Positions 1 through 64,000 of a DNA stretch of 64,000 nucleotides are shown in pieces. The position numbers and the translations under genes were made by a program. Within the stretch, counting starts at the first letter, position 1. Every line of letters begins with the position of its first letter. This DNA comes from Hyphomicrobiales bacterium (GTDB taxonomy: Bacteria; Pseudomonadota; Alphaproteobacteria; Rhizobiales; NORP267). The notes beneath the pieces are model-generated. The model was given only the letters and a program-made list of their open reading frames with translations, was not told the DNA's origin and searched no databases. The DNA is taken from positions 1 to 64,000 of the forward strand of contig JAJFGZ010000047.1 in the NCBI GenBank assembly GCA_021775855.1, written 5' to 3'.

Positions 1-1241
1 TGCTCGACAGTCGAATGGCTGTCCGGGTCAAGGCCGATTCCGGCAACCGGAGAAATTGACCCCAAGGCCGGGTCGCCGCCAAAGCCCGTCATCAGGTAAA
101 AGCCGGTCACATCGATGATGGTGTTGTTGGGCCCATCGCCAAGCAGGGAAGTATCCCATTGGCTAGGATCGTCGCCAAATTGCATCCCTGCCCGGGCAAA
201 AATACCATGGGTAACCAGGTCTTCGCGCCTTATCGTGTAGCGCGACGCCTCATCGTTGACATCGTCATACCCGGCCACCGCGATGGTGCGTGCGCCGCCG
301 AGCCAGGCAGAAACGGTGTAGCCGATGCTGCCAAAGTAGCGGCCACGTCTCGCCTCAAGCTCGATCGAAGCGTCAAACACCGGCACAATCCCCTGAGTGT
401 CAAGGGATACGTCACGGATCTCTGCGTCGTTCTGTGACAAGTTGAAATAAGAATCCCGGCGCGACAGATCGAACCTGGAGAACAGCGCCGAGACGGAGGT
501 CGAGGCCGACAGGGCTAGCCCGGGGGTCAACGCCAGGGTGGCGCCGGCACCCATTGTCGGACCCACACCCCACATCTGAGATCTGAGATTGATCGTAGCG
601 GTATCGATATCTGCGGCACCTTCGAGATTCTGGTAAACCACGTCGCGGTCAAGATCGGTGTCAGCAATTCGTACACCTACCTGCCAGAAGCCGCTCAGAG
701 GGCCGCCTGGGGTAATGCGCCGACCCAGGACCAGATCGCCGAAGCGCTGTTCCAGATCGACGGTCTCCATCGCGTAGTCAACCGCAAAGTCTTCAAAGAG
801 GCCATTCAAAGTGCTTTCGTCCGCCAAGCTGCCATCCAGCAGATTGGCGTGTACGGCATCGTTGTTGACTGTGATGTCACCAGCCGTCGCACGGTCGTCG
901 GTCGCAAAGCCGGTAAACTGGCCCCCGGCAAACCACGAATCTGCCAGCAGGCGCCGCACGGAGAACCGTACCCCGCCGCCCTCCATATCCGGCATATTCT
1001 CATTGATTGAATGACTGCGAGGGTCAATGCCGATCCCGGTAATTTGGGAAATCGATCCGAAAGCCGGGTCACCACCAAAACCTGTCATCAGGTAAAAGCC
1101 GGTGATATCGACAATCGTGCTGGCCTGTTGCTGGTTCGGGTCGCCAGGCAATGTCTGCGCGGAGGCCGTTCCAAGGCCAAGCCCCAAGCCAATACCGGCC
1201 AAACCGGCGATTAAAACCTGGTTGCGAAAACGACAGGCCAT
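1..1241 (-). CDS. Outer-membrane beta-barrel protein, Lpg1974/MOMP-like pore family, 3' end truncated by window edge
   Basis: Not in ORF track because it has no stop in the window. Hand translation from cat at 1239-1241 gives MACRFRNQVLIAGLAGIGLGLGLGTASAQTLPGDPNQQQASTIVDITGFYLMTGFGGDPAFG..., uninterrupted to position 3. Signal peptide with AXA site; barrel-like alternating strands (GPTMGAGATLALTPGLALSAST..., YFGSIGYTVSAWLGG). Confidence 0.75.
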   Translation of the reverse strand, partial: MACRFRNQVLIAGLAGIGLGLGLGTASAQTLPGDPNQQQASTIVDITGFYLMTGFGGDPAFGSISQITGIGIDPRSHSINENMPDMEGGGVRFSVRRLLADSWFAGGQFTGFATDDRATAGDITVNNDAVHANLLDGSLADESTLNGLFEDFAVDYAMETVDLEQRFGDLVLGRRITPGGPLSGFWQVGVRIADTDLDRDVVYQNLEGAADIDTATINLRSQMWGVGPTMGAGATLALTPGLALSASTSVSALFSRFDLSRRDSYFNLSQNDAEIRDVSLDTQGIVPVFDASIELEARRGRYFGSIGYTVSAWLGGARTIAVAGYDDVNDEASRYTIRREDLVTHGIFARAGMQFGDDPSQWDTSLLGDGPNNTIIDVTGFYLMTGFGGDPALGSISPVAGIGLDPDSHSTVE

Positions 1242-1480
1242 GATCCCAAACCCTCTTGAAATCGACATGCCCGCTGCACGACCAATGTGGCGGAAATATC
1301 TGTCCACTGAATTCTCCCGCAATCTATAGAGATTCCAGTGTTTTTGTCGATATTCAAATGGAGAAAGTCTAAGTATCCCTTTATGACTGTGACAGAATTG
1401 CAACTTTGGTGTGATCCAGGTGCATCCTCCCAAAATCGCGCATTGCTCTCTAATATTTTAGGCCAAGTCATTGAAATAAT

Positions 1481-1556
<76 letters not shown>

Positions 1557-1677
1557 ACATATCCGCGTGTCGCGGACATCTGTGATCTAGCAAACCGCCC
1601 CGTCCAAGTCCAGCGGTGATCGGAGCATAATAATCTCCGATCCACATCAGGAGATTTGACAAGCCAGACCCATTTCG

Positions 1678-1703
1678 GTCACCCCGGCGTCCGCGGGAAT
1701 GAC
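1678..1703. repeat. REP-like imperfect palindrome GTCACCCCGGCGTCCGCGGGAATGAC
   Basis: Imperfect inverted repeat of the common proteobacterial GTCATTCCCGCG...-type, between tRNA-Lys and leuA; only one clear copy in the window. Confidence 0.35.
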
Positions 1704-1733
1704 GGGTACAATCAAGACCGCTTGATGGACACC

Positions 1734-3314
1734 TTACCCCGCTGCCAAGGCCTCGGGCTTGGTTTTCTGGCGACGCACGAGGAGCTTGTTCAACGCCGAT
1801 ACATAAGCCTTGGCGGAGGCCACCATCGTATCCACGTCAGCACCCCGTGCGGTGACCGTTTTACCTTCCTCGCTCATGCGCACTGACACTTCGGCCTGGG
1901 CGTCGGTACCCGATGTCACCGCGTGGACCTGATAGAGATCGAGCCTCGCCTTGTGCGGCACCATCGCCGCGATCGCATTGAACAATGCATCCACCGGACC
2001 GTTGCCGTGGGCCTCTTTCGTGACATGCTGACCATCGATATCGAGCGTCATCGTGGCCTTTTGCGGTCCGCCTGTGCCCGCGATGATGGTCATAGCGACA
2101 ACCTTGATATGCTCGTCAGCATGCGCCAATTCGTCGTCAACGAGCGCCTCGATATCTTCGTCGAAGATATGTTTCTTCTGGTCTGCCAACGCCTTGAACC
2201 GGCGGAAGGCGTCTTCAACCGCGTTGTCGCCCAATTCGTACCCGAGCGTTTCCAGCTTGTCCTTGAAAGCATGCCGACCCGAATGTTTGCCCATAACAAG
2301 CGAGGTTTCTTTGATCCCGACGCTTTCGGGCGTCATGATTTCGTAGGTCTCGGTATTTTTGAGCATGCCGTCCTGGTGGATCCCGGCTTCATGGGCAAAC
2401 GCGTTCTTGCCGACAATCGCCTTGTTGTACTGGATCGGGAAGGAGGTCACGTTGGAGACCAGTTTGGAGACCCGGGCGAGCATCGTCGCGTCAATGTCGT
2501 TCCAGTATGGCAGAACGTCGGAGCGGGTCTTGATAGCCATCACGGCTTCTTCCAGCGCCGCATTACCGGCCCGCTCGCCGAGCCCGTTGATGGTGCATTC
2601 GATCTGGCGGGCGCCGGCGCGCACGCCAGCCAGCGAATTGGCGACCGCCATCCCCAGATCGTTGTGGCAATGGACCGAGAATACCACCTCGTCTGCCCCC
2701 GGCACCCGGGTTTTCAGCATGGTGATCAGGTCAAAATATTCTTCAGGCACCGTGTACCCAACCGTATCCGGGATATTGATCGTCCCCGCCCCTGACCTGA
2801 TCGCGCCCTCCACACACCGGCACAGGAAATCATGCTCGGTGCGGGTGCCGTCTTCAGGGCTCCATTGCACGTTGTCGGTATATTTGCGGGCATGCGACAC
2901 CGACGACAGGACGGCCTCGTAGACGTCTTCCGGCTCCATCTGGAGCTTGTATTTCATATGCACCGGGCTGGTGGAGAGGAAGGTATGGATCCGCGACCGT
3001 TTGGCGGGTTTCAGTGCTTCACCGGCGCGGTCGATATCCTTCGTCCCGGCCCGGGCAAGTCCGCACACCACCGCGTTTTTGGTGACTTTGGCGATTTCAT
3101 TGACGGCCTCAAAGTCGCCGTTCGACGCGATCGGAAACCCGGCTTCGATGATATCAACGCCCATTTCATCGAGAAGTTCGGCAACCTGCAATTTTTCAGG
3201 CAGGGTCATGGACGCGCCGGGCGACTGTTCGCCGTCGCGCAAAGTCGTATCGAAAATGATGACGCGGGCGTTCCCGTCGCGTTCGTCCGCCGGGTTTGAC
3301 GTGGTCTTGCTCAT
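1734..3314 (-). CDS. leuA: 2-isopropylmalate synthase
   Basis: FDTTLRDGEQSPGASM, HCHNDLGMAVANSLAG, GLGERAGNAALEEAVM, GKHSGRHAF motifs; likely start MSKTTSNPAD (ORF track extends to 3341). Confidence 0.97.
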   Translation of the reverse strand: MSKTTSNPADERDGNARVIIFDTTLRDGEQSPGASMTLPEKLQVAELLDEMGVDIIEAGFPIASNGDFEAVNEIAKVTKNAVVCGLARAGTKDIDRAGEALKPAKRSRIHTFLSTSPVHMKYKLQMEPEDVYEAVLSSVSHARKYTDNVQWSPEDGTRTEHDFLCRCVEGAIRSGAGTINIPDTVGYTVPEEYFDLITMLKTRVPGADEVVFSVHCHNDLGMAVANSLAGVRAGARQIECTINGLGERAGNAALEEAVMAIKTRSDVLPYWNDIDATMLARVSKLVSNVTSFPIQYNKAIVGKNAFAHEAGIHQDGMLKNTETYEIMTPESVGIKETSLVMGKHSGRHAFKDKLETLGYELGDNAVEDAFRRFKALADQKKHIFDEDIEALVDDELAHADEHIKVVAMTIIAGTGGPQKATMTLDIDGQHVTKEAHGNGPVDALFNAIAAMVPHKARLDLYQVHAVTSGTDAQAEVSVRMSEEGKTVTARGADVDTMVASAKAYVSALNKLLVRRQKTKPEALAAG

Positions 3315-3417
3315 GTGACTTGTTCCTTGGCTTATCCGCATTTTTCATGCGCGAAATTCATCTCGGGGGTTTATTCCATCCCCTGAACACCTGGCATCAA
3401 ATTTTGCCGGCGGGCGT

Positions 3418-3567
3418 TCAGGGGCTGATAAGGCCTAGAAGCGCACTGGACGTAGCGAGGGAAATCAGAATGGCAATCAGGCTCAGCCCGACGAGCGCAA
3501 AAACCGACCGCGCCGTATTGTCGATACGGGCAGTCGCTGATTTGCTTTTTCTGTCGTGGCCGGTCAT
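3418..3567 (-). CDS. Small single-TM hypothetical protein (about 49 aa) upstream of leuA
   Basis: MTGHDRKSKSATARIDNTARSVFALVGLSLIAILISLATSSALLGLISP: basic N-terminus followed by one hydrophobic helix; within ORF 3418..3651. Confidence 0.4.
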   Translation of the reverse strand: MTGHDRKSKSATARIDNTARSVFALVGLSLIAILISLATSSALLGLISP

Positions 3568-3701
3568 CGGTTGATCGCCATTCCATTTTTCAGAATGTCT
3601 GATTGGACAAGTCTGTCGCTTCTTCGTAAACGATGTATTAACCATAAGCAAGGACCCCTATCAGGGCGCAGATGTTATGCTCCAAAACTGGGGGGAGAAA
3701 A

Positions 3702-4346
3702 ATGCATTTTCTATTTTTTGCCATTGGCGCGGTTCTAATTGCATGGGGCGCAAGCGATATTGCTCTCAACGTATTGGATGAGGGGATTCGCCCTCTGATC
3801 GTAACTTACGGGGGCGTCGCCAATACTGCGATCGGGTTTATTCTGATGGGTCTTGGCCGCTGCGTCCAGTTGCTGCAGAATATGCAGGGCGGAGCAAGCA
3901 GCACAGTCACAGCCAACACCCCGGTCACGGTCGATACGGCAGCTGTTGACAAGGACCCGGCAATCGCCGAGGTCGAGCCCGAAATCGAAGCTGATATTCA
4001 GGACGGCGACCCGGTCCAAGCCGACCTCCGTGAACCGGAATTGGGGCCAATGGAAAAACCAGAATTGGGGCCATTGGAAACCTTTGAGACGGCGCCCGAT
4101 CCAAAATCCGAACCGGAACCCCAGCCGGTGGAAGTGCCAGACGACACCTTGGACGAATTGCCTTCAACGGATCGTGGACAAATCGTGAAGCAAGGCGATA
4201 TCCGGGGCTACCCATTTCATCTATATGAAAACGGGGAAATCGAGCTGGAAACCAAATCAGGCTGGCATACTTTCAGCACCATCGAAGAGGTCCAGTCGCA
4301 CCTCGCTGCCGAGGCCCGGAATAATCAGGACTCCGACGGCAAATAG
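3702..4346 (+). CDS. Hypothetical membrane protein with acidic Pro/Glu-rich middle region
   Basis: ATG at 3702 preceded by gggggagaaa; two N-terminal hydrophobic helices; internal near-repeat PELGPMEK/PELGPLET; no family recognised. Confidence 0.6.
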   Translation: MHFLFFAIGAVLIAWGASDIALNVLDEGIRPLIVTYGGVANTAIGFILMGLGRCVQLLQNMQGGASSTVTANTPVTVDTAAVDKDPAIAEVEPEIEADIQDGDPVQADLREPELGPMEKPELGPLETFETAPDPKSEPEPQPVEVPDDTLDELPSTDRGQIVKQGDIRGYPFHLYENGEIELETKSGWHTFSTIEEVQSHLAAEARNNQDSDGK

Positions 4347-6631
4347 GGATTTGGGACAGGCTTGCCGGCCTTCGCCGCATCTCCAACAGGAGGCGTAGGG
4401 GTATAAATTTCGGGCGTCGGCCCCTTCGCAGCGCGCCTCGCCAGAGCTTCGGCCGGAGTTTCAATAAAATCTTTTGCGGCAAGCGCCGCCTTGCGGTCGA
4501 CCGGGAACGGATCCCCATGATCCGGTGGTGGCATCATATTGGCCGGATAATAGGCCATCTTCTGCTTGCCCGGTTCCAGAACCTTGTCCAGATCCAGATC
4601 GCGCTGATTGACACCCTTTGGCGCGACAACGCCGTCTTCGGTAATTTCCAGATCGAACCACCATTTCTTGACCGGGTTGCGGACCCCGTGGCCAAGTTTG
4701 TCGTCCCACCGAATGATCGCATTCCGGGTCCATGGCCATTTGATCGAGGCCCATAGCGCCCATTTCTGATGGAACAGCCCTTCATTGTTGTAGGGGCACA
4801 TCTTCATACACCGCCCGCACGCCGCGCCGTACGGGTTCGTGAGGCGGTACCGCGCGCACCGCTCAACATCCGGTTTCCACATTTCGTAGCCGTTGAAAAT
4901 CACCTTATCGCCCCAGGAAATGGCATCGCACGGGCATTCCCGCGCGCACTTGTTGCATTTGGTGCACATATCCTGAAGGCCAAAATCAATCGGCTTGTCG
5001 ACCTCAAGCGGCATGTCAGTTGTAATCACAGCCGATTTGAATCGCGGACCGACAAACGGGTTGAGCACCAGTTCGCCGATCCGGCTAAGCTCGCCGAGCC
5101 CGGCTTCCAGTACCAGTGGTAATTGCAGCACGTCGGACAAGGCATTTGATTGCGACGCCGCGTCGTGACCCATATCGCGGATCAGGGCCGCGGCAATACC
5201 GGCAATCTCCGCACCGCGCATATAGCCGCGCATGCTCTGCTGGCCGCTGACCCAATCATCGCCCGACGCTCCCTCCATCGTGTCGTAACCCTGATCGATC
5301 AGCAGGACCACAGCGTATTTGTGATACGGCTCGATAGGTTCACCATTCTCGGTATGCGAAAACCAGGTATAGGGTTTGGCAATGCAAATCCCGGCCAGAT
5401 CAGCGCCGAGAAAATACAGCAGCGATTTGAGCGCGCGGGCATTCGCCACCGGATCGGTCGTGGTTGGATCCTTGGCGTCGGCAACCGACCCCCGCTGGTG
5501 CGGTACCATGGTGCGAATTTGGTTGACCATGCTGGCGGCGAGCGGGTGTTTGAATGCAAAACGGCTGCGCTCGCGTCTCGATTTGGCACCGAGGTCGCCC
5601 TGCAAGGCGCGCTCGAAAAACGCCGCGCGTTTTGGAACCCGTGGCACTTCGTCCTCGAAAATCAATGTGGTCGTTGAATCGACCCGTTTGATCTTCTCCA
5701 TATCGTAGGCGCTTAGATGGGTCGCCCGTCGCTCCAGCCGCGCCCGCGTCGGCCCCGACTGCACCCCGCCCCTGCCAAGCCACCAGGGGAGGCTTTCTGC
5801 AAACAGTTTCGATAGCCCGTTTCGCGCCTTTATTGGCGTGTCGAGAGCCGTTGGATAAGTCGTAACAATTGCCGCGAGCGCAAATCCCCGAATGGCGAAC
5901 GGCAGGACCAACCGACCATTTTGCCGCGTGCAGACGCCGGCATGAACGGACAATGCTTCGAGATCGACTTCGGCATCAAATTCAGAATGGGCCCTGGCGG
6001 GGTAGCCGAGCCTGCGGATATACCCGGCCAGCGAAATGGCGATCTCGCCGGCCCTGAGCGCGGCCAAATCCCTGCCACTGTCCCTGGTCCAACCGCTTGC
6101 CAAATTGTTGGCTTCGATCGCGCGCGGCGTCTCCACGGCCAACACAATGGCCTTGCGGAGCTGTTGTGCGCCGTTTGCGCCGGCAATCCCGCAAATCCCA
6201 ACAGTCGTGGCGTCAAGAAAAACCGCGCTCGCCTTTATCTCATTGGCGATTGCTTCCCCATCTTCAGGTAACGGCGCGATTTTGTCCGCCACGTCGCCGT
6301 CGCGAAGTGGGGCAAACAAGTCGTAATAGTTGGCGATATGACCGGAGAGACGGTTTTCCGCCGGGGTGCGGCAAACGCCATCAAGCGCGGCAAGAGGAGC
6401 AGATGAAACCGTTCCGCGGCCAAGGCGTTCAATCGGATAGCGGCCTAGATGAACAGGGCGATTTTTCCCGGAAAAGATATCCATGACCAAACGGTAGCCC
6501 ATCGGTCCCGCATCGAAAAGCGACAATAGCGCGTGACACTTGCAACATCCCGTCAGAATAATTGAGTGCGGTTGGGCAGTCACCTGCTTGAAGTTGGGCA
6601 GATGAAACTCTAGTCTAAGGGAGGCAGGCAA
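4325..6631 (-). CDS. Reductive dehalogenase-like protein (cobalamin / 2x[4Fe-4S]), cytosolic type
   Basis: CTKCNKCARECPCDAI plus CARYRLTNPYGAACGRCMKMCPYNNEG: two Fe-S binding segments in the RdhA-like order; GASGDDWVSGQQSMRGYMRGAEIAGIAAALIRDMGHDA as in the dehalogenase domain; no TAT signal at the N-terminus. Start codon uncertain (6631, 6502 or 6484). Confidence 0.72.
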   Translation of the reverse strand: MPASLRLEFHLPNFKQVTAQPHSIILTGCCKCHALLSLFDAGPMGYRLVMDIFSGKNRPVHLGRYPIERLGRGTVSSAPLAALDGVCRTPAENRLSGHIANYYDLFAPLRDGDVADKIAPLPEDGEAIANEIKASAVFLDATTVGICGIAGANGAQQLRKAIVLAVETPRAIEANNLASGWTRDSGRDLAALRAGEIAISLAGYIRRLGYPARAHSEFDAEVDLEALSVHAGVCTRQNGRLVLPFAIRGFALAAIVTTYPTALDTPIKARNGLSKLFAESLPWWLGRGGVQSGPTRARLERRATHLSAYDMEKIKRVDSTTTLIFEDEVPRVPKRAAFFERALQGDLGAKSRRERSRFAFKHPLAASMVNQIRTMVPHQRGSVADAKDPTTTDPVANARALKSLLYFLGADLAGICIAKPYTWFSHTENGEPIEPYHKYAVVLLIDQGYDTMEGASGDDWVSGQQSMRGYMRGAEIAGIAAALIRDMGHDAASQSNALSDVLQLPLVLEAGLGELSRIGELVLNPFVGPRFKSAVITTDMPLEVDKPIDFGLQDMCTKCNKCARECPCDAISWGDKVIFNGYEMWKPDVERCARYRLTNPYGAACGRCMKMCPYNNEGLFHQKWALWASIKWPWTRNAIIRWDDKLGHGVRNPVKKWWFDLEITEDGVVAPKGVNQRDLDLDKVLEPGKQKMAYYPANMMPPPDHGDPFPVDRKAALAAKDFIETPAEALARRAAKGPTPEIYTPTPPVGDAAKAGKPVPNPYLPSES

Positions 6632-6677
6632 CTTACTCCGCTATCCTGCGGGCAGAATATAACTGGAGAAAAGTTTC

Positions 6678-6920
6678 ATGTTGAAGAAAACCATTTTAGC
6701 CGCGGTAATGACCGTATTTGCGGCGGCACCGGCTTTCGCGTTTCATTGTCCGGCGGATATGGCCACAATCGATGCGGCTCTCGAAAATACCAGCCTGACG
6801 GGCGATGCCCTGTCTGAAGTGAAGGCATGGCGCGCGCAAGGCGAAGAAGAGCACGGCGCAGGCGATCACGCTGAATCCGTTGCGACACTTGCCAAAGCCC
6901 TCGCGGCACTTGGCCAGTAA
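6678..6920 (+). CDS. Small secreted hypothetical protein (80 aa)
   Basis: Signal peptide MLKKTILAAVMTVFAAAPAFA; followed by an intrinsic terminator. Confidence 0.65.
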   Translation: MLKKTILAAVMTVFAAAPAFAFHCPADMATIDAALENTSLTGDALSEVKAWRAQGEEEHGAGDHAESVATLAKALAALGQ

Positions 6921-6942
6921 TCTTTCGATACCCATGATGAGA

Positions 6943-6967
6943 TGGCGGGGCTTGCCCCGCCATTTTT
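6943..6967 (+). terminator. Rho-independent terminator
   Basis: GGCGGGGC-TT-GCCCCGCC followed by ATTTTTAT, just 3' of the 6678..6920 gene. Confidence 0.85.
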
Positions 6968-6972
6968 ATAGC

Positions 6973-7857
6973 TCAATTCAGCAGCTCGCCTCGCTGCACA
7001 AACACAGCACTTCCACCGATCCGGACTTCCGATAGGGCAGAACCGGAAATAGTAAAACCCAGATCAATCCGGCTTTCACGTCCCATTTCGATCCCCTGAC
7101 CGATTGTCAGGTCGTGGCGCCCGTCACTATAGGCCTCTTGGGCGAGGAGTTGCCCGGGCAAAGTCGCCACGGCAGAACCGGTTGCCGGGTCTTCCATTAC
7201 ACCGTCGCTTGGCGCAAAACATCGCGTCTGCATGTCGTACCCGTCATTACGCGCAGTATAGAGATACGCCAATCGGGCCCCGCACCCGTCCAGCACAACC
7301 TGCCAGACCGCCATGTTTGGATAAGCTGCACCGAGAGTTTCGAGATCCCTGACCGGCACGAACAAGACCGGAAAACCGGCGCTGAATATGCCGGGCGTAT
7401 GGCCGTCGAACCCAATCCCTGTTTCGTCAATTCCCAATGCTTCGGCAATTTTCCCCGATGCCGGCGCCGTACCGGCCGGTTCACTAAGCAAAGGTGATTT
7501 AAAAACTGCGTTGCCGCCGCTCGCCGTCCGCGTAACTTTGACGGGCACGACCCCGACATTTTCTTCGAGCATCAAGTCCGGCCCGATAGAACGTTCGGTT
7601 GCCAGCGCGACCGCCGTCCCAATCGTCGGGTGGCCCGCAAACGGTAATTCTGAAGCAGGCGTGAAAATGCGCACTCGAGCAGTGTTTTCAGGATCCTCTG
7701 GCGGAAGAACAAAGGTTGTCTCGCTCAAGTTGAATTCCCGCGCAATGGTTTGCATTTCCGATACCGATAAATCCTCACCGTCGAGGACCACCGCAAGCGG
7801 ATTGCCAGTAAATTTGGCGTCGGTGAACACGTCGAGGGTCAAAAATCTCCTGGGCAT
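6973..7857 (-). CDS. PhzF family isomerase/epimerase
   Basis: DVFTDAKFTGNPLAVV, FNLSETTFV, RIFTPASELPFAGHPTIGTA, VMEDPATGSA motifs. Confidence 0.93.
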   Translation of the reverse strand: MPRRFLTLDVFTDAKFTGNPLAVVLDGEDLSVSEMQTIAREFNLSETTFVLPPEDPENTARVRIFTPASELPFAGHPTIGTAVALATERSIGPDLMLEENVGVVPVKVTRTASGGNAVFKSPLLSEPAGTAPASGKIAEALGIDETGIGFDGHTPGIFSAGFPVLFVPVRDLETLGAAYPNMAVWQVVLDGCGARLAYLYTARNDGYDMQTRCFAPSDGVMEDPATGSAVATLPGQLLAQEAYSDGRHDLTIGQGIEMGRESRIDLGFTISGSALSEVRIGGSAVFVQRGELLN

Positions 7858-7972
7858 GGACTTCTCTCCAATTTTTTATTTACCGCAGCAATATTCCAAT
7901 TCCGCCCAGTTGGAAACCAATGCGACTCCTGACATAAGTTAGTCCGTACCCTGATATAAAATGGTGTAGGAC

Positions 7973-9631
7973 ATGAAATTCTCTCCGATTTTTCTCGCGG
8001 TTTTCTTCATTCTTGCAGGTTTGACGCCTTCGTCTGCCCAGCAAACCCGCCCCGGCATATACGTCATCTATGACGTCTCCAATTCGATGTGGGGCGAACT
8101 CCCTGACAGGAGCCGGAAATACGAAGTCGCCCGCGAGGTCCTTGGCAATTTCATGTCAGGAGATTTTCCCAACCATGATCTGGCACTCAGGCTTTATGGC
8201 CACCGTTCACGAAATAGCTGCACGGATACCGAATTGTCGGTCCCGTTCGGCTCGCCTGCGAGCGTTGCGGAGTCTTTGACCGAAATCGTCTCTGACCTGG
8301 TCCCGCGCGGAAAAACGCCGATCACGCTATCTCTGACGGAAGCACTGAAGGACTTTGGAGAACGGTCAGGCGAAATTATACTGATTTCGGATGGCATCGA
8401 GACATGCAGCGCCGACCCCTGCGCGTTGGTGCGCGAATGGCGCCGACGCGATATCTCAATCCGCGTTCACGTCGTTGGTCTGGGACTTGAGGACGAAGCC
8501 CGCGCCGCCATGCAATGTATCGCGGATGCGGCGGGCACCGAATATTACGATGCAAATTCGGCAAATGAACTCGGCAAATCCCTGAGTGAAATCCGGCAGA
8601 CTGCCGAAGCCGCCCCGCCGCCACCGGCGCCCGAAGCCTCAACCCCCACGCCCGACCCGGAACCAAATAATAACCCGATCCCGGGCGCTCTGCGGATTAC
8701 CGCTATCGATGAAAATGGCGAATCCATGCGGGCCGAGGGGACTATTGTTCCGGAAGGCGGTGGAGACCCGATCCCAGTATCCAGCAACGGACGGTTCCCG
8801 GTCCCTTCGGGACCTTACATAATGCAAATCGGCGTCAAAACAGAGAACGGCAATACCTATCGCCCTGTCTCGCTGGATATCGAAGTGGCGCGGACGAGCG
8901 ATACGAAAGTTGAAGTTACGGTCGTGCGCCCGCCATCTGTCATGGTCAGGGTCCTGGGTGAATTTGCCGGCCCCCGTACCGGACACGTGCGCGGGTTTCA
9001 GAATGGCCAGCAGGTGCTCGGGTTCCGCTCGCGGGATCTGGTCTTTATCGATGAGGGCACGTACGATTTCGAGATCCAGCTTGGCCGGGAAAACGACTTG
9101 ACCGAGACGCTGGAAATCAAAACCGGGCAACATCACGAACTGGTCTACAACGTCCAGAAAACCGTCAAGGTTTACTTCCGCATCTTCCCGGAAGGGTCGG
9201 ACGAACGGATCCGGCGGCATACCGAGTTGTGGCAGGACAATGAGCGAATATACGTTGTCCACGCCAACAATGGTCGGGAAATTTTGCCTGGAATTTATTC
9301 GGTGCGCGTACCGGACGCTCTCAATCCGTTCGCTGTTGCTGAAGTTACAATCACAAATGAGCCGGAGCAAATCATTGAATACACAATGCCGGTCGGATGG
9401 GTGACCGTTCGCTACCAGAACCCGGACGGGAGTGCCATGGACGATGCCCGGGTAAATATTGCCGCGGCGGGCGGCAGACGCAGTCGCCAGCGCACGTCAG
9501 GCACCCGTTTTCCCCTGATCGCAGGTAAATACACGGCCAACGGCTGGAGCCAACTAGGCGAATTTGATCCGATCGAATTTCAGGTGACCAACGGTATGGA
9601 AACCGAAGTGACCCTCCGCGCCAAACCTTAG
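7973..9631 (+). CDS. Secreted VWA-domain protein
   Basis: Signal peptide then IYVIYDVSNSMWGELPDRSRKYEVAREVL (MIDAS DxSxS), LISDGIETCSADPC; C-terminal beta-rich repeats. Confidence 0.85.
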   Translation: MKFSPIFLAVFFILAGLTPSSAQQTRPGIYVIYDVSNSMWGELPDRSRKYEVAREVLGNFMSGDFPNHDLALRLYGHRSRNSCTDTELSVPFGSPASVAESLTEIVSDLVPRGKTPITLSLTEALKDFGERSGEIILISDGIETCSADPCALVREWRRRDISIRVHVVGLGLEDEARAAMQCIADAAGTEYYDANSANELGKSLSEIRQTAEAAPPPPAPEASTPTPDPEPNNNPIPGALRITAIDENGESMRAEGTIVPEGGGDPIPVSSNGRFPVPSGPYIMQIGVKTENGNTYRPVSLDIEVARTSDTKVEVTVVRPPSVMVRVLGEFAGPRTGHVRGFQNGQQVLGFRSRDLVFIDEGTYDFEIQLGRENDLTETLEIKTGQHHELVYNVQKTVKVYFRIFPEGSDERIRRHTELWQDNERIYVVHANNGREILPGIYSVRVPDALNPFAVAEVTITNEPEQIIEYTMPVGWVTVRYQNPDGSAMDDARVNIAAAGGRRSRQRTSGTRFPLIAGKYTANGWSQLGEFDPIEFQVTNGMETEVTLRAKP

Positions 9632-9680
9632 GCTATACCGGTTTTGGAATTTTCTGGATTCCGGAAATGACGATACGGCG

Positions 9681-10028
9681 TTAGCCGGTTCGCAATTTGA
9701 TCTTGTGCCCGACCTGCACAATCGACTCGATTGCCGGGATCAATTCCCCGCCAAGATCGGTCAGGGAATATTCTACCGACGGTGGAGAAGTCGGCTTGAC
9801 CTCCCGCAACACCACGCTTTTGCTTTCCAGCTCGCGTAATCGCGCCGTCAGGACTTTGGCCGATACCCCTGGAATATCGAGTTGCAACTCACTAAAACGA
9901 CGCGGGCCACCACTGAGACGCCATATAACATTGGGCGTCCAGGCCCCGCCCAAGACCGACATGCATTCTGTCAGCGGACACCCGTTGGGAAAGTCGGCAC
10001 TTTTGTTCTTTCTTATCGGCAAGGCCAT
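9681..10028 (-). CDS. HxlR family transcriptional regulator
   Basis: CPLTECMSVLGGAWTPNVIWRLSGGPRRFSELQLDIPGVSAKVLTARLRELE. Confidence 0.93.
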   Translation of the reverse strand: MALPIRKNKSADFPNGCPLTECMSVLGGAWTPNVIWRLSGGPRRFSELQLDIPGVSAKVLTARLRELESKSVVLREVKPTSPPSVEYSLTDLGGELIPAIESIVQVGHKIKLRTG

Positions 10029-10080
10029 GTGAGGTTCCTCGGATTCGTCGATCTGGTTTCGCGAATATATTAGTTACAAT

Positions 10081-10123
10081 AGGTTACCAGTCGGAAACCT
10101 TATAATTTACTAACTTAAAGTTA
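10081..10123. promoter_or_regulatory. Candidate HxlR operator(s) in the divergent HxlR/GST promoter region
   Basis: AGGTT-N10-AACCT inverted repeat at 10081-10100 and perfect palindrome TAACTT-A-AAGTTA at 10111-10123. Confidence 0.5.
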
Positions 10124-10211
10124 TTAGGTTTACAAGGGTTATCTTGATCGCTATTCCAAACGGCAACAAAAGCCAACTCAATTGGCCAAGTATCACAAAA
10201 CGAGGTTTTCC

Positions 10212-10823
10212 ATGAAACTCTATTACTCGCCCGGTGCCTGCTCCCTGGCTTCCCACATCGTGCTCAACGAGATCGACGCGGATTTCTCGATCGAACAGGT
10301 CGATACCGCAACCCAAAAAACAGCATCCGGCGCAGATTATGGCCGGATTAATTCAAAGGGCGTCGTCCCTGCGCTTGAACTCAAGGATGGTGAGGTCTTG
10401 ACCGAGGGAGCTGCTATTTTACAATGGATTGCAGAGCTAAAACCCGCGGCAAACCTAGCTGCAAAAGCCGGCACCTTGGCGCGGACGCGGGTCCAGGAGC
10501 ACCTGAACTATGTCGCCACCGAACTCCACAAGGCTTTTAGCCCGCTCTTCTCGTCGACTGCAACCGACGAGCAGAAAGACGCACAGAAACTGCTTGTCGC
10601 TAAGAAGCTGGATTACATGGACAGTGTATTGTCCGATGGTCGCGACTATCTTGTAGATAATCGGTTCAGTGTTGCCGACGCCTATCTGTTTGTCGTCGCA
10701 AACTGGTCGAATTTCACCGGAATCGATCTGAACCGCTGGTCACACGTGGCCAATTTCGTGAAGCGCGTGGCTGCGCGTGAGAAAGTCCAGGTTGCCTTAA
10801 AAGCCGAGGGCCTTTTAGGCTAA
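10212..10823 (+). CDS. Glutathione S-transferase, beta class-like
   Basis: MKLYYSPGACSLASHIVLNE, KGVVPALELKDGEVLTEGAAILQWIA, DYLVDNRFSVADAYLFVVANW. Confidence 0.93.
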   Translation: MKLYYSPGACSLASHIVLNEIDADFSIEQVDTATQKTASGADYGRINSKGVVPALELKDGEVLTEGAAILQWIAELKPAANLAAKAGTLARTRVQEHLNYVATELHKAFSPLFSSTATDEQKDAQKLLVAKKLDYMDSVLSDGRDYLVDNRFSVADAYLFVVANWSNFTGIDLNRWSHVANFVKRVAAREKVQVALKAEGLLG

Positions 10824-10906
10824 ATCCTCCGACCTCACGATTAGCGAGCAGCTGCACTAAATAGTGTGGCTGTTCCCTGGTTCTATTTCTTATAGGGACA
10901 ACCCTG

Positions 10907-11290
10907 ATGCCGGACACAATGAATTCAGACGTATCTGATGTCCTGACGAAGTATTTTGATGGCCTGTATCACAGCGACGTTGCCCGCCTGAAAGATGTCT
11001 TTCATCCAAAGGCGCACTATGTCTGCGCGACCAGCGGCACCCTTCAATATTTGACCATGGACGAATATTTCCCGGTCGTGGAGGCGCGAATATCCCCCCG
11101 TGAAAACGGCGAGATACGCCGGGATAAAATTGTTTCGATCGAGCGGACCGGGCCGTCTACAGCATTTGCCCATGTGGAATGTTCCATCGGTGCCAAACTG
11201 TTCAGCGATTTCCTGACGCTGATCCGTTTGGACGACAGATGGCAGATCATATCGAAGGTATTCCATTACGAACTGCTCGAAAGCCACTGA
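10907..11290 (+). CDS. NTF2/SnoaL-like (putative lumazine-binding type) protein
   Basis: Fold signature VLTKYFDGLYHSDVARLKDVFHPKAHY ... FLTLIRLDDRWQIISKVFHYE. Confidence 0.75.
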   Translation: MPDTMNSDVSDVLTKYFDGLYHSDVARLKDVFHPKAHYVCATSGTLQYLTMDEYFPVVEARISPRENGEIRRDKIVSIERTGPSTAFAHVECSIGAKLFSDFLTLIRLDDRWQIISKVFHYELLESH

Positions 11291-11332
11291 TATTTTTAAG
11301 AAATCATCATTTAGAAAAATCGGAAAGCAAAC

Positions 11333-11527
11333 ATGCCTTACGTGAATATCAAAATCACCCGTGACGGCGCAACGAAAGAACAGAAAGCCGAACTGATCAA
11401 GGGTGCCACGGACCTATTGGAGCGCGTGCTTAGCAAAGCCCCTGCCTCCACTTACGTGGTCATTGACGAAGTCGACCCTGAGAATTGGGGCGCCGGTGGT
11501 GTATCGGTAAAGGAATTAAGGAGATAG
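11333..11527 (+). CDS. 4-oxalocrotonate tautomerase family protein
   Basis: MPYVNIKITRDGATKEQKAELIKGATDLLERVL: catalytic Pro after initiator Met, 64 aa. Confidence 0.92.
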   Translation: MPYVNIKITRDGATKEQKAELIKGATDLLERVLSKAPASTYVVIDEVDPENWGAGGVSVKELRR

Positions 11528-11556
11528 CAATGTTGAAATTTGTAAAAACAGGCCGT

Positions 11557-12435
11557 TCAGGTCTTAGCCGCTTTCATGGCTTCAAAAACCTGGCTCTCGT
11601 TCAGGCCGCCGGTGCCTTGCTCATCAAGCAACTTGAAGGCCGCCTCGGCGGCCTCCCCAAATGCGGGGGCAAGACCAAGGCTCTTGGCAAGTGCCACCCC
11701 GTACCGTGCATCTTTGGCGCGCAATGCGCCTGAAAAAATAATGTTTTCGCCATGGTCGTTCGCGACCATGCGCGGAACATTGCGGATCACCTGCGGGCTC
11801 GCTGACTGGCCGGCTAACAGGGTCTCTGCGACCTGGGTGAGATCAAGCCCTGCCCTCTCGGCAATCTGCAGACCCTCGGCGGCGGCGGCGACCTGCACCG
11901 CCCCCATCATGTTGATCATGAGCTTGTAGGCAGTCCCGGTACCGGGGCCGCCGAAATGCACCATCGCGTTCGATATGGGATTGAGAAACGGTGCCGCTGC
12001 ATCCAGATCATCTGGTTGTGCGCCGACAAGCAGCATCAATTCCCCGGCGGCCGCCTGGTCGGGCAACCCCATGACAGGGCAATCAATAGGTCGGAACCCC
12101 GCGTTGCGTGCTTTTTTGGCAAAACCCAATGCATGATCATGTGAAATGGTCGAGCATTCGATGGCAAAGCAGGATGGTGCTACATTCGCCGATAGCGCAC
12201 CATCCGCCCCGTACCAAGCGGCTTCGGCTGCCTGATCATCGGCGACAATCGCAAATATCGCTTCCGCGCCATTGGCGGCTTCCAACGGTGTGTCGGCAAC
12301 CCGGACTGCGCCGCCGAGCGCCTCTGCCCTGGCGCGGGTACGGTTCCAGACGGTTACCTCGTGTCCGGCATTGGCGAGGCGCAGCGCAATGCCGCGCCCC
12401 ATTTTACCAATCCCGAGGAAGCCGACTTTTGCCAT
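11557..12435 (-). CDS. NAD(P)-dependent oxidoreductase, 3-hydroxyisobutyrate dehydrogenase family
   Basis: VGFLGIGKMGRGIALRLANAGHEVTVWNRT; DCPVMGLPDQAAAGELMLLVG; GPGTGTAYKLMINMM. Confidence 0.92.
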   Translation of the reverse strand: MAKVGFLGIGKMGRGIALRLANAGHEVTVWNRTRARAEALGGAVRVADTPLEAANGAEAIFAIVADDQAAEAAWYGADGALSANVAPSCFAIECSTISHDHALGFAKKARNAGFRPIDCPVMGLPDQAAAGELMLLVGAQPDDLDAAAPFLNPISNAMVHFGGPGTGTAYKLMINMMGAVQVAAAAEGLQIAERAGLDLTQVAETLLAGQSASPQVIRNVPRMVANDHGENIIFSGALRAKDARYGVALAKSLGLAPAFGEAAEAAFKLLDEQGTGGLNESQVFEAMKAAKT

Positions 12436-12454
12436 TCGCTGAAGATCCCGGACC

Positions 12455-13531
<1,077 letters not shown>

Positions 13532-14056
13532 TTAATCGTCGAATATGCCCTTCGGTCCGCGAGACAACGCGGCGATCCCCGTCCGCGCCACCTCGACCAG
13601 ACCGAGCGGCTCCATCAGTGCAACAAACTGATTGATCTTGCTTGTGCGTCCAGTGATTTCAAACACGAAATGATTGACGGTCGCATCTATTACAGTAGCA
13701 CGGAAAGCGTCGGCAAGGCGCAAGGCCTCGACCCGCGCATCGCCGGCTCCCGCCACCTTGATCAAAGCCAGCTCGCGCTCCAGCGGTCGTTCGGTGTTGC
13801 TGAGATCGCGCACCTTGTGCACCGGAACCAGACGCTCGAACTGCGCCCGGATTTGTGTCAGCACCATCGGAGTGGCGGATGAGACAACCGTGATCCGCGA
13901 GACGTGTTTTTCATGTTCCGTCTCTGAAACGGTCAAACTATCGATATTGTAGCCCCGGCTGGAAAACAGCCCGATGACCCGCGCAAGGACCCCCGGTTCG
14001 TTATCGACCAACACCGAAAAGGTATGACTTACAATCGCTTCTTCTGGCTCACTCAT
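13532..14056 (-). CDS. ilvN: Acetolactate synthase small subunit
   Basis: ACT domain HTFSVLVDNEPGVLARVIGLFSSRGYNIDSLTV. Confidence 0.97.
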   Translation of the reverse strand: MSEPEEAIVSHTFSVLVDNEPGVLARVIGLFSSRGYNIDSLTVSETEHEKHVSRITVVSSATPMVLTQIRAQFERLVPVHKVRDLSNTERPLERELALIKVAGAGDARVEALRLADAFRATVIDATVNHFVFEITGRTSKINQFVALMEPLGLVEVARTGIAALSRGPKGIFDD

Positions 14057-14110
14057 ATCTGCCTGTATCCAATTCTCAACGGCATTTGCTCAATAATGGC
14101 TTGGCACCGA

Positions 14111-15883
14111 TTAGACAAGGACCTTGCCTTCATCCGAAATTGCCGATCCGACATCGTCGTCACTGACTTCTTCTCCGAGCAACATCTTGTTGTGCGGCTG
14201 GCCGGATGGGATCATCGGGAAACAATTTGCGAGATTGGCGACCCTGCAATCGAACAGAACCGGCATATCCACCTCGATCATTTCCTTGATCGCCTCATCG
14301 AGATCATCGGGTTTCTCAACCCGGATCCCACGCGCCCCATAGGCCTCCGCCAGCTTCACGAAATCGGGCAGGGATTCCATATAGGTTTCCGACAACCGGT
14401 TGCCATGTAGCAATTGCTGCCACTGACGCACCATCCCCATATACTGATTGTTCAAAATGAAAATCTTGACCGGCAATTTGTGTTGAACGGCGGTGGAAAG
14501 TTCCTGCATATTCATCAGGATCGAGGCGTCGCCTGCAATATCCACCACCAATGCATCCGGGTGCGCCATCTGCACGCCGATCGCCGCCGGCATACCATAG
14601 CCCATGGTGCCAAGCCCGCCTGACGTCATCCAGTGGTTCGGCTCGTCGAAGTGGAAAAACTGCGCTGCCCACATCTGATGCTGGCCAACTTCCGTGGTCA
14701 CAAATGTCTCCCGGCCCTTGCAATTCTCATAAAGCCGCTGGATCGCATATTGCGGCATGATGACGTCTTTGTTCGGCTTGAATTTCAGACAATCGCGCGC
14801 GCGCCACTCATCGATTTCGGACCACCAGACTTTGGATGCGGCCTTGTCCGGCATATGCGCCCGGTCGCGCCATATCCGAAGAAAATCTTCAAGCACATGG
14901 GCCACGTCGCCAACAATCGGTAGATCAACCTGGATATTTTTGTTGATCGATGAAGCGTCGATATCAACGTGGATTTTCTTTGAATTCGGGGAAAACGCAT
15001 CCACTCTCCCGGTAATCCGGTCGTCAAACCGCGCGCCGATACAAAACATCAAGTCGCACTCGTACATCGCCATGTTGGCTTCATACGTGCCGTGCATGCC
15101 GAGCATGCCGAGCCATTGTTTGTCAGATGCCGGATACGCACCGAGCCCCATCAGCGTCGAGGTAATAGGGTGGCCAGTCAATTGAACCAGTTCGCGCAGC
15201 AAATGGCTCGCTTCCGGCCCCGAATTGATAACCCCGCCACCAGTATAAAATAACGGCTTTTTAGCATCCGCGAGCATATCGACGGCCTGGCGGATCGCCT
15301 CCATATCGCCCTTGACCTTTGGGTGGTAGGTATTGTGGCGGATTTTGTGGGGTCCGACATAGTTACCCATCGCGAACTGGACGTCCTTCGGGATGTCGAC
15401 GACCACCGGCCCGGGCCGTCCGTTTGTCGCAACATAGAAAGCTTCATGGATGATCCGGGCCAGATCATTGACATCTCGCACCAGCCAATTGTGCTTTGTG
15501 CATTGGCGGGTAATCCCAACGGTGTCGCATTCCTGAAACGCGTCATTGCCGATCAGTTGCGTAGCGACCTGCCCGGTCAGGCAGACAAGGGGAATGGAAT
15601 CCATCATCGCGTCGGCCAAAGCCGTCACCATATTGGTCGCGCCGGGTCCTGATGTAACGAGCACGACACCGGGTTTCCCGGTCGAGCGGGCATAGCCTTC
15701 GGCGGCATGGCCTGCACCCTGCTCGTGGCGTACAAGCACGTGCTTGACCTTGTCCTGCTGTACAATTTCGTCATAAATCGGTAGCACCGCGCCACCCGGA
15801 TATCCGAATAAATGTTCAACATTCTGGTCGGCCAACGCCCGCAAGACAATCTGTGCCCCGTTCAGCGGTTCACCCGTGCTCAT
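14111..15883 (-). CDS. ilvB: Acetolactate synthase large subunit
   Basis: GYPGGAVLPIYDEI, HEQGAGHAAEGYARSTGKPGVVLVTSGPGATN, GDASILMNMQELSTA; likely start MSTGEPLNGAQ at 15883 (ORF track extends to 15970). Confidence 0.97.
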   Translation of the reverse strand: MSTGEPLNGAQIVLRALADQNVEHLFGYPGGAVLPIYDEIVQQDKVKHVLVRHEQGAGHAAEGYARSTGKPGVVLVTSGPGATNMVTALADAMMDSIPLVCLTGQVATQLIGNDAFQECDTVGITRQCTKHNWLVRDVNDLARIIHEAFYVATNGRPGPVVVDIPKDVQFAMGNYVGPHKIRHNTYHPKVKGDMEAIRQAVDMLADAKKPLFYTGGGVINSGPEASHLLRELVQLTGHPITSTLMGLGAYPASDKQWLGMLGMHGTYEANMAMYECDLMFCIGARFDDRITGRVDAFSPNSKKIHVDIDASSINKNIQVDLPIVGDVAHVLEDFLRIWRDRAHMPDKAASKVWWSEIDEWRARDCLKFKPNKDVIMPQYAIQRLYENCKGRETFVTTEVGQHQMWAAQFFHFDEPNHWMTSGGLGTMGYGMPAAIGVQMAHPDALVVDIAGDASILMNMQELSTAVQHKLPVKIFILNNQYMGMVRQWQQLLHGNRLSETYMESLPDFVKLAEAYGARGIRVEKPDDLDEAIKEMIEVDMPVLFDCRVANLANCFPMIPSGQPHNKMLLGEEVSDDDVGSAISDEGKVLV

Positions 15884-15971
15884 GTCCAAAGCTCCATATC
15901 TGCAACCGCATTTTTCAATCCGGTCTTTTATTCCATTCGGCGCAAATTGCACCCGATCGTAAACAGGCAAT

Positions 15972-15996
15972 AAAAAAGGGCCTCTGGAGGCCCTTT
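15972..15996 (-). terminator. Intrinsic terminator/attenuator in the ilvB leader
   Basis: Minus strand AAAGGGCCTCCAGAGGCCCTTTTTTATTG: perfect stem and U tract, about 90 nt upstream of the ilvB ATG. Confidence 0.88.
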
Positions 15997-16018
15997 GCGC
16001 ATCACCATTCGTGTCAGC

Positions 16019-16075
16019 TTAACTGCTGGACACGGCGATGCGCCTTCTAAGAATTACCACGAGCATATTGTACAT
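16019..16075 (-). CDS. ilvB leader peptide MYNMLVVILRRRIAVSSS (18 aa)
   Basis: Minus-strand ATG TAC AAT ATG CTC GTG GTA ATT CTT AGA AGG CGC ATC GCC GTG TCC AGC AGT TAA; Leu-Val-Val-Ile-Leu run located between a promoter and the ilvB terminator hairpin. Confidence 0.82.
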   Translation of the reverse strand: MYNMLVVILRRRIAVSSS

Positions 16076-16109
16076 GTGTCAGAATTCCATTCTGCTTGTT
16101 TCGCGGTGC

Positions 16110-16138
16110 ACATTAGACAGACAGGAATTTGCGGTCAA
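16110..16138 (-). promoter_or_regulatory. Sigma70-type promoter of the ilvBNC leader transcript
   Basis: Minus strand TTGACC (16138-16133) - 17 bp - TAATGT (16115-16110), 34 nt upstream of the leader-peptide ATG. Confidence 0.65.
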
Positions 16139-16164
16139 GCAATTATCGGTTTCGGTTTCCGCCG

Positions 16165-17043
16165 TCATATATCCTGCACGCCCCATCCTGACATCTGGTG
16201 GCGGAACCACGTCATTTGCCGTTTGGCATATTGCCGGGTCTGGGCCTTAGCCCGGTCGATAGCCACCTCACGCGACACTTCGCCCTTGAGCATGGCGATA
16301 AAATGGGGCACCCCAAGCGCCTTCATTGCAGGAAGCGACGGGTCAAGGTCCTGCGCCATAAGCTTCTCGACCTCTTTAAGTGCGCCTGCTGCGATCATGG
16401 CTTCCAGCCGACGATCAATCCGCGCATAGAGGCGGCCGCGCTCCGGCATCAAAATTCGGGCGTCACACCGGCCCAGCGCCAACAACGCCGGTTCGGATGG
16501 CTCTCTTTGCCATTCAAGAAGGGAACGCCCGGTTGTCTCCAATACAACAAGGGCTCGCACAATCCGTTGCCCGTCGCCTGGCTGCAATTGCGCTGCCATG
16601 GCTGAATCGCGCTCTGAAAGGATTGCATGAAGTGATTCAGGTCCCTCGACTTTTTGCCGCTCCCGCCATGCCGTCTGCACGTCCGACGGGATATCCGGGA
16701 TAGCCGCAAGCCCTTCGGTCAGGGCCTTGAAATAGAGGCCTGTACCGCCAACAACGATTGGCAGTTTGCGCACCTCCCTGATCGCTTGCAGAACCCGCGA
16801 TACATCGCTGATCCAGGCACCCACAGAGTAACGCGTACTGGCTGAAACGGTTCCGTAGAGTTCGTGACGCACTGCATCTAAATCGCTGCCGTTGGGGCGC
16901 GCAGTCAGAATATTCAGGTCCTGATAAACCTGCATTGAATCAGCATTGATGATGACGCCACCATGCTCGCGCCCAAGCTGAATTGCCAATGCCGACTTGC
17001 CGCTCGCGGTCGGTCCTGCAATAAGGATCGCGCTTAATTCCAT
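16165..17043 (-). CDS. miaA: tRNA dimethylallyltransferase
   Basis: ILIAGPTASGKSALAIQLGREHGGVIINADSMQVYQDLNILTARP; VGGTGLYFKALTEGL. Confidence 0.97.
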   Translation of the reverse strand: MELSAILIAGPTASGKSALAIQLGREHGGVIINADSMQVYQDLNILTARPNGSDLDAVRHELYGTVSASTRYSVGAWISDVSRVLQAIREVRKLPIVVGGTGLYFKALTEGLAAIPDIPSDVQTAWRERQKVEGPESLHAILSERDSAMAAQLQPGDGQRIVRALVVLETTGRSLLEWQREPSEPALLALGRCDARILMPERGRLYARIDRRLEAMIAAGALKEVEKLMAQDLDPSLPAMKALGVPHFIAMLKGEVSREVAIDRAKAQTRQYAKRQMTWFRHQMSGWGVQDI

Positions 17044-17072
17044 TCTTGCCAACCTGCTCCGGCCATCGAGAT

Positions 17073-17963
17073 ATGTCGCACGTTCTGATCCTGATTTCCA
17101 ACCCCGATGCTCCCGCGCTGGATCAAGCCCGGGTCGAGGAAATCACGAGCAATATTTCGCCCGGCACGCCCCCATGTTGGCTCGCGCCTGAAATTGCCTG
17201 TGAAATACAGTTTGATGCAAACCTGATTTCGACCAAGACCGTCGCGCAAGTGGCGCATACTGCACGCGGTTCCGGGCTCTTCGACATTGCGATCCTCCCC
17301 GTCAAAAGTCGGCGGAAACGCCTCCTGATCGCCGACATGGATTCAACCATGATCGAACAGGAATGTATCGACGAGATCGGCGACACGCTTGGCATCAAAG
17401 ACAGGATCGCGGCCATCACGGAAAAAGCCATGAACGGCGAAATCCCGTTTGAAGACGCTTTGCGAGAACGTGTCGCGCTTTTGGCCGGAGTGTCGCGGAA
17501 TGATATCGCGCACATCATCGCGGAGCGCTTGACCTATACCCCGGGAGGCCGGCAACTGGTTGCAACCATGTCAGCGAATGGCGCCCGCTGTGCCCTCGTA
17601 TCGGGCGGATTTACACCCTTCACCAGTGTCGTGGCCGAGCGCCTCGGGTTTCACGAAAACCAGGCCAACGAGTTGGAATTCTCGGATGAGAAACTGACCG
17701 GGCGCCTGATCGGTCCGATTTTGGGAGCAAGCGCCAAGAAGCAGGCGCTTTTGGACTTCTCAGCCAGCATTGGTGGCCCTGGGGCAGCGCTCGCGGTCGG
17801 CGACGGTGCCAACGATCTAGCGATGATCAGGTCGGCAGGACTGGGTGTCGCCTTTCGTGCCAAACCCGTCGTCGCGCAAGACGCGCATGTCAAAATCACC
17901 CATGGTGATCTGACCGCGCTTCTTTACCTGCAGGGCTACCGGGATAGCGAGTTTACCGACTGA
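17073..17963 (+). CDS. serB: Phosphoserine phosphatase
   Basis: LLIADMDSTMIEQECIDEIGD, LVSGGFTPFT, VGDGANDLAMI; likely start MSHVLILISNPD at 17073. Confidence 0.96.
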   Translation: MSHVLILISNPDAPALDQARVEEITSNISPGTPPCWLAPEIACEIQFDANLISTKTVAQVAHTARGSGLFDIAILPVKSRRKRLLIADMDSTMIEQECIDEIGDTLGIKDRIAAITEKAMNGEIPFEDALRERVALLAGVSRNDIAHIIAERLTYTPGGRQLVATMSANGARCALVSGGFTPFTSVVAERLGFHENQANELEFSDEKLTGRLIGPILGASAKKQALLDFSASIGGPGAALAVGDGANDLAMIRSAGLGVAFRAKPVVAQDAHVKITHGDLTALLYLQGYRDSEFTD

Positions 17964-17980
17964 AAATTTTCTACAGCGGT

Positions 17981-19486
17981 CTATTGGGTCTCTATCCGAA
18001 CCGCTACAAACCGCATATCGCCAACACCGTTGGAGAGCAGCAGCAATGCCGATCGGCGTCCTTCGTCCCCAAGCGTCTCGACCCGGCCCACGATCTGCGC
18101 TGGCGTAGTCACTTCCAGTTGCGACACTTCGACGATCACGGTACCGGCGACGATACCTTTGTCAGCCGCGGTGCTGGAGGGATCGACGTTGGTGACGACA
18201 ACACCGTTGATATCCTCGCCTAATTCATATTCCTGACGCAACTCGTCGGACATAAGGCTCAGCTCAAGCCCGAGAATAGTCACACTTTCAGGTTCGTCGA
18301 CAGGGGTATCTTCCTCTTCGTCCTGCGACCCATTTCCGTTCGCAGCCAATTCGACGTCGCTGGTCTCGAGCCGGCCGATCTCGATGTTGAACGCGATTTC
18401 GGTGCCGTCACGGAGCACAACAACGTCGACCAATTGGCCAGGCGCGGTAGCAGCGACAATCTTTGGCAGATCGCGCATTTCCGGCACGTCCTCGCCATTG
18501 AAAGTGATGATGACATCCCCCGCCTCCAGGCCGGAACCCGCAGCGGGACCTTCCGGATTGACGCCGGCAACCAGCGCGCCACGCGCGTCGGGCATGCCAA
18601 GTGAATCAGCGATCTCTTCGCTGACCTGCTGGATCCGCACACCCAGCCACCCGCGCCGGGTCTCGCCGAATTCAATCAATTGTTTGGCAACGCTTTCGGC
18701 AAGTTTCGAGGGAACCGAGAAACCGATCCCCACGGACCCGCCGGTGGGTGAGAAAATAGCGGTGTTGATCCCAACGACTTCGCCCTGATAATTAAACAGC
18801 GGGCCGCCGGAATTGCCGCGGTTGATCGCGGCGTCGGTCTGGATAAAATCATCATACGGGCCGGAATTAATGTTGCGGTTTCGTGCCGATACAATCCCGA
18901 CCGAGACCGAACCGCCGAGACCAAAGGGATTGCCGATCGCCATGACCCAGTCGCCGACCCGAAGTGTATCGGAATCGCCAAACGACACAAATGGCAGGGG
19001 CCCTTCGGGCGTAACACGCAACACCGCGATATCGGTTTTGGTGTCGCGACCAACTACTTCTGCAACCAATTGGGTGCCGTCACTGAGATTAATGGTAATT
19101 TCGTCGGCATCCGCGATCACGTGGTTATTGGTTACAATCATGCCGTCGGCAGAAACAATAAATCCCGAACCGAGCGATTGGACTTGCCGCGGTTGATCAC
19201 CCTGAGGCTCCTGGCGATCAAAAAACTCATCGAAAAATTCTCTGAACGGGGAGCCCTCCGGCACCTGCGGCATTTCGATGCCACCTGACCCGCTGACGGA
19301 TTGAGACGTTGAAATGTTGACAACGGCTCCGAGAAGCCCTTCGGCTAGATCAGCAACCGATTCCGGTTCCTGAGCCTGAACAGTACCGCCGGTCATGGCC
19401 ACCAAAGTCGCAAACAATGTCACGATCAACGCCCATGCAGGTACGAACTTTACTTTGAATTTTTCATTTTGCATGGTTTTCACCAC
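17981..19486 (-). CDS. degP: Do/DegP-like periplasmic serine protease with two PDZ domains
   Basis: SLGSGFIVSADGMIVTNNHVI, TKTDIAVLRV, FIQTDAAINRGNSGGPLFNYQGEVVGIN; start may be MQNEKFKV at 19474. Confidence 0.96.
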   Translation of the reverse strand: MVKTMQNEKFKVKFVPAWALIVTLFATLVAMTGGTVQAQEPESVADLAEGLLGAVVNISTSQSVSGSGGIEMPQVPEGSPFREFFDEFFDRQEPQGDQPRQVQSLGSGFIVSADGMIVTNNHVIADADEITINLSDGTQLVAEVVGRDTKTDIAVLRVTPEGPLPFVSFGDSDTLRVGDWVMAIGNPFGLGGSVSVGIVSARNRNINSGPYDDFIQTDAAINRGNSGGPLFNYQGEVVGINTAIFSPTGGSVGIGFSVPSKLAESVAKQLIEFGETRRGWLGVRIQQVSEEIADSLGMPDARGALVAGVNPEGPAAGSGLEAGDVIITFNGEDVPEMRDLPKIVAATAPGQLVDVVVLRDGTEIAFNIEIGRLETSDVELAANGNGSQDEEEDTPVDEPESVTILGLELSLMSDELRQEYELGEDINGVVVTNVDPSSTAADKGIVAGTVIVEVSQLEVTTPAQIVGRVETLGDEGRRSALLLLSNGVGDMRFVAVRIETQ

Positions 19487-19519
19487 TCCCTGAACGATTG
19501 TATCCGGCCAAATTCGGGC

Positions 19520-19705
19520 CTATCCCCGCACCAGCCAGACAACCATAACCCCGACGCCCATGACCACGACTCCGGACAATCGCAGTCGGGATATCGGCAT
19601 TTCCTTCAAAGATTCGAGCATTTTCATGATCGAAACCGGAAAGACCGCATAGAGCATCCCTTCTATGACAAGCACAAGACCGAGCGCTGCCAGGAAATCT
19701 GTCAT
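19520..19705 (-). CDS. DUF2065 family small membrane protein
   Basis: MTDFLAALGLVLVIEGMLYAVFPVSIMKMLESLKEMPISRLRLSGVVVMGVGVMVVWLVRG between hflC and degP; overlaps the hflC stop. Confidence 0.9.
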   Translation of the reverse strand: MTDFLAALGLVLVIEGMLYAVFPVSIMKMLESLKEMPISRLRLSGVVVMGVGVMVVWLVRG

Positions 19706-20616
19706 TCGCCCGTTGGGCTAGCAGGGCGATTTAAGTCGCGGGGCGCGGCGGCCCCACTGGATTCGCGGAAGTAGCGGAAAAAATCGCTGTTAGGCGATAG
19801 CACAAGCTGCGTATCGCCTGATTGCAGGCCTGCTTCGTAGGCCTGCATGGAGCGATAGAACGCGAAGAATTCCGGATCCCGGCCATAAGCATCAGCAAAA
19901 ATCGTGTTCCGGGTAGCATCGCCCTCACCGCGGGTCTGCTGCGATTCGCGGTCGGCTTCGGCCAGCAACACGGTCACATCGCGATCGGCGCGGGCACGCA
20001 CCCGTTGCGCTGACTCGTTCCCCTGGGCGCGCAATTCAGCGGCTTCCTGCTGACGTTCGGTTTGCATCCGACGGTAAATTGCCTGACTGTTGGCTTCCGG
20101 CAGATCGGCCCGGCGGATTTTAACGTCGATGAACGAGACACCAAAATCTGTCTCTCCGGACCGGGTCGATGCGTTCACCTGATCTGTGATTTGCCGCATC
20201 AAGGCCGGGCGATTATCGCGCACAATATCTTCAAAAGTCGCGCGCCCCAAAACCCGGCGAACGGCAGAATTCAAAATCGGTGACAGCCGACTTGATGCCC
20301 GCTCGACACTAACAACACGCTGGAAAAATTTCAGCGGATCGGAAATCCTGAACCGGGCAAAGGCGTCTACGACCAACCGTTTCTGATCCGACGCGATCAC
20401 TTCCTGAGCCGGCGAGTCCAGATCGAGGATCCGGTTGTCTATGAAAATCACATTCTGGACGAACGGAATTTTAAACTCCAGCCCGGGATCAGTGATTGTT
20501 CTTTTCGGGTCACCAAACTGCAGGACAATCGCCTGTTGCGTCTGCTGGACAATGAAGATTGAATTATATGCCAGGAACGCGAGGGCCGCGATCAGGACGA
20601 GAAAAATGCTGCGCAT
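19702..20616 (-). CDS. hflC: FtsH protease modulator HflC (SPFH/band 7)
   Basis: SIFIVQQTQQAIVLQFGDPKR, DVTVLLAEADRESQQTRGEGDA, EFFAFYRSMQAYE. Confidence 0.96.
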   Translation of the reverse strand: MRSIFLVLIAALAFLAYNSIFIVQQTQQAIVLQFGDPKRTITDPGLEFKIPFVQNVIFIDNRILDLDSPAQEVIASDQKRLVVDAFARFRISDPLKFFQRVVSVERASSRLSPILNSAVRRVLGRATFEDIVRDNRPALMRQITDQVNASTRSGETDFGVSFIDVKIRRADLPEANSQAIYRRMQTERQQEAAELRAQGNESAQRVRARADRDVTVLLAEADRESQQTRGEGDATRNTIFADAYGRDPEFFAFYRSMQAYEAGLQSGDTQLVLSPNSDFFRYFRESSGAAAPRDLNRPASPTGE

Positions 20617-21743
20617 TACTGATCTCCCCGGTTTCGGTTAAGTTCATTGAGAGGCAGATAAGGCACCACGCCCTGTCCGCCGGCGCTATCGTCGATGATG
20701 ATTTTGTCCATCCCGCCAAACACGCGTTCCATCGTCTCCAGGAACATGCGTTGCCGGGTGACTTCCGGCGCCTTGGCGTATTCGTCGTAGATCTTGATAA
20801 AACGGTCAGCCTGGCCTCGGGCTTCAGCAACCGAACGTTCACGGTAAGCCTCGGCTTCCTGCACAACCCGTGCGGCAGCACCGCGGGCCTCCGGTACCAC
20901 CTGGTTGGCGTATGCCTGGGCCTCGTTGCGGGCGCGCTCCTGGTCAGCCTTGGCCGCCTGCACATCGCGGAAGCTATCAACCACCTGGCTCGGAGGGTCC
21001 ACTTTCTGCAGCGATAATTGGGTGATCTGGATCCCCGCGCCGTATGAATCCAGCGTTGTCTGCATCAATTCCTGGACCTGTGTTTCAGTGATTTGGCGGG
21101 CCTGGGTAAGGATCGGCTGGATATCCGAGTGACCGACGACTTCACGCATCGCACTTTCGGCAACCGCTTTCACCGTACCTTCAGGGTTTTGAATGTTGAA
21201 CAGAAAATCCCCGGCATCCTTGATGACCCAGAAAACGGTAAAATCCACATCGACGATATTCTCGTCACCCGTGAGCATCAGGCTTTCTTCAGGCACATCA
21301 CGGCCCGCGCTGGACCCGCGGGTCTCGCTGCGGCGGATGCCAACATCAATCCGGTTGACGTTGGTTACGCTCGGCGTCAACGCCGTCTCGATCGGATACG
21401 GCAAATGATAATTCAATCCAGGCGCCGTTGTTTTTACAAATTCGCCGAACCTCAGGACGACACCCTGCTCGTCGGTCCGGACCCGGTAGAATCCACTCCC
21501 GAGCCAAACGAGGACGAGAATGGCAGCCAGTATGATGATGCCTTTGCCGCCGATGGAGCCTCCTGGCAGCACACCCTTCAGGCGATCCTGTCCGCGCTTG
21601 ATAATTTCTTCCAGATCAGGCGGGGTCGGACCCTGTCCACCCTGGCCCCCTCCGCCCCACGGGCCGCGGCCACCACTTTTCCAGCCACCGCCATTGCCGC
21701 CTCCGCTTCCACCGCTTCCACCGCTTTGATTGTTCCAGGGCAT
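20616..21743 (-). CDS. hflK: FtsH protease modulator HflK
   Basis: Gly-rich N-terminus MPWNNQSGGSGGSGGGNGGGWKSGGRGPWGGGG, SGFYRVRTDEQGVVLRFGEF; overlaps the hflC start. Confidence 0.96.
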   Translation of the reverse strand: MPWNNQSGGSGGSGGGNGGGWKSGGRGPWGGGGQGGQGPTPPDLEEIIKRGQDRLKGVLPGGSIGGKGIIILAAILVLVWLGSGFYRVRTDEQGVVLRFGEFVKTTAPGLNYHLPYPIETALTPSVTNVNRIDVGIRRSETRGSSAGRDVPEESLMLTGDENIVDVDFTVFWVIKDAGDFLFNIQNPEGTVKAVAESAMREVVGHSDIQPILTQARQITETQVQELMQTTLDSYGAGIQITQLSLQKVDPPSQVVDSFRDVQAAKADQERARNEAQAYANQVVPEARGAAARVVQEAEAYRERSVAEARGQADRFIKIYDEYAKAPEVTRQRMFLETMERVFGGMDKIIIDDSAGGQGVVPYLPLNELNRNRGDQ

Positions 21744-22146
21744 TCGGTATCCTTCTTGGTAAACACAATCCCAAATTGCCCGTCTCAGGCAACATCGAAA
21801 ACCTAGTGCGGTTTATAGGCGTCTTGGCGCGCCAATACAACGGAACCCATGCTACACCGCAAATCATGGTGAACCGTCCGCAATTTCCTGATTTGGGGTG
21901 CCGCGGCAGGGATGTCAATTGCCGATTTGCATTTCAGACATTCAGCCGCACCGCCTGCCGCTACCTTTAACCTGTTGCGCGGGTAGAGATAATTTTGCCA
22001 GACAAGCAAAACCCGTTCCAGGAACAGAGCTTCGCGACGACCTGGGCGGCCTGATACGTCCCGCCCCAAGGGTTGGATATCTGCGCGCAGCAAAGAAAAT
22101 TACTGAAATATAACAGCGTTTTACGCTCACGCTTAAAATAGCAAGA

Positions 22147-22554
22147 TTAACGCCGGTACCAGTTTTCACTGGCAACCCGTTCGCTGCCACCGTAGGTCCA
22201 AACGCCTTTCCATGTTCCGTCATCTTGCTCGAAATACAGGGCAATGCCGAAGGAGCTGTCGGAAACGTAGGCTACCGAAATACCGGTATCGGCTTTTTGG
22301 GCCGGGCCCACGGTGATCTGGCCGTCGCGAATGATCGCCCCAAGTCCGGTACCCACAAACCGCGTGCCCTGGACATCCCAAACCACGCTATACGTCTCGC
22401 CGGTCCGGGTTACTGTGACGGTACCCCTATATTCGCCATTGCCGTCGGGATTGGTCCCGACTACGTCGAAGGTGCCGGTCGGCGCTGCGAATGCGGTTGC
22501 AGCCGCGAATATAAAACTCGCGGCCAGCAAAATCATCTTGATTGAATATTTCAT
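22147..22554 (-). CDS. Secreted hypothetical protein (135 aa)
   Basis: Signal peptide ...AAATAFAA; regular beta pattern GTVTVTRTGETYSVVWDVQGTRFVGTG; start overlaps the upstream dehydrogenase stop (TGATG). Confidence 0.7.
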   Translation of the reverse strand: MKYSIKMILLAASFIFAAATAFAAPTGTFDVVGTNPDGNGEYRGTVTVTRTGETYSVVWDVQGTRFVGTGLGAIIRDGQITVGPAQKADTGISVAYVSDSSFGIALYFEQDDGTWKGVWTYGGSERVASENWYRR

Positions 22555-23663
22555 CAGTAAATCACCACCGAGCGAATGCTCTCCCCTGCATGCATGAGAT
22601 CAAATCCTTTGTTGATATCCTCGAGCGGCATCGTGTGGGTGATAAGATCATCGATATTGATCTTGCCATCCATGTACCAGTCGACAATTTTTGGAACATC
22701 GGTACGCCCTTTCGCACCCCCAAACGCCGTGCCGCGCCAGTTACGACCCGTCACGAGCTGGAACGGCCGGGTGGAAATTTCTGCGCCTGCCGGTGCCACC
22801 CCTATAATCACCGACGTCCCCCACCCCTTGTGGCAGCACTCAAGCGCGTCGCGCATGACCTGAACATTGCCGATACATTCAAACGAATAATCGGCTCCCC
22901 CCTTGGTCAGGTCCACGAGATAGGGAACCAGATCGCCCCCAACTTCGGTTGGGTTCACAAAATGCGTCATGCCGAACTTTTCAGCTATCTCCCTGCGACC
23001 CGGATTGAGGTCCACGCCGACAATCATGTTGGCGCCTGCCAGCCGTGCTCCCTGCACAACGTTCAGCCCGATTCCGCCAAGACCAAACACAACCACGTTG
23101 TCACCTGGCTGAACCTTGGCTGTATTTATAACCGCGCCGATCCCCGTGGTGACCCCGCAACCGATATAGCAAATCTTGTCGAACGGAGCGTCTTCCCGCA
23201 CCTTAGCCAGCGCAATCTCGGGTACGACGGTGAAATTGGCGAAAGTCGACGTTCCCATATAGTGAAACAGCGGCTCGCCATTGATCGAAAAGCGCGACGA
23301 CCCGTCGGGCATCACGCCCTGCCCCTGTGTCACGCGGATTTTCTGGCAGAGGTTGGTTTTTCCGGATGTACAATAATCGCATTCGCGGCATTCCGGCGTA
23401 TAGAGCGGGATGACATGATCACCTTTTGCCAGACTTGAGACGCCGGGCCCGACGTCGACCACTATACCGGCGCCTTCGTGACCGAGAATAGCTGGAAAAA
23501 GCCCTTCCGGATCTGCTCCGGACAATGTGAATTCATCTGTGTGACAGATCCCGGTTGCCTTGATCTCGACCAGCACCTCACCCTCACGGGGTCCCTCAAG
23601 CTGGACTGTCGTAATCTCCAGCGGCTCTCCTGCCTTTGTCGCGATCGCTGCGCGTACATCCAT
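22554..23663 (-). CDS. frmA: S-(hydroxymethyl)glutathione dehydrogenase / class III alcohol dehydrogenase
   Basis: [93 protein letters not shown]. Confidence 0.97.
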
Positions 23664-23745
23664 ATTTCTCTCCCCGTCCGTACAAGATGTTATTAGGCGT
23701 TAAAATAGCTTGGCAAATCGATGGGGCCTTCGCAACCATGCCCGG

Positions 23746-24873
23746 TCAATTTAGACCGCCAAGCAATTCCAGCTCCCCCGGACTCGCCATACGCTGATCC
23801 CAATCCTGAAGCGGTTCCGTCATGACCCTGCGCCATAACGGCGGAACAAGCGCCAGTCCCGCCATCACGGTCGGGCCATAGGGATAAACCGGACCGGAAG
23901 TTTCCAGCTCCAGTCTCCAGTAGGGACGGTTGCCCCGCAGATGGTGGTTGGCGTGCCGGGTCAGATTGAACATGACGCTTGTCGACCAAAACCGGTAGGA
24001 GTTCCAGGAATGCCTTGCTTCAATCGGGGTTCCCGGCAATCGAACCAGCCCGTAATGCGCAATATAGGAGAAGAGTGTTGTGCAGAGCGTGCCAAGAAAA
24101 GCGATTACCAAAAAAGCCGCCAGACCTGCCCAACCGGCCGCCAGTACGAATATCAAACCAACCAGTAACGAGAGTGCGTAGCCCCGCAATGCCCGGTTCC
24201 CGGGAGAATACCATCCAGAGCCGGAACGTTTCAGTCTTTGCGTTTCCGCTGTCACTGCATCACGGTTTGTCGCCAAATAGTCGGCAACCATGAAAGCCCA
24301 GAAACTCTGACCCCGCGGGGCCGTTTCAGGGTCCCCGGGGATCGCCACGTCGACGTGGTGTCTCCGAACGTGCTCAAGCGAGAAAGCTGGAAAACAGGTT
24401 GGAGCCAACAACCAGTTACCCAGCATCCGGAGCAAAGGCCTGTTCGAACAATGGATCAATTCGTGTCCGACAATCACGCCTGTGGACCCTTGCCAGATAC
24501 CGACTGTGAGAACCCCGCCAAACAGCGCGGTCAAATTTGTTTTGGCTTTGGCAACAGCCAGATCCGCGCCAAGCCAGCCGGTTGGCTTTTCGAGCCAGCC
24601 CATCCGCGCTTCACCGAGGTAATACAGCAACAGGAGCATCAGGGACGCAAGCAATGGAATTGTGAGAAGTTGTGCCAGATGCCAGGGCAAGCCGGCGCCA
24701 TCAACAGGCGTTTCTTTCAAATCTCCGAGAATGAAATCCATCACCCGCGGGACGACCGTTACCAGAAGCAATCCGGTCCACAGCCAGTAACCACCCACAA
24801 TAAAGGTAGCGATCGTGGCCACGAGCAAAAGAGTGGGAATGAAAAACCGAAGGTTGGCCATAGTGCCGTGCAC
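23746..24873 (-). CDS. AlkB-like alkane 1-monooxygenase / membrane di-iron hydroxylase
   Basis: His boxes HELIH, EHVRRHH, LTRHANHH and SYIAHYGL in a six-TM-like protein. Confidence 0.8.
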   Translation of the reverse strand: MHGTMANLRFFIPTLLLVATIATFIVGGYWLWTGLLLVTVVPRVMDFILGDLKETPVDGAGLPWHLAQLLTIPLLASLMLLLLYYLGEARMGWLEKPTGWLGADLAVAKAKTNLTALFGGVLTVGIWQGSTGVIVGHELIHCSNRPLLRMLGNWLLAPTCFPAFSLEHVRRHHVDVAIPGDPETAPRGQSFWAFMVADYLATNRDAVTAETQRLKRSGSGWYSPGNRALRGYALSLLVGLIFVLAAGWAGLAAFLVIAFLGTLCTTLFSYIAHYGLVRLPGTPIEARHSWNSYRFWSTSVMFNLTRHANHHLRGNRPYWRLELETSGPVYPYGPTVMAGLALVPPLWRRVMTEPLQDWDQRMASPGELELLGGLN

Positions 24874-25079
24874 CCTGTTTGTTCCCGCCCTCGGATTATG
24901 AACCGGCCCTGTCTAAATGTAAAATCCGGAAACCGCGGCGTTCAGGGAACTGCCTAGCCAGGATCGTTGCTCGATCCGGGGGATCCTTTCGGCCACCATT
25001 TGCCCCAAGCCAATTATCTATCTTGTCACAGGCCGGTTTTGAGGTTTTCTGGTTGTACGTCTTGAACCTGGTGCGGGAT

Positions 25080-25586
25080 TCAACGTCTCTCAAAAACATG
25101 AAAGCTCGTATCAATACTGTCCCGATCATCTTTCCCGCACGGTTCGCAGCTAGTCTCCATCCAGGTTTTCGGATCCAGCGCCGGGAAAAATGTGTCGCCC
25201 TCGATTTCCCCATGTACCCGGGTCATGTAAATTCGGTCCACCTCGTCAAGAGCCGCGCGATAAATTTCCCCACCGCCAATGACACATATTTCGTCGACAC
25301 CCCCCCTTTTCGCGGCCTGGTGTCCTTGTTCCATCGCAGCCTCAAAACTCGCGCAGACAATGATATCCGCCCGCGAATAAGTCTTTTGCCGGGTAACAAC
25401 AATATTTACCCGGCCATCCAGCGGCCGCCCGATAGATTCGTGGGTTTTGCGGCCCATAATGATCGGCTTTCCCATAGTCAAACTGCGGAAACGCTTCAGG
25501 TCAGACGGCAAACTCCACGGCATGCCGTCATTGGCACCAATTACATTGTTGGCTGAAACCGCAACGATGATCGACACAAGCGCCAT
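25080..25586 (-). CDS. folA: Dihydrofolate reductase
   Basis: VSIIVAVSANNVIGANDGMPWSLPSDLKRFRSLTMGKPIIMGRKTHESIGRPL, VIGGGEIYRAAL. Confidence 0.97.
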   Translation of the reverse strand: MALVSIIVAVSANNVIGANDGMPWSLPSDLKRFRSLTMGKPIIMGRKTHESIGRPLDGRVNIVVTRQKTYSRADIIVCASFEAAMEQGHQAAKRGGVDEICVIGGGEIYRAALDEVDRIYMTRVHGEIEGDTFFPALDPKTWMETSCEPCGKDDRDSIDTSFHVFERR

Positions 25587-25596
25587 GGGTTGTCCG

Positions 25597-25851
25597 CTAG
25601 TCTGTAGGCGGCAGCGACAAGTCGGTCGGCACGTCAGTCAACGGCGTTCCCTCATTGCACACCCAGTGGGTCGGGGTAATACGGCGCCCAGAGGCCGCTG
25701 CCTCCGATAGCGAGCGCACGGTGAATTCCCGGCGCGTTTCGCAGATCTCGCGGGTTTCATATTCGCGCGCCGCCCAGCCGTCCACGTCCGCCTCAGAGCC
25801 CGGGACCCAGGCGCCGTTGATGAACATGAAGACTGACAACCACCATCCCAT
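25597..25851 (-). CDS. Hypothetical protein (84 aa) between thyA and folA
   Basis: Complete [46 protein letters not shown]... abutting the thyA stop and folA start, same strand. Confidence 0.6.
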   Translation of the reverse strand: MGWWLSVFMFINGAWVPGSEADVDGWAAREYETREICETRREFTVRSLSEAAASGRRITPTHWVCNEGTPLTDVPTDLSLPPTD

Positions 25852-26645
25852 TAGACCGACACCTCCGCCTTGATATGGGGATGGGGTTCGTAGTCGCGCA
25901 ATTCAAAATCTGCAAACGTAAAATCGAAGATCGAATGAACATCAGGATTGAGATCAATGTGTGGTAGCGGGCGCGGGGACCGGGATAATTGCTCGCGCGC
26001 CTGCTCCAGATGGTTCGAATAGAGGTGTGCGTCGCCAAGGGTATGGATGAATTCGCCGGGCGCGTACCCGGTGACCTGCGCCACCATGATCGCCAGCAAC
26101 GCGTACGAGCCGATATTGAATGGCACCCCGAGGAATACATCCGCCGAACGCTGGTAGAGCTGGCACGACAACTTGCCATTCGCCACGTAGAACTGGAACA
26201 GGCAATGGCAGGGCGGCAGCGCCATATGGTCCACGTCAGCGACATTCCAGGCGGAGACGATGAGACGCCGCGAATTCGGGTTTTCCCGGATTTCCCGCAT
26301 TACCCAGGAAATCTGATCGATCGTCTCGCCGTCATGCCCCGGCCAGGACCGCCACTGGTGCCCATAGACCGGCCCGAGATCACCCGCCTCGTCCGCCCAT
26401 TCGTCCCAGATTCTAACCCCGTTATCCTGCAGATAGCGAATGTTGGTATCGCCATTCAGGAACCAGAGAAGTTCGTGGATAATGGATTTGACGTGGAGCT
26501 TTTTGGTGGTGAGCAATGGAAAGCCGTCTGCGAGATCGAAACGCATCTGATGACCAAAAACCGAACGCGTCCCCGTCCCGGTCCGGTCGCCCTTGTCGGC
26601 ACCCTCCGATAAAATCCGCGATAGAAGATCGAGATACGTCTGCAT
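25851..26645 (-). CDS. thyA: Thymidylate synthase
   Basis: [67 protein letters not shown]. Confidence 0.98.
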
Positions 26646-26696
26646 GATTTGTTTCTAGCCGATTCTGCACCACATTTCAGCGTAACATTTTGATAC

Positions 26697-27098
26697 CTAT
26701 CTGCCGCCCTCGTCAAACTCGGCCCGCGCCGCCGTTACCTCGATTTCGACCAACCAAGATGGATCGATCAGCTCGGAAATGACGACTGTAGAGGCCGGTT
26801 TCTGGGACACCATCTCGTCGCGAAGGATGCGGAATGCAGGGGCATCTTCCCGGCGTTTGACAAATCCGTTGATCCGCACGATATCTCCTAGCCCACACCC
26901 AGCCTCTGCGAGAATATGCGCGATATTCGACCATACCAGCCTGCATTGGGCTTCGAAATCGTCCGGCACATTGCCGTCCTTGTCCATGCCGATGGCGCCT
27001 GATGTGAGGATAATGTCGGAACCCGCAGGGACTACAACGCCGTGGCTGAAGGCGCTGACAGGCTTAGAAATACCTGCCGGATTGAGCTTTTGGACCAT
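26697..27098 (-). CDS. RidA family protein
   Basis: MVQKLNPAGISKPVSAFSHGVVVPAGSDIILTSGAIGMDKDGNVPDDFEAQCRLVWSNI; IRINGFVKRREDAPAFRILRDEM. Confidence 0.9.
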   Translation of the reverse strand: MVQKLNPAGISKPVSAFSHGVVVPAGSDIILTSGAIGMDKDGNVPDDFEAQCRLVWSNIAHILAEAGCGLGDIVRINGFVKRREDAPAFRILRDEMVSQKPASTVVISELIDPSWLVEIEVTAARAEFDEGGR

Positions 27099-27184
27099 TT
27101 TATGAGGCTCCTGTTTCCAGTTTCGCGAAATTCGCCACTTTATTTCAACACTTTTAAGGCCTATATATAGCCTGTCAGTTCATT

Positions 27185-27492
27185 CTGACTATGGCGATAA
27201 ATGACAGTTGCAATAAGCCATTCGGACCCGGGGGCGGTACCCGGCGCCTCCACCACATGCCGCTAGGCTCAAATCTGGCGGCATCTGTGGGGGCGAAATA
27301 GGATCGACGAGGGTGTAAAAGGCTTGTTTTTGCTCGGCATGGTACCACCGATATCGGACCAAAACAGTAGTTGCAAATGACAACAACGCTGAGGTAGCTC
27401 TCGCTGCATAGCAGCGCGAGAAACCAATCTTAAGTCCTGATCTTTCGCAAGATCAGGCGGGGTCCGGAGGCACCTGGCAACAGAAGCCTCCA
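27185..27492 (+). ncRNA. ssrA: Transfer-messenger RNA, circularly permuted two-piece form (acceptor piece upstream, coding piece downstream)
   Basis: Acceptor piece ends CGGACCCGGGGGCGGTACCCGGCGCCTCCACCA at 27255; coding piece starts GGGGGCGAAATAGGATCGACG at 27289; GGGGGCG pairs with CGCCTCC; the intervening segment folds (ATGCCGC...GCGGCAT). Tag reading frame GCA AAT GAC AAC AAC GCT GAG GTA GCT CTC GCT GCA TAG at 27373-27411. Outer ends approximate. Confidence 0.95.
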
Positions 27493-27501
27493 TTTCGTTT
27501 T
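27466..27501 (+). terminator. Probable intrinsic terminator after ssrA coding piece
   Basis: GGAGGC-N14-GCCTCC followed by ATTTCGTTTT. Confidence 0.6.
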
Positions 27502-27575
27502 GGTGTGTGGATTGTAGTGCACTCAAGAATCTGCTCTCAATCCTGACTGGCAACATCCATGATCAGGCAACGGCA

Positions 27576-28145
27576 ATGGGCAAAGATTATTTTCGATACG
27601 ATATGAAAGTTCAAGACGCGTTGCGCAGCGTAGTGCGCGCGGTCCTAACCGAGGTTGCCGAAGACGGCCTGCCCGGCGAGCATCATTTTTTCATATCCTT
27701 CAGAACAACCGCGCCCGGAGTGCGTATCTCTGATCGCTTCCGCGAACAATATACCGAGGATATGACCATTGTTCTCCAGCATCAGTTCTGGGGCCTTAAA
27801 ATCAACGAGGACGATTTCGAGGTCGAATTGTCATTCGACAATATCGCTGAAAAACTAGTGGTCCCGTTTGTCGCGATCACCGGGTTCATGGACCCAAGTA
27901 CCCAGTTTGGTTTGCAGTTTGATGTGGCGGGTGCGAATTCGGACACCAGCGTACCCGAGGAAAGCGAAGCGGGTGTACCTGCGATTGCGCCTGCAACGGA
28001 TGAAAAACCGGAGAAAATTCCCTCCACCCGTTCGGCCGGGAAAAAACCCTCTGACAAAGATGACGATGCGACAGATACGCCCGACGACAAAGAACCGGTT
28101 GTCGGCGAGATCGTCCAGCTCGACGCCTTCCGTAAAAAGAATTGA
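27576..28145 (+). CDS. sspB: SspB family ClpXP adaptor (alphaproteobacterial type)
   Basis: MGKDYFRYDMKVQDALRSVVRAVLTEVAEDGLPGEHHFFISFRTTAPGVRISDRFREQYTEDMTIVLQHQFWGLKINEDDFEVELSFDNIAEKLVVPF; ATG at 27576 preferred over the 27507 start in the track. Confidence 0.92.
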   Translation: MGKDYFRYDMKVQDALRSVVRAVLTEVAEDGLPGEHHFFISFRTTAPGVRISDRFREQYTEDMTIVLQHQFWGLKINEDDFEVELSFDNIAEKLVVPFVAITGFMDPSTQFGLQFDVAGANSDTSVPEESEAGVPAIAPATDEKPEKIPSTRSAGKKPSDKDDDATDTPDDKEPVVGEIVQLDAFRKKN

Positions 28146-28206
28146 TCCGGCAGTGCCCGGCGGCGATCAAATTCGCCACCGGTCACGGTCAAGATGCAAG
28201 GCTGTG

Positions 28207-28815
28207 TTATATTACGATCACACGCGTTCCAACTGGTACGATCTCGTAAAGATCAACAATTTCCTCGTTGACTACGCGCACACATCCTGACGATACGGCT
28301 TGGCCGATCGAATAGGATTCAGCGGTTCCGTGAATGCGGTACAACGTGTCGCGCCCATTCTGGAACAAATATAGGGCCCGGGCGCCAAGAGGATTATTGA
28401 TTCCGCCAACCATGTGGGCAGGCAAGTGCGGCTCGCGCCGGCGCATGGCAGCTGGCGGGTACCAATCCGGCCATTTTGCCTTGCGCTGGATCGTGGCTTC
28501 CCCACTCCAGGCGAAGCCCTGCCGGCCGAGACCAACTCCATAGCGCAATGACCGGCCATTTTCCTGTTGGAGATACAGATAAAATTCAGTCGTATCGATC
28601 ACGATTGTCCCGACTGGATATCCGGTATCATACCGGACCCGGCGTTTCCGAAAATCGGGTGGAATCATTGCGAGGTTTCTGGTCGCAATATCAAACTCCT
28701 CCTCCGGGTCTCGAAAGAGCCGGTGGCGAAAAGCGAGCGCTTCTTTCGGTGGTAGCAGGCCGCCAAGCCCGAGACCCAGCCCGGCGCCGAGAATTGTTCT
28801 TCTTGAAAGTTTCAT
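28207..28815 (-). CDS. L,D-transpeptidase (YkuD family), TAT-like signal
   Basis: MKLSRRTILGAGLGLGLGG; YRIHGTAESYSIGQAVSSGCVRVVNEEIVDLYE (HGT...SGCVR catalytic motif). Confidence 0.93.
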   Translation of the reverse strand: MKLSRRTILGAGLGLGLGGLLPPKEALAFRHRLFRDPEEEFDIATRNLAMIPPDFRKRRVRYDTGYPVGTIVIDTTEFYLYLQQENGRSLRYGVGLGRQGFAWSGEATIQRKAKWPDWYPPAAMRRREPHLPAHMVGGINNPLGARALYLFQNGRDTLYRIHGTAESYSIGQAVSSGCVRVVNEEIVDLYEIVPVGTRVIVI

Positions 28816-28892
28816 AATCTACTCCGTGGTCAAAATTATTGGCAAAGGACGACGAACCGTGAACCTGCGGCTTGGTCCTATTCAAATCATGA

Positions 28893-29252
28893 TCAGGAGA
28901 TGGTGCGTGGCGGGCCGTGCGTCGGTGAAATTCGCATCCCTGCCATCAGCATGGGCTCTGGACGATATCCTATTTCTTCGCCTCGATAACACTCAACAGT
29001 TGCTTCCTGGGGGAGAAAGAAGGTTGTACAGGAGAGGCTCGAACAGGCGCTCTCAGACTGACAGGGTCTAGGTGCAATGCTTTGCGTGAGATAGCGATCT
29101 GGATTCGTTCTGGAAATGTCGGTGCTTTCAATCGCAGCGGTGCCCGCCATTGAGACCGGTAACTGGGCAGAATAATGAAGAACGCCCGACGCGGACAGCA
29201 TCGCGAACAGGATAAATCCCGTCAGAAATACTTTTTGCAGTAAAACACGCAT
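28893..29252 (-). CDS. Secreted hypothetical protein
   Basis: Likely start MRVLLQKVFLTGFILFAMLSASGVLHYS (signal-like); no family recognised. Confidence 0.4.
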   Translation of the reverse strand: MRVLLQKVFLTGFILFAMLSASGVLHYSAQLPVSMAGTAAIESTDISRTNPDRYLTQSIAPRPCQSESACSSLSCTTFFLPQEATVECYRGEEIGYRPEPMLMAGMRISPTHGPPRTIS

Positions 29253-29429
29253 GATCGCGTTGGTCCCCACGCAGACCGCTTTTTGATAGCACAAAAAACG
29301 TCAACCGCAGATTAAATTCGATTCACGCATGTCTGCGCACCGCCACCCATATGCAAAGCCTTCTGGTTCGCTATTTGCCGCCGTGATATGGACGGCAGAG
29401 ACTTGCAACAAACCTGAGAGAATCGCCTG

Positions 29430-30821
29430 ATGGCAAAAACCCGCACGGAAACAGATTCGTTTGGTCCACTGGATGTCCCGGCCTCCAAATATTACGGCGC
29501 CCAGACAGCGCGCTCCCTGATCAATTTCCGCATCGGCATCGAGACCATGCCTAAATCAATGATCCGGGCGCTCGGGGTCATCAAACAGGCGGCTGCCATA
29601 ACCAATATGGAGCTCGGCGATCTGGACAAGAAGCGCGGCAATGCAATCGTCAAAGCAGCCGGCAGAGTAGCCGCAGGTGAATTCGACGATCATTTTCCGC
29701 TCGCTGTTTGGCAAACCGGGTCAGGGACCCAAACGAACATGAATGCCAATGAAGTGATCGCCAATCTCGCCATCGAAAGTCTCGGCGGCAAATTGGGCAG
29801 CAAGGACCCGGTCCACCCCAACGACCATGTCAATCAGTCGCAATCGTCCAACGATACTTTCCCGACTGCGATGCATATTTCGATCGTTGAGGAAGTCCAC
29901 CACAGTTTGATCCCAGCTTTGACCCTGCTCCAGCGCGAATTGCACCGGAAGGCGAAAAGCTGGCAGAAAATTATCAAGATCGGTCGCACCCATTTGCAGG
30001 ATGCGACGCCGCTCACTTTGGGCCAGGAATTTTCCGGCTACGCCGCGCAGGTTGCGCTCGGGATCGACCGGTTGAAGGACAGTCTCCCCCGCATGCATGC
30101 CCTCGCCCAGGTCGGCACGGCGGTCGGCACCGGTCTGAATACCAAACCGCAATTCGCCAAAAAGTTCGCCGGCCACGTGAAGAAAATCACGAAGCTTCCT
30201 TTCCGTACCGCCGAGAACAAGTTCGAAGCCCTCGCAGCGCACGACGCGCTGGTGGAAATATCGGGAGTATTGAACACCATCGCGGCAGGCCTGTTCAAGA
30301 TTGCCAACGATATCCGCCTGCTCGGTTCGGGTCCTCGATCCGGCCTTGGTGAGCTGGCGCTACCGGAAAACGAGCCCGGATCCTCGATCATGCCCGGGAA
30401 AGTGAACCCCACCCAGTGCGAGGCCATGACTATGGTCTGCGCCCAGGTGATGGGCAACCACACCACTGTATCCATGGCCGGCAGCCAGGGGCATTTTGAA
30501 CTGAACGTGTTCAAGCCCGTCATGGTATTCAACGTCCTGCAATCGATCCAGTTGATTGCCGACGCGTCGGTGTCTTTCACCAACAATTGCGTCAAAGGCA
30601 TTAAACCCGACCGCAAGCGAATTTCAGAATTGATGGAGCTCTCTCTCATGCTGGTGACTGCCCTGGCGCCCCTGATCGGATACGACAAGGCAACCGAGAT
30701 CGCGAAAACGGCGCACAAGAACGGGTCCACCTTGCGTGAGGAGGCCTTGCGCCTTGGATACGTAACGGCGAAACAATATGACGAAACCGTCAGGCCCGAA
30801 AACATGGTCGGACCTAGATAG
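29430..30821 (+). CDS. fumC: Fumarate hydratase class II
   Basis: [62 protein letters not shown]. Confidence 0.98.
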
Positions 30822-30827
30822 GTTTCG

Positions 30828-31076
30828 ATGGCTGCAACCACCGACGATACTGGAGTAAAGAAACGCTCCGTGACTGTGAATGGTCACGCTACGTCGGTTG
30901 CCCTGGAAGGCGCGTTTTGGCGGGAGTTACATGCGATCGCCGCAGAGCGGGGCGTGTCCGTCAATCAGCTTGTCACAGAAATCGATAACACCCGAACCGG
31001 TGCCAATCTGTCGTCGGTGATCCGGGTTTTTGTCCTGGAGACCCTTCAGCGGGTTCAGGACCGGACAACTGGCTAG
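30828..31076 (+). CDS. Ribbon-helix-helix domain protein
   Basis: KRSVTVNGHATSVALEGAFWRELHAIAAERGVSVNQLVTEIDNTRTGANLSSVIRVFVLETLQ. Confidence 0.88.
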   Translation: MAATTDDTGVKKRSVTVNGHATSVALEGAFWRELHAIAAERGVSVNQLVTEIDNTRTGANLSSVIRVFVLETLQRVQDRTTG

Positions 31077-34000
31077 TTCATCATACCGGCACCTTCTGGC
31101 GATTGGACAGCGGGTTGTTGTCGCGGTTGCTGGTTTCCGACGGGGGCGGATGGTTCATTGTTCAGTCCGCGGGGTGGAACCACGGATGTCTGGCGTTCAG
31201 GCTGACCGACCGGCCCCAGATCTGTTGGTGGAGGCAGATCAGGCACAATACCGGTTTGCTGATCTGGCACTTCGGCCGGCGGCGAATTCAGATCAGCCGA
31301 CGGCGTCCCCTGTGCCGCCTCACGCAACGCATCCTGCACGATTTCGTTCAAGGGCTTACCACCAACCGACGGAGATTTGACAGGAGGTTCTGACGTATCG
31401 GGCAATTCAGAGATTTCGATTTCGGGAGAGGTTTCTACCGGAACGTTTTCAGGTGTGGATGGGACTTGTTCGGTTGCAGTTGGCGTATCCGGTACGGGCT
31501 CGGGCTCATCAACAATTGAAGCTGTACCGGGTACCGGAACGCTTGCCAGACCGGGCGTATCGCCAATGGGATCCAGATTGGCCGACTGAACAGATTCGCT
31601 TTCATCGGGGACAGGCGCGGTTGACTGTTCTTCCGGCACAGATTCCGGCGCAGCTCTGGCAATATTCTCAAACGTTTCCTGCTCCCGTTCTTGCTGTTCA
31701 CGCACATTGGCGCGCGCCTGCTCGAGTTCCGCCAGGCTTTGCTCCATCCGCCGCACCCCGAGCCAACCCGTCAAGGCGGCAACATCCAATGTTGCTGATT
31801 GATCGTTGAGCGGGCCTGTAATCCGACGTCTCACGGCAGGAATATTCCTGATCTCGTTCTCTTCCCCGAGTTGCACGGAAAGCGGCGCAAAATCCCAGTT
31901 GCTGTCGAGGGCGATTTGCGGGATATCGATTTCAAGCGCCCCACGCACGGGCATGGCGTCGCTAACAAGGATGACATTGCGTGCCCGGAGAATACCATTG
32001 GATATGGAGAAAACCGTGTCCACACCGTCGTGGACAAGCGCGCTCTCATCGAGATAATTGCCCAGGATACTGGCAACAATGTCCTCGGAAATTTCCAACG
32101 GAATTTCTTGGTCATCCACGTCGATCAGTATCCGGGAAAATGCGGATGGGTCGAGTCGTGATATATCTCCCGGCCCAACCTGAAGTGCCCCGTCTCCATT
32201 CAGCGACGCGACAACTCCCCGCCAGCTCCGACCCGTGCCGGATACCTGGCCGCTAAGCATAAAGGACCCTTTGGCATAGAAGCCGTCGTCGGGCCGCACG
32301 AGATAGTCCCGCAGATCGCCGCCATCGAGCTTGAGGCGAAACGTAGTTGCAACCTGCCCGCCCCCCTCGCCAGCCAGTTTTAAATCCGCCTCAATGGCGA
32401 CATCACCGCGTTTCGCAGACAGGTTCTCAAAACGAACCTGTTGCTGCGCGGCGACCAAGTCGAACGCAAGCATCTCGACTTCGATTCCGCGCCCAAGCGA
32501 TGCCTTGTCGGCTTCGATCCCCAATGTACCGACAAAATTGTTCAGGGCCGACAGATCGAACGGCGTCGTCGGCCAGCGATCTGCTGAATCTGCGATCGCA
32601 CCGGTATCTTCACCGACAAACAACGTCAGAAACCAAGGCAGGGAAATCGCGCCGGCGGAGATATCGCCGTCGATCCGGGTGGCGGCACCGGTAAGACCGA
32701 GATCGACGTCACCGGATACAGCCGATCCATCGATTTGCCCGGTCATGGATGTTATTTCCAAACCGGTACCCGATGCGATAACAAACCCCTTTAGCGATAC
32801 GGGGATATCGTCGTTCCCTTTCCGGGGAATATTTAGAAGATCAATTACTGGTGTAATATCGCCGCTGGCGAAAACCATGTTCCCCGAAAGCGTCTGTTCT
32901 TCGCCTGGAAACAATGACCCGTTGAAGGCGATTTCGCTACCAAGGAAAACCAGTCCACCGCTTGCCGCCAGAGCTTCGGAAGCACGCCCCTCAAGGGCAA
33001 AATTGAGCGAAGCCGGACCTAGATACCCCGACACATCTCCAAGCCCCAATTGCGCGATGGCTTTCCGCCCTTCGATTTCGTCAGTCGTCAGGTTCGCGGT
33101 AAACTTCCCGTCGGCAAAACTTGCGAGTTCGCCAGCGAAGGTTCCGTCAAACGCAAACACGGTTCCAGCCAGGTCGCCATTCAACTCGAGCGCCAGTTCG
33201 GTTTTTTCGCCAGAACTGTCGGCCGCCAGACTGAAGTCCATGGAAACCGGACTAAGCGCTTCAGCCATCCCACTTGAAATAGAGGAGACGCCGAATACGC
33301 TCTGCAAAAACGGTAGAAATTCGGAAAGGCTTTTAATCTCCATTTGGGTGGAAATCGATCCGTTGGCCTTGTCGAAAATGTCGTCGATCTGACCCCGGCC
33401 TGCAAAACTTGCCCCCAACAGGCTGGCAACATTCAGTTCGTGGATTGTCAGCACATCGCCAGCGACCCCAACATTCACGTTGAGGCCTTCGGCGTTTATT
33501 GACCCGCTCGAAAACGCCTCGGCTGTCAGCCGGACCGCCATATCTCTGCCCGCGAGCAACGCACCCGCAATGCCTTCCAGCCACATTCCTCCAAGTTCGC
33601 GGGCGACGCTCTCGGGTGGAATATAAGTGTCCAGATCAAGGGCGCCAAAATCGAGTGATATTTCAACATCCCCGGGACTATTTCCAAGCGGGTAGGAAAG
33701 TCCCCCGGTAATCCGGTTGCCGTCGATGCTGGCAACCGCATCACGGACGGTGATCCGGTCCGGGGCTGTCGTTACCGCGCCTTCAAATTCGATTTTCGTG
33801 CGTCCGCCACGGGAAAAAATCGGCCCTAGCGAAGACCGGTCGATCCCTACCCAAGCAGCAAGGGCCGTGCCATTCTCACTGTTCAGCCGGATCACGCTGT
33901 CGGCAACAGGCAATGGGCCTGGCTCGAACGTTCCGGCGAGAAAAAAGTCGGTCTCGCCCGGGAGCCGGCTAGCAAACCGTTCCACGATAATCTTGTTTTC

Positions 34001-35209
34001 CCGCACTTGCAGATCGGTGCCCAGATTCTCAATCAAGTTCCCGCCGAGCAATACGCCGTCCGCACTAATAGAGAATTCCAGCGGAAAATCGAGCCGGATA
34101 AACTTGCCGACAAGTTCGCTCAACACCCCTGGCAATTCGACCGGCGAAACGGGCTCACCAGCCGTTTGACCACTACCCATGGCCCGGTCCAGATCGAGTT
34201 GTCGGGCAGACAATATCGCTGAAAATTGTGGATCGGGGTAAAGGCCGGCCCGTGCGGTTCCTGACAGCGATAGGGCCTTGTCGGCAGCACCAATCTCGAT
34301 AGTCAGGTCCCTCAGAAGAAGATCGTCTATACCCCCCGAGATCGCCGCAGTCAGTTTCCAGGGGGTATCGAAACCCGGGCCGCTCGATGCGTCGGTCCAC
34401 CGGGTCCCGTCGTCGAACTCCTGGTCTTCATCGACAGTAGCTGGGGCGCCCGGCGAATTCGCAGAATCCTCCCCCGGTAACCTGTCGATCTCTACTGTGC
34501 CATCAACACTCGCGCGGCCATCTTGAAATGCCACAATGGCATCGAGCGAGATCGAACCCGGATCCACCGACGACATGACGTTGAGTTTGGTGCGCACCCC
34601 GCCGTCCGCCTGCGCCCGCCCGGTCCCGAGACGGAACGCATAGCGAACCAGGCTGGACTCGAACGCACCTTCTAACCGGATCGGGCCCGCAAGGGTTTCG
34701 GCGTTCCCCGATATCGCAATCCCGCTCAGGGTATGCAGTGGCGTTCCGTTCTCCTCGACGAAAACCAGGGTCCCGTCGGTGATTGAAAATTCTCCGACCG
34801 CTATACTTTCGCGGTCGATCCCCGTGTCAAGCCCGGCACCGAATACCGGGCTGCGATCATCCCGCACCGTGAGACTAACAATCGGCTGGGTAAAATTAAC
34901 ATCGAGAATTTCAATACGACCGCGCAAAAACGCGGCAAGTGAAAATTCAGCGGACAGTTCCGGGACAATGAGAATAGGGAACGGCGCATCACCGCGCTGG
35001 ATTTCAAGGCCGGAGATATTGATACTTCCTGTCGGCAGAAAGCGGATGTCGAGTTCCCCGCCAATAGTCGCTTCGGACCCGGTCATCGCGCTGATCCGGA
35101 CTTCAATCTGGGCACGATAATCGGACCAATCGATCAAATACGGCCCCACCAGCGCGGCCACCAGCGCCAGCACAATAGCTACACCCAAACTGAGCAGAAA
35201 GGAATTCAC
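31073..35209 (-). CDS. AsmA family large envelope protein with Pro/Glu-rich C-terminal tail
   Basis: 1378 aa; N-terminal TM then LIDWSDYRAQIEVRISAMTGSEATIGGELDIRFLPTGSINISGLEI; repeated AsmA-like beta segments; C-terminal ~200 aa low complexity. Confidence 0.88.
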   Translation of the reverse strand: MNSFLLSLGVAIVLALVAALVGPYLIDWSDYRAQIEVRISAMTGSEATIGGELDIRFLPTGSINISGLEIQRGDAPFPILIVPELSAEFSLAAFLRGRIEILDVNFTQPIVSLTVRDDRSPVFGAGLDTGIDRESIAVGEFSITDGTLVFVEENGTPLHTLSGIAISGNAETLAGPIRLEGAFESSLVRYAFRLGTGRAQADGGVRTKLNVMSSVDPGSISLDAIVAFQDGRASVDGTVEIDRLPGEDSANSPGAPATVDEDQEFDDGTRWTDASSGPGFDTPWKLTAAISGGIDDLLLRDLTIEIGAADKALSLSGTARAGLYPDPQFSAILSARQLDLDRAMGSGQTAGEPVSPVELPGVLSELVGKFIRLDFPLEFSISADGVLLGGNLIENLGTDLQVRENKIIVERFASRLPGETDFFLAGTFEPGPLPVADSVIRLNSENGTALAAWVGIDRSSLGPIFSRGGRTKIEFEGAVTTAPDRITVRDAVASIDGNRITGGLSYPLGNSPGDVEISLDFGALDLDTYIPPESVARELGGMWLEGIAGALLAGRDMAVRLTAEAFSSGSINAEGLNVNVGVAGDVLTIHELNVASLLGASFAGRGQIDDIFDKANGSISTQMEIKSLSEFLPFLQSVFGVSSISSGMAEALSPVSMDFSLAADSSGEKTELALELNGDLAGTVFAFDGTFAGELASFADGKFTANLTTDEIEGRKAIAQLGLGDVSGYLGPASLNFALEGRASEALAASGGLVFLGSEIAFNGSLFPGEEQTLSGNMVFASGDITPVIDLLNIPRKGNDDIPVSLKGFVIASGTGLEITSMTGQIDGSAVSGDVDLGLTGAATRIDGDISAGAISLPWFLTLFVGEDTGAIADSADRWPTTPFDLSALNNFVGTLGIEADKASLGRGIEVEMLAFDLVAAQQQVRFENLSAKRGDVAIEADLKLAGEGGGQVATTFRLKLDGGDLRDYLVRPDDGFYAKGSFMLSGQVSGTGRSWRGVVASLNGDGALQVGPGDISRLDPSAFSRILIDVDDQEIPLEISEDIVASILGNYLDESALVHDGVDTVFSISNGILRARNVILVSDAMPVRGALEIDIPQIALDSNWDFAPLSVQLGEENEIRNIPAVRRRITGPLNDQSATLDVAALTGWLGVRRMEQSLAELEQARANVREQQEREQETFENIARAAPESVPEEQSTAPVPDESESVQSANLDPIGDTPGLASVPVPGTASIVDEPEPVPDTPTATEQVPSTPENVPVETSPEIEISELPDTSEPPVKSPSVGGKPLNEIVQDALREAAQGTPSADLNSPPAEVPDQQTGIVPDLPPPTDLGPVGQPERQTSVVPPRGLNNEPSAPVGNQQPRQQPAVQSPEGAGMMN

Positions 35210-35279
35210 CTCAACGCCTTACCCAACAAATAAACTGTTCCGCCGCACCAGCCCCCACCAGGAATGTGGGGAATATTTC

Positions 35280-36677
35280 CTAGGGCGCAAATATTTTCCC
35301 CGGATTCAAAATGTTGCCTGGATCGAGCGCGGTTTTTATTGTCTTCATTATTTCGACGCCCGGTCCGTGTTCGTCCACCAGATATTTGATCTTTCCCTGG
35401 CCGATACCATGTTCGCCCGTACAGGTCCCGTCCATCGCGAGCGCGCGTTCAACAAGCCGGTCGAGTATACCGTTCGCCTTACGCATTTCCTCCTCGTCGT
35501 CCGGGTCAACCATCAGTGAGGCGTGGAAATTACCGTCTCCAACATGCCCGACAATCGGGCCGATCAGGCCACTCGCATCGATATCCACTTTCGTCTCGGT
35601 GACGCATTCTGCAAGCCGCGAAATGGGGACGCAAACATCGGTTGCAATCCCCTGCTTGCCCGGCGCCATCTGCACAACGGCCCAATAGGCATCGTGGCGC
35701 GCAGTCCATAATTTGGTCCGGTCCTCGGGGCGCGTTGCCCAATCAAAATTGCTGCCGCCGCAATCATCGGCAATTTCACGAAACATATCCGACTGCTCTT
35801 TTACAGATGCCTCACTACCGTGAAATTCGAGAAAGAGGGTCGGTGTTTCTTTGAGCGTCAGCTTTGAATAAACGTTGCTTGCACGCACCATCACCTCGTC
35901 AAGCAATTCGATTCTGGCAACAGGGATACCAACCTGGATGGCCATAATCGTTGCATTGCATGCGCCTTCCAGGGTTTCGAACGCACAAATGCCGGCGGCA
36001 ATTACTTCCGGAATGCCAAACAGCTTGAGGGTAATCTCGGTCATGATCCCGAGTGTGCCTTCCGACCCAACCAGGAGCCGGGTCAGGTCGTAGCCTGCCG
36101 AAGACTTCTTGGCGCGGCGCGCGGTGCGAACAATCTGCCCGTCAGCCATAACCGCGGTAACGCTGAGCACCACTTCGCGCATGGTACCGTAACGCACCGC
36201 ATTGGTGCCGGACGCGCGGGTGCTGGCCATACCACCGATGCTGGCATTGGCGCCCGGATCGATTGGGAAAAACAGCCCCGTATCGCGAAGATATTCGTTC
36301 AGTTCAACCCGCGTTACACCGGCCTGCACGACACAATCCAGATCTTCGGCGTTAACCGCCAGGATCTGGTTCATCTGGCTGAGATCGATTGACACGCCAC
36401 CAAACGGGGCATTCAATTGCCCTTCAAGCGAGGAACCGGCACCGAACGGAATTACCGGCACATTGCGGCTGGCGCAAATCCGCACGATATCCGCTACTTC
36501 TTCGGTGCTCTGCGCAAACACAACCGCATCAGGCGGCAAATTCTTGTGATACGTTGTGGTATGGCCATGCTGCTCGCGAACCGCTTGCGCCGTCGACACC
36601 CGATCCCCGAAACGTTGGGACAGCACGGCAACCGCCTCGCCCAAGGCGTCACTATCGATTTTTTGACGGATATTCAT
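35280..36677 (-). CDS. FAD-linked oxidase (D-lactate dehydrogenase/glycolate oxidase GlcD-like)
   Basis: VIPFGAGSSLEGQLNAPFGGVSIDLSQMNQIL, GANASIGGMASTRASGTNAVRYGTMREVVL, GEHGIGQGKIKYL; likely start MNIRQKIDSDAL at 36677. Confidence 0.93.
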   Translation of the reverse strand: MNIRQKIDSDALGEAVAVLSQRFGDRVSTAQAVREQHGHTTTYHKNLPPDAVVFAQSTEEVADIVRICASRNVPVIPFGAGSSLEGQLNAPFGGVSIDLSQMNQILAVNAEDLDCVVQAGVTRVELNEYLRDTGLFFPIDPGANASIGGMASTRASGTNAVRYGTMREVVLSVTAVMADGQIVRTARRAKKSSAGYDLTRLLVGSEGTLGIMTEITLKLFGIPEVIAAGICAFETLEGACNATIMAIQVGIPVARIELLDEVMVRASNVYSKLTLKETPTLFLEFHGSEASVKEQSDMFREIADDCGGSNFDWATRPEDRTKLWTARHDAYWAVVQMAPGKQGIATDVCVPISRLAECVTETKVDIDASGLIGPIVGHVGDGNFHASLMVDPDDEEEMRKANGILDRLVERALAMDGTCTGEHGIGQGKIKYLVDEHGPGVEIMKTIKTALDPGNILNPGKIFAP

Positions 36678-36846
36678 TGGAAACGCCTCTCGGGCTCTCT
36701 TGGTTGTTCGAAGGATATTAGACCTAGAACGGCGAGATTGCGAGCCTGATGCCAAGCCTGGCGATAAAATGACCGTGCATTGGAATAACAAAAACAATAT
36801 GCGAGACTTGTTGCAGGACGATTCTGGCAAGCGGGGCAACAGGATC

Positions 36847-37335
36847 ATGGAATTTGAGGCGCCTTTCACCTCGTCCGCAATGCGTGTGGAAAAGGACTGG
36901 ATCGACTATAACGGCCATTTGAACATGGCTTTCTACAATGTCCTTTTCGACCGGGGCATCGATCAAGCCTTTGAATTGGTCGGGCTGGGCCTCGATTATC
37001 TGAGCCGCACCAATGCTTCCTATTTTACCCTCGAAGCCCACGTGACTTACCTCCGTGAACTAAAGCTGGACGATCCCGTCAATGTTTCCCTCCAGCTCCT
37101 CGATTTCGATTCCAAGCGGCTCCACTGCTTCCAGGAAATTCACCACACAGAAGATGGATTTCTGTCTGCTACCTCAGAGACCATGAGCCTGCACGTTGAT
37201 ATGGGCACAAAAAAATCCACCACCTTTCCAGAAGAAATCATGCGCCGGATTGAAGCCATGCACACAGCGCACGGCGCACTGGAGCGAAGGCCCCAGGTCG
37301 GGCACATGATTGGCATCCCCCGAAAATTAGACTAG
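36847..37335 (+). CDS. Hotdog-fold acyl-CoA thioesterase family protein
   Basis: VEKDWIDYNGHLNMAFYNVLFDRGIDQAFE...; likely start MEFEAPFTSSAMRVEKDWIDY at 36847. Confidence 0.8.
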   Translation: MEFEAPFTSSAMRVEKDWIDYNGHLNMAFYNVLFDRGIDQAFELVGLGLDYLSRTNASYFTLEAHVTYLRELKLDDPVNVSLQLLDFDSKRLHCFQEIHHTEDGFLSATSETMSLHVDMGTKKSTTFPEEIMRRIEAMHTAHGALERRPQVGHMIGIPRKLD

Positions 37336-37353
37336 CGATTTGGGACCATCCTC

Positions 37354-38988
37354 ATGCAACATTTCACGTCCCGGATTACCTCGTTTCTAAGCGGACAAAT
37401 TGCACTCAATCTGCGCCAATTTCAGAACCAGCGCTGGGGGCTACTCTGGGGGTTGGCCGTTATCGTGGGATTGTCATGTGGCGGTGTCGCAATACTGTTC
37501 CGGTTCGGTATCGCCGGAGTGCAATTTCTATGGCTCGGCACCATGTCCGAGAGAATCCTCGATATCGCGCATGGACTGCCCTGGTGGTTGATCGTCCTCG
37601 CGCCGGCCTCGGCAGGACTGGTCGTCGGGATATTGCTGCAATGGGCGATGCCATCGCGCCGGGCCGAAGGGGTCGCCGATGTGATCGAGGCGCGCGCCCT
37701 GAAAAATGCAGATATACCGCTCCGCGATGGACTTGTGAGCGCCATCATAACCGTAATTTCGCTCGGCGGCGGGGCCAGTGCCGGGCGCGAAGGCCCCGTG
37801 GTGCATCTTGGTGCAACATTCGCGTCCGCGATCGGGCGCATGTTCGCGCTGACAATTTCCGCCAGACGGATTATTCTGTCGTGCGGCGCAGCGGCGGCGG
37901 TATCCGCGTCCTTCAATGCACCTCTGGCGGGGGTCATCTTTGCCCACGAAATCGTTCTCGGCCATTATTCGCGTGCGGCCTTCATCCCGATCGCCATATC
38001 AAGCGCCACCGCAGCCGTGATATCCAGGCTTTGGTTCGGAGATTTCCCGGCCTTCGTTATCCCGTCCTATCAGATTACATCTTACTGGGAATTCCCGGCT
38101 TTTGCGCTGCTTGGTCTTACCTGTGCGCTGATCGCAATTTCTTTCCAGTACGGAATCGTCATTGCCGATAAATCCGCCCGCAACATCCGGATGCCACTCT
38201 GGCTCCGCCCGGTCATTGGCGGCCTGATGGTCGGTGTGATGGCGATCTGGCTGCCCGAGATTTTGGGCGTTGGCTACGAGGCAACGGACAAAGCCTTGCA
38301 ACAAAATTTGCCGTTTTTCATGCTAATCCTGCTGGCCGCCGGGAAATGCGTCGCGACGGCGATATCGCTCGCCAGCCGGTTTGGCGGCGGGATTTTCAGC
38401 CCCTCGCTCTATATTGGCGCCATGACCGGCAGTGCGTTTGGTTATATCGCGGCAAGTGTCTATCCCGAAATGGCATCAAGCAACGGTCTCTACGCAATTC
38501 TCGGCATGGGGGCGATCGCCGGTTCCGTGCTTGGCGCGCCCATTTCCACGATCCTGATCGTGTTCGAGTTGACCGGCGGTCTCGCCATGTCAATCGCCCT
38601 TCTGGTGACCGTATCGATCAGCTACGCCCTCACCCAGCTGGTCTTTTCCGGCAGCTTCTTCAATTGGCAATTGGCGACGCGAGGGTTGCTTCTTCACGAA
38701 GGCCCGCAAAAAGGGCTGCTCCGGACTATTCCGGTCAGCGATTTTTTATGCTCCCCCGAAGTGGGCGAGGACGCACCAGAAATCGATCTCGAAAACCGGT
38801 CCGGCTGGCTTGTAAAAAACGATACCCTGGAGACCGCCCTGCGCATTATTGATGCCAGCGGGCATTCCCGAATTCCGGTATTCGATGACCACAGCGCAGA
38901 GCATTTTGCCGGCTGGGTGGTCCATGTGGATGCCCTTGAAACCTACAACACGGCCCTGATCCGAGCCAGCCGCGAAGAGCACCACTAG
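37354..38988 (+). CDS. CLC-family chloride channel/transporter with C-terminal CBS region
   Basis: GGGASAGREGPVVHLGATFASAIGR, GAAAAVSASFNAPLAGVIFAHEIVLG, FGGGIFSPSLYIGAMTGSAFG. Confidence 0.95.
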   Translation: MQHFTSRITSFLSGQIALNLRQFQNQRWGLLWGLAVIVGLSCGGVAILFRFGIAGVQFLWLGTMSERILDIAHGLPWWLIVLAPASAGLVVGILLQWAMPSRRAEGVADVIEARALKNADIPLRDGLVSAIITVISLGGGASAGREGPVVHLGATFASAIGRMFALTISARRIILSCGAAAAVSASFNAPLAGVIFAHEIVLGHYSRAAFIPIAISSATAAVISRLWFGDFPAFVIPSYQITSYWEFPAFALLGLTCALIAISFQYGIVIADKSARNIRMPLWLRPVIGGLMVGVMAIWLPEILGVGYEATDKALQQNLPFFMLILLAAGKCVATAISLASRFGGGIFSPSLYIGAMTGSAFGYIAASVYPEMASSNGLYAILGMGAIAGSVLGAPISTILIVFELTGGLAMSIALLVTVSISYALTQLVFSGSFFNWQLATRGLLLHEGPQKGLLRTIPVSDFLCSPEVGEDAPEIDLENRSGWLVKNDTLETALRIIDASGHSRIPVFDDHSAEHFAGWVVHVDALETYNTALIRASREEHH

Positions 38989-39019
38989 GGCCGTGCCCGG
39001 CCGTTCCCCGTCGGCACTG

Positions 39020-39490
39020 TCATTCGCGAACGACTTGATCCCGGTCCCGGTCGAGAAATTCCCGCACGCATTGTAGAGGCGGCAACGCCTCTTCGATCGC
39101 GTCGTTGCCGATCACAGCCACCACCTGATCAAGGATCGGCTGCAGCCGGGCGACCGCCTGGTCACGCGCGCTGCGCCCTTCGGGTGTCAGGCTGACCAGT
39201 TTTCCGCGCCCGTCGGAAGGGTCAGGCCGAACGGAAATAAATCCGCCCGCCGCCAGCTTGTGCAGGGTATTTGTCATCGTGCCTTTGGTGACCTGCATGG
39301 CGCGGGCCAGCGCGAGGGGCGTCCTTTCCCCGCCGAGCCGGGTAAAATGCTGCAATAGCGTAAATTGCGCCATGGTCATACCGGGCGGCAATTCCCGCTC
39401 CAGCCTATTCCGGGCAAGCTGTTCGATGATCCCGATCTCCGTGAAAAAACGATAGATCGGGGGATCGATGGTCCCGTCCGCAGTTTTCAA
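39020..39490 (-). CDS. MarR family transcriptional regulator
   Basis: MTMAQFTLLQHFTRLGGERTPLALARAMQVTKGTMTNTLHKLAAGGFISVRPDPSDGRGKLVSLTPEGR. Confidence 0.94.
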   Translation of the reverse strand: MKTADGTIDPPIYRFFTEIGIIEQLARNRLERELPPGMTMAQFTLLQHFTRLGGERTPLALARAMQVTKGTMTNTLHKLAAGGFISVRPDPSDGRGKLVSLTPEGRSARDQAVARLQPILDQVVAVIGNDAIEEALPPLQCVREFLDRDRDQVVRE

Positions 39491-40641
39491 TTCTCAATGA
39501 TCCTGCTTTGCGCCGGCCAGCGCGGGCTCGGGCCCACCTGATCAGCGTACCCCAACCGTGCCAGCATTTGCACCCTGTTCGGGAACTCAACACCAAGCAA
39601 TTTATGCAGGTCTGAATAGTGAGCGTCCATTTCCGGGTATTCCTGCAACGCCTGGCTGAGCGGCTGCATGGCCAGCCCCTGTCCGGCGACCTTCAGTCCG
39701 GCCCGCACATAGAGCCGACCCGCCTCCAACTGATTGAGCCGGCTATCGTCCGGCGTTGTGATCCAGAAATACCCCATGGCAGATTCGATGCTCTTTCGGA
39801 TATCGGCAATCGCGGATTTATTGGCCGGATCATTTGTGTCCGCAAGTTGATCCCGGGTGAATAGGCCAGCCGCATAGAGTGCCTCGATCATGGGCCCGCG
39901 CAAGCTGAGTCCGTCCGGATTGGCGTTGATCTCCGATTTTCCAACCCGCATCAGATCGACGCTCTCCATGAACGTCCGCGGCGTATCAATTTCGACTTGA
40001 AAGGCCGACGAGGTGAGCGCCCGAAGATCATTCCCGATTGCCGCATTATTTGTTACGGAAAGCCGGGCGTCGCCGTCACCAACCGATTCCAGAGCCGCAA
40101 TCTCCTGGCCGCCAATGGCCCGATCAATGTCGTACATCTCCCGATTGGTGCGCCGCTCGAAAATATACTTGAACAAGGGATCGCCGGAATTTTCGCCGCC
40201 CTCGACAAATCTAAGGTGGGCGATAGGTTTGCGGTCCAGCCGTTCCCCCGGAATGCCTTCGGGAAAGACTGAAATTTCAACACCATAGCCGTCCTCAGCT
40301 GCCGCCATCCGCAACAATTCTAGAAAACACCCAAGCCCGATGGTGATTTGCCGGTCAAACGGATCGGTATCCGGCAACCGGCGGTCTAGCTGGCAATAGA
40401 GCGTGGCTTCTCCGGGCGTATTGAGATCCACCAGCCATGGCTGACGGTTATGTGGATTGGGCGCCAGAATAGCATGCGCCAGCGCCCGCACGCGGACATC
40501 GCCGGTCACCTGGGCCGCGTCGCTCCAGGGCGCCAGTGCTGCGGTGGGTTCGCGCGTCATAACAAATCCGCCGGCACCAGCAGCCACGATAACTGCACCG
40601 GTGCCTAGCACCTTCAATACATTCCTTCGAGAAACAGACAT
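39487..40641 (-). CDS. TAT-signal nitroreductase family protein (Acg-like)
   Basis: MSVSRRNVLKVLGTGAVIVAAGAGGF (twin-Arg); ALAHAILAPNPHNRQPWLVDL nitroreductase N-terminal motif; overlaps the MarR start. Confidence 0.82.
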   Translation of the reverse strand: MSVSRRNVLKVLGTGAVIVAAGAGGFVMTREPTAALAPWSDAAQVTGDVRVRALAHAILAPNPHNRQPWLVDLNTPGEATLYCQLDRRLPDTDPFDRQITIGLGCFLELLRMAAAEDGYGVEISVFPEGIPGERLDRKPIAHLRFVEGGENSGDPLFKYIFERRTNREMYDIDRAIGGQEIAALESVGDGDARLSVTNNAAIGNDLRALTSSAFQVEIDTPRTFMESVDLMRVGKSEINANPDGLSLRGPMIEALYAAGLFTRDQLADTNDPANKSAIADIRKSIESAMGYFWITTPDDSRLNQLEAGRLYVRAGLKVAGQGLAMQPLSQALQEYPEMDAHYSDLHKLLGVEFPNRVQMLARLGYADQVGPSPRWPAQSRIIEN

Positions 40642-40666
40642 GAGACAATTCCTTGTTTGGGTAATT

Positions 40667-40703
40667 AGTTTGATTTAATACTATTATAGTTTGAAATCAA
40701 ACT
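40667..40703. promoter_or_regulatory. Candidate MarR operator upstream of nitroreductase-marR operon
   Basis: AGTTTGA-AA-TCAAACT palindrome (40688-40703) plus half-site AGTTTGAT (40667-40674). Confidence 0.6.
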
Positions 40704-40807
40704 TGTCAAGCTTATCAGACGATAAAGGCAATCCCATCGACAGTTGCCGGACAAGCGATGCTATAAGGTTGGTTCGTTCCAGATTCTCTTGAGCCAGAGC
40801 TTGAATT

Positions 40808-43180
40808 GTGACCAGCGCCAACCCGGAAAAAATACCCTTTCCTGAATCAGAATCAGGCAGTATTTCCGAGCGTGCCCAATCCGCCCGATCAGCGTCCTAT
40901 TTGGAAGCGCTCAATCCGGAACAGCATGAGGCCGCCACTACTCTCGATGGCCCATTGCTTGTTCTGGCGGGCGCCGGCACCGGCAAGACCCGGGTGCTCA
41001 CCACCCGGATCGCTCATATCCTGACGACCCGGCGGGCCTATCCAAGCCAGATCCTCGCGGTGACCTTTACCAACAAGGCCGCGCGGGAAATGAAAACGAG
41101 GGTCGGCAAGTTGATCGGGGGCGTTGCCGAGGGCATGCCCTGGCTCGGCACGTTTCATTCGATCGGCGCCAAGATCCTGCGCCGCCACGCCGAACTGGTT
41201 GGCCTGAAAAGCGATTTCACGATCCTGGATACCGACGACCAGATCCGCCTTTTGAAGCAGGTCCTGGCGGCGGAAAACATCGACGACAAGCGATGGCCCG
41301 CACGCCAACTCGCCTGGCTGATCGACAATTGGAAGAACCGTGGTCAGACCCCGAAGAATGTCACCAGCGGCGACGGCTTCACCTTCGCCAATGGCCACGG
41401 GTTCGAACTGTACAAACTTTACCAATCCCGTCTGAAGGCGCTGAACGCGGTGGATTTCGGCGACCTGCTGCTCGAGATGATCCGGCTGTTTCAGGAAAAT
41501 CCGGATATCCTTGCCGATTATCAGGGGCGGTTCAAATACACCCTGGTCGACGAATACCAGGATACCAACGTGGCCCAGTATCTGTGGCTGCGGTTATTGG
41601 CCCAGCCCAAATCTGATACCGATGGCGCTGCGCAACCGAAAAACATCTGCTGCGTCGGCGACGACGATCAGTCGATCTACGGGTGGCGCGGGGCGGAGGT
41701 TGAAAATATCCTGCGCTTCGATCAGGATTTTCCCGGCGCCAAAGTGATCCGGCTGGAGCAAAATTACCGATCAACCTCCCATATCCTTCAGGCCGCCTCG
41801 CACCTGATCACCCACAATGAGGGCCGGCTCGGCAAGACCCTGCATTCGGTCGGCGACGATGGCGAGCGGGTCGCGGTTCGCCATGTCTGGGACGGCGAAG
41901 AGGAGGCCCGCTCGGTTGGCGAAGATATCGAGCAGCTGCAACGCCAACAGCACAATCTCGACGAGATCGCCATTCTGGTACGCGCCTCTTTCCAGATGCG
42001 CGAGTTCGAAGACCGGTTCGCAAAGCTCGGCCTGCCATACCGGGTCATCGGCGGCCCGCGGTTTTACGAGCGCAAGGAAATCCGCGACGCCCTCGCCTAC
42101 CTGAAGGTTATCGCAAGTCCGGCAAACGATCTGGCGTTCGAGCGCATCTTCAACGTGCCCCGCCGGGGGCTCGGCGACGCGACCCTCAAAACCGTCCATT
42201 CGCTGGCCCGTGCCAATACCATGCCCCTGTTTGAGGCGGCGCGCACCCTCGTTGATACCGAAGAGCTGAATACCCGCGCCCGCAACGCCCTTGGCAACCT
42301 GATGGCCAGCTTCACCCGCTGGCAATCCCTGATGGATACGGCCACCCATACCGAACTTGCGGAAATCGTGCTGGACGAATCCGGGTACACGGAAATGTGG
42401 AAAAAGGACCGTGCGGCGGATGCCCCAGGTCGTCTCGAGAACCTGAAGGAACTGGTCCGTTCGATGGCGGATTTTGAAAACCTGACCGGCTTTCTCGAAC
42501 ATATCTCGCTGGTGATGGACGCCCAGGAAAACGGCGACGAGGCGGAGAAAGTCAACCTGATGACCCTGCACGCTTCCAAGGGTCTGGAATTCGATACAGT
42601 GTTCCTGCCAGGATGGGAGGAAGGCGTATTCCCGCACCAGCGCACGCTCGATGATTCGGGCCGCGCCGGTTTGGAGGAGGAGCGCCGTCTGGCCTATGTA
42701 GGTTTGACCCGGGCGCGGTTGCTGGCCAAAATCAGTTTCGCCCATAACCGGCGCATCCACGCGCTTTGGCAATCATCCGTCCCCTCCCGGTTCCTTGACG
42801 AATTACCGGCCGCCCATGTGGAGATCGAGGAAAGCCAGGGCACTTACGGCGGGGGCGCGGGCGGCGGGTTTGCGACCAGCCGCTTTGACCAGAACGCATC
42901 CGCTTTCTCCGGCAATCACGATACGCCAGGATGGCAGCGTGCCCAGCGGCATTCCCAGCAGACCCGCAACGCGGTTCGCCCGCGTGGACCCCGGCAGATC
43001 GAAGGAAAAATAGTCGCGCGGGACACCGGGACCGACGGCAGCGCTTTCCTCGGCAAGCGGGTGTTCCACCAGAAATTTGGCTACGGCAAGGTCACGTCAG
43101 CGGATGGCGACAAGCTAACGGTGGAGTTCGAGAAAGCCGGAACCAAGCGCGTTCTGGCCTCCTTCGTGGAACAGCACTGA
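40808..43180 (+). CDS. uvrD: ATP-dependent DNA helicase UvrD/PcrA
   Basis: LNPEQHEAATTLDGPLLVLAGAGTGKTRVLTTRIAHIL, VDEYQDTN, GDDDQSIYGWRGA, LMTLHASKGLEFDTVFLPGWEEGVFPHQRTL; GTG start. Confidence 0.96.
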   Translation: MTSANPEKIPFPESESGSISERAQSARSASYLEALNPEQHEAATTLDGPLLVLAGAGTGKTRVLTTRIAHILTTRRAYPSQILAVTFTNKAAREMKTRVGKLIGGVAEGMPWLGTFHSIGAKILRRHAELVGLKSDFTILDTDDQIRLLKQVLAAENIDDKRWPARQLAWLIDNWKNRGQTPKNVTSGDGFTFANGHGFELYKLYQSRLKALNAVDFGDLLLEMIRLFQENPDILADYQGRFKYTLVDEYQDTNVAQYLWLRLLAQPKSDTDGAAQPKNICCVGDDDQSIYGWRGAEVENILRFDQDFPGAKVIRLEQNYRSTSHILQAASHLITHNEGRLGKTLHSVGDDGERVAVRHVWDGEEEARSVGEDIEQLQRQQHNLDEIAILVRASFQMREFEDRFAKLGLPYRVIGGPRFYERKEIRDALAYLKVIASPANDLAFERIFNVPRRGLGDATLKTVHSLARANTMPLFEAARTLVDTEELNTRARNALGNLMASFTRWQSLMDTATHTELAEIVLDESGYTEMWKKDRAADAPGRLENLKELVRSMADFENLTGFLEHISLVMDAQENGDEAEKVNLMTLHASKGLEFDTVFLPGWEEGVFPHQRTLDDSGRAGLEEERRLAYVGLTRARLLAKISFAHNRRIHALWQSSVPSRFLDELPAAHVEIEESQGTYGGGAGGGFATSRFDQNASAFSGNHDTPGWQRAQRHSQQTRNAVRPRGPRQIEGKIVARDTGTDGSAFLGKRVFHQKFGYGKVTSADGDKLTVEFEKAGTKRVLASFVEQH

Positions 43181-43191
43181 ATTGCCAACCG

Positions 43192-44121
43192 ATGAGCGAT
43201 AGCGGCCACTGGATCGTTCGGGTCCCGAACCTTACGCCGGAAACGGCGCTCAAGATATCCGAAGAATTAGAACTGCAGCTGGATAGCGGCACCGCCGCGC
43301 ACCACGCGATCGCAAGTTTCTGTGCCGGAGGCGATGATGATTGGGCAGTGGAGGTTTCTTACTTTTCAAAACCCGAGGAAACCCTGATCACGGATTTACT
43401 GGCTGCACACCGCAACAGGGAAGGCAAGGTGCCGACAGGCATGGTCCGCCCGCTGGAAAAACGCGACTGGGTCGAAGAATCACTGAAAAACCTGCCGCCC
43501 GTCCGTGCGGGAAATTTCTTCGTTCATGGGCGGCACAATCGAGACGCGCGTCCTGCAGGTGCCGTCGCCATCGAAATCGAGGCCAATCAGGCTTTTGGCA
43601 GCGGCCACCACGAAACAACGGCTGGATGCCTGGAAGCACTCGACCAGGAAATGCGGCGCGCCCAATTTCAAAACAGCCTGGATATAGGATGCGGATCAGC
43701 TGTGTTGGCAATCGCCATCGCCAAATCTGGTCAGGGACATGTCCTAGCAACGGATATCGACCCTGTTGCCCTCGAAATCGGCGAACAGAATACACATCTG
43801 AATAACGTAGCGAACCGGGTTACATGCATCGTTGCAGACGGTTTGAATCACCCGGATATCCGCAAAAGGCAGCCGTTCGATCTGGTGATCGCCAATATTC
43901 TAAGTGGACCCCTTATCGCACTGGCAAATCCCATGCGAAGAATCATGGCGCCGGCGGGGACCCTCATCCTGTCTGGAATCCTTGCAGACCAGGCACCGCG
44001 TGTTGAAACCGCGTATCGGGCAACCGGGTTTGTTTTTCAGCGCCGCCTACTGAAACGAGAATGGGCGACCCTGGTTTTTGAATTCCGGGGCCGCCCACAA
44101 AGGTTGGGAATGAAGAGCTAG
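43192..44121 (+). CDS. prmA: Ribosomal protein L11 methyltransferase
   Basis: QAFGSGHHETTAGCLEALD, LDIGCGSAVLAIAIAK, DLVIANILSGPLIALANPM; likely start MSDSGHWIVRV at 43192. Confidence 0.9.
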   Translation: MSDSGHWIVRVPNLTPETALKISEELELQLDSGTAAHHAIASFCAGGDDDWAVEVSYFSKPEETLITDLLAAHRNREGKVPTGMVRPLEKRDWVEESLKNLPPVRAGNFFVHGRHNRDARPAGAVAIEIEANQAFGSGHHETTAGCLEALDQEMRRAQFQNSLDIGCGSAVLAIAIAKSGQGHVLATDIDPVALEIGEQNTHLNNVANRVTCIVADGLNHPDIRKRQPFDLVIANILSGPLIALANPMRRIMAPAGTLILSGILADQAPRVETAYRATGFVFQRRLLKREWATLVFEFRGRPQRLGMKS

Positions 44122-44143
44122 ATAGAAGCGTTTCAGGGAGCCG

Positions 44144-44308
44144 CTACGAGATTAACCCGCCAGTGGCAGGGCCGCCCAAGCCTGCAATCGACAAAATCCG
44201 ATTGATATCGAATTTTTGATTGAGACTGACGTAAGCCCTGACGGAATTGAATTCGATAAGCGAACCCAGACCGCGCCCATCACGCCCTTCAAAGACGTGG
44301 TAAGACAT
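44144..44308 (-). CDS. Unlisted 54-aa small ORF MSYHVFEGRDGRGLGSLIEFNSVRAYVSLNQKFDINRILSIAGLGGPATGGLIS
   Basis: Below the ORF-track length cut. Supported mainly by an upstream module matching that of the adjacent DUF1127 gene with identical spacing to the ATG. Confidence 0.55.
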   Translation of the reverse strand: MSYHVFEGRDGRGLGSLIEFNSVRAYVSLNQKFDINRILSIAGLGGPATGGLIS

Positions 44309-44421
44309 ATTTTTTGCTTTCTTATTTTCCTTACGCGCTCATGTTGGCGCGTTGACTTGAGCTTAAAATGGGGCATCGGCAAAATAAAAAAACCCCGGAT
44401 TTCGCATGCCAGCCCTGCATT

Positions 44422-44437
44422 TTTCGCATATGCGAAA
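44422..44437. promoter_or_regulatory. Perfect palindrome TTTCGCATATGCGAAA upstream of the 54-aa ORF
   Basis: 16-bp perfect palindrome; related TTTCGCATATGC (minus strand) at 44865-44876 upstream of the DUF1127 gene at the same distance from its ATG. Confidence 0.6.
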
Positions 44438-44465
44438 GGAATTGTTGCATTGCAAAAACAAATAA

Positions 44466-44506
44466 AAAAAGGCGGCCCTGTTCAAATGAACATCGACCGC
44501 CTTTTA
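44466..44506 (-). terminator. Intrinsic terminator downstream of the DUF1127 gene
   Basis: Minus strand AAAAGGCGG...CCGCCTTTTTTTATTTG. Confidence 0.75.
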
Positions 44507-44524
44507 AGTATGCGGGTCTAAACC

Positions 44525-44746
44525 TTAGAATGCGGCCAGATCACGTGGACGCTGCATGATATCGTCGCGTTTGATGCCGGCATTCTCGAGGGTGCGGTCG
44601 TCAAACTTGGAAAGGTGCAGGGCGACATAGCGACGACCCTGGGCCTCGCGCCCGCGAATGATAGCAGCAAAAATCTGGCTGAAAAATTCGCCAGCACGCG
44701 TCCAAAGACCAGTTTTTGTATAGTCATTCATTGTTGAAACAGACAT
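44525..44746 (-). CDS. DUF1127 domain small protein (73 aa)
   Basis: MSVSTMNDYTKTGLWTRAGEFFSQIFAAIIRGREAQGRRYVALHLSKFDDRTLENAGIKRDDIMQRPRDLAAF; the LSKFDDRTLENAGIKRDDI portion is DUF1127-like. Confidence 0.82.
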   Translation of the reverse strand: MSVSTMNDYTKTGLWTRAGEFFSQIFAAIIRGREAQGRRYVALHLSKFDDRTLENAGIKRDDIMQRPRDLAAF

Positions 44747-44920
44747 ATAATTGTCCTTTCTTTTCTCATTGCGCGCCCTTGCGAACGCGTTGACTTGGGC
44801 TAAAGATAGGCGTTTTAGGGCTGGTGAAAAGCCGAATATCTGCATATCGGCTATGCGTTTGCTGCATATGCGAAATAATATGCCGCACTGCAACGAAGCC
44901 GCGCCACCGAAAGGGATTCG

Positions 44921-46738
44921 ATGTTCCAGGGATTTGATGTGTCGGGCGGCCCTGCCCAAGTTAAAACACGCGTTGCGGCGCTGCGTGGATTACTCGCAAA
45001 ACGCCGCCTGACCGGTTTTGTCGTACCCCACGCCGACGAGCACCAAAGCGAGTATTTACCCGCAAATGCGGAACGTCTGGCATGGATATCAGGGTTTACG
45101 GGATCCGCCGGGAGCGCGATCATCCTCCGACAAAAAGCAGCTATTTTTGTTGATGGCCGCTACACGCTACAGGTCCTCGACCAGACCGACTCTTCAGTCT
45201 TCACCCCGCAATCCCTGATCGACACCCCACCGACGCGATGGCTTGAAGACCAGCTAAAATCCAGCAACCGGATTGGATACGATCCCAGACTGCACACCGT
45301 CCAAGGCGTCGAAGCGCTGGAGCGGGCCTGCAGGAACGCCAAGGCCAAACTGGTCCCTGTTGAAGACAATCTGGTCGATCAGATATGGACAGACCGCGCA
45401 GCTGCGCCAACCGGCAAAATAGTCCGGCACCCGTTACGCTATGCCGGCGTCGGCGCGGAGGAAAAACTCGAAGCCCTGCGCGCAAAGCTTGCCGGCGCGA
45501 AATGCGATGCGCTGGTCCTGACCTTGCCGGATTCTATTTGTTGGCTGCTCAATATCCGGGGCAAAGATATCGCTCATAACCCGGTGGTGCTGTGTCACGC
45601 GATCATCCGCCGCCGGGGGAAACCGACACTCTATGTCGACCCGGCCAAGCTGACCCCGGCCGTTGGAAACTATCTGGAGAAATTTTGCCGGACGAAATCC
45701 CCCCGGACGTTTGCCAAAGCGCTTGGCGATCTTGGGGCGCGCGGCAATAGATGCTGGCTCGATCCCTCAACGGCCAGCGCGTGGGTCAAGGCTGCGCTCC
45801 TAGATCGCAACCCCAAAGCCGAAATTCGCGCGGCGTCGGATCCCGTCGTTGCGTTGAAGGCTATTAAGAACAAGGCTGAAATCAAAGGCACGCGAGCGGC
45901 CCACGAACGCGACGGCGTGGCCATGTGCCGCTTCCTCGCCTGGCTCGATAAGGAAGCATTGTTGGGTAAAATTGACGAGATTTCCGCGGCCATCAAGCTT
46001 GAAGCGTACCGCCGCGATACCGGAAAATTAAAGGACATATCTTTCGATACGATATCCGGCGCGGGTCCAAACGGTGCGATCGTCCATTACCGCGTTAGTG
46101 TTGATACCAACCGGAAACTTGAACCCAACTCGCTCTATCTGGTCGATTCAGGTGGGCAATATACCGACGGCACGACCGACATCACCCGCACCATCGCGAT
46201 CGGTAAACCGAACACAGAAATGCGCGACCGGTTCACCCGGGTCCTGAAAGGCCATATCGCGATTGCCCGGGCCAGAATCCCCAAAGGCACGACAGGCGCT
46301 CAAATCGACGTCCTTGCCCGAAACCCCTTGTGGGAAATCGGTCTCGATTACAACCACGGTACTGGCCACGGTGTCGGCGCATATCTGTCAGTCCACGAAG
46401 GCCCGCAAGGCATCTCCAAACACGCCAATACGCCATTGAAACCCGGCATGATCGTCTCCAACGAGCCCGGATATTACAAGGCGAACGCATACGGAATCAG
46501 GATCGAAAATCTTGTCCTGGTGGTTGAAGACCAGAAGCCCGGCGAGGTGAGCCCGATGCTGACCTTCGAGACCCTGACGCTCGCCCCGATTGATCGGCAC
46601 CTTGTCGACCTCGATATGCTGGATGGTGACGAAACCAAATGGCTAAATGCATACCATAAACGCGTTTTCGACGTTCTTGGCCCGTCGCTCAAGGGCGCCG
46701 AAAAGGCTTGGTTGAAAGGGGCAACTGCCCCGATTTAG
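44921..46738 (+). CDS. Aminopeptidase P family (M24B) protein
   Basis: LLAKRRLTGFVVPHADEHQSEYLPANAERLAWISGFTGSAG; DSGGQYTDGTTDITRT; GHGVGAYLSVHEGPQGIS; NEPGYYK. Confidence 0.95.
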   Translation: MFQGFDVSGGPAQVKTRVAALRGLLAKRRLTGFVVPHADEHQSEYLPANAERLAWISGFTGSAGSAIILRQKAAIFVDGRYTLQVLDQTDSSVFTPQSLIDTPPTRWLEDQLKSSNRIGYDPRLHTVQGVEALERACRNAKAKLVPVEDNLVDQIWTDRAAAPTGKIVRHPLRYAGVGAEEKLEALRAKLAGAKCDALVLTLPDSICWLLNIRGKDIAHNPVVLCHAIIRRRGKPTLYVDPAKLTPAVGNYLEKFCRTKSPRTFAKALGDLGARGNRCWLDPSTASAWVKAALLDRNPKAEIRAASDPVVALKAIKNKAEIKGTRAAHERDGVAMCRFLAWLDKEALLGKIDEISAAIKLEAYRRDTGKLKDISFDTISGAGPNGAIVHYRVSVDTNRKLEPNSLYLVDSGGQYTDGTTDITRTIAIGKPNTEMRDRFTRVLKGHIAIARARIPKGTTGAQIDVLARNPLWEIGLDYNHGTGHGVGAYLSVHEGPQGISKHANTPLKPGMIVSNEPGYYKANAYGIRIENLVLVVEDQKPGEVSPMLTFETLTLAPIDRHLVDLDMLDGDETKWLNAYHKRVFDVLGPSLKGAEKAWLKGATAPI

Positions 46739-46742
46739 GCGC

Positions 46743-50518
<3,776 letters not shown>

Positions 50519-50529
50519 GACGCCCTTTA

Positions 50530-51375
50530 TTACCCACCAGTGGCAACTTTCCAAGCTCTGCTGAGAAAAGATTCCTGAACTTCGCGCGGCTCAAGCCCGC
50601 CTGACTGCAAGAGGGAATAGGCATCCTGATACCATTCGCTGGAGGGATAATTGTGCCCGAGAATGGCAACCGCCGTTTGGGCTTCAGATGTAATTCCAAG
50701 TGCCATATACGATTCTGTCAGTCGCATCAGTGCTTCTTCGATATGTGTCGACGTCTGATAGTCGGTTACGACCACCTTAAATCGGTTGAGAGCCGCAACA
50801 TAATTGTCCCGCGCGAGGTAATAACGACCGACTTCCATTTCCTTGCCGGCCAACTGGTCCGTGGCGAGAAGCAGCTTGCGGCGCGAATCGCGGGCATATT
50901 GAGAATCCGGATAAAGCCGCGAGACTTCACGAAACGCTTCGAGCGCCTTCTCCGTTGCCTGCTGATCGCGCGTCACATCGGGAATCTGGTCGTAATAGGT
51001 TTGGGCAATCAGATACTGGGCGTAAGCCGCGTCCTCGCTGCCTGGATAGAGCGTTAAATACCGCTCCAAACCCTGAACAGCGCCATCATAGTCGGTCCCT
51101 CTATATCGGGCGAACGCGGACATCAATATCGCCTTGCGAGCCCAGGCAGAATATGGATTCTGGCGCTCAACTTCCTCGAATTTCTCGGCGGCCAGCCGGA
51201 ATTCCCCATCATTGAGGAAAGCCAGAGCTTCATTATAAGCCGGCCCGACAGGGAGCTCTTCTTCGACGAGGAATTCATCGTCCCCTCTGCCGCAGGCCGA
51301 CAACGACATTCCTGCACCGACAACAATTGCCAGTAGAGCCAAACGACCAAATTTTCTGAACATGGGAAACTTCAT
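50530..51375 (-). CDS. bamD: Outer membrane assembly lipoprotein BamD
   Basis: Lipobox MSLSAC; TPR segments YNEALAFLNDGEFRLAAEKFEEVERQNPYSAWARKAILMSAFARYRGTDYDGAVQGLERYLTLYPGSEDAAYAQYLIAQTYY. Confidence 0.94.
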   Translation of the reverse strand: MKFPMFRKFGRLALLAIVVGAGMSLSACGRGDDEFLVEEELPVGPAYNEALAFLNDGEFRLAAEKFEEVERQNPYSAWARKAILMSAFARYRGTDYDGAVQGLERYLTLYPGSEDAAYAQYLIAQTYYDQIPDVTRDQQATEKALEAFREVSRLYPDSQYARDSRRKLLLATDQLAGKEMEVGRYYLARDNYVAALNRFKVVVTDYQTSTHIEEALMRLTESYMALGITSEAQTAVAILGHNYPSSEWYQDAYSLLQSGGLEPREVQESFLSRAWKVATGG

Positions 51376-51580
51376 AACTGACTGCTGTTCAATTAACACC
51401 GCTGTAGCACCAATGGGCTGCTCTCACGATCAACCATACCTGTCGGCTTTTGAGTTGACCTCAAGACCCTGTACCAGACCCGTATTTGCAATACATCCTG
51501 GCGTCATTATAGGCATGTCTAAGTCTGAATGAGGTCTTTTTGTGTCTCGAACCTTAATACGCCCGGTCGAGATAAAAAGA

Positions 51581-52549
51581 TCAGGAAACGTCAGGGCCGA
51601 ACGCTGGAACCGCAACACCGGCGGCGATTGCCCCCGCAGCCTTTTCGCGCCGCGCCGGCATGTCCACATAGGTCCACGCATCTGGCGCGTCAAACAAGGC
51701 CTTCAGGACTTGGTGGTTAAGCCGATGGCCACCGCAAACCGAACGATAACGTCCGAGAATTGGGTAACCGGCAAGTGCCAGATCGCCCAGGGCATCAAGC
51801 GCCTTGTGCCGTACAAATTCGTCTGTGTAGCGCAGGCCTTCCTGATTGATGATCCCGCCATCGCTCAACACGACGGTATTTTCAAGCGATGCGCCAAGCC
51901 CGTAGCCGTTCGACCACAGCTTTTCGACATCTTCAATAAAACCAAATGTCCGCGCACGCGACAATTCGGACACGAAATATTCCGGCGTCACTTCGGCAAT
52001 CAGTTGCTGGCGACCGATAGCCTTGGACGGGAAATCAATCGTGATATCCAGTTCAAAGCCTTCGTGCGGTGACAATTCACCCATGCGGGTGCCATCTTCA
52101 ACACGGATAGGGCGCAATACCCGGATATAACGGCGAGGAGCATCCAGGTTACGGACACCGACCTGTTGGATCGCGTCGACAAACGGCTCCGCACTCCCGT
52201 CAAGAACGGGGACTTCGGGACCATCGATTTCAACGATTGCGTTATCGATGCCGAAACCGCGCAAGGCGGACATCAAATGCTCGATGGTCGAAACAGAAAT
52301 CCCAGTACCACTGCCGAGAACGGTGCACAATTCGGTTGAACAGACTTTCTTGAAACGGGCGGGGATATCGATCCCCATTGGCCCGCAATCGGTGCGTACA
52401 AACACGATCCCTGTATTACTGTCGCCGGGACCAATGCTGACGGAGACGGGGCTTCCGTTATGGACGCCAACGCCATCGAATTCTACGCGATCTGCAATGG
52501 TAACTTGCCTGGTGGGCACGTACCGTGCCGTGTGTGCGCTATTCGCCAT
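51581..52549 (-). CDS. lpxC: UDP-3-O-acyl-N-acetylglucosamine deacetylase
   Basis: VGVHNGSPVSVSIGPGDSNTGIVFVRTD, TIEHLMSALRGFGIDNAIVEIDGPEVPVLDGSA, RHKALDALGDLALAG. Confidence 0.97.
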   Translation of the reverse strand: MANSAHTARYVPTRQVTIADRVEFDGVGVHNGSPVSVSIGPGDSNTGIVFVRTDCGPMGIDIPARFKKVCSTELCTVLGSGTGISVSTIEHLMSALRGFGIDNAIVEIDGPEVPVLDGSAEPFVDAIQQVGVRNLDAPRRYIRVLRPIRVEDGTRMGELSPHEGFELDITIDFPSKAIGRQQLIAEVTPEYFVSELSRARTFGFIEDVEKLWSNGYGLGASLENTVVLSDGGIINQEGLRYTDEFVRHKALDALGDLALAGYPILGRYRSVCGGHRLNHQVLKALFDAPDAWTYVDMPARREKAAGAIAAGVAVPAFGPDVS

Positions 52550-52796
52550 TTAAACCACTAATTACCCCGTACTGCCGATACGGACGAACCCGTCCGCGTC
52601 CAACCCTGCAAGCCTGCCACCCACTGGCTTCCGACATGAGGGTGTCTCAATCAGACCGCATCATCCGATCAAAGACAGTAACCAGAATACTGGTGTCGTA
52701 CCAAAGCCACAAATCACGCTTTCTTTCACTCTGTTACCTTTTCCGCTGCGTATTCCGTGATGCAAGAAATACACAACGTATTGAAATTAAAGGCAA

Positions 52797-52845
52797 AAAG
52801 AATTGAGGCGAAATTATGTTACAATATCACCCTTTCGCCTCAATT
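52797..52845 (-). terminator. Intrinsic terminator overlapping the ftsZ stop codon
   Basis: Minus strand AATTGAGGCGAAA-N19-TTTCGCCTCAATTCTTTTTG: perfect 13-bp arms and T run; the TGA of ftsZ is inside the 5' arm. Confidence 0.85.
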
Positions 52846-54492
52846 AGCTTGCCGGCGGAGGAAAGCCGGAATTTCCAACTGCTCGTTGTCTGCTTCTGAA
52901 GTTCCTTCGGCAGGATCGGCGATTCGTTTCCTTTCCAAATCGTGGTTTTCTGCCCTTGCCTGTGCTTCGACAGGCTCCCGCGGGGCGGGGTTGACCGGCG
53001 CCTCACGGCTCGGACTGGTGCCTTGCCGCATGCCAGGCTCTTCACGCCGGACGTTCGGCATTTCGGTCTCAGCTTCGTCGTCCTTGCCGCGGCGGGATAT
53101 CCCCACGCTGGCAAGCCTGCTCAAGAACCCGGCTTTCTTCTGATGCGCTTCAAGACCCTGCTCGGTCGGTCGGCCCTGCATGGCGCGAAGCTGGTTTTGC
53201 GCCGGGACAGGCAATTCGTCGATGCGCGGCATACGCGCAGGCTGCCGGGTCTCGGGTTTTTCTGCTGCCGGTGGAACAAATTTTTCAGGTGCCGGCTGAG
53301 ATTCTTCTCTGACCGCAACCGAGGCGGGCGCAGCCTTAGGTTCCGGAACCATGCGCTGGATCGTCACGCCATCCCGGGTTGTTTCATCGGGCGGTTGAAT
53401 GGCTTCCGCCGCAGGGTCAGGTTTCTGAGCATGCGTGTCGCTGGTGATTTCCGACGTCAGGGCGCGCAATTTGGCGGCTACATCATTGGGCATCTCCGCT
53501 GTCGATGGAGGGGCAGCCCTTTCCTGGACCGCTTCGATGCCGGTTGCCACGACCGAAACCCGCATGACGCCTTCGAGAGAATCATCGAAAGTGGCGCCAA
53601 GAATGATATTGGCGTCGGAATCCACCTCTTCCCGGATCCGCATGGCGGCTTCATCGACTTCATACAACGTCAGGTCATTGCCGCCGGTAATGCTGATTAG
53701 CAATCCACGCGCGCCACGCATCGAGACTTCATCGAGAAGCGGGTTGGAGATCGCTGCTTCGGCCGCTTCAACCGCGCGTTTTTCGCCGGTCGCTTCGCCG
53801 GTGCCCATCATGGCTTTGCCCATCTCGTCCATCACGGCGCGAACGTCGGCAAAGTCGAGATTGATCAGGCCCTCCTTGACGATCAGATCGGTGATGCAGG
53901 CAACCCCCGAATAGAGCACCTGGTCCGCCATCGAAAAGGCGTCCGCGAATGTGGTTTTTTCGTTGGCGATGCGGAACAGGTTCTGGTTGGGGATGACAAT
54001 CAGCGTATCCACATATTGATGCATTTCCTCAATTCCCGCTTCGGCGACCTGCAACCTGCGCTGGCCCTCGAACTGGAACGGTTTTGTGACAACGCCAACG
54101 GTCAGAATGCCCTGCTCGCGCGCGACACCGGCAATCACTGGCGCGGCACCGGTCCCCGTTCCACCACCCATGCCGGCGGTGATGAACGCCATATGGGCGC
54201 CATTGAGTTGATCCTTAATCTCGTCGATCGTCTCCTGCGCCGAAGCGCGGCCAATTTCAGGGTGCGACCCGGCGCCAAGACCCTGGGTCACTTCGGCCCC
54301 CATCTGGATACGGCGCTCCGCAGCCGACAGCGACAAGGCCTGCGCGTCGGTGTTGGCGACAATGAAGTCCACGCCCTGGAGGCCGGACTGGATCATGTTG
54401 TTGACAGCGTTGCCGCCTGCACCGCCTACGCCGAAAACGGTAATGCGCGGACGCAGTTCTTTGACATCTGGTATTGCGAGATTGATGGTCAT
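52840..54492 (-). CDS. ftsZ: Cell division protein FtsZ
   Basis: [49 protein letters not shown]-terminal peptide [12 protein letters not shown]. Confidence 0.98.
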
Positions 54493-54601
54493 GGTGACCC
54501 CCTAAATCTTTTTTTCACGCGTTTGTTAAACTCTACATCTTGACCGGGCTCTCCATATCCACCTGTTCGATACATCCCTGTGGTGCTTAAGCACGCTTTT
54601 T

Positions 54602-55927
54602 TTAAAAACTATCTCTGAGCCAGCCGCTGACCTTCGCCAGATAGCTGTTACCTAATATTCCGCCCTGTATGCCGGGCAAATCTTCCGTCATTTCGCGCCC
54701 GGCCACCTGGGGGTAAACCAGCATGCCAGTCGCTGCTGAAAACGCGGGGCCACGCACTGCTTCGGGCAAACCGGTAATACCGAGCGGGCGGCCGATACGG
54801 GTCTGCTTGTCCAAAATTCGCGTTGCCAACTCTCGCGCGCCCGGCAATAGGCTGGCGCCACCAGTTAGGACGACCCGACGCGCTGCGAATTGCTCGAATC
54901 CCGAGCTCTTTAACCGGTCGCGCATCAGTTCGAAAATCTCTTCAAGCCGCGGCTGAATGATCCCCGTCAGCATCGAGCGCGGGATGACATTGCCTGCTTC
55001 ACCAACCTCCCCGCCAACCGGCGGAACGGTGATTGTCTCGCGTTCGTCGGATTCGCTGGCGAGCGCGCTGCCGTAAAGCGTCTTGATCCGTTCGGCCGCT
55101 GCAAGCGGCGTCGAGAGCCCCCGCGCGATGTCGAGGGTCACATGCCGCCCGCCGATCATGATCACATCTGCATGGACGAAGTTGTTTTCGTAGAAAATCG
55201 AGGCGCTGGTCGTGCCCCCGCCCATATCGAGACACAATACCCCAAGGTCGGTTTCGTCGCGTACCATCGACGACAGACCGCTGGCATACGGCGTTGTGAC
55301 CAAGGCTTCGACAACCAGATGGCATCGGCTTACGCAAAGCGAAAGGTTGCGCATCGGCGCGGTTTCAGCCGTCACTACATTGATATCGACGCCGAGTTCC
55401 CGGCCCAGCATACCGCGCGGATCCTGGACGCCCCGAACGCCATCAAGCGAATAGCCAATTGGAACCGCGTGCACGACGCTGCGCCCGTCACCTCCGGAAT
55501 GCGAACGCCCTGCATACAATACCCGCTGGATATCGCGGTCATCCACTTCCTGGCCGCCAATCGCGACCGTTGCACTGAGCGCATCCGAGGCAATACGTCC
55601 GCAGGACATATTGACGATCACGCCTTCGATTGTGATCCCTGCCATGCGCTCAGCTGCATCCACCGCCGAACGGATCGCCTGTTCGGCGGCATCCATGTCG
55701 GTTATCACGCCACCCTTGATCCCCCGGGACAACTGGTGACCGATCCCGATCAATTCGATCTGGTGGGATCGCCTTGGCAGGTCAACCTTTCGGGGCGATG
55801 GTTTAAGTTTGGCAACCATGCAACAGATTTTGCTGGACCCGATATCAAGGACCGACACAATCGAAGACCGGTTCGGGGAAAGCGAAATCCCGCGACGGTT
55901 TTCATGTTTGCCGTTAAGCCCGCTCAT
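54602..55927 (-). CDS. ftsA: Cell division protein FtsA
   Basis: VSVLDIGSSKICCMVAKLKP, GVLCLDMGGGTTSASIFYENNFVHADVIMIGGRHVTLDIARGLST, VVLTGGASLLPGA. Confidence 0.97.
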   Translation of the reverse strand: MSGLNGKHENRRGISLSPNRSSIVSVLDIGSSKICCMVAKLKPSPRKVDLPRRSHQIELIGIGHQLSRGIKGGVITDMDAAEQAIRSAVDAAERMAGITIEGVIVNMSCGRIASDALSATVAIGGQEVDDRDIQRVLYAGRSHSGGDGRSVVHAVPIGYSLDGVRGVQDPRGMLGRELGVDINVVTAETAPMRNLSLCVSRCHLVVEALVTTPYASGLSSMVRDETDLGVLCLDMGGGTTSASIFYENNFVHADVIMIGGRHVTLDIARGLSTPLAAAERIKTLYGSALASESDERETITVPPVGGEVGEAGNVIPRSMLTGIIQPRLEEIFELMRDRLKSSGFEQFAARRVVLTGGASLLPGARELATRILDKQTRIGRPLGITGLPEAVRGPAFSAATGMLVYPQVAGREMTEDLPGIQGGILGNSYLAKVSGWLRDSF

Positions 55928-56946
55928 GACGTGCCTCCCGACCGAAGTGCCTGATCGTCGTCAGTTTCGCTGTTCAGCCGGATCGAAATCCGGTCACGCA
56001 ACCGAAGGTCGATCGCAGCGATTTCCCGGCTGAGAAGTCCGTGGATGGTATCGAGCGCCACCAATTGATCGAGGGCCGATTTAAATCCTTCTTCGGGAAG
56101 CCGGATATCCATGCCGTTGCGCAGCCGGATGTTCCAGCGACGGTCCGCGACCCTCACCAGAGCACGCATACGGGAGCGAATTGTGGGTCGGGATTCGATA
56201 ACAGCCAGGATATCCCGCGCACTAACGTTGGCCCCAGGGCCAACAATCTGCGGCATCGACAGGTCAGCATCCTCCACGAGTTCCGAGATGACCTGGCCTT
56301 CCGCGTCAATGACGGTGATTTTCCCGCCATTCTGCCAGATCGCAAACGGCGCCCGCTCAACAATCGAAATCGACAGCGTGCCCGGCAGCAACCGCCGGAC
56401 CTCGACCTGATCGATCCAGGGCAATTGCCGAACCCGATCCCGGGCAGCAGTCATATTCAGCCAAAGGATGGAATCGTCGTAGTCAACGCCAAGCGCGGCG
56501 ATGATTTCGCCCCGGCGAAATTCGTTGGTGAGCCCGGATATCTCAATATCCTTGACCTCCAGGCCGGTGAAGGGGGCCATGCCAGAAATGCTGCCGGTGA
56601 CATCGGGGTCGCCGGTTAGTCTCTGCCCGCTAACTGAAAATCCGTATGCGCCAACAAGGGCATAAAATCCGAAACATGCCAGTACGGCCGGTGCCATGGA
56701 TAATTGTCCTGATGAAAGCTGGCGATTGAACCCTGTCGGGCGGCGTCTCGGTTTCAAAAACCGGACGAGAGGGGATGGCATTGGCGCGTGGGTGATCGTA
56801 TCCGGCGAAGCCACCGGGCGCAGCGCAAAAAGAATGCGCATCCGGCCTGATATGTCAGGCCAGATTGTCCCAATTCTGGAGACAATATCCTTAAGGGATC
56901 CATATAGTTCCCTTATCTTTCGCAAGAAGCGTCCTCCACCATCCAA
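55924..56946 (-). CDS. ftsQ: Cell division protein FtsQ
   Basis: POTRA-like GLEVKDIEISGLTNEFRRGEIIAAL, LPWIDQVEVRRLLPGTLSISIVERAPFAIWQNGG; position between ddl and ftsA. Start uncertain because the ORF overlaps ddl by 34 nt. Confidence 0.92.
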   Translation of the reverse strand: MDGGGRFLRKIRELYGSLKDIVSRIGTIWPDISGRMRILFALRPVASPDTITHAPMPSPLVRFLKPRRRPTGFNRQLSSGQLSMAPAVLACFGFYALVGAYGFSVSGQRLTGDPDVTGSISGMAPFTGLEVKDIEISGLTNEFRRGEIIAALGVDYDDSILWLNMTAARDRVRQLPWIDQVEVRRLLPGTLSISIVERAPFAIWQNGGKITVIDAEGQVISELVEDADLSMPQIVGPGANVSARDILAVIESRPTIRSRMRALVRVADRRWNIRLRNGMDIRLPEEGFKSALDQLVALDTIHGLLSREIAAIDLRLRDRISIRLNSETDDDQALRSGGTS

Positions 56947-57833
56947 CGCACCAGATCAACGAATGAATGCCCAGCATGAGCCGCAATTTCCGGCACCAGA
57001 GAGGTGGCCGTCATGCCCGGCTGGGTATTCACTTCAAGGCAAATCAGTTCACCCTGGCCACCGGGTTGTTCATCGAAACGGAAATCCGCACGACTCACGC
57101 CCCGGCAATCGAGTGCCTGATGGGCCTTGAGGGACAGCTTCTGTACCAATTGGTAAATATTTGGTGAAATTTTCGCAGGTAGTATGTGCTTGGAGCCTCC
57201 GGGAACGTATTTAGCGTCATAATCGTAGAAACCCTGCGCAGAAATGATGTCTATCACCCCCAGCGCCACATCTCCCATAACGGCGCAAGTCAGTTCCCTA
57301 CCGGGGATGAAACGCTCGACAAGTACGTCGCCCAATGCCCAGTCGCTCGAATGCAGTTCCTGGGGTGGAAACTCGTGCTGCTCGGTGACGATAAAGACCC
57401 CGACGCTGGACCCTTCAGCGACAGGTTTGACCACATAGGGGCGCGGCAGGACGTGTTCGCGGGCGGCAACCAGTGCCGGCACCACTTTGCCTTCGGCCAC
57501 CGGGATTCCCCTGGATTTGAAAATCGTCTTGGCTTTTTCCTTGTGCATGGCCAGCGCCGACGACAGCACGCCGGAATGCGTATACGGGATTTCAAGCACC
57601 TCAAGGATACCCTGGATGGTGCCATCCTCCCCGAACCGCCCGTGCAACGCGTTGAACGCCACGTCAGGCCGCATCTCGCTCAAGACTACGGCGATATTCC
57701 GGTCCACGTCGATCGGCGAGACCCGGTAACCTGCTTCGGTTAGCGCCTCAATACATCCCTCGCCAGTTGAAAGACTGACCTCGCGCTCTGCCGACCACCC
57801 GCCCATCAGTACCGCAACGTGTTTGGCTTCCAT
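56913..57833 (-). CDS. ddl: D-alanine--D-alanine ligase
   Basis: VAVLMGGWSAEREVSLSTGEGCIEAL, LHGRFGEDGTIQGILEVLEIPYTHSGVLSSALAMHKEKAK, EVNTQPGMTATSLVPEIA. Confidence 0.97.
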   Translation of the reverse strand: MEAKHVAVLMGGWSAEREVSLSTGEGCIEALTEAGYRVSPIDVDRNIAVVLSEMRPDVAFNALHGRFGEDGTIQGILEVLEIPYTHSGVLSSALAMHKEKAKTIFKSRGIPVAEGKVVPALVAAREHVLPRPYVVKPVAEGSSVGVFIVTEQHEFPPQELHSSDWALGDVLVERFIPGRELTCAVMGDVALGVIDIISAQGFYDYDAKYVPGGSKHILPAKISPNIYQLVQKLSLKAHQALDCRGVSRADFRFDEQPGGQGELICLEVNTQPGMTATSLVPEIAAHAGHSFVDLVRWMVEDASCER

Positions 57834-57836
57834 CGG

Positions 57837-58769
57837 TCAATCCTCCAGTTCGATCGCGGGAACGCCAATCCGGCGAATTTCCCATTCGAGTTCTACGCCG
57901 CTATTTTCCCGCACTCTGCTGCGAACCGTTTCCCCAAGTTCTTCCAGATCGGCCGCGCTCGCGTCGCCAGTGTTGATCAAAAAATTGCAGTGCTTTTCGG
58001 ACACCTGAGCACCACCAATGCGCAGTCCCCTGCATCCGGCCGCATCGACCAGCTGCCAGGCTTTTTGCCCCTCCGGGTTCTTGAAGGTCGAACCGCCGGT
58101 CCGGCTCTTGACCGGTTGGCTATCTTCGCGGGCTTCCGTAATCCCCTTCATCGTGGTGCGGATGACGTCCGGATCGCCGGGTTTGCCCTGGAACAGCCCT
58201 TCGATAAAAATCAGATCGTCAGGTGCGCCTGAATGGCGGTACGAAAAATTCATGTCCTCGTGTGAGAGAACAACTTCTTTACCGGCGCGATTGATGGCCT
58301 TCACTTCGATCAGGATATCCTTGGTCTCGACTCCGTAAGACCCGCCATTCATGCGCAGCAATCCACCAACGCCACCCGGAATTCCGCGCAAAAATTCTAG
58401 TCCTGCAATGCCCGCATCGGCTGCACCCCGCGCCACCTTGGTATCGGGCACCCCGGCACCGGCACGGATGCGATGTCCATCTTCGACCGCAATTTCGCCG
58501 AACCCGCGTCCGAGCTTGATGACAATTCCGGGGATCCCACCATCTCGCACCAGCAGGTTCGAGCAAAGCCCGATAACGGTAATCGGGATCGCCGGTGGTA
58601 GTTGTTGTAGAAAATACGAAAGGTCCTCTAAGTCTTCAGGATGAAACAGGATTTCCGCCGGCCCGCCCACGCGAAACCAGGTGATCGAGCGCAATACCAC
58701 GTCCTGCTCCATCCGCCCGCGCAATTCCGGCATTTTGTCCCGCAGCGCAGCCGCAAGCCTGTGCTGCAT
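57837..58769 (-). CDS. murB: UDP-N-acetylenolpyruvoylglucosamine reductase
   Basis: SITWFRVGGPAEILFHPEDLEDLSYFL, GLEFLRGIPGGVGGLLRMNGGSYG, SRTGGSTFKNPEGQKAWQLVDAAGCRGLRIGGAQVSEKHCNFLINTGDASA. Confidence 0.97.
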   Translation of the reverse strand: MQHRLAAALRDKMPELRGRMEQDVVLRSITWFRVGGPAEILFHPEDLEDLSYFLQQLPPAIPITVIGLCSNLLVRDGGIPGIVIKLGRGFGEIAVEDGHRIRAGAGVPDTKVARGAADAGIAGLEFLRGIPGGVGGLLRMNGGSYGVETKDILIEVKAINRAGKEVVLSHEDMNFSYRHSGAPDDLIFIEGLFQGKPGDPDVIRTTMKGITEAREDSQPVKSRTGGSTFKNPEGQKAWQLVDAAGCRGLRIGGAQVSEKHCNFLINTGDASAADLEELGETVRSRVRENSGVELEWEIRRIGVPAIELED

Positions 58770-58771
58770 CT

Positions 58772-60178
58772 TTACGATCCCTCACCTACGAGCTGTCCTG
58801 GCAGGTCGTTGGCCCATTTGGTGATCGAGCCCGCGCCAAGGAAAATCACCAGATCACCGGATTCCGTGTGTGTTCGAACCAGATCCGCCAGCTCGTCTTC
58901 GCCATCCAAGGTCAATACCGAGCGATGCCCGCGCGAGCGCAAACCTTCCGCCAGACCTTGTTTGTCGAAACCCTCGATCGGGTCTTCTCCGGCGGAAAAC
59001 ACATCAGCGACGATTACCGTATCGGCGTCGTTGAAACACGAACAGAATTCCACGAAAAGGCTTTTCAAACGCGAAAAACGATGGGGTTGAACGATCGCAA
59101 AAACGCGACTCGTTGTGGCCTGGCGCGCGGCCTGCAATACGGCACCAATTTCCACCGGATGGTGGGCATAATCGTCATAGATCGACACCCCATTCCATAC
59201 CCCGGTGAGCGTAAAGCGCCGCTTCACGCCGCCAAATTCGGCCAGCGACTTGCGGATACTGTCTGGTGAAATGCCGAGTTCACAGGCAACGGCAATCGCA
59301 GCTGTCGCGTTCTGGACATTGTAATCCCCGGGCATCGCCAACCGGATGTTATCGATATCGACGATGGACCCGATGATCCGGTTGCGAATACCAACGTCAA
59401 ATTCCATCGCACCGCCATCGTTGCGGATATTGCTGATCCGGGCGTCGGCCTGCGGGTTAGTCCCGTAGGTGATAATCCGGCGGTCTTCGATCCCGCCGAT
59501 CAGCGACTGGACTTCCGCATGGTCCAGGCACATGACCGCAAAACCGTAAAACGGGACATTTTCAACAAACGCATGAAATGCGGCTTTCACGCCTTCGAAA
59601 TCTCCATAATGGTCCAGATGTTCGGGATCAATATTGGTGACGATCGCAATATCGGCCGGCAGCTTGACGAAAGTTCCATCGGATTCGTCGGCTTCGACCA
59701 CCATCCAGTCGCCGCCACCGAGCCGCGCATTCGACCCGTAGGCATTGATGATCCCGCCATTGATCACTGTGGGGTCCAGCCCGCCGCCATCTAGCAATGC
59801 CGCCACCAGCGAGGTCGTTGTGGTCTTGCCGTGGGTCCCGGCGATCGCGATACTTGATTTTAGCCGCATCAGTTCGGCGAGCATCTCCGCCCGCCGTACC
59901 ACGGGGAGAAACCGGCGGCGCGCTTCCTGCAATTCGGGATTATCCGGCTTGATGGCAGAAGAGACCACGATCACGCCCGCCCCATCGAGATTTTCCGGCG
60001 CGTGCCCGATCGCAACCTTGATACCTTTTTCGCGTAATTTGAGGACATTGCTGCCCTCGCCAATGTCCGATCCCTGCACCTGATAGCCAAGATTGTGCAT
60101 TACCCTGGCGATGCCGCTCATACCAATGCCGCCGATGCCAACGAAGTGGATGGGGCCAACAGTTTGTGGAATTTTCAC
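58772..60178 (-). CDS. murC: UDP-N-acetylmuramate--L-alanine ligase
   Basis: [63 protein letters not shown]. Confidence 0.98.
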
Positions 60179-60191
60179 GTGTTTCCGTCTC

Positions 60192-61316
60192 TCATTTCAT
60201 GGTGCCGCTATCGCAAACCAACTCAACGACAAGATCGGCAAGATTTTCGGCCGCATTGGGCCGCCCAATGGCGCGTGCGTTTTCTGCAACTTTTGCAAGC
60301 GTTGCCACGTCGGTCATACATTTTTCCAGCTTCCGGGCAAAGCTGTCGGCATTGATTTCCGACTGCTGCATCAACCACCCGGCATCGGCCGCGACCAGCG
60401 CCCTGGCATTCGCGAGCTGGTCATTGTCAATCGCGTGGGGCAACGGAACCATGATGGCCGGACGGCCGATCACGGTCAATTCAGCGGTCGTGCTGGCGCC
60501 GGACCGCGAAACGACCAGGTGCGCGTCCGCGATCCGCTCGGGCAAATTATCAAAAAATGCGCCAACCTCATTCGCAACCCCGATGGCCTGATAGGCCTCG
60601 CGAACCCGTTCGCAATCCTCTTCCCGGCATTGCTGGACAATATCGAGGCGGGCCTTCAGCTCAGGGGATAAACGCAAAATGGCAGCAGGCAGAATATCGG
60701 ATAGAAACTTGGCTCCCTGACTACCGCCAAACACCAGCAATTTGAACGCCTGTGCTTGCTCGGGGACCTTATACGGTGTCCGTCGCGCCGCGATTACGGG
60801 CGGGCGCACGGGGTTACCGGTGACGCGCGCCTTGGCAGCAATCGCGCCCTCGACAAATTTTACGTCCGGCAAACTGATAGCCAGCGCACGGGCATGTTTT
60901 GCGAGCGCCTTATTGGCGCGCCCCAGCACCCCGTTTTGTTCATGCAGGCAAATCGGGACCTTCCGCCATGACGCTGCCCAGATCGTTGGCAGCGTCGGAT
61001 AGCCGCCAAAGCCAACAACGATGGCTGGTTTTAGTTTGCCCATCAGGCGCCACGCCGAAAGGAATCCCCAGCCAAGCATTGCAACGGTACGCAGCAGCCG
61101 GAGCGGCGAACGGGAGCGAACCGTGTCAGACGCCACATGGTGCAGGTTTTCAGTCCTGAAACTGGCGTCAAACCGACTGGTTCGGTGATCAGTCGCCAGA
61201 TGAACATCGTAGTTGCGCCGCTGCAATTCGCTTGCAAGCGCCAGGGCCGGGAATAGATGCCCACCCGTGCCGCCGGAGGCCAGCAGGATGGTTTTGCTGT
61301 CCGGCCCGCCCGTCAA
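60192..61316 (-). CDS. murG: UDP-N-acetylglucosamine--N-acetylmuramyl-(pentapeptide) transferase
   Basis: [87 protein letters not shown]. Confidence 0.97.
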
Positions 61317-62494
61317 TTGATGCCCCTGGCTGTATCGACCGGCACAGACCCTATGAAAGCCGGACGAAACCGGATCGGATTTAACCCGTGACGGTTTTCG
61401 CGCGTCAGACTGAGCACCATCCCGATACCAAGAGACATGGACATTAGCGACGATCCGCCGGACGAGATGAACGGCAAAGTCATTCCAGTGGCGGGGATAA
61501 GCTGCAAATTGACCGCCATGTTGATGAGCGTCTGCAGGCCAAACATAGTGATCAGTCCGGTGGCGGCGAAGAAAGTGAAGTCATCATCTTCTGTCGAGAC
61601 CTTGACCAACACGCGCAGGACGATGAAGGCGAACAAAGCCACCAGCAGCAGGCAAATTACAATGCCGAATTCTTCCGCAGCGACCGCAAATACAAAGTCT
61701 GTGTGGGAATCCGGCAAGGTCCGTTTGACCACACCTTCGCCTGGCCCGCTGCCAAACCACCCCCCGCGCAGGAACGAAGATATTGCTGTGTCCACCTGAT
61801 ATGTGTCGCCGGAGCCAGGTTCCAGAAACCGGTCAATTCGCGCGGATACATGAGGCAGGAATGCGTAGGCCAGTGAGAAAAAAGCCAGGCCAACAGTGGC
61901 AAAGCCGACCATCCACAGCCATGGCATGCCGGCGACAAAAAACATCGCGCCCCATACAACAGCGATCAACAGGGTCTGTCCGAAATCCGGCTGCAGGATC
62001 AACAGGGTCGCGAATACGGCCATCAACCCGGTAGCGAGCAACGCGCCCGGGATATCCTTGCGGCGTGCACCCTCGGCAAAAAGCCACGCGACAAGGACTA
62101 CAAAGGCAGGTTTGGCAAATTCAGACGGCTGTAGTCGAAACCCAAACAAGTCGACCCAGCGCCGTGCGCCCTTGATTTCAACCCCGTTGACCAGAGAATA
62201 GGCCATTAGCATCAACGAGCCCACAAATATGACCAGACAGACCCGGCGCATCTGTTTTGGAGACAACAAGGAACAGATAAACATGATCCCCAATGCCGGA
62301 ACTATGAAAGTGGCGTGGCGTACAACAAAATAAAACTGGTCCAGCCCGAGTTTGATCGCAACCGGCGGGCTGGCCGCCATTGAGAAAATAAAACCGGTGA
62401 CGATGAGAAGCAGGACCGCGACAACGAGGACAAGATCGACCGTCCACCACCATTGGGAAACAATACCCCGGTTTGCACGGCTCACATTCAACAT
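61313..62494 (-). CDS. ftsW: Lipid II polymerase/flippase-family cell division protein FtsW (SEDS)
   Basis: RWVDLFGFRLQPSEFAKPAFVVLVAWLF, LQPDFGQTLLIAVVW, GMTLPFISSGGSSLMSMSLGIGMVL. Confidence 0.97.
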   Translation of the reverse strand: MLNVSRANRGIVSQWWWTVDLVLVVAVLLLIVTGFIFSMAASPPVAIKLGLDQFYFVVRHATFIVPALGIMFICSLLSPKQMRRVCLVIFVGSLMLMAYSLVNGVEIKGARRWVDLFGFRLQPSEFAKPAFVVLVAWLFAEGARRKDIPGALLATGLMAVFATLLILQPDFGQTLLIAVVWGAMFFVAGMPWLWMVGFATVGLAFFSLAYAFLPHVSARIDRFLEPGSGDTYQVDTAISSFLRGGWFGSGPGEGVVKRTLPDSHTDFVFAVAAEEFGIVICLLLVALFAFIVLRVLVKVSTEDDDFTFFAATGLITMFGLQTLINMAVNLQLIPATGMTLPFISSGGSSLMSMSLGIGMVLSLTRENRHGLNPIRFRPAFIGSVPVDTARGIN

Positions 62495-62500
62495 GCGAAG

Positions 62501-63919
62501 TCAGACCCTGTCGCTAGTGCCCCCCCCGACAATTTGCATGACTGCTTTCCTGAACGCATTTCCACGCACCTCGAAATTAATAAACTGGTCGAAAGATGCT
62601 GCCGCCGGTGCCAGCAAAACGACCGGACGGGCGTTGCTGTCCTCGCGTGCAAATTCACGCGCGGCCTGGGCTGCATCTTTCACCGCTCTGTCAAGATCAC
62701 CGCTCAGGGTAAACGAGACCTTTCCGGAAAGCGTTTTTCTGAAATTTTCGGCGGCTTCTCCAATCAGGAATGCATGACGAATGCGCCCGAAGAGGGGCTC
62801 CAGTGTGTCAATCCCGCCACTTTTCCCGCGCCCTCCGGCGATCCAGAATATGTCCGTATAGCTCTCAAGGGCCCGCGCTGCCGCTTCTGCATTGGTCGCC
62901 TTGCTGTCGTTGACAAAGCGCACATTCTCCAATGTCTCGACCAACTCCATCCGGTGCGCGAGGCCGGGGAACGAAGAAAACGCGGCGGCGATCTTGTCCG
63001 TGGAATAGCCCAAGGCCCGGAGGGCGAGCAGAGCCGCTCCGGCATTTTGCCAGTTATGTACCCCTTTTAGGGTTTCGATACCGCTGATATCGGCTGCCAG
63101 TTCATTTTGTCCACCATCGGCAAGGAAAATTTGGCCTCCAAGGGCGAACGCCCCGTTATCGACCTCGCGCCCGACACTGAGGGACTGCACAAACCCGCCG
63201 GTATCCTGCAGCCTGGATCTAATATCATTGCACCATTGGTCGTCGATGCCGACAATCGCGACGCTCTGCCGGGCTGCGATCTCGGCGAGTTGCGCCTTGA
63301 CCCCGGCATATCGGGTCATATCCCCGTGACGGTCCAGATGATCCGGGGAAAGATTGAGCAATATCCCGACATTGGGGCGCATACCCGGCGTCAGTTCGAT
63401 TTGGTACGATGAACATTCCAGAACGTAGACCGTCTCGTTATCAAATTCGCCAATATCCAAGACTGCTCGGCCGATATTCCCCCCCATTTCAGCCTTTGAG
63501 CCAAGGGTTTGCAACAAATGGGTGATCAGCGCAGTCGTAGTGGACTTGCCGTTTGTGCCGGTGATGGCAACGAGGCGCGAATTCGGAGCCTGGATAGCCC
63601 TCTCGCGCTCGAATATCTCGATATCACCGATGATCGGCACACCGGCCCGCTGCGCCATGGTTACGCTCCAATGGGGCTCAGGATGGGTCAACGGTACGCC
63701 GGGGCTTAGTACCAACGCGGTAAACGCCGCCCAATCGGGATCGTGAAGGTCCGCGACCGGGATGCTCAAGTCGGCAGCGGCCGTACAGCGCTCCGGATTG
63801 TCGTCAAATGCTGTGAGAATTGCGCCGCCGGCCACCAGTGATTTCGCCGCCGACATCCCGCTCCCGCCAAGGCCAAACAGCGCGACTTTCTGACCCGCGA
63901 ACCGGGTCGCGGAAATCAT
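62501..63919 (-). CDS. murD: UDP-N-acetylmuramoyl-L-alanine--D-glutamate ligase
   Basis: VALFGLGGSGMSAAKSLVAGGA, LVAITGTNGKSTTTALITHLLQ, FVNDSKATNAEAAARALESY. Confidence 0.97.
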   Translation of the reverse strand: MISATRFAGQKVALFGLGGSGMSAAKSLVAGGAILTAFDDNPERCTAAADLSIPVADLHDPDWAAFTALVLSPGVPLTHPEPHWSVTMAQRAGVPIIGDIEIFERERAIQAPNSRLVAITGTNGKSTTTALITHLLQTLGSKAEMGGNIGRAVLDIGEFDNETVYVLECSSYQIELTPGMRPNVGILLNLSPDHLDRHGDMTRYAGVKAQLAEIAARQSVAIVGIDDQWCNDIRSRLQDTGGFVQSLSVGREVDNGAFALGGQIFLADGGQNELAADISGIETLKGVHNWQNAGAALLALRALGYSTDKIAAAFSSFPGLAHRMELVETLENVRFVNDSKATNAEAAARALESYTDIFWIAGGRGKSGGIDTLEPLFGRIRHAFLIGEAAENFRKTLSGKVSFTLSGDLDRAVKDAAQAAREFAREDSNARPVVLLAPAAASFDQFINFEVRGNAFRKAVMQIVGGGTSDRV

Positions 63920-63922
63920 CGC

Positions 63923-64000
63923 CTATCTCAACTTGATTGTTGCCAGCCCCACCAGCGCCAGCACCACGGAAATGATCCAGAACCGCACCACGATGGTGGC
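63923..64000 (-). CDS. mraY: Phospho-N-acetylmuramoyl-pentapeptide-transferase, C-terminal fragment at window edge
   Basis: Hand translation ATIVVRFWIISVVLALVGLATIKLR-stop, typical MraY C-terminus, immediately upstream of murD. Confidence 0.85.
   Translation of the reverse strand, partial: ATIVVRFWIISVVLALVGLATIKLR

Follow-up and report, generated by a model that had tools for sequence, protein, structure and literature searches.

A tandemly duplicated small-gene unit beside pepP with a probable LsrB/VtlR operator in an uncultured Hyphomicrobiales lineage

In Brucella, Agrobacterium and Sinorhizobium, the LysR-type activator LsrB/VtlR recognizes a box with the consensus GCAT-N3-TG-N3-T (PMC7486931; PMC8844928). 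Published sites lie at about -72 to -49 (PMC12595884; PMC7486931; PMC8844928; PMC10746234), and the LsrB site at PnfeR1 has been measured at -72 to -57 (PMC10746234). The reported targets are three DUF1127 proteins and AbcR2 in Brucella (PMC12595884), atu1667 (small protein Atu1667), abcR1 and vrsA in Agrobacterium (PMC7486931), and AbcR1 and NfeR1 in Sinorhizobium (PMC8844928; PMC10746234). In Agrobacterium LsrB, the residues C144 and C273 are reported to form a redox switch (PMC11975290), and DUF1127 proteins of Agrobacterium are reported to act on the sensor kinase PhoR and on phosphate uptake (PMC12501420). The published neighbourhood of lsrB is trxB-lsrB. Here, we describe a locus in a stretch of 64,000 nucleotides (the window) that very probably represents a new, locally duplicated example of the known LsrB/VtlR-DUF1127 circuit and not a new kind of system. 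As in the regulon of the Rhizobiales, the regulator ortholog adjoins trxB, the targets are small DUF1127-type genes and an AbcR-like sRNA, and the box, which in each window copy has one mismatch to GCAT-N3-TG-N3-T, would lie about 45-72 nt before the predicted start. Unlike in that regulon, a perfect palindrome, TCGCATATGCGA, is joined to the upstream side of the box, two target units stand in tandem, LsrB is cysteine-free and the host belongs to an uncultured Hyphomicrobiales lineage.

Two small minus-strand transcription units occupy the intergenic stretch between a plus-strand gene ending at 44121, which we take from its sequence to be prmA, and pepP, an M24 aminopeptidase gene that starts at 44921 on the plus strand. 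Unit B lies on the pepP side and unit A on the prmA side. The first-pass annotation had reported matching upstream regions at identical spacing, and on direct reading both distances are exact. The palindrome core GCATATGC is found at 44426-44433 in unit A (ATG at 44308) and at 44864-44871 in unit B (ATG at 44746), with its centre 121.5 nt from the ATG in both, and CGCGTTGACTT (plus strand) begins 40 nt from the ATG in both, at 44348 and 44786. In addition, CAAGTCAACGCG begins about 50 nt 5' of each ATG. The duplicated modules are real, and genome searches with the palindrome and with the leader lead back to the same two units. Searches for the exact 12-mer TTTCGCATATGC give three matches in the window, of which two represent the perfect palindrome of unit A read on either strand, and none in the rest of the 3.14-Mb genome; its reversed control has no match in the genome. 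Allowing up to two mismatches gives no enrichment in the window (6 observed vs 7.3 expected), so it is the exact matches and the extended site that carry the significance. This composite site, CGCATATGC-N6-YGCA-N2-GCYG-N2-ATGC, has two exact matches genome-wide, which are units A and B, and the next-best match has three mismatches and lies within another gene. When leader A is compared with the genome, the top non-self match is leader B (75% over 70 nt, E 2.2e-4), followed by a match at E 0.12.

Gene B (44525..44746, minus strand) encodes a 73-aa small protein, which is the ortholog of the pepP-adjacent genes of the same-genus relatives G001 and G002 (55-56% identity). It had been annotated as a DUF1127 gene. 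The family assignment is supported by the conserved core [LF]DD-x3-L/I-x3-G-x2-R and by a profile-profile comparison with classical DUF1127 proteins (hhalign probability 93%), but the score of 12.6 bits against Pfam DUF1127 (PF06568) is below the cut-off of 23.3, two other searches with gene B gave no match, and for this reason we use the label DUF1127-like. The invariant residues are R33, R39, L45, D49, D50, T52, G57 and R60. Like the small arginine-rich proteins of PF06568, the DUF1127-like proteins are small and share the motif [LF]DD-x-T-[LI]-x3-G-[IYF]-x-R; they differ in scoring below the cut-off, in lacking the usual LDDRLLxDIG wording and in their length of 59-77 aa. A search of plasmids with the DUF1127-like protein of a relative (tblastn) gave no match. 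Two genuine Pfam DUF1127 genes are present elsewhere in this genome (C45:118833 and C31:58273; L122, L123), and the composite site is absent from both.

In G001, G002, G003 and G005, a single unit is found next to pepP, in the same place. Since the same-genus relatives have one copy, the arrangement in the window is, judged by gene order, a lineage-specific tandem duplication of one ancestral unit. No sister species with both copies turned up in the collections that were searched. The intrinsic terminator of gene B (44464..44502, minus strand; GGCGGTCGATG...CAGGGCCGCC followed by a T run) is homologous to that of G001 and G002. It has been kept by B, and unit A is inserted between this terminator and prmA. 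A tandem duplication that took in the operator, the promoter, the leader and at least the gene start would explain why the spacing is identical in A and B. A hairpin near prmA was considered as a duplicated terminator and rejected because the stretch also encodes the end of prmA.

The shared module appears to combine an operator with a core promoter under a LysR-type regulator, very probably LsrB/VtlR. The composite operator of gene B (44842..44872, minus strand) reads CGCATATGC-AGCAAA-CGCATAGCCGATATGC and comprises the palindrome and an LsrB-type box, GCAT-AGC-CG-ATA-T. That of ORF A (44404..44434, minus strand) reads CGCATATGC-GAAAAA-TGCAGGGCTGGCATGC, with the perfect palindrome TTTCGCATATGCGAAA and the box GCAG-GGC-TG-GCA-T. 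The box belongs to a second element, GCA-N5-G-N-CATGC, which sits about 20 nt downstream of the palindrome. The boxes of G001 and G002 match the published consensus exactly (GCATTGCTGCCAT; GCATTGCTGCCATGC), and GCATTGCTGCCATGC closely resembles CAATGCAGCCATGCA, a Brucella motif given in PMC12595884. An upstream TGC/GCA element, TTGCAATGCAA (44445..44455, minus strand), is found in most homologous promoters, in a register that is not strictly fixed. The probable -10 elements are CTATCTTTAG for gene B (44800..44809, minus strand) and CATTTTAAG for ORF A (44362..44370, minus strand), and the four DUF1127-like promoters of the genus (A, B, G001 and G002) all have 57 nt from the start of the box to the end of the -10. 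From this conserved -10-like element and the published geometry of LsrB promoters, we infer that transcription starts about 70 nt past the palindrome centre, which leaves a 5' UTR of about 50 nt. The predicted spacing from palindrome to start is comparable with the -72 to -57 site of PnfeR1, and that to the putative -10 fits LsrB geometry. The earlier proposal of one regulator acting on two small genes through a shared palindrome-centred operator is supported, and the regulator can be given a predicted name, the LysR-type activator LsrB/VtlR.

There are about 30 LysR-type regulators in the genome, and one of these, directly after trxB (L097), aligns over 296/296 positions to Agrobacterium LsrB (PDB 9HH1, E 4.5e-121). 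By this alignment, it is a full-length ortholog of LsrB, encoded in the expected order trxB-lsrB. Every tested genome with the composite site has an LsrB ortholog, as do most of those without it, and the presence of LsrB in motif-bearing genomes is a consistency check, not a correlation. Downstream of lsrB, here and in G001 and G002, there is a perfect LsrB box, GCATGACTGC(T/C)ATGC. In this genome, the box GCATGACTGCTATGC precedes an AbcR-like sRNA candidate located right after lsrB (L149:2517-2740), which is about 165 nt long and has two hairpins with anti-Shine-Dalgarno (aSD) loops, CCTCCCTCCC and TTCCCCTC, and a strong terminator. AbcR in S. meliloti has two anti-Shine-Dalgarno motifs and the same location (PMC8844928). 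The promoter of the candidate spans 58 nt from the start of the box to the end of its -10, CATATAAAG, compared with 57 nt in the DUF1127-like promoters. The candidate is conserved in G001, G002, G003 and G005, and an LsrB box together with an aSD motif adjoins lsrB in 5/5 family genomes examined. The Rfam AbcR model RF02345 (ar15) finds no match in this genome, even with this gene beside lsrB, and a scan of the lsrB-adjacent sRNAs gave just a weak ar14 match, in the relative G146; we use the term AbcR-like because the Rfam model does not recognise the candidate. It also differs from AbcR (alpha-r15) in its length and in that it is single, not tandem.

We therefore consider it likely, with good confidence, that both units are LsrB/VtlR-activated sigma-70-type promoters that drive small genes and derive from one tandemly duplicated ancestral unit. 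LsrB, encoded elsewhere beside trxB, would bind the palindrome and the downstream box, which are about two helical turns apart, at predicted positions about 70 nt (palindrome) and 45-50 nt (box) before the start. The bound regulator would contact or recruit RNA polymerase and activate transcription, giving a transcript with a 5' UTR that may fold a small hairpin and is followed by the DUF1127-like frame. We suggest that a single ancestral unit lay between pepP and prmA and gave rise to a tandem pair in this lineage, that the pepP-side copy B retained the DUF1127-like gene and the terminator, and that the prmA-side copy A retained the operator, promoter, leader and start codon while its coding part diverged or decayed. 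Points against a role of LsrB are the single box mismatch in each window copy, the silence of RF02345 and the low Pfam score of gene B.

We scanned one genome per species, 84,980 species in all, with the pattern CGCATATGC-N3..6-TGCA-N4-TG-N-CATG and obtained 11 matches. In 9 of these, a DUF1127-like gene on the same strand begins about 90-170 nt further downstream. These 9 sites come from alphaproteobacteria of the Hyphomicrobiales/Roseibium type (Aquibium, Roseibium, Hyphomicrobiales/Rhodobiaceae MAGs and two others), and the remaining two matches look like chance. With a looser pattern, 397 genomes of the order yielded 13 full-type sites, all 5' of DUF1127-like genes or of ORF A (copy A), as well as about eleven scattered partial matches. 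The signature used in the species-wide scan finds DUF1127-like genes with few false matches across the Hyphomicrobiales, including some missed by Pfam. The LsrB assignment links a repeat that had lacked an explanation to a named regulon, and it takes the LsrB-AbcR-DUF1127 circuit, so far described in host-associated bacteria, into uncultured lineages. In two further genomes, G281 and G309 (L126, L127), a common composite-like site, TTCGCATATGCGAAGACCGCACGGCAGCCATG, is followed by the FNR-like TTGATCGTGATCAA, with no obvious DUF1127 gene.

The frame under the second promoter, ORF A (44144..44308, minus strand), is a putative coding frame of 54 codons that may represent either a paralog in rapid divergence or a copy in decay. 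We give about equal weight to its being a gene and to its being none, in which case the duplication would have brought along, next to the operator, promoter and leader, a decayed or truncated frame, and the 54 codons would be open by chance. Among 60 relatives there is no ortholog of ORF A, just chance matches, nearly all inside longer unrelated frames, and the profile of syntenic DUF1127-like genes (even with filters off), Pfam and NCBIfam give no match. At the composition of ORF A, 53 stop-free codons would arise by chance in 27% of cases, and the GC content at codon position 1 is low. However, the ATG and the leader are retained at identical spacing, and the similarity to DUF1127-like proteins is weak yet non-random. 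There is a local protein match to gene B (R-YV-L..KFD..R.L..AG, p 0.005), and codons 3-25 resemble, in register, the gene of G001 and G002 (p 0.004-0.007); a global alignment with cheap gaps against the syntenic proteins is significant for gene B only. The first-pass annotation had called the two small proteins paralogous. Synteny bears this out for the units, which arose by a tandem duplication seen in this genome alone; ORF A itself, however, is only weakly DUF1127-like (p about 0.004-0.01, with no profile-HMM match). The tandem copy is a small example of how a different open frame is set under an existing promoter by duplication.

The published box does not include the perfect palindrome, and a factor other than LsrB could recognize the latter. 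The palindrome would then serve a different regulator, such as a GntR-, MarR- or TetR-type dimer, whose site overlaps the LsrB box and which acts on these genes as a repressor or co-regulator. Perfect dyads are seen more often with dimeric repressors than in LysR boxes, and the AbcR-like promoter beside lsrB has the box but no TCGCATATGCGA; that promoter does, however, have its own inverted repeat, CATGCATTTTTGCATG, just upstream. Moreover, LysR activators normally occupy two sites so spaced, and published abcR1 promoters carry tandem T-N11-A motifs (PMC8844928). Palindrome and box also co-occur at near-fixed spacing in all DUF1127-like promoters found, a co-occurrence that is not independent among the pattern matches because the search pattern demanded both. 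On balance, we regard a separate regulator at the palindrome as unlikely and favor LsrB at both elements.

The leaders of gene B (44747..44797, minus strand) and ORF A (44309..44359, minus strand) both start with CAAGTCAACGCG. The former has a short CGCG/CGCG hairpin and an A-rich GAAAGGA ribosome-binding region, and the latter has an ACGCGC/GCGCGT hairpin at 44333-44352. The CGCG/CGCG hairpin described earlier is thus present, with 6 bp in A and 4-5 bp in B. What had been taken for a leader of about 130 nt is mostly operator and promoter, and the long structured leader or sRNA proposed from it finds no support in the short predicted 5' UTR or in the Rfam families. The leader is kept in both same-genus relatives and the operator far more widely; outside the genus, the leader sequence changes completely, and a 5' hairpin is still common. 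It is very unlikely that the conserved leader acts as a riboregulator or is the source of a small RNA: CAAGTCAACGCG is invariant in the four genus sequences, a CGCG stem can form in each and the S. meliloti DUF1127 leader is an attenuator with its own uORF (PMC12218461), but the Rfam scan of the locus gave nothing above chance, the predicted 5' UTR in the window holds no uORF, aSD motif or terminator ahead of the ATG, the nearly invariant stem offers no covariation by which the hairpin could be tested or supported, and the leader sequence is not kept beyond the genus. Also in favor of such a role, the DUF1127-like leaders of G044, G117, G083 and G146 (L130, L131, L132 and L133), outside the genus, can fold into a long hairpin, AGAGCGGCGCACTTT...AAAGTGCGCCGCTCT, whose loops carry an anti-Shine-Dalgarno-like CCTCCC, and these hairpins resemble a cuckoo/AbcR-type RNA within a DUF1127-like 5' UTR.

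The LsrB of this genome (L097:1243-2133, contig C5) contains no cysteine, and therefore the thiol switch described in Agrobacterium cannot operate here. Cysteine-free LsrB is found in 37 of the 48 orthologs or homologs sampled across the order and in all tested genomes with the composite site, and C144 and C273 (Agrobacterium numbering) are both present in only 3 of the 48. Most sampled orthologs thus lack the cysteines to which redox sensing by LsrB is attributed. As a tentative idea, to which we give less than even weight, the ancestral LsrB of the Hyphomicrobiales may have been a cysteine-free activator that responded to a signal other than thiol oxidation. Its core regulon would have been an AbcR-type sRNA and DUF1127-like proteins, reached through the composite operator, redox sensing would have arisen later in some lineages, and the duplicated unit described here would be evolving a new small protein (ORF A) under LsrB control. 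The promoter region of trxB-lsrB (L097:147-158) carries a palindrome, GCATATATATGC, which is a possible autoregulatory site.
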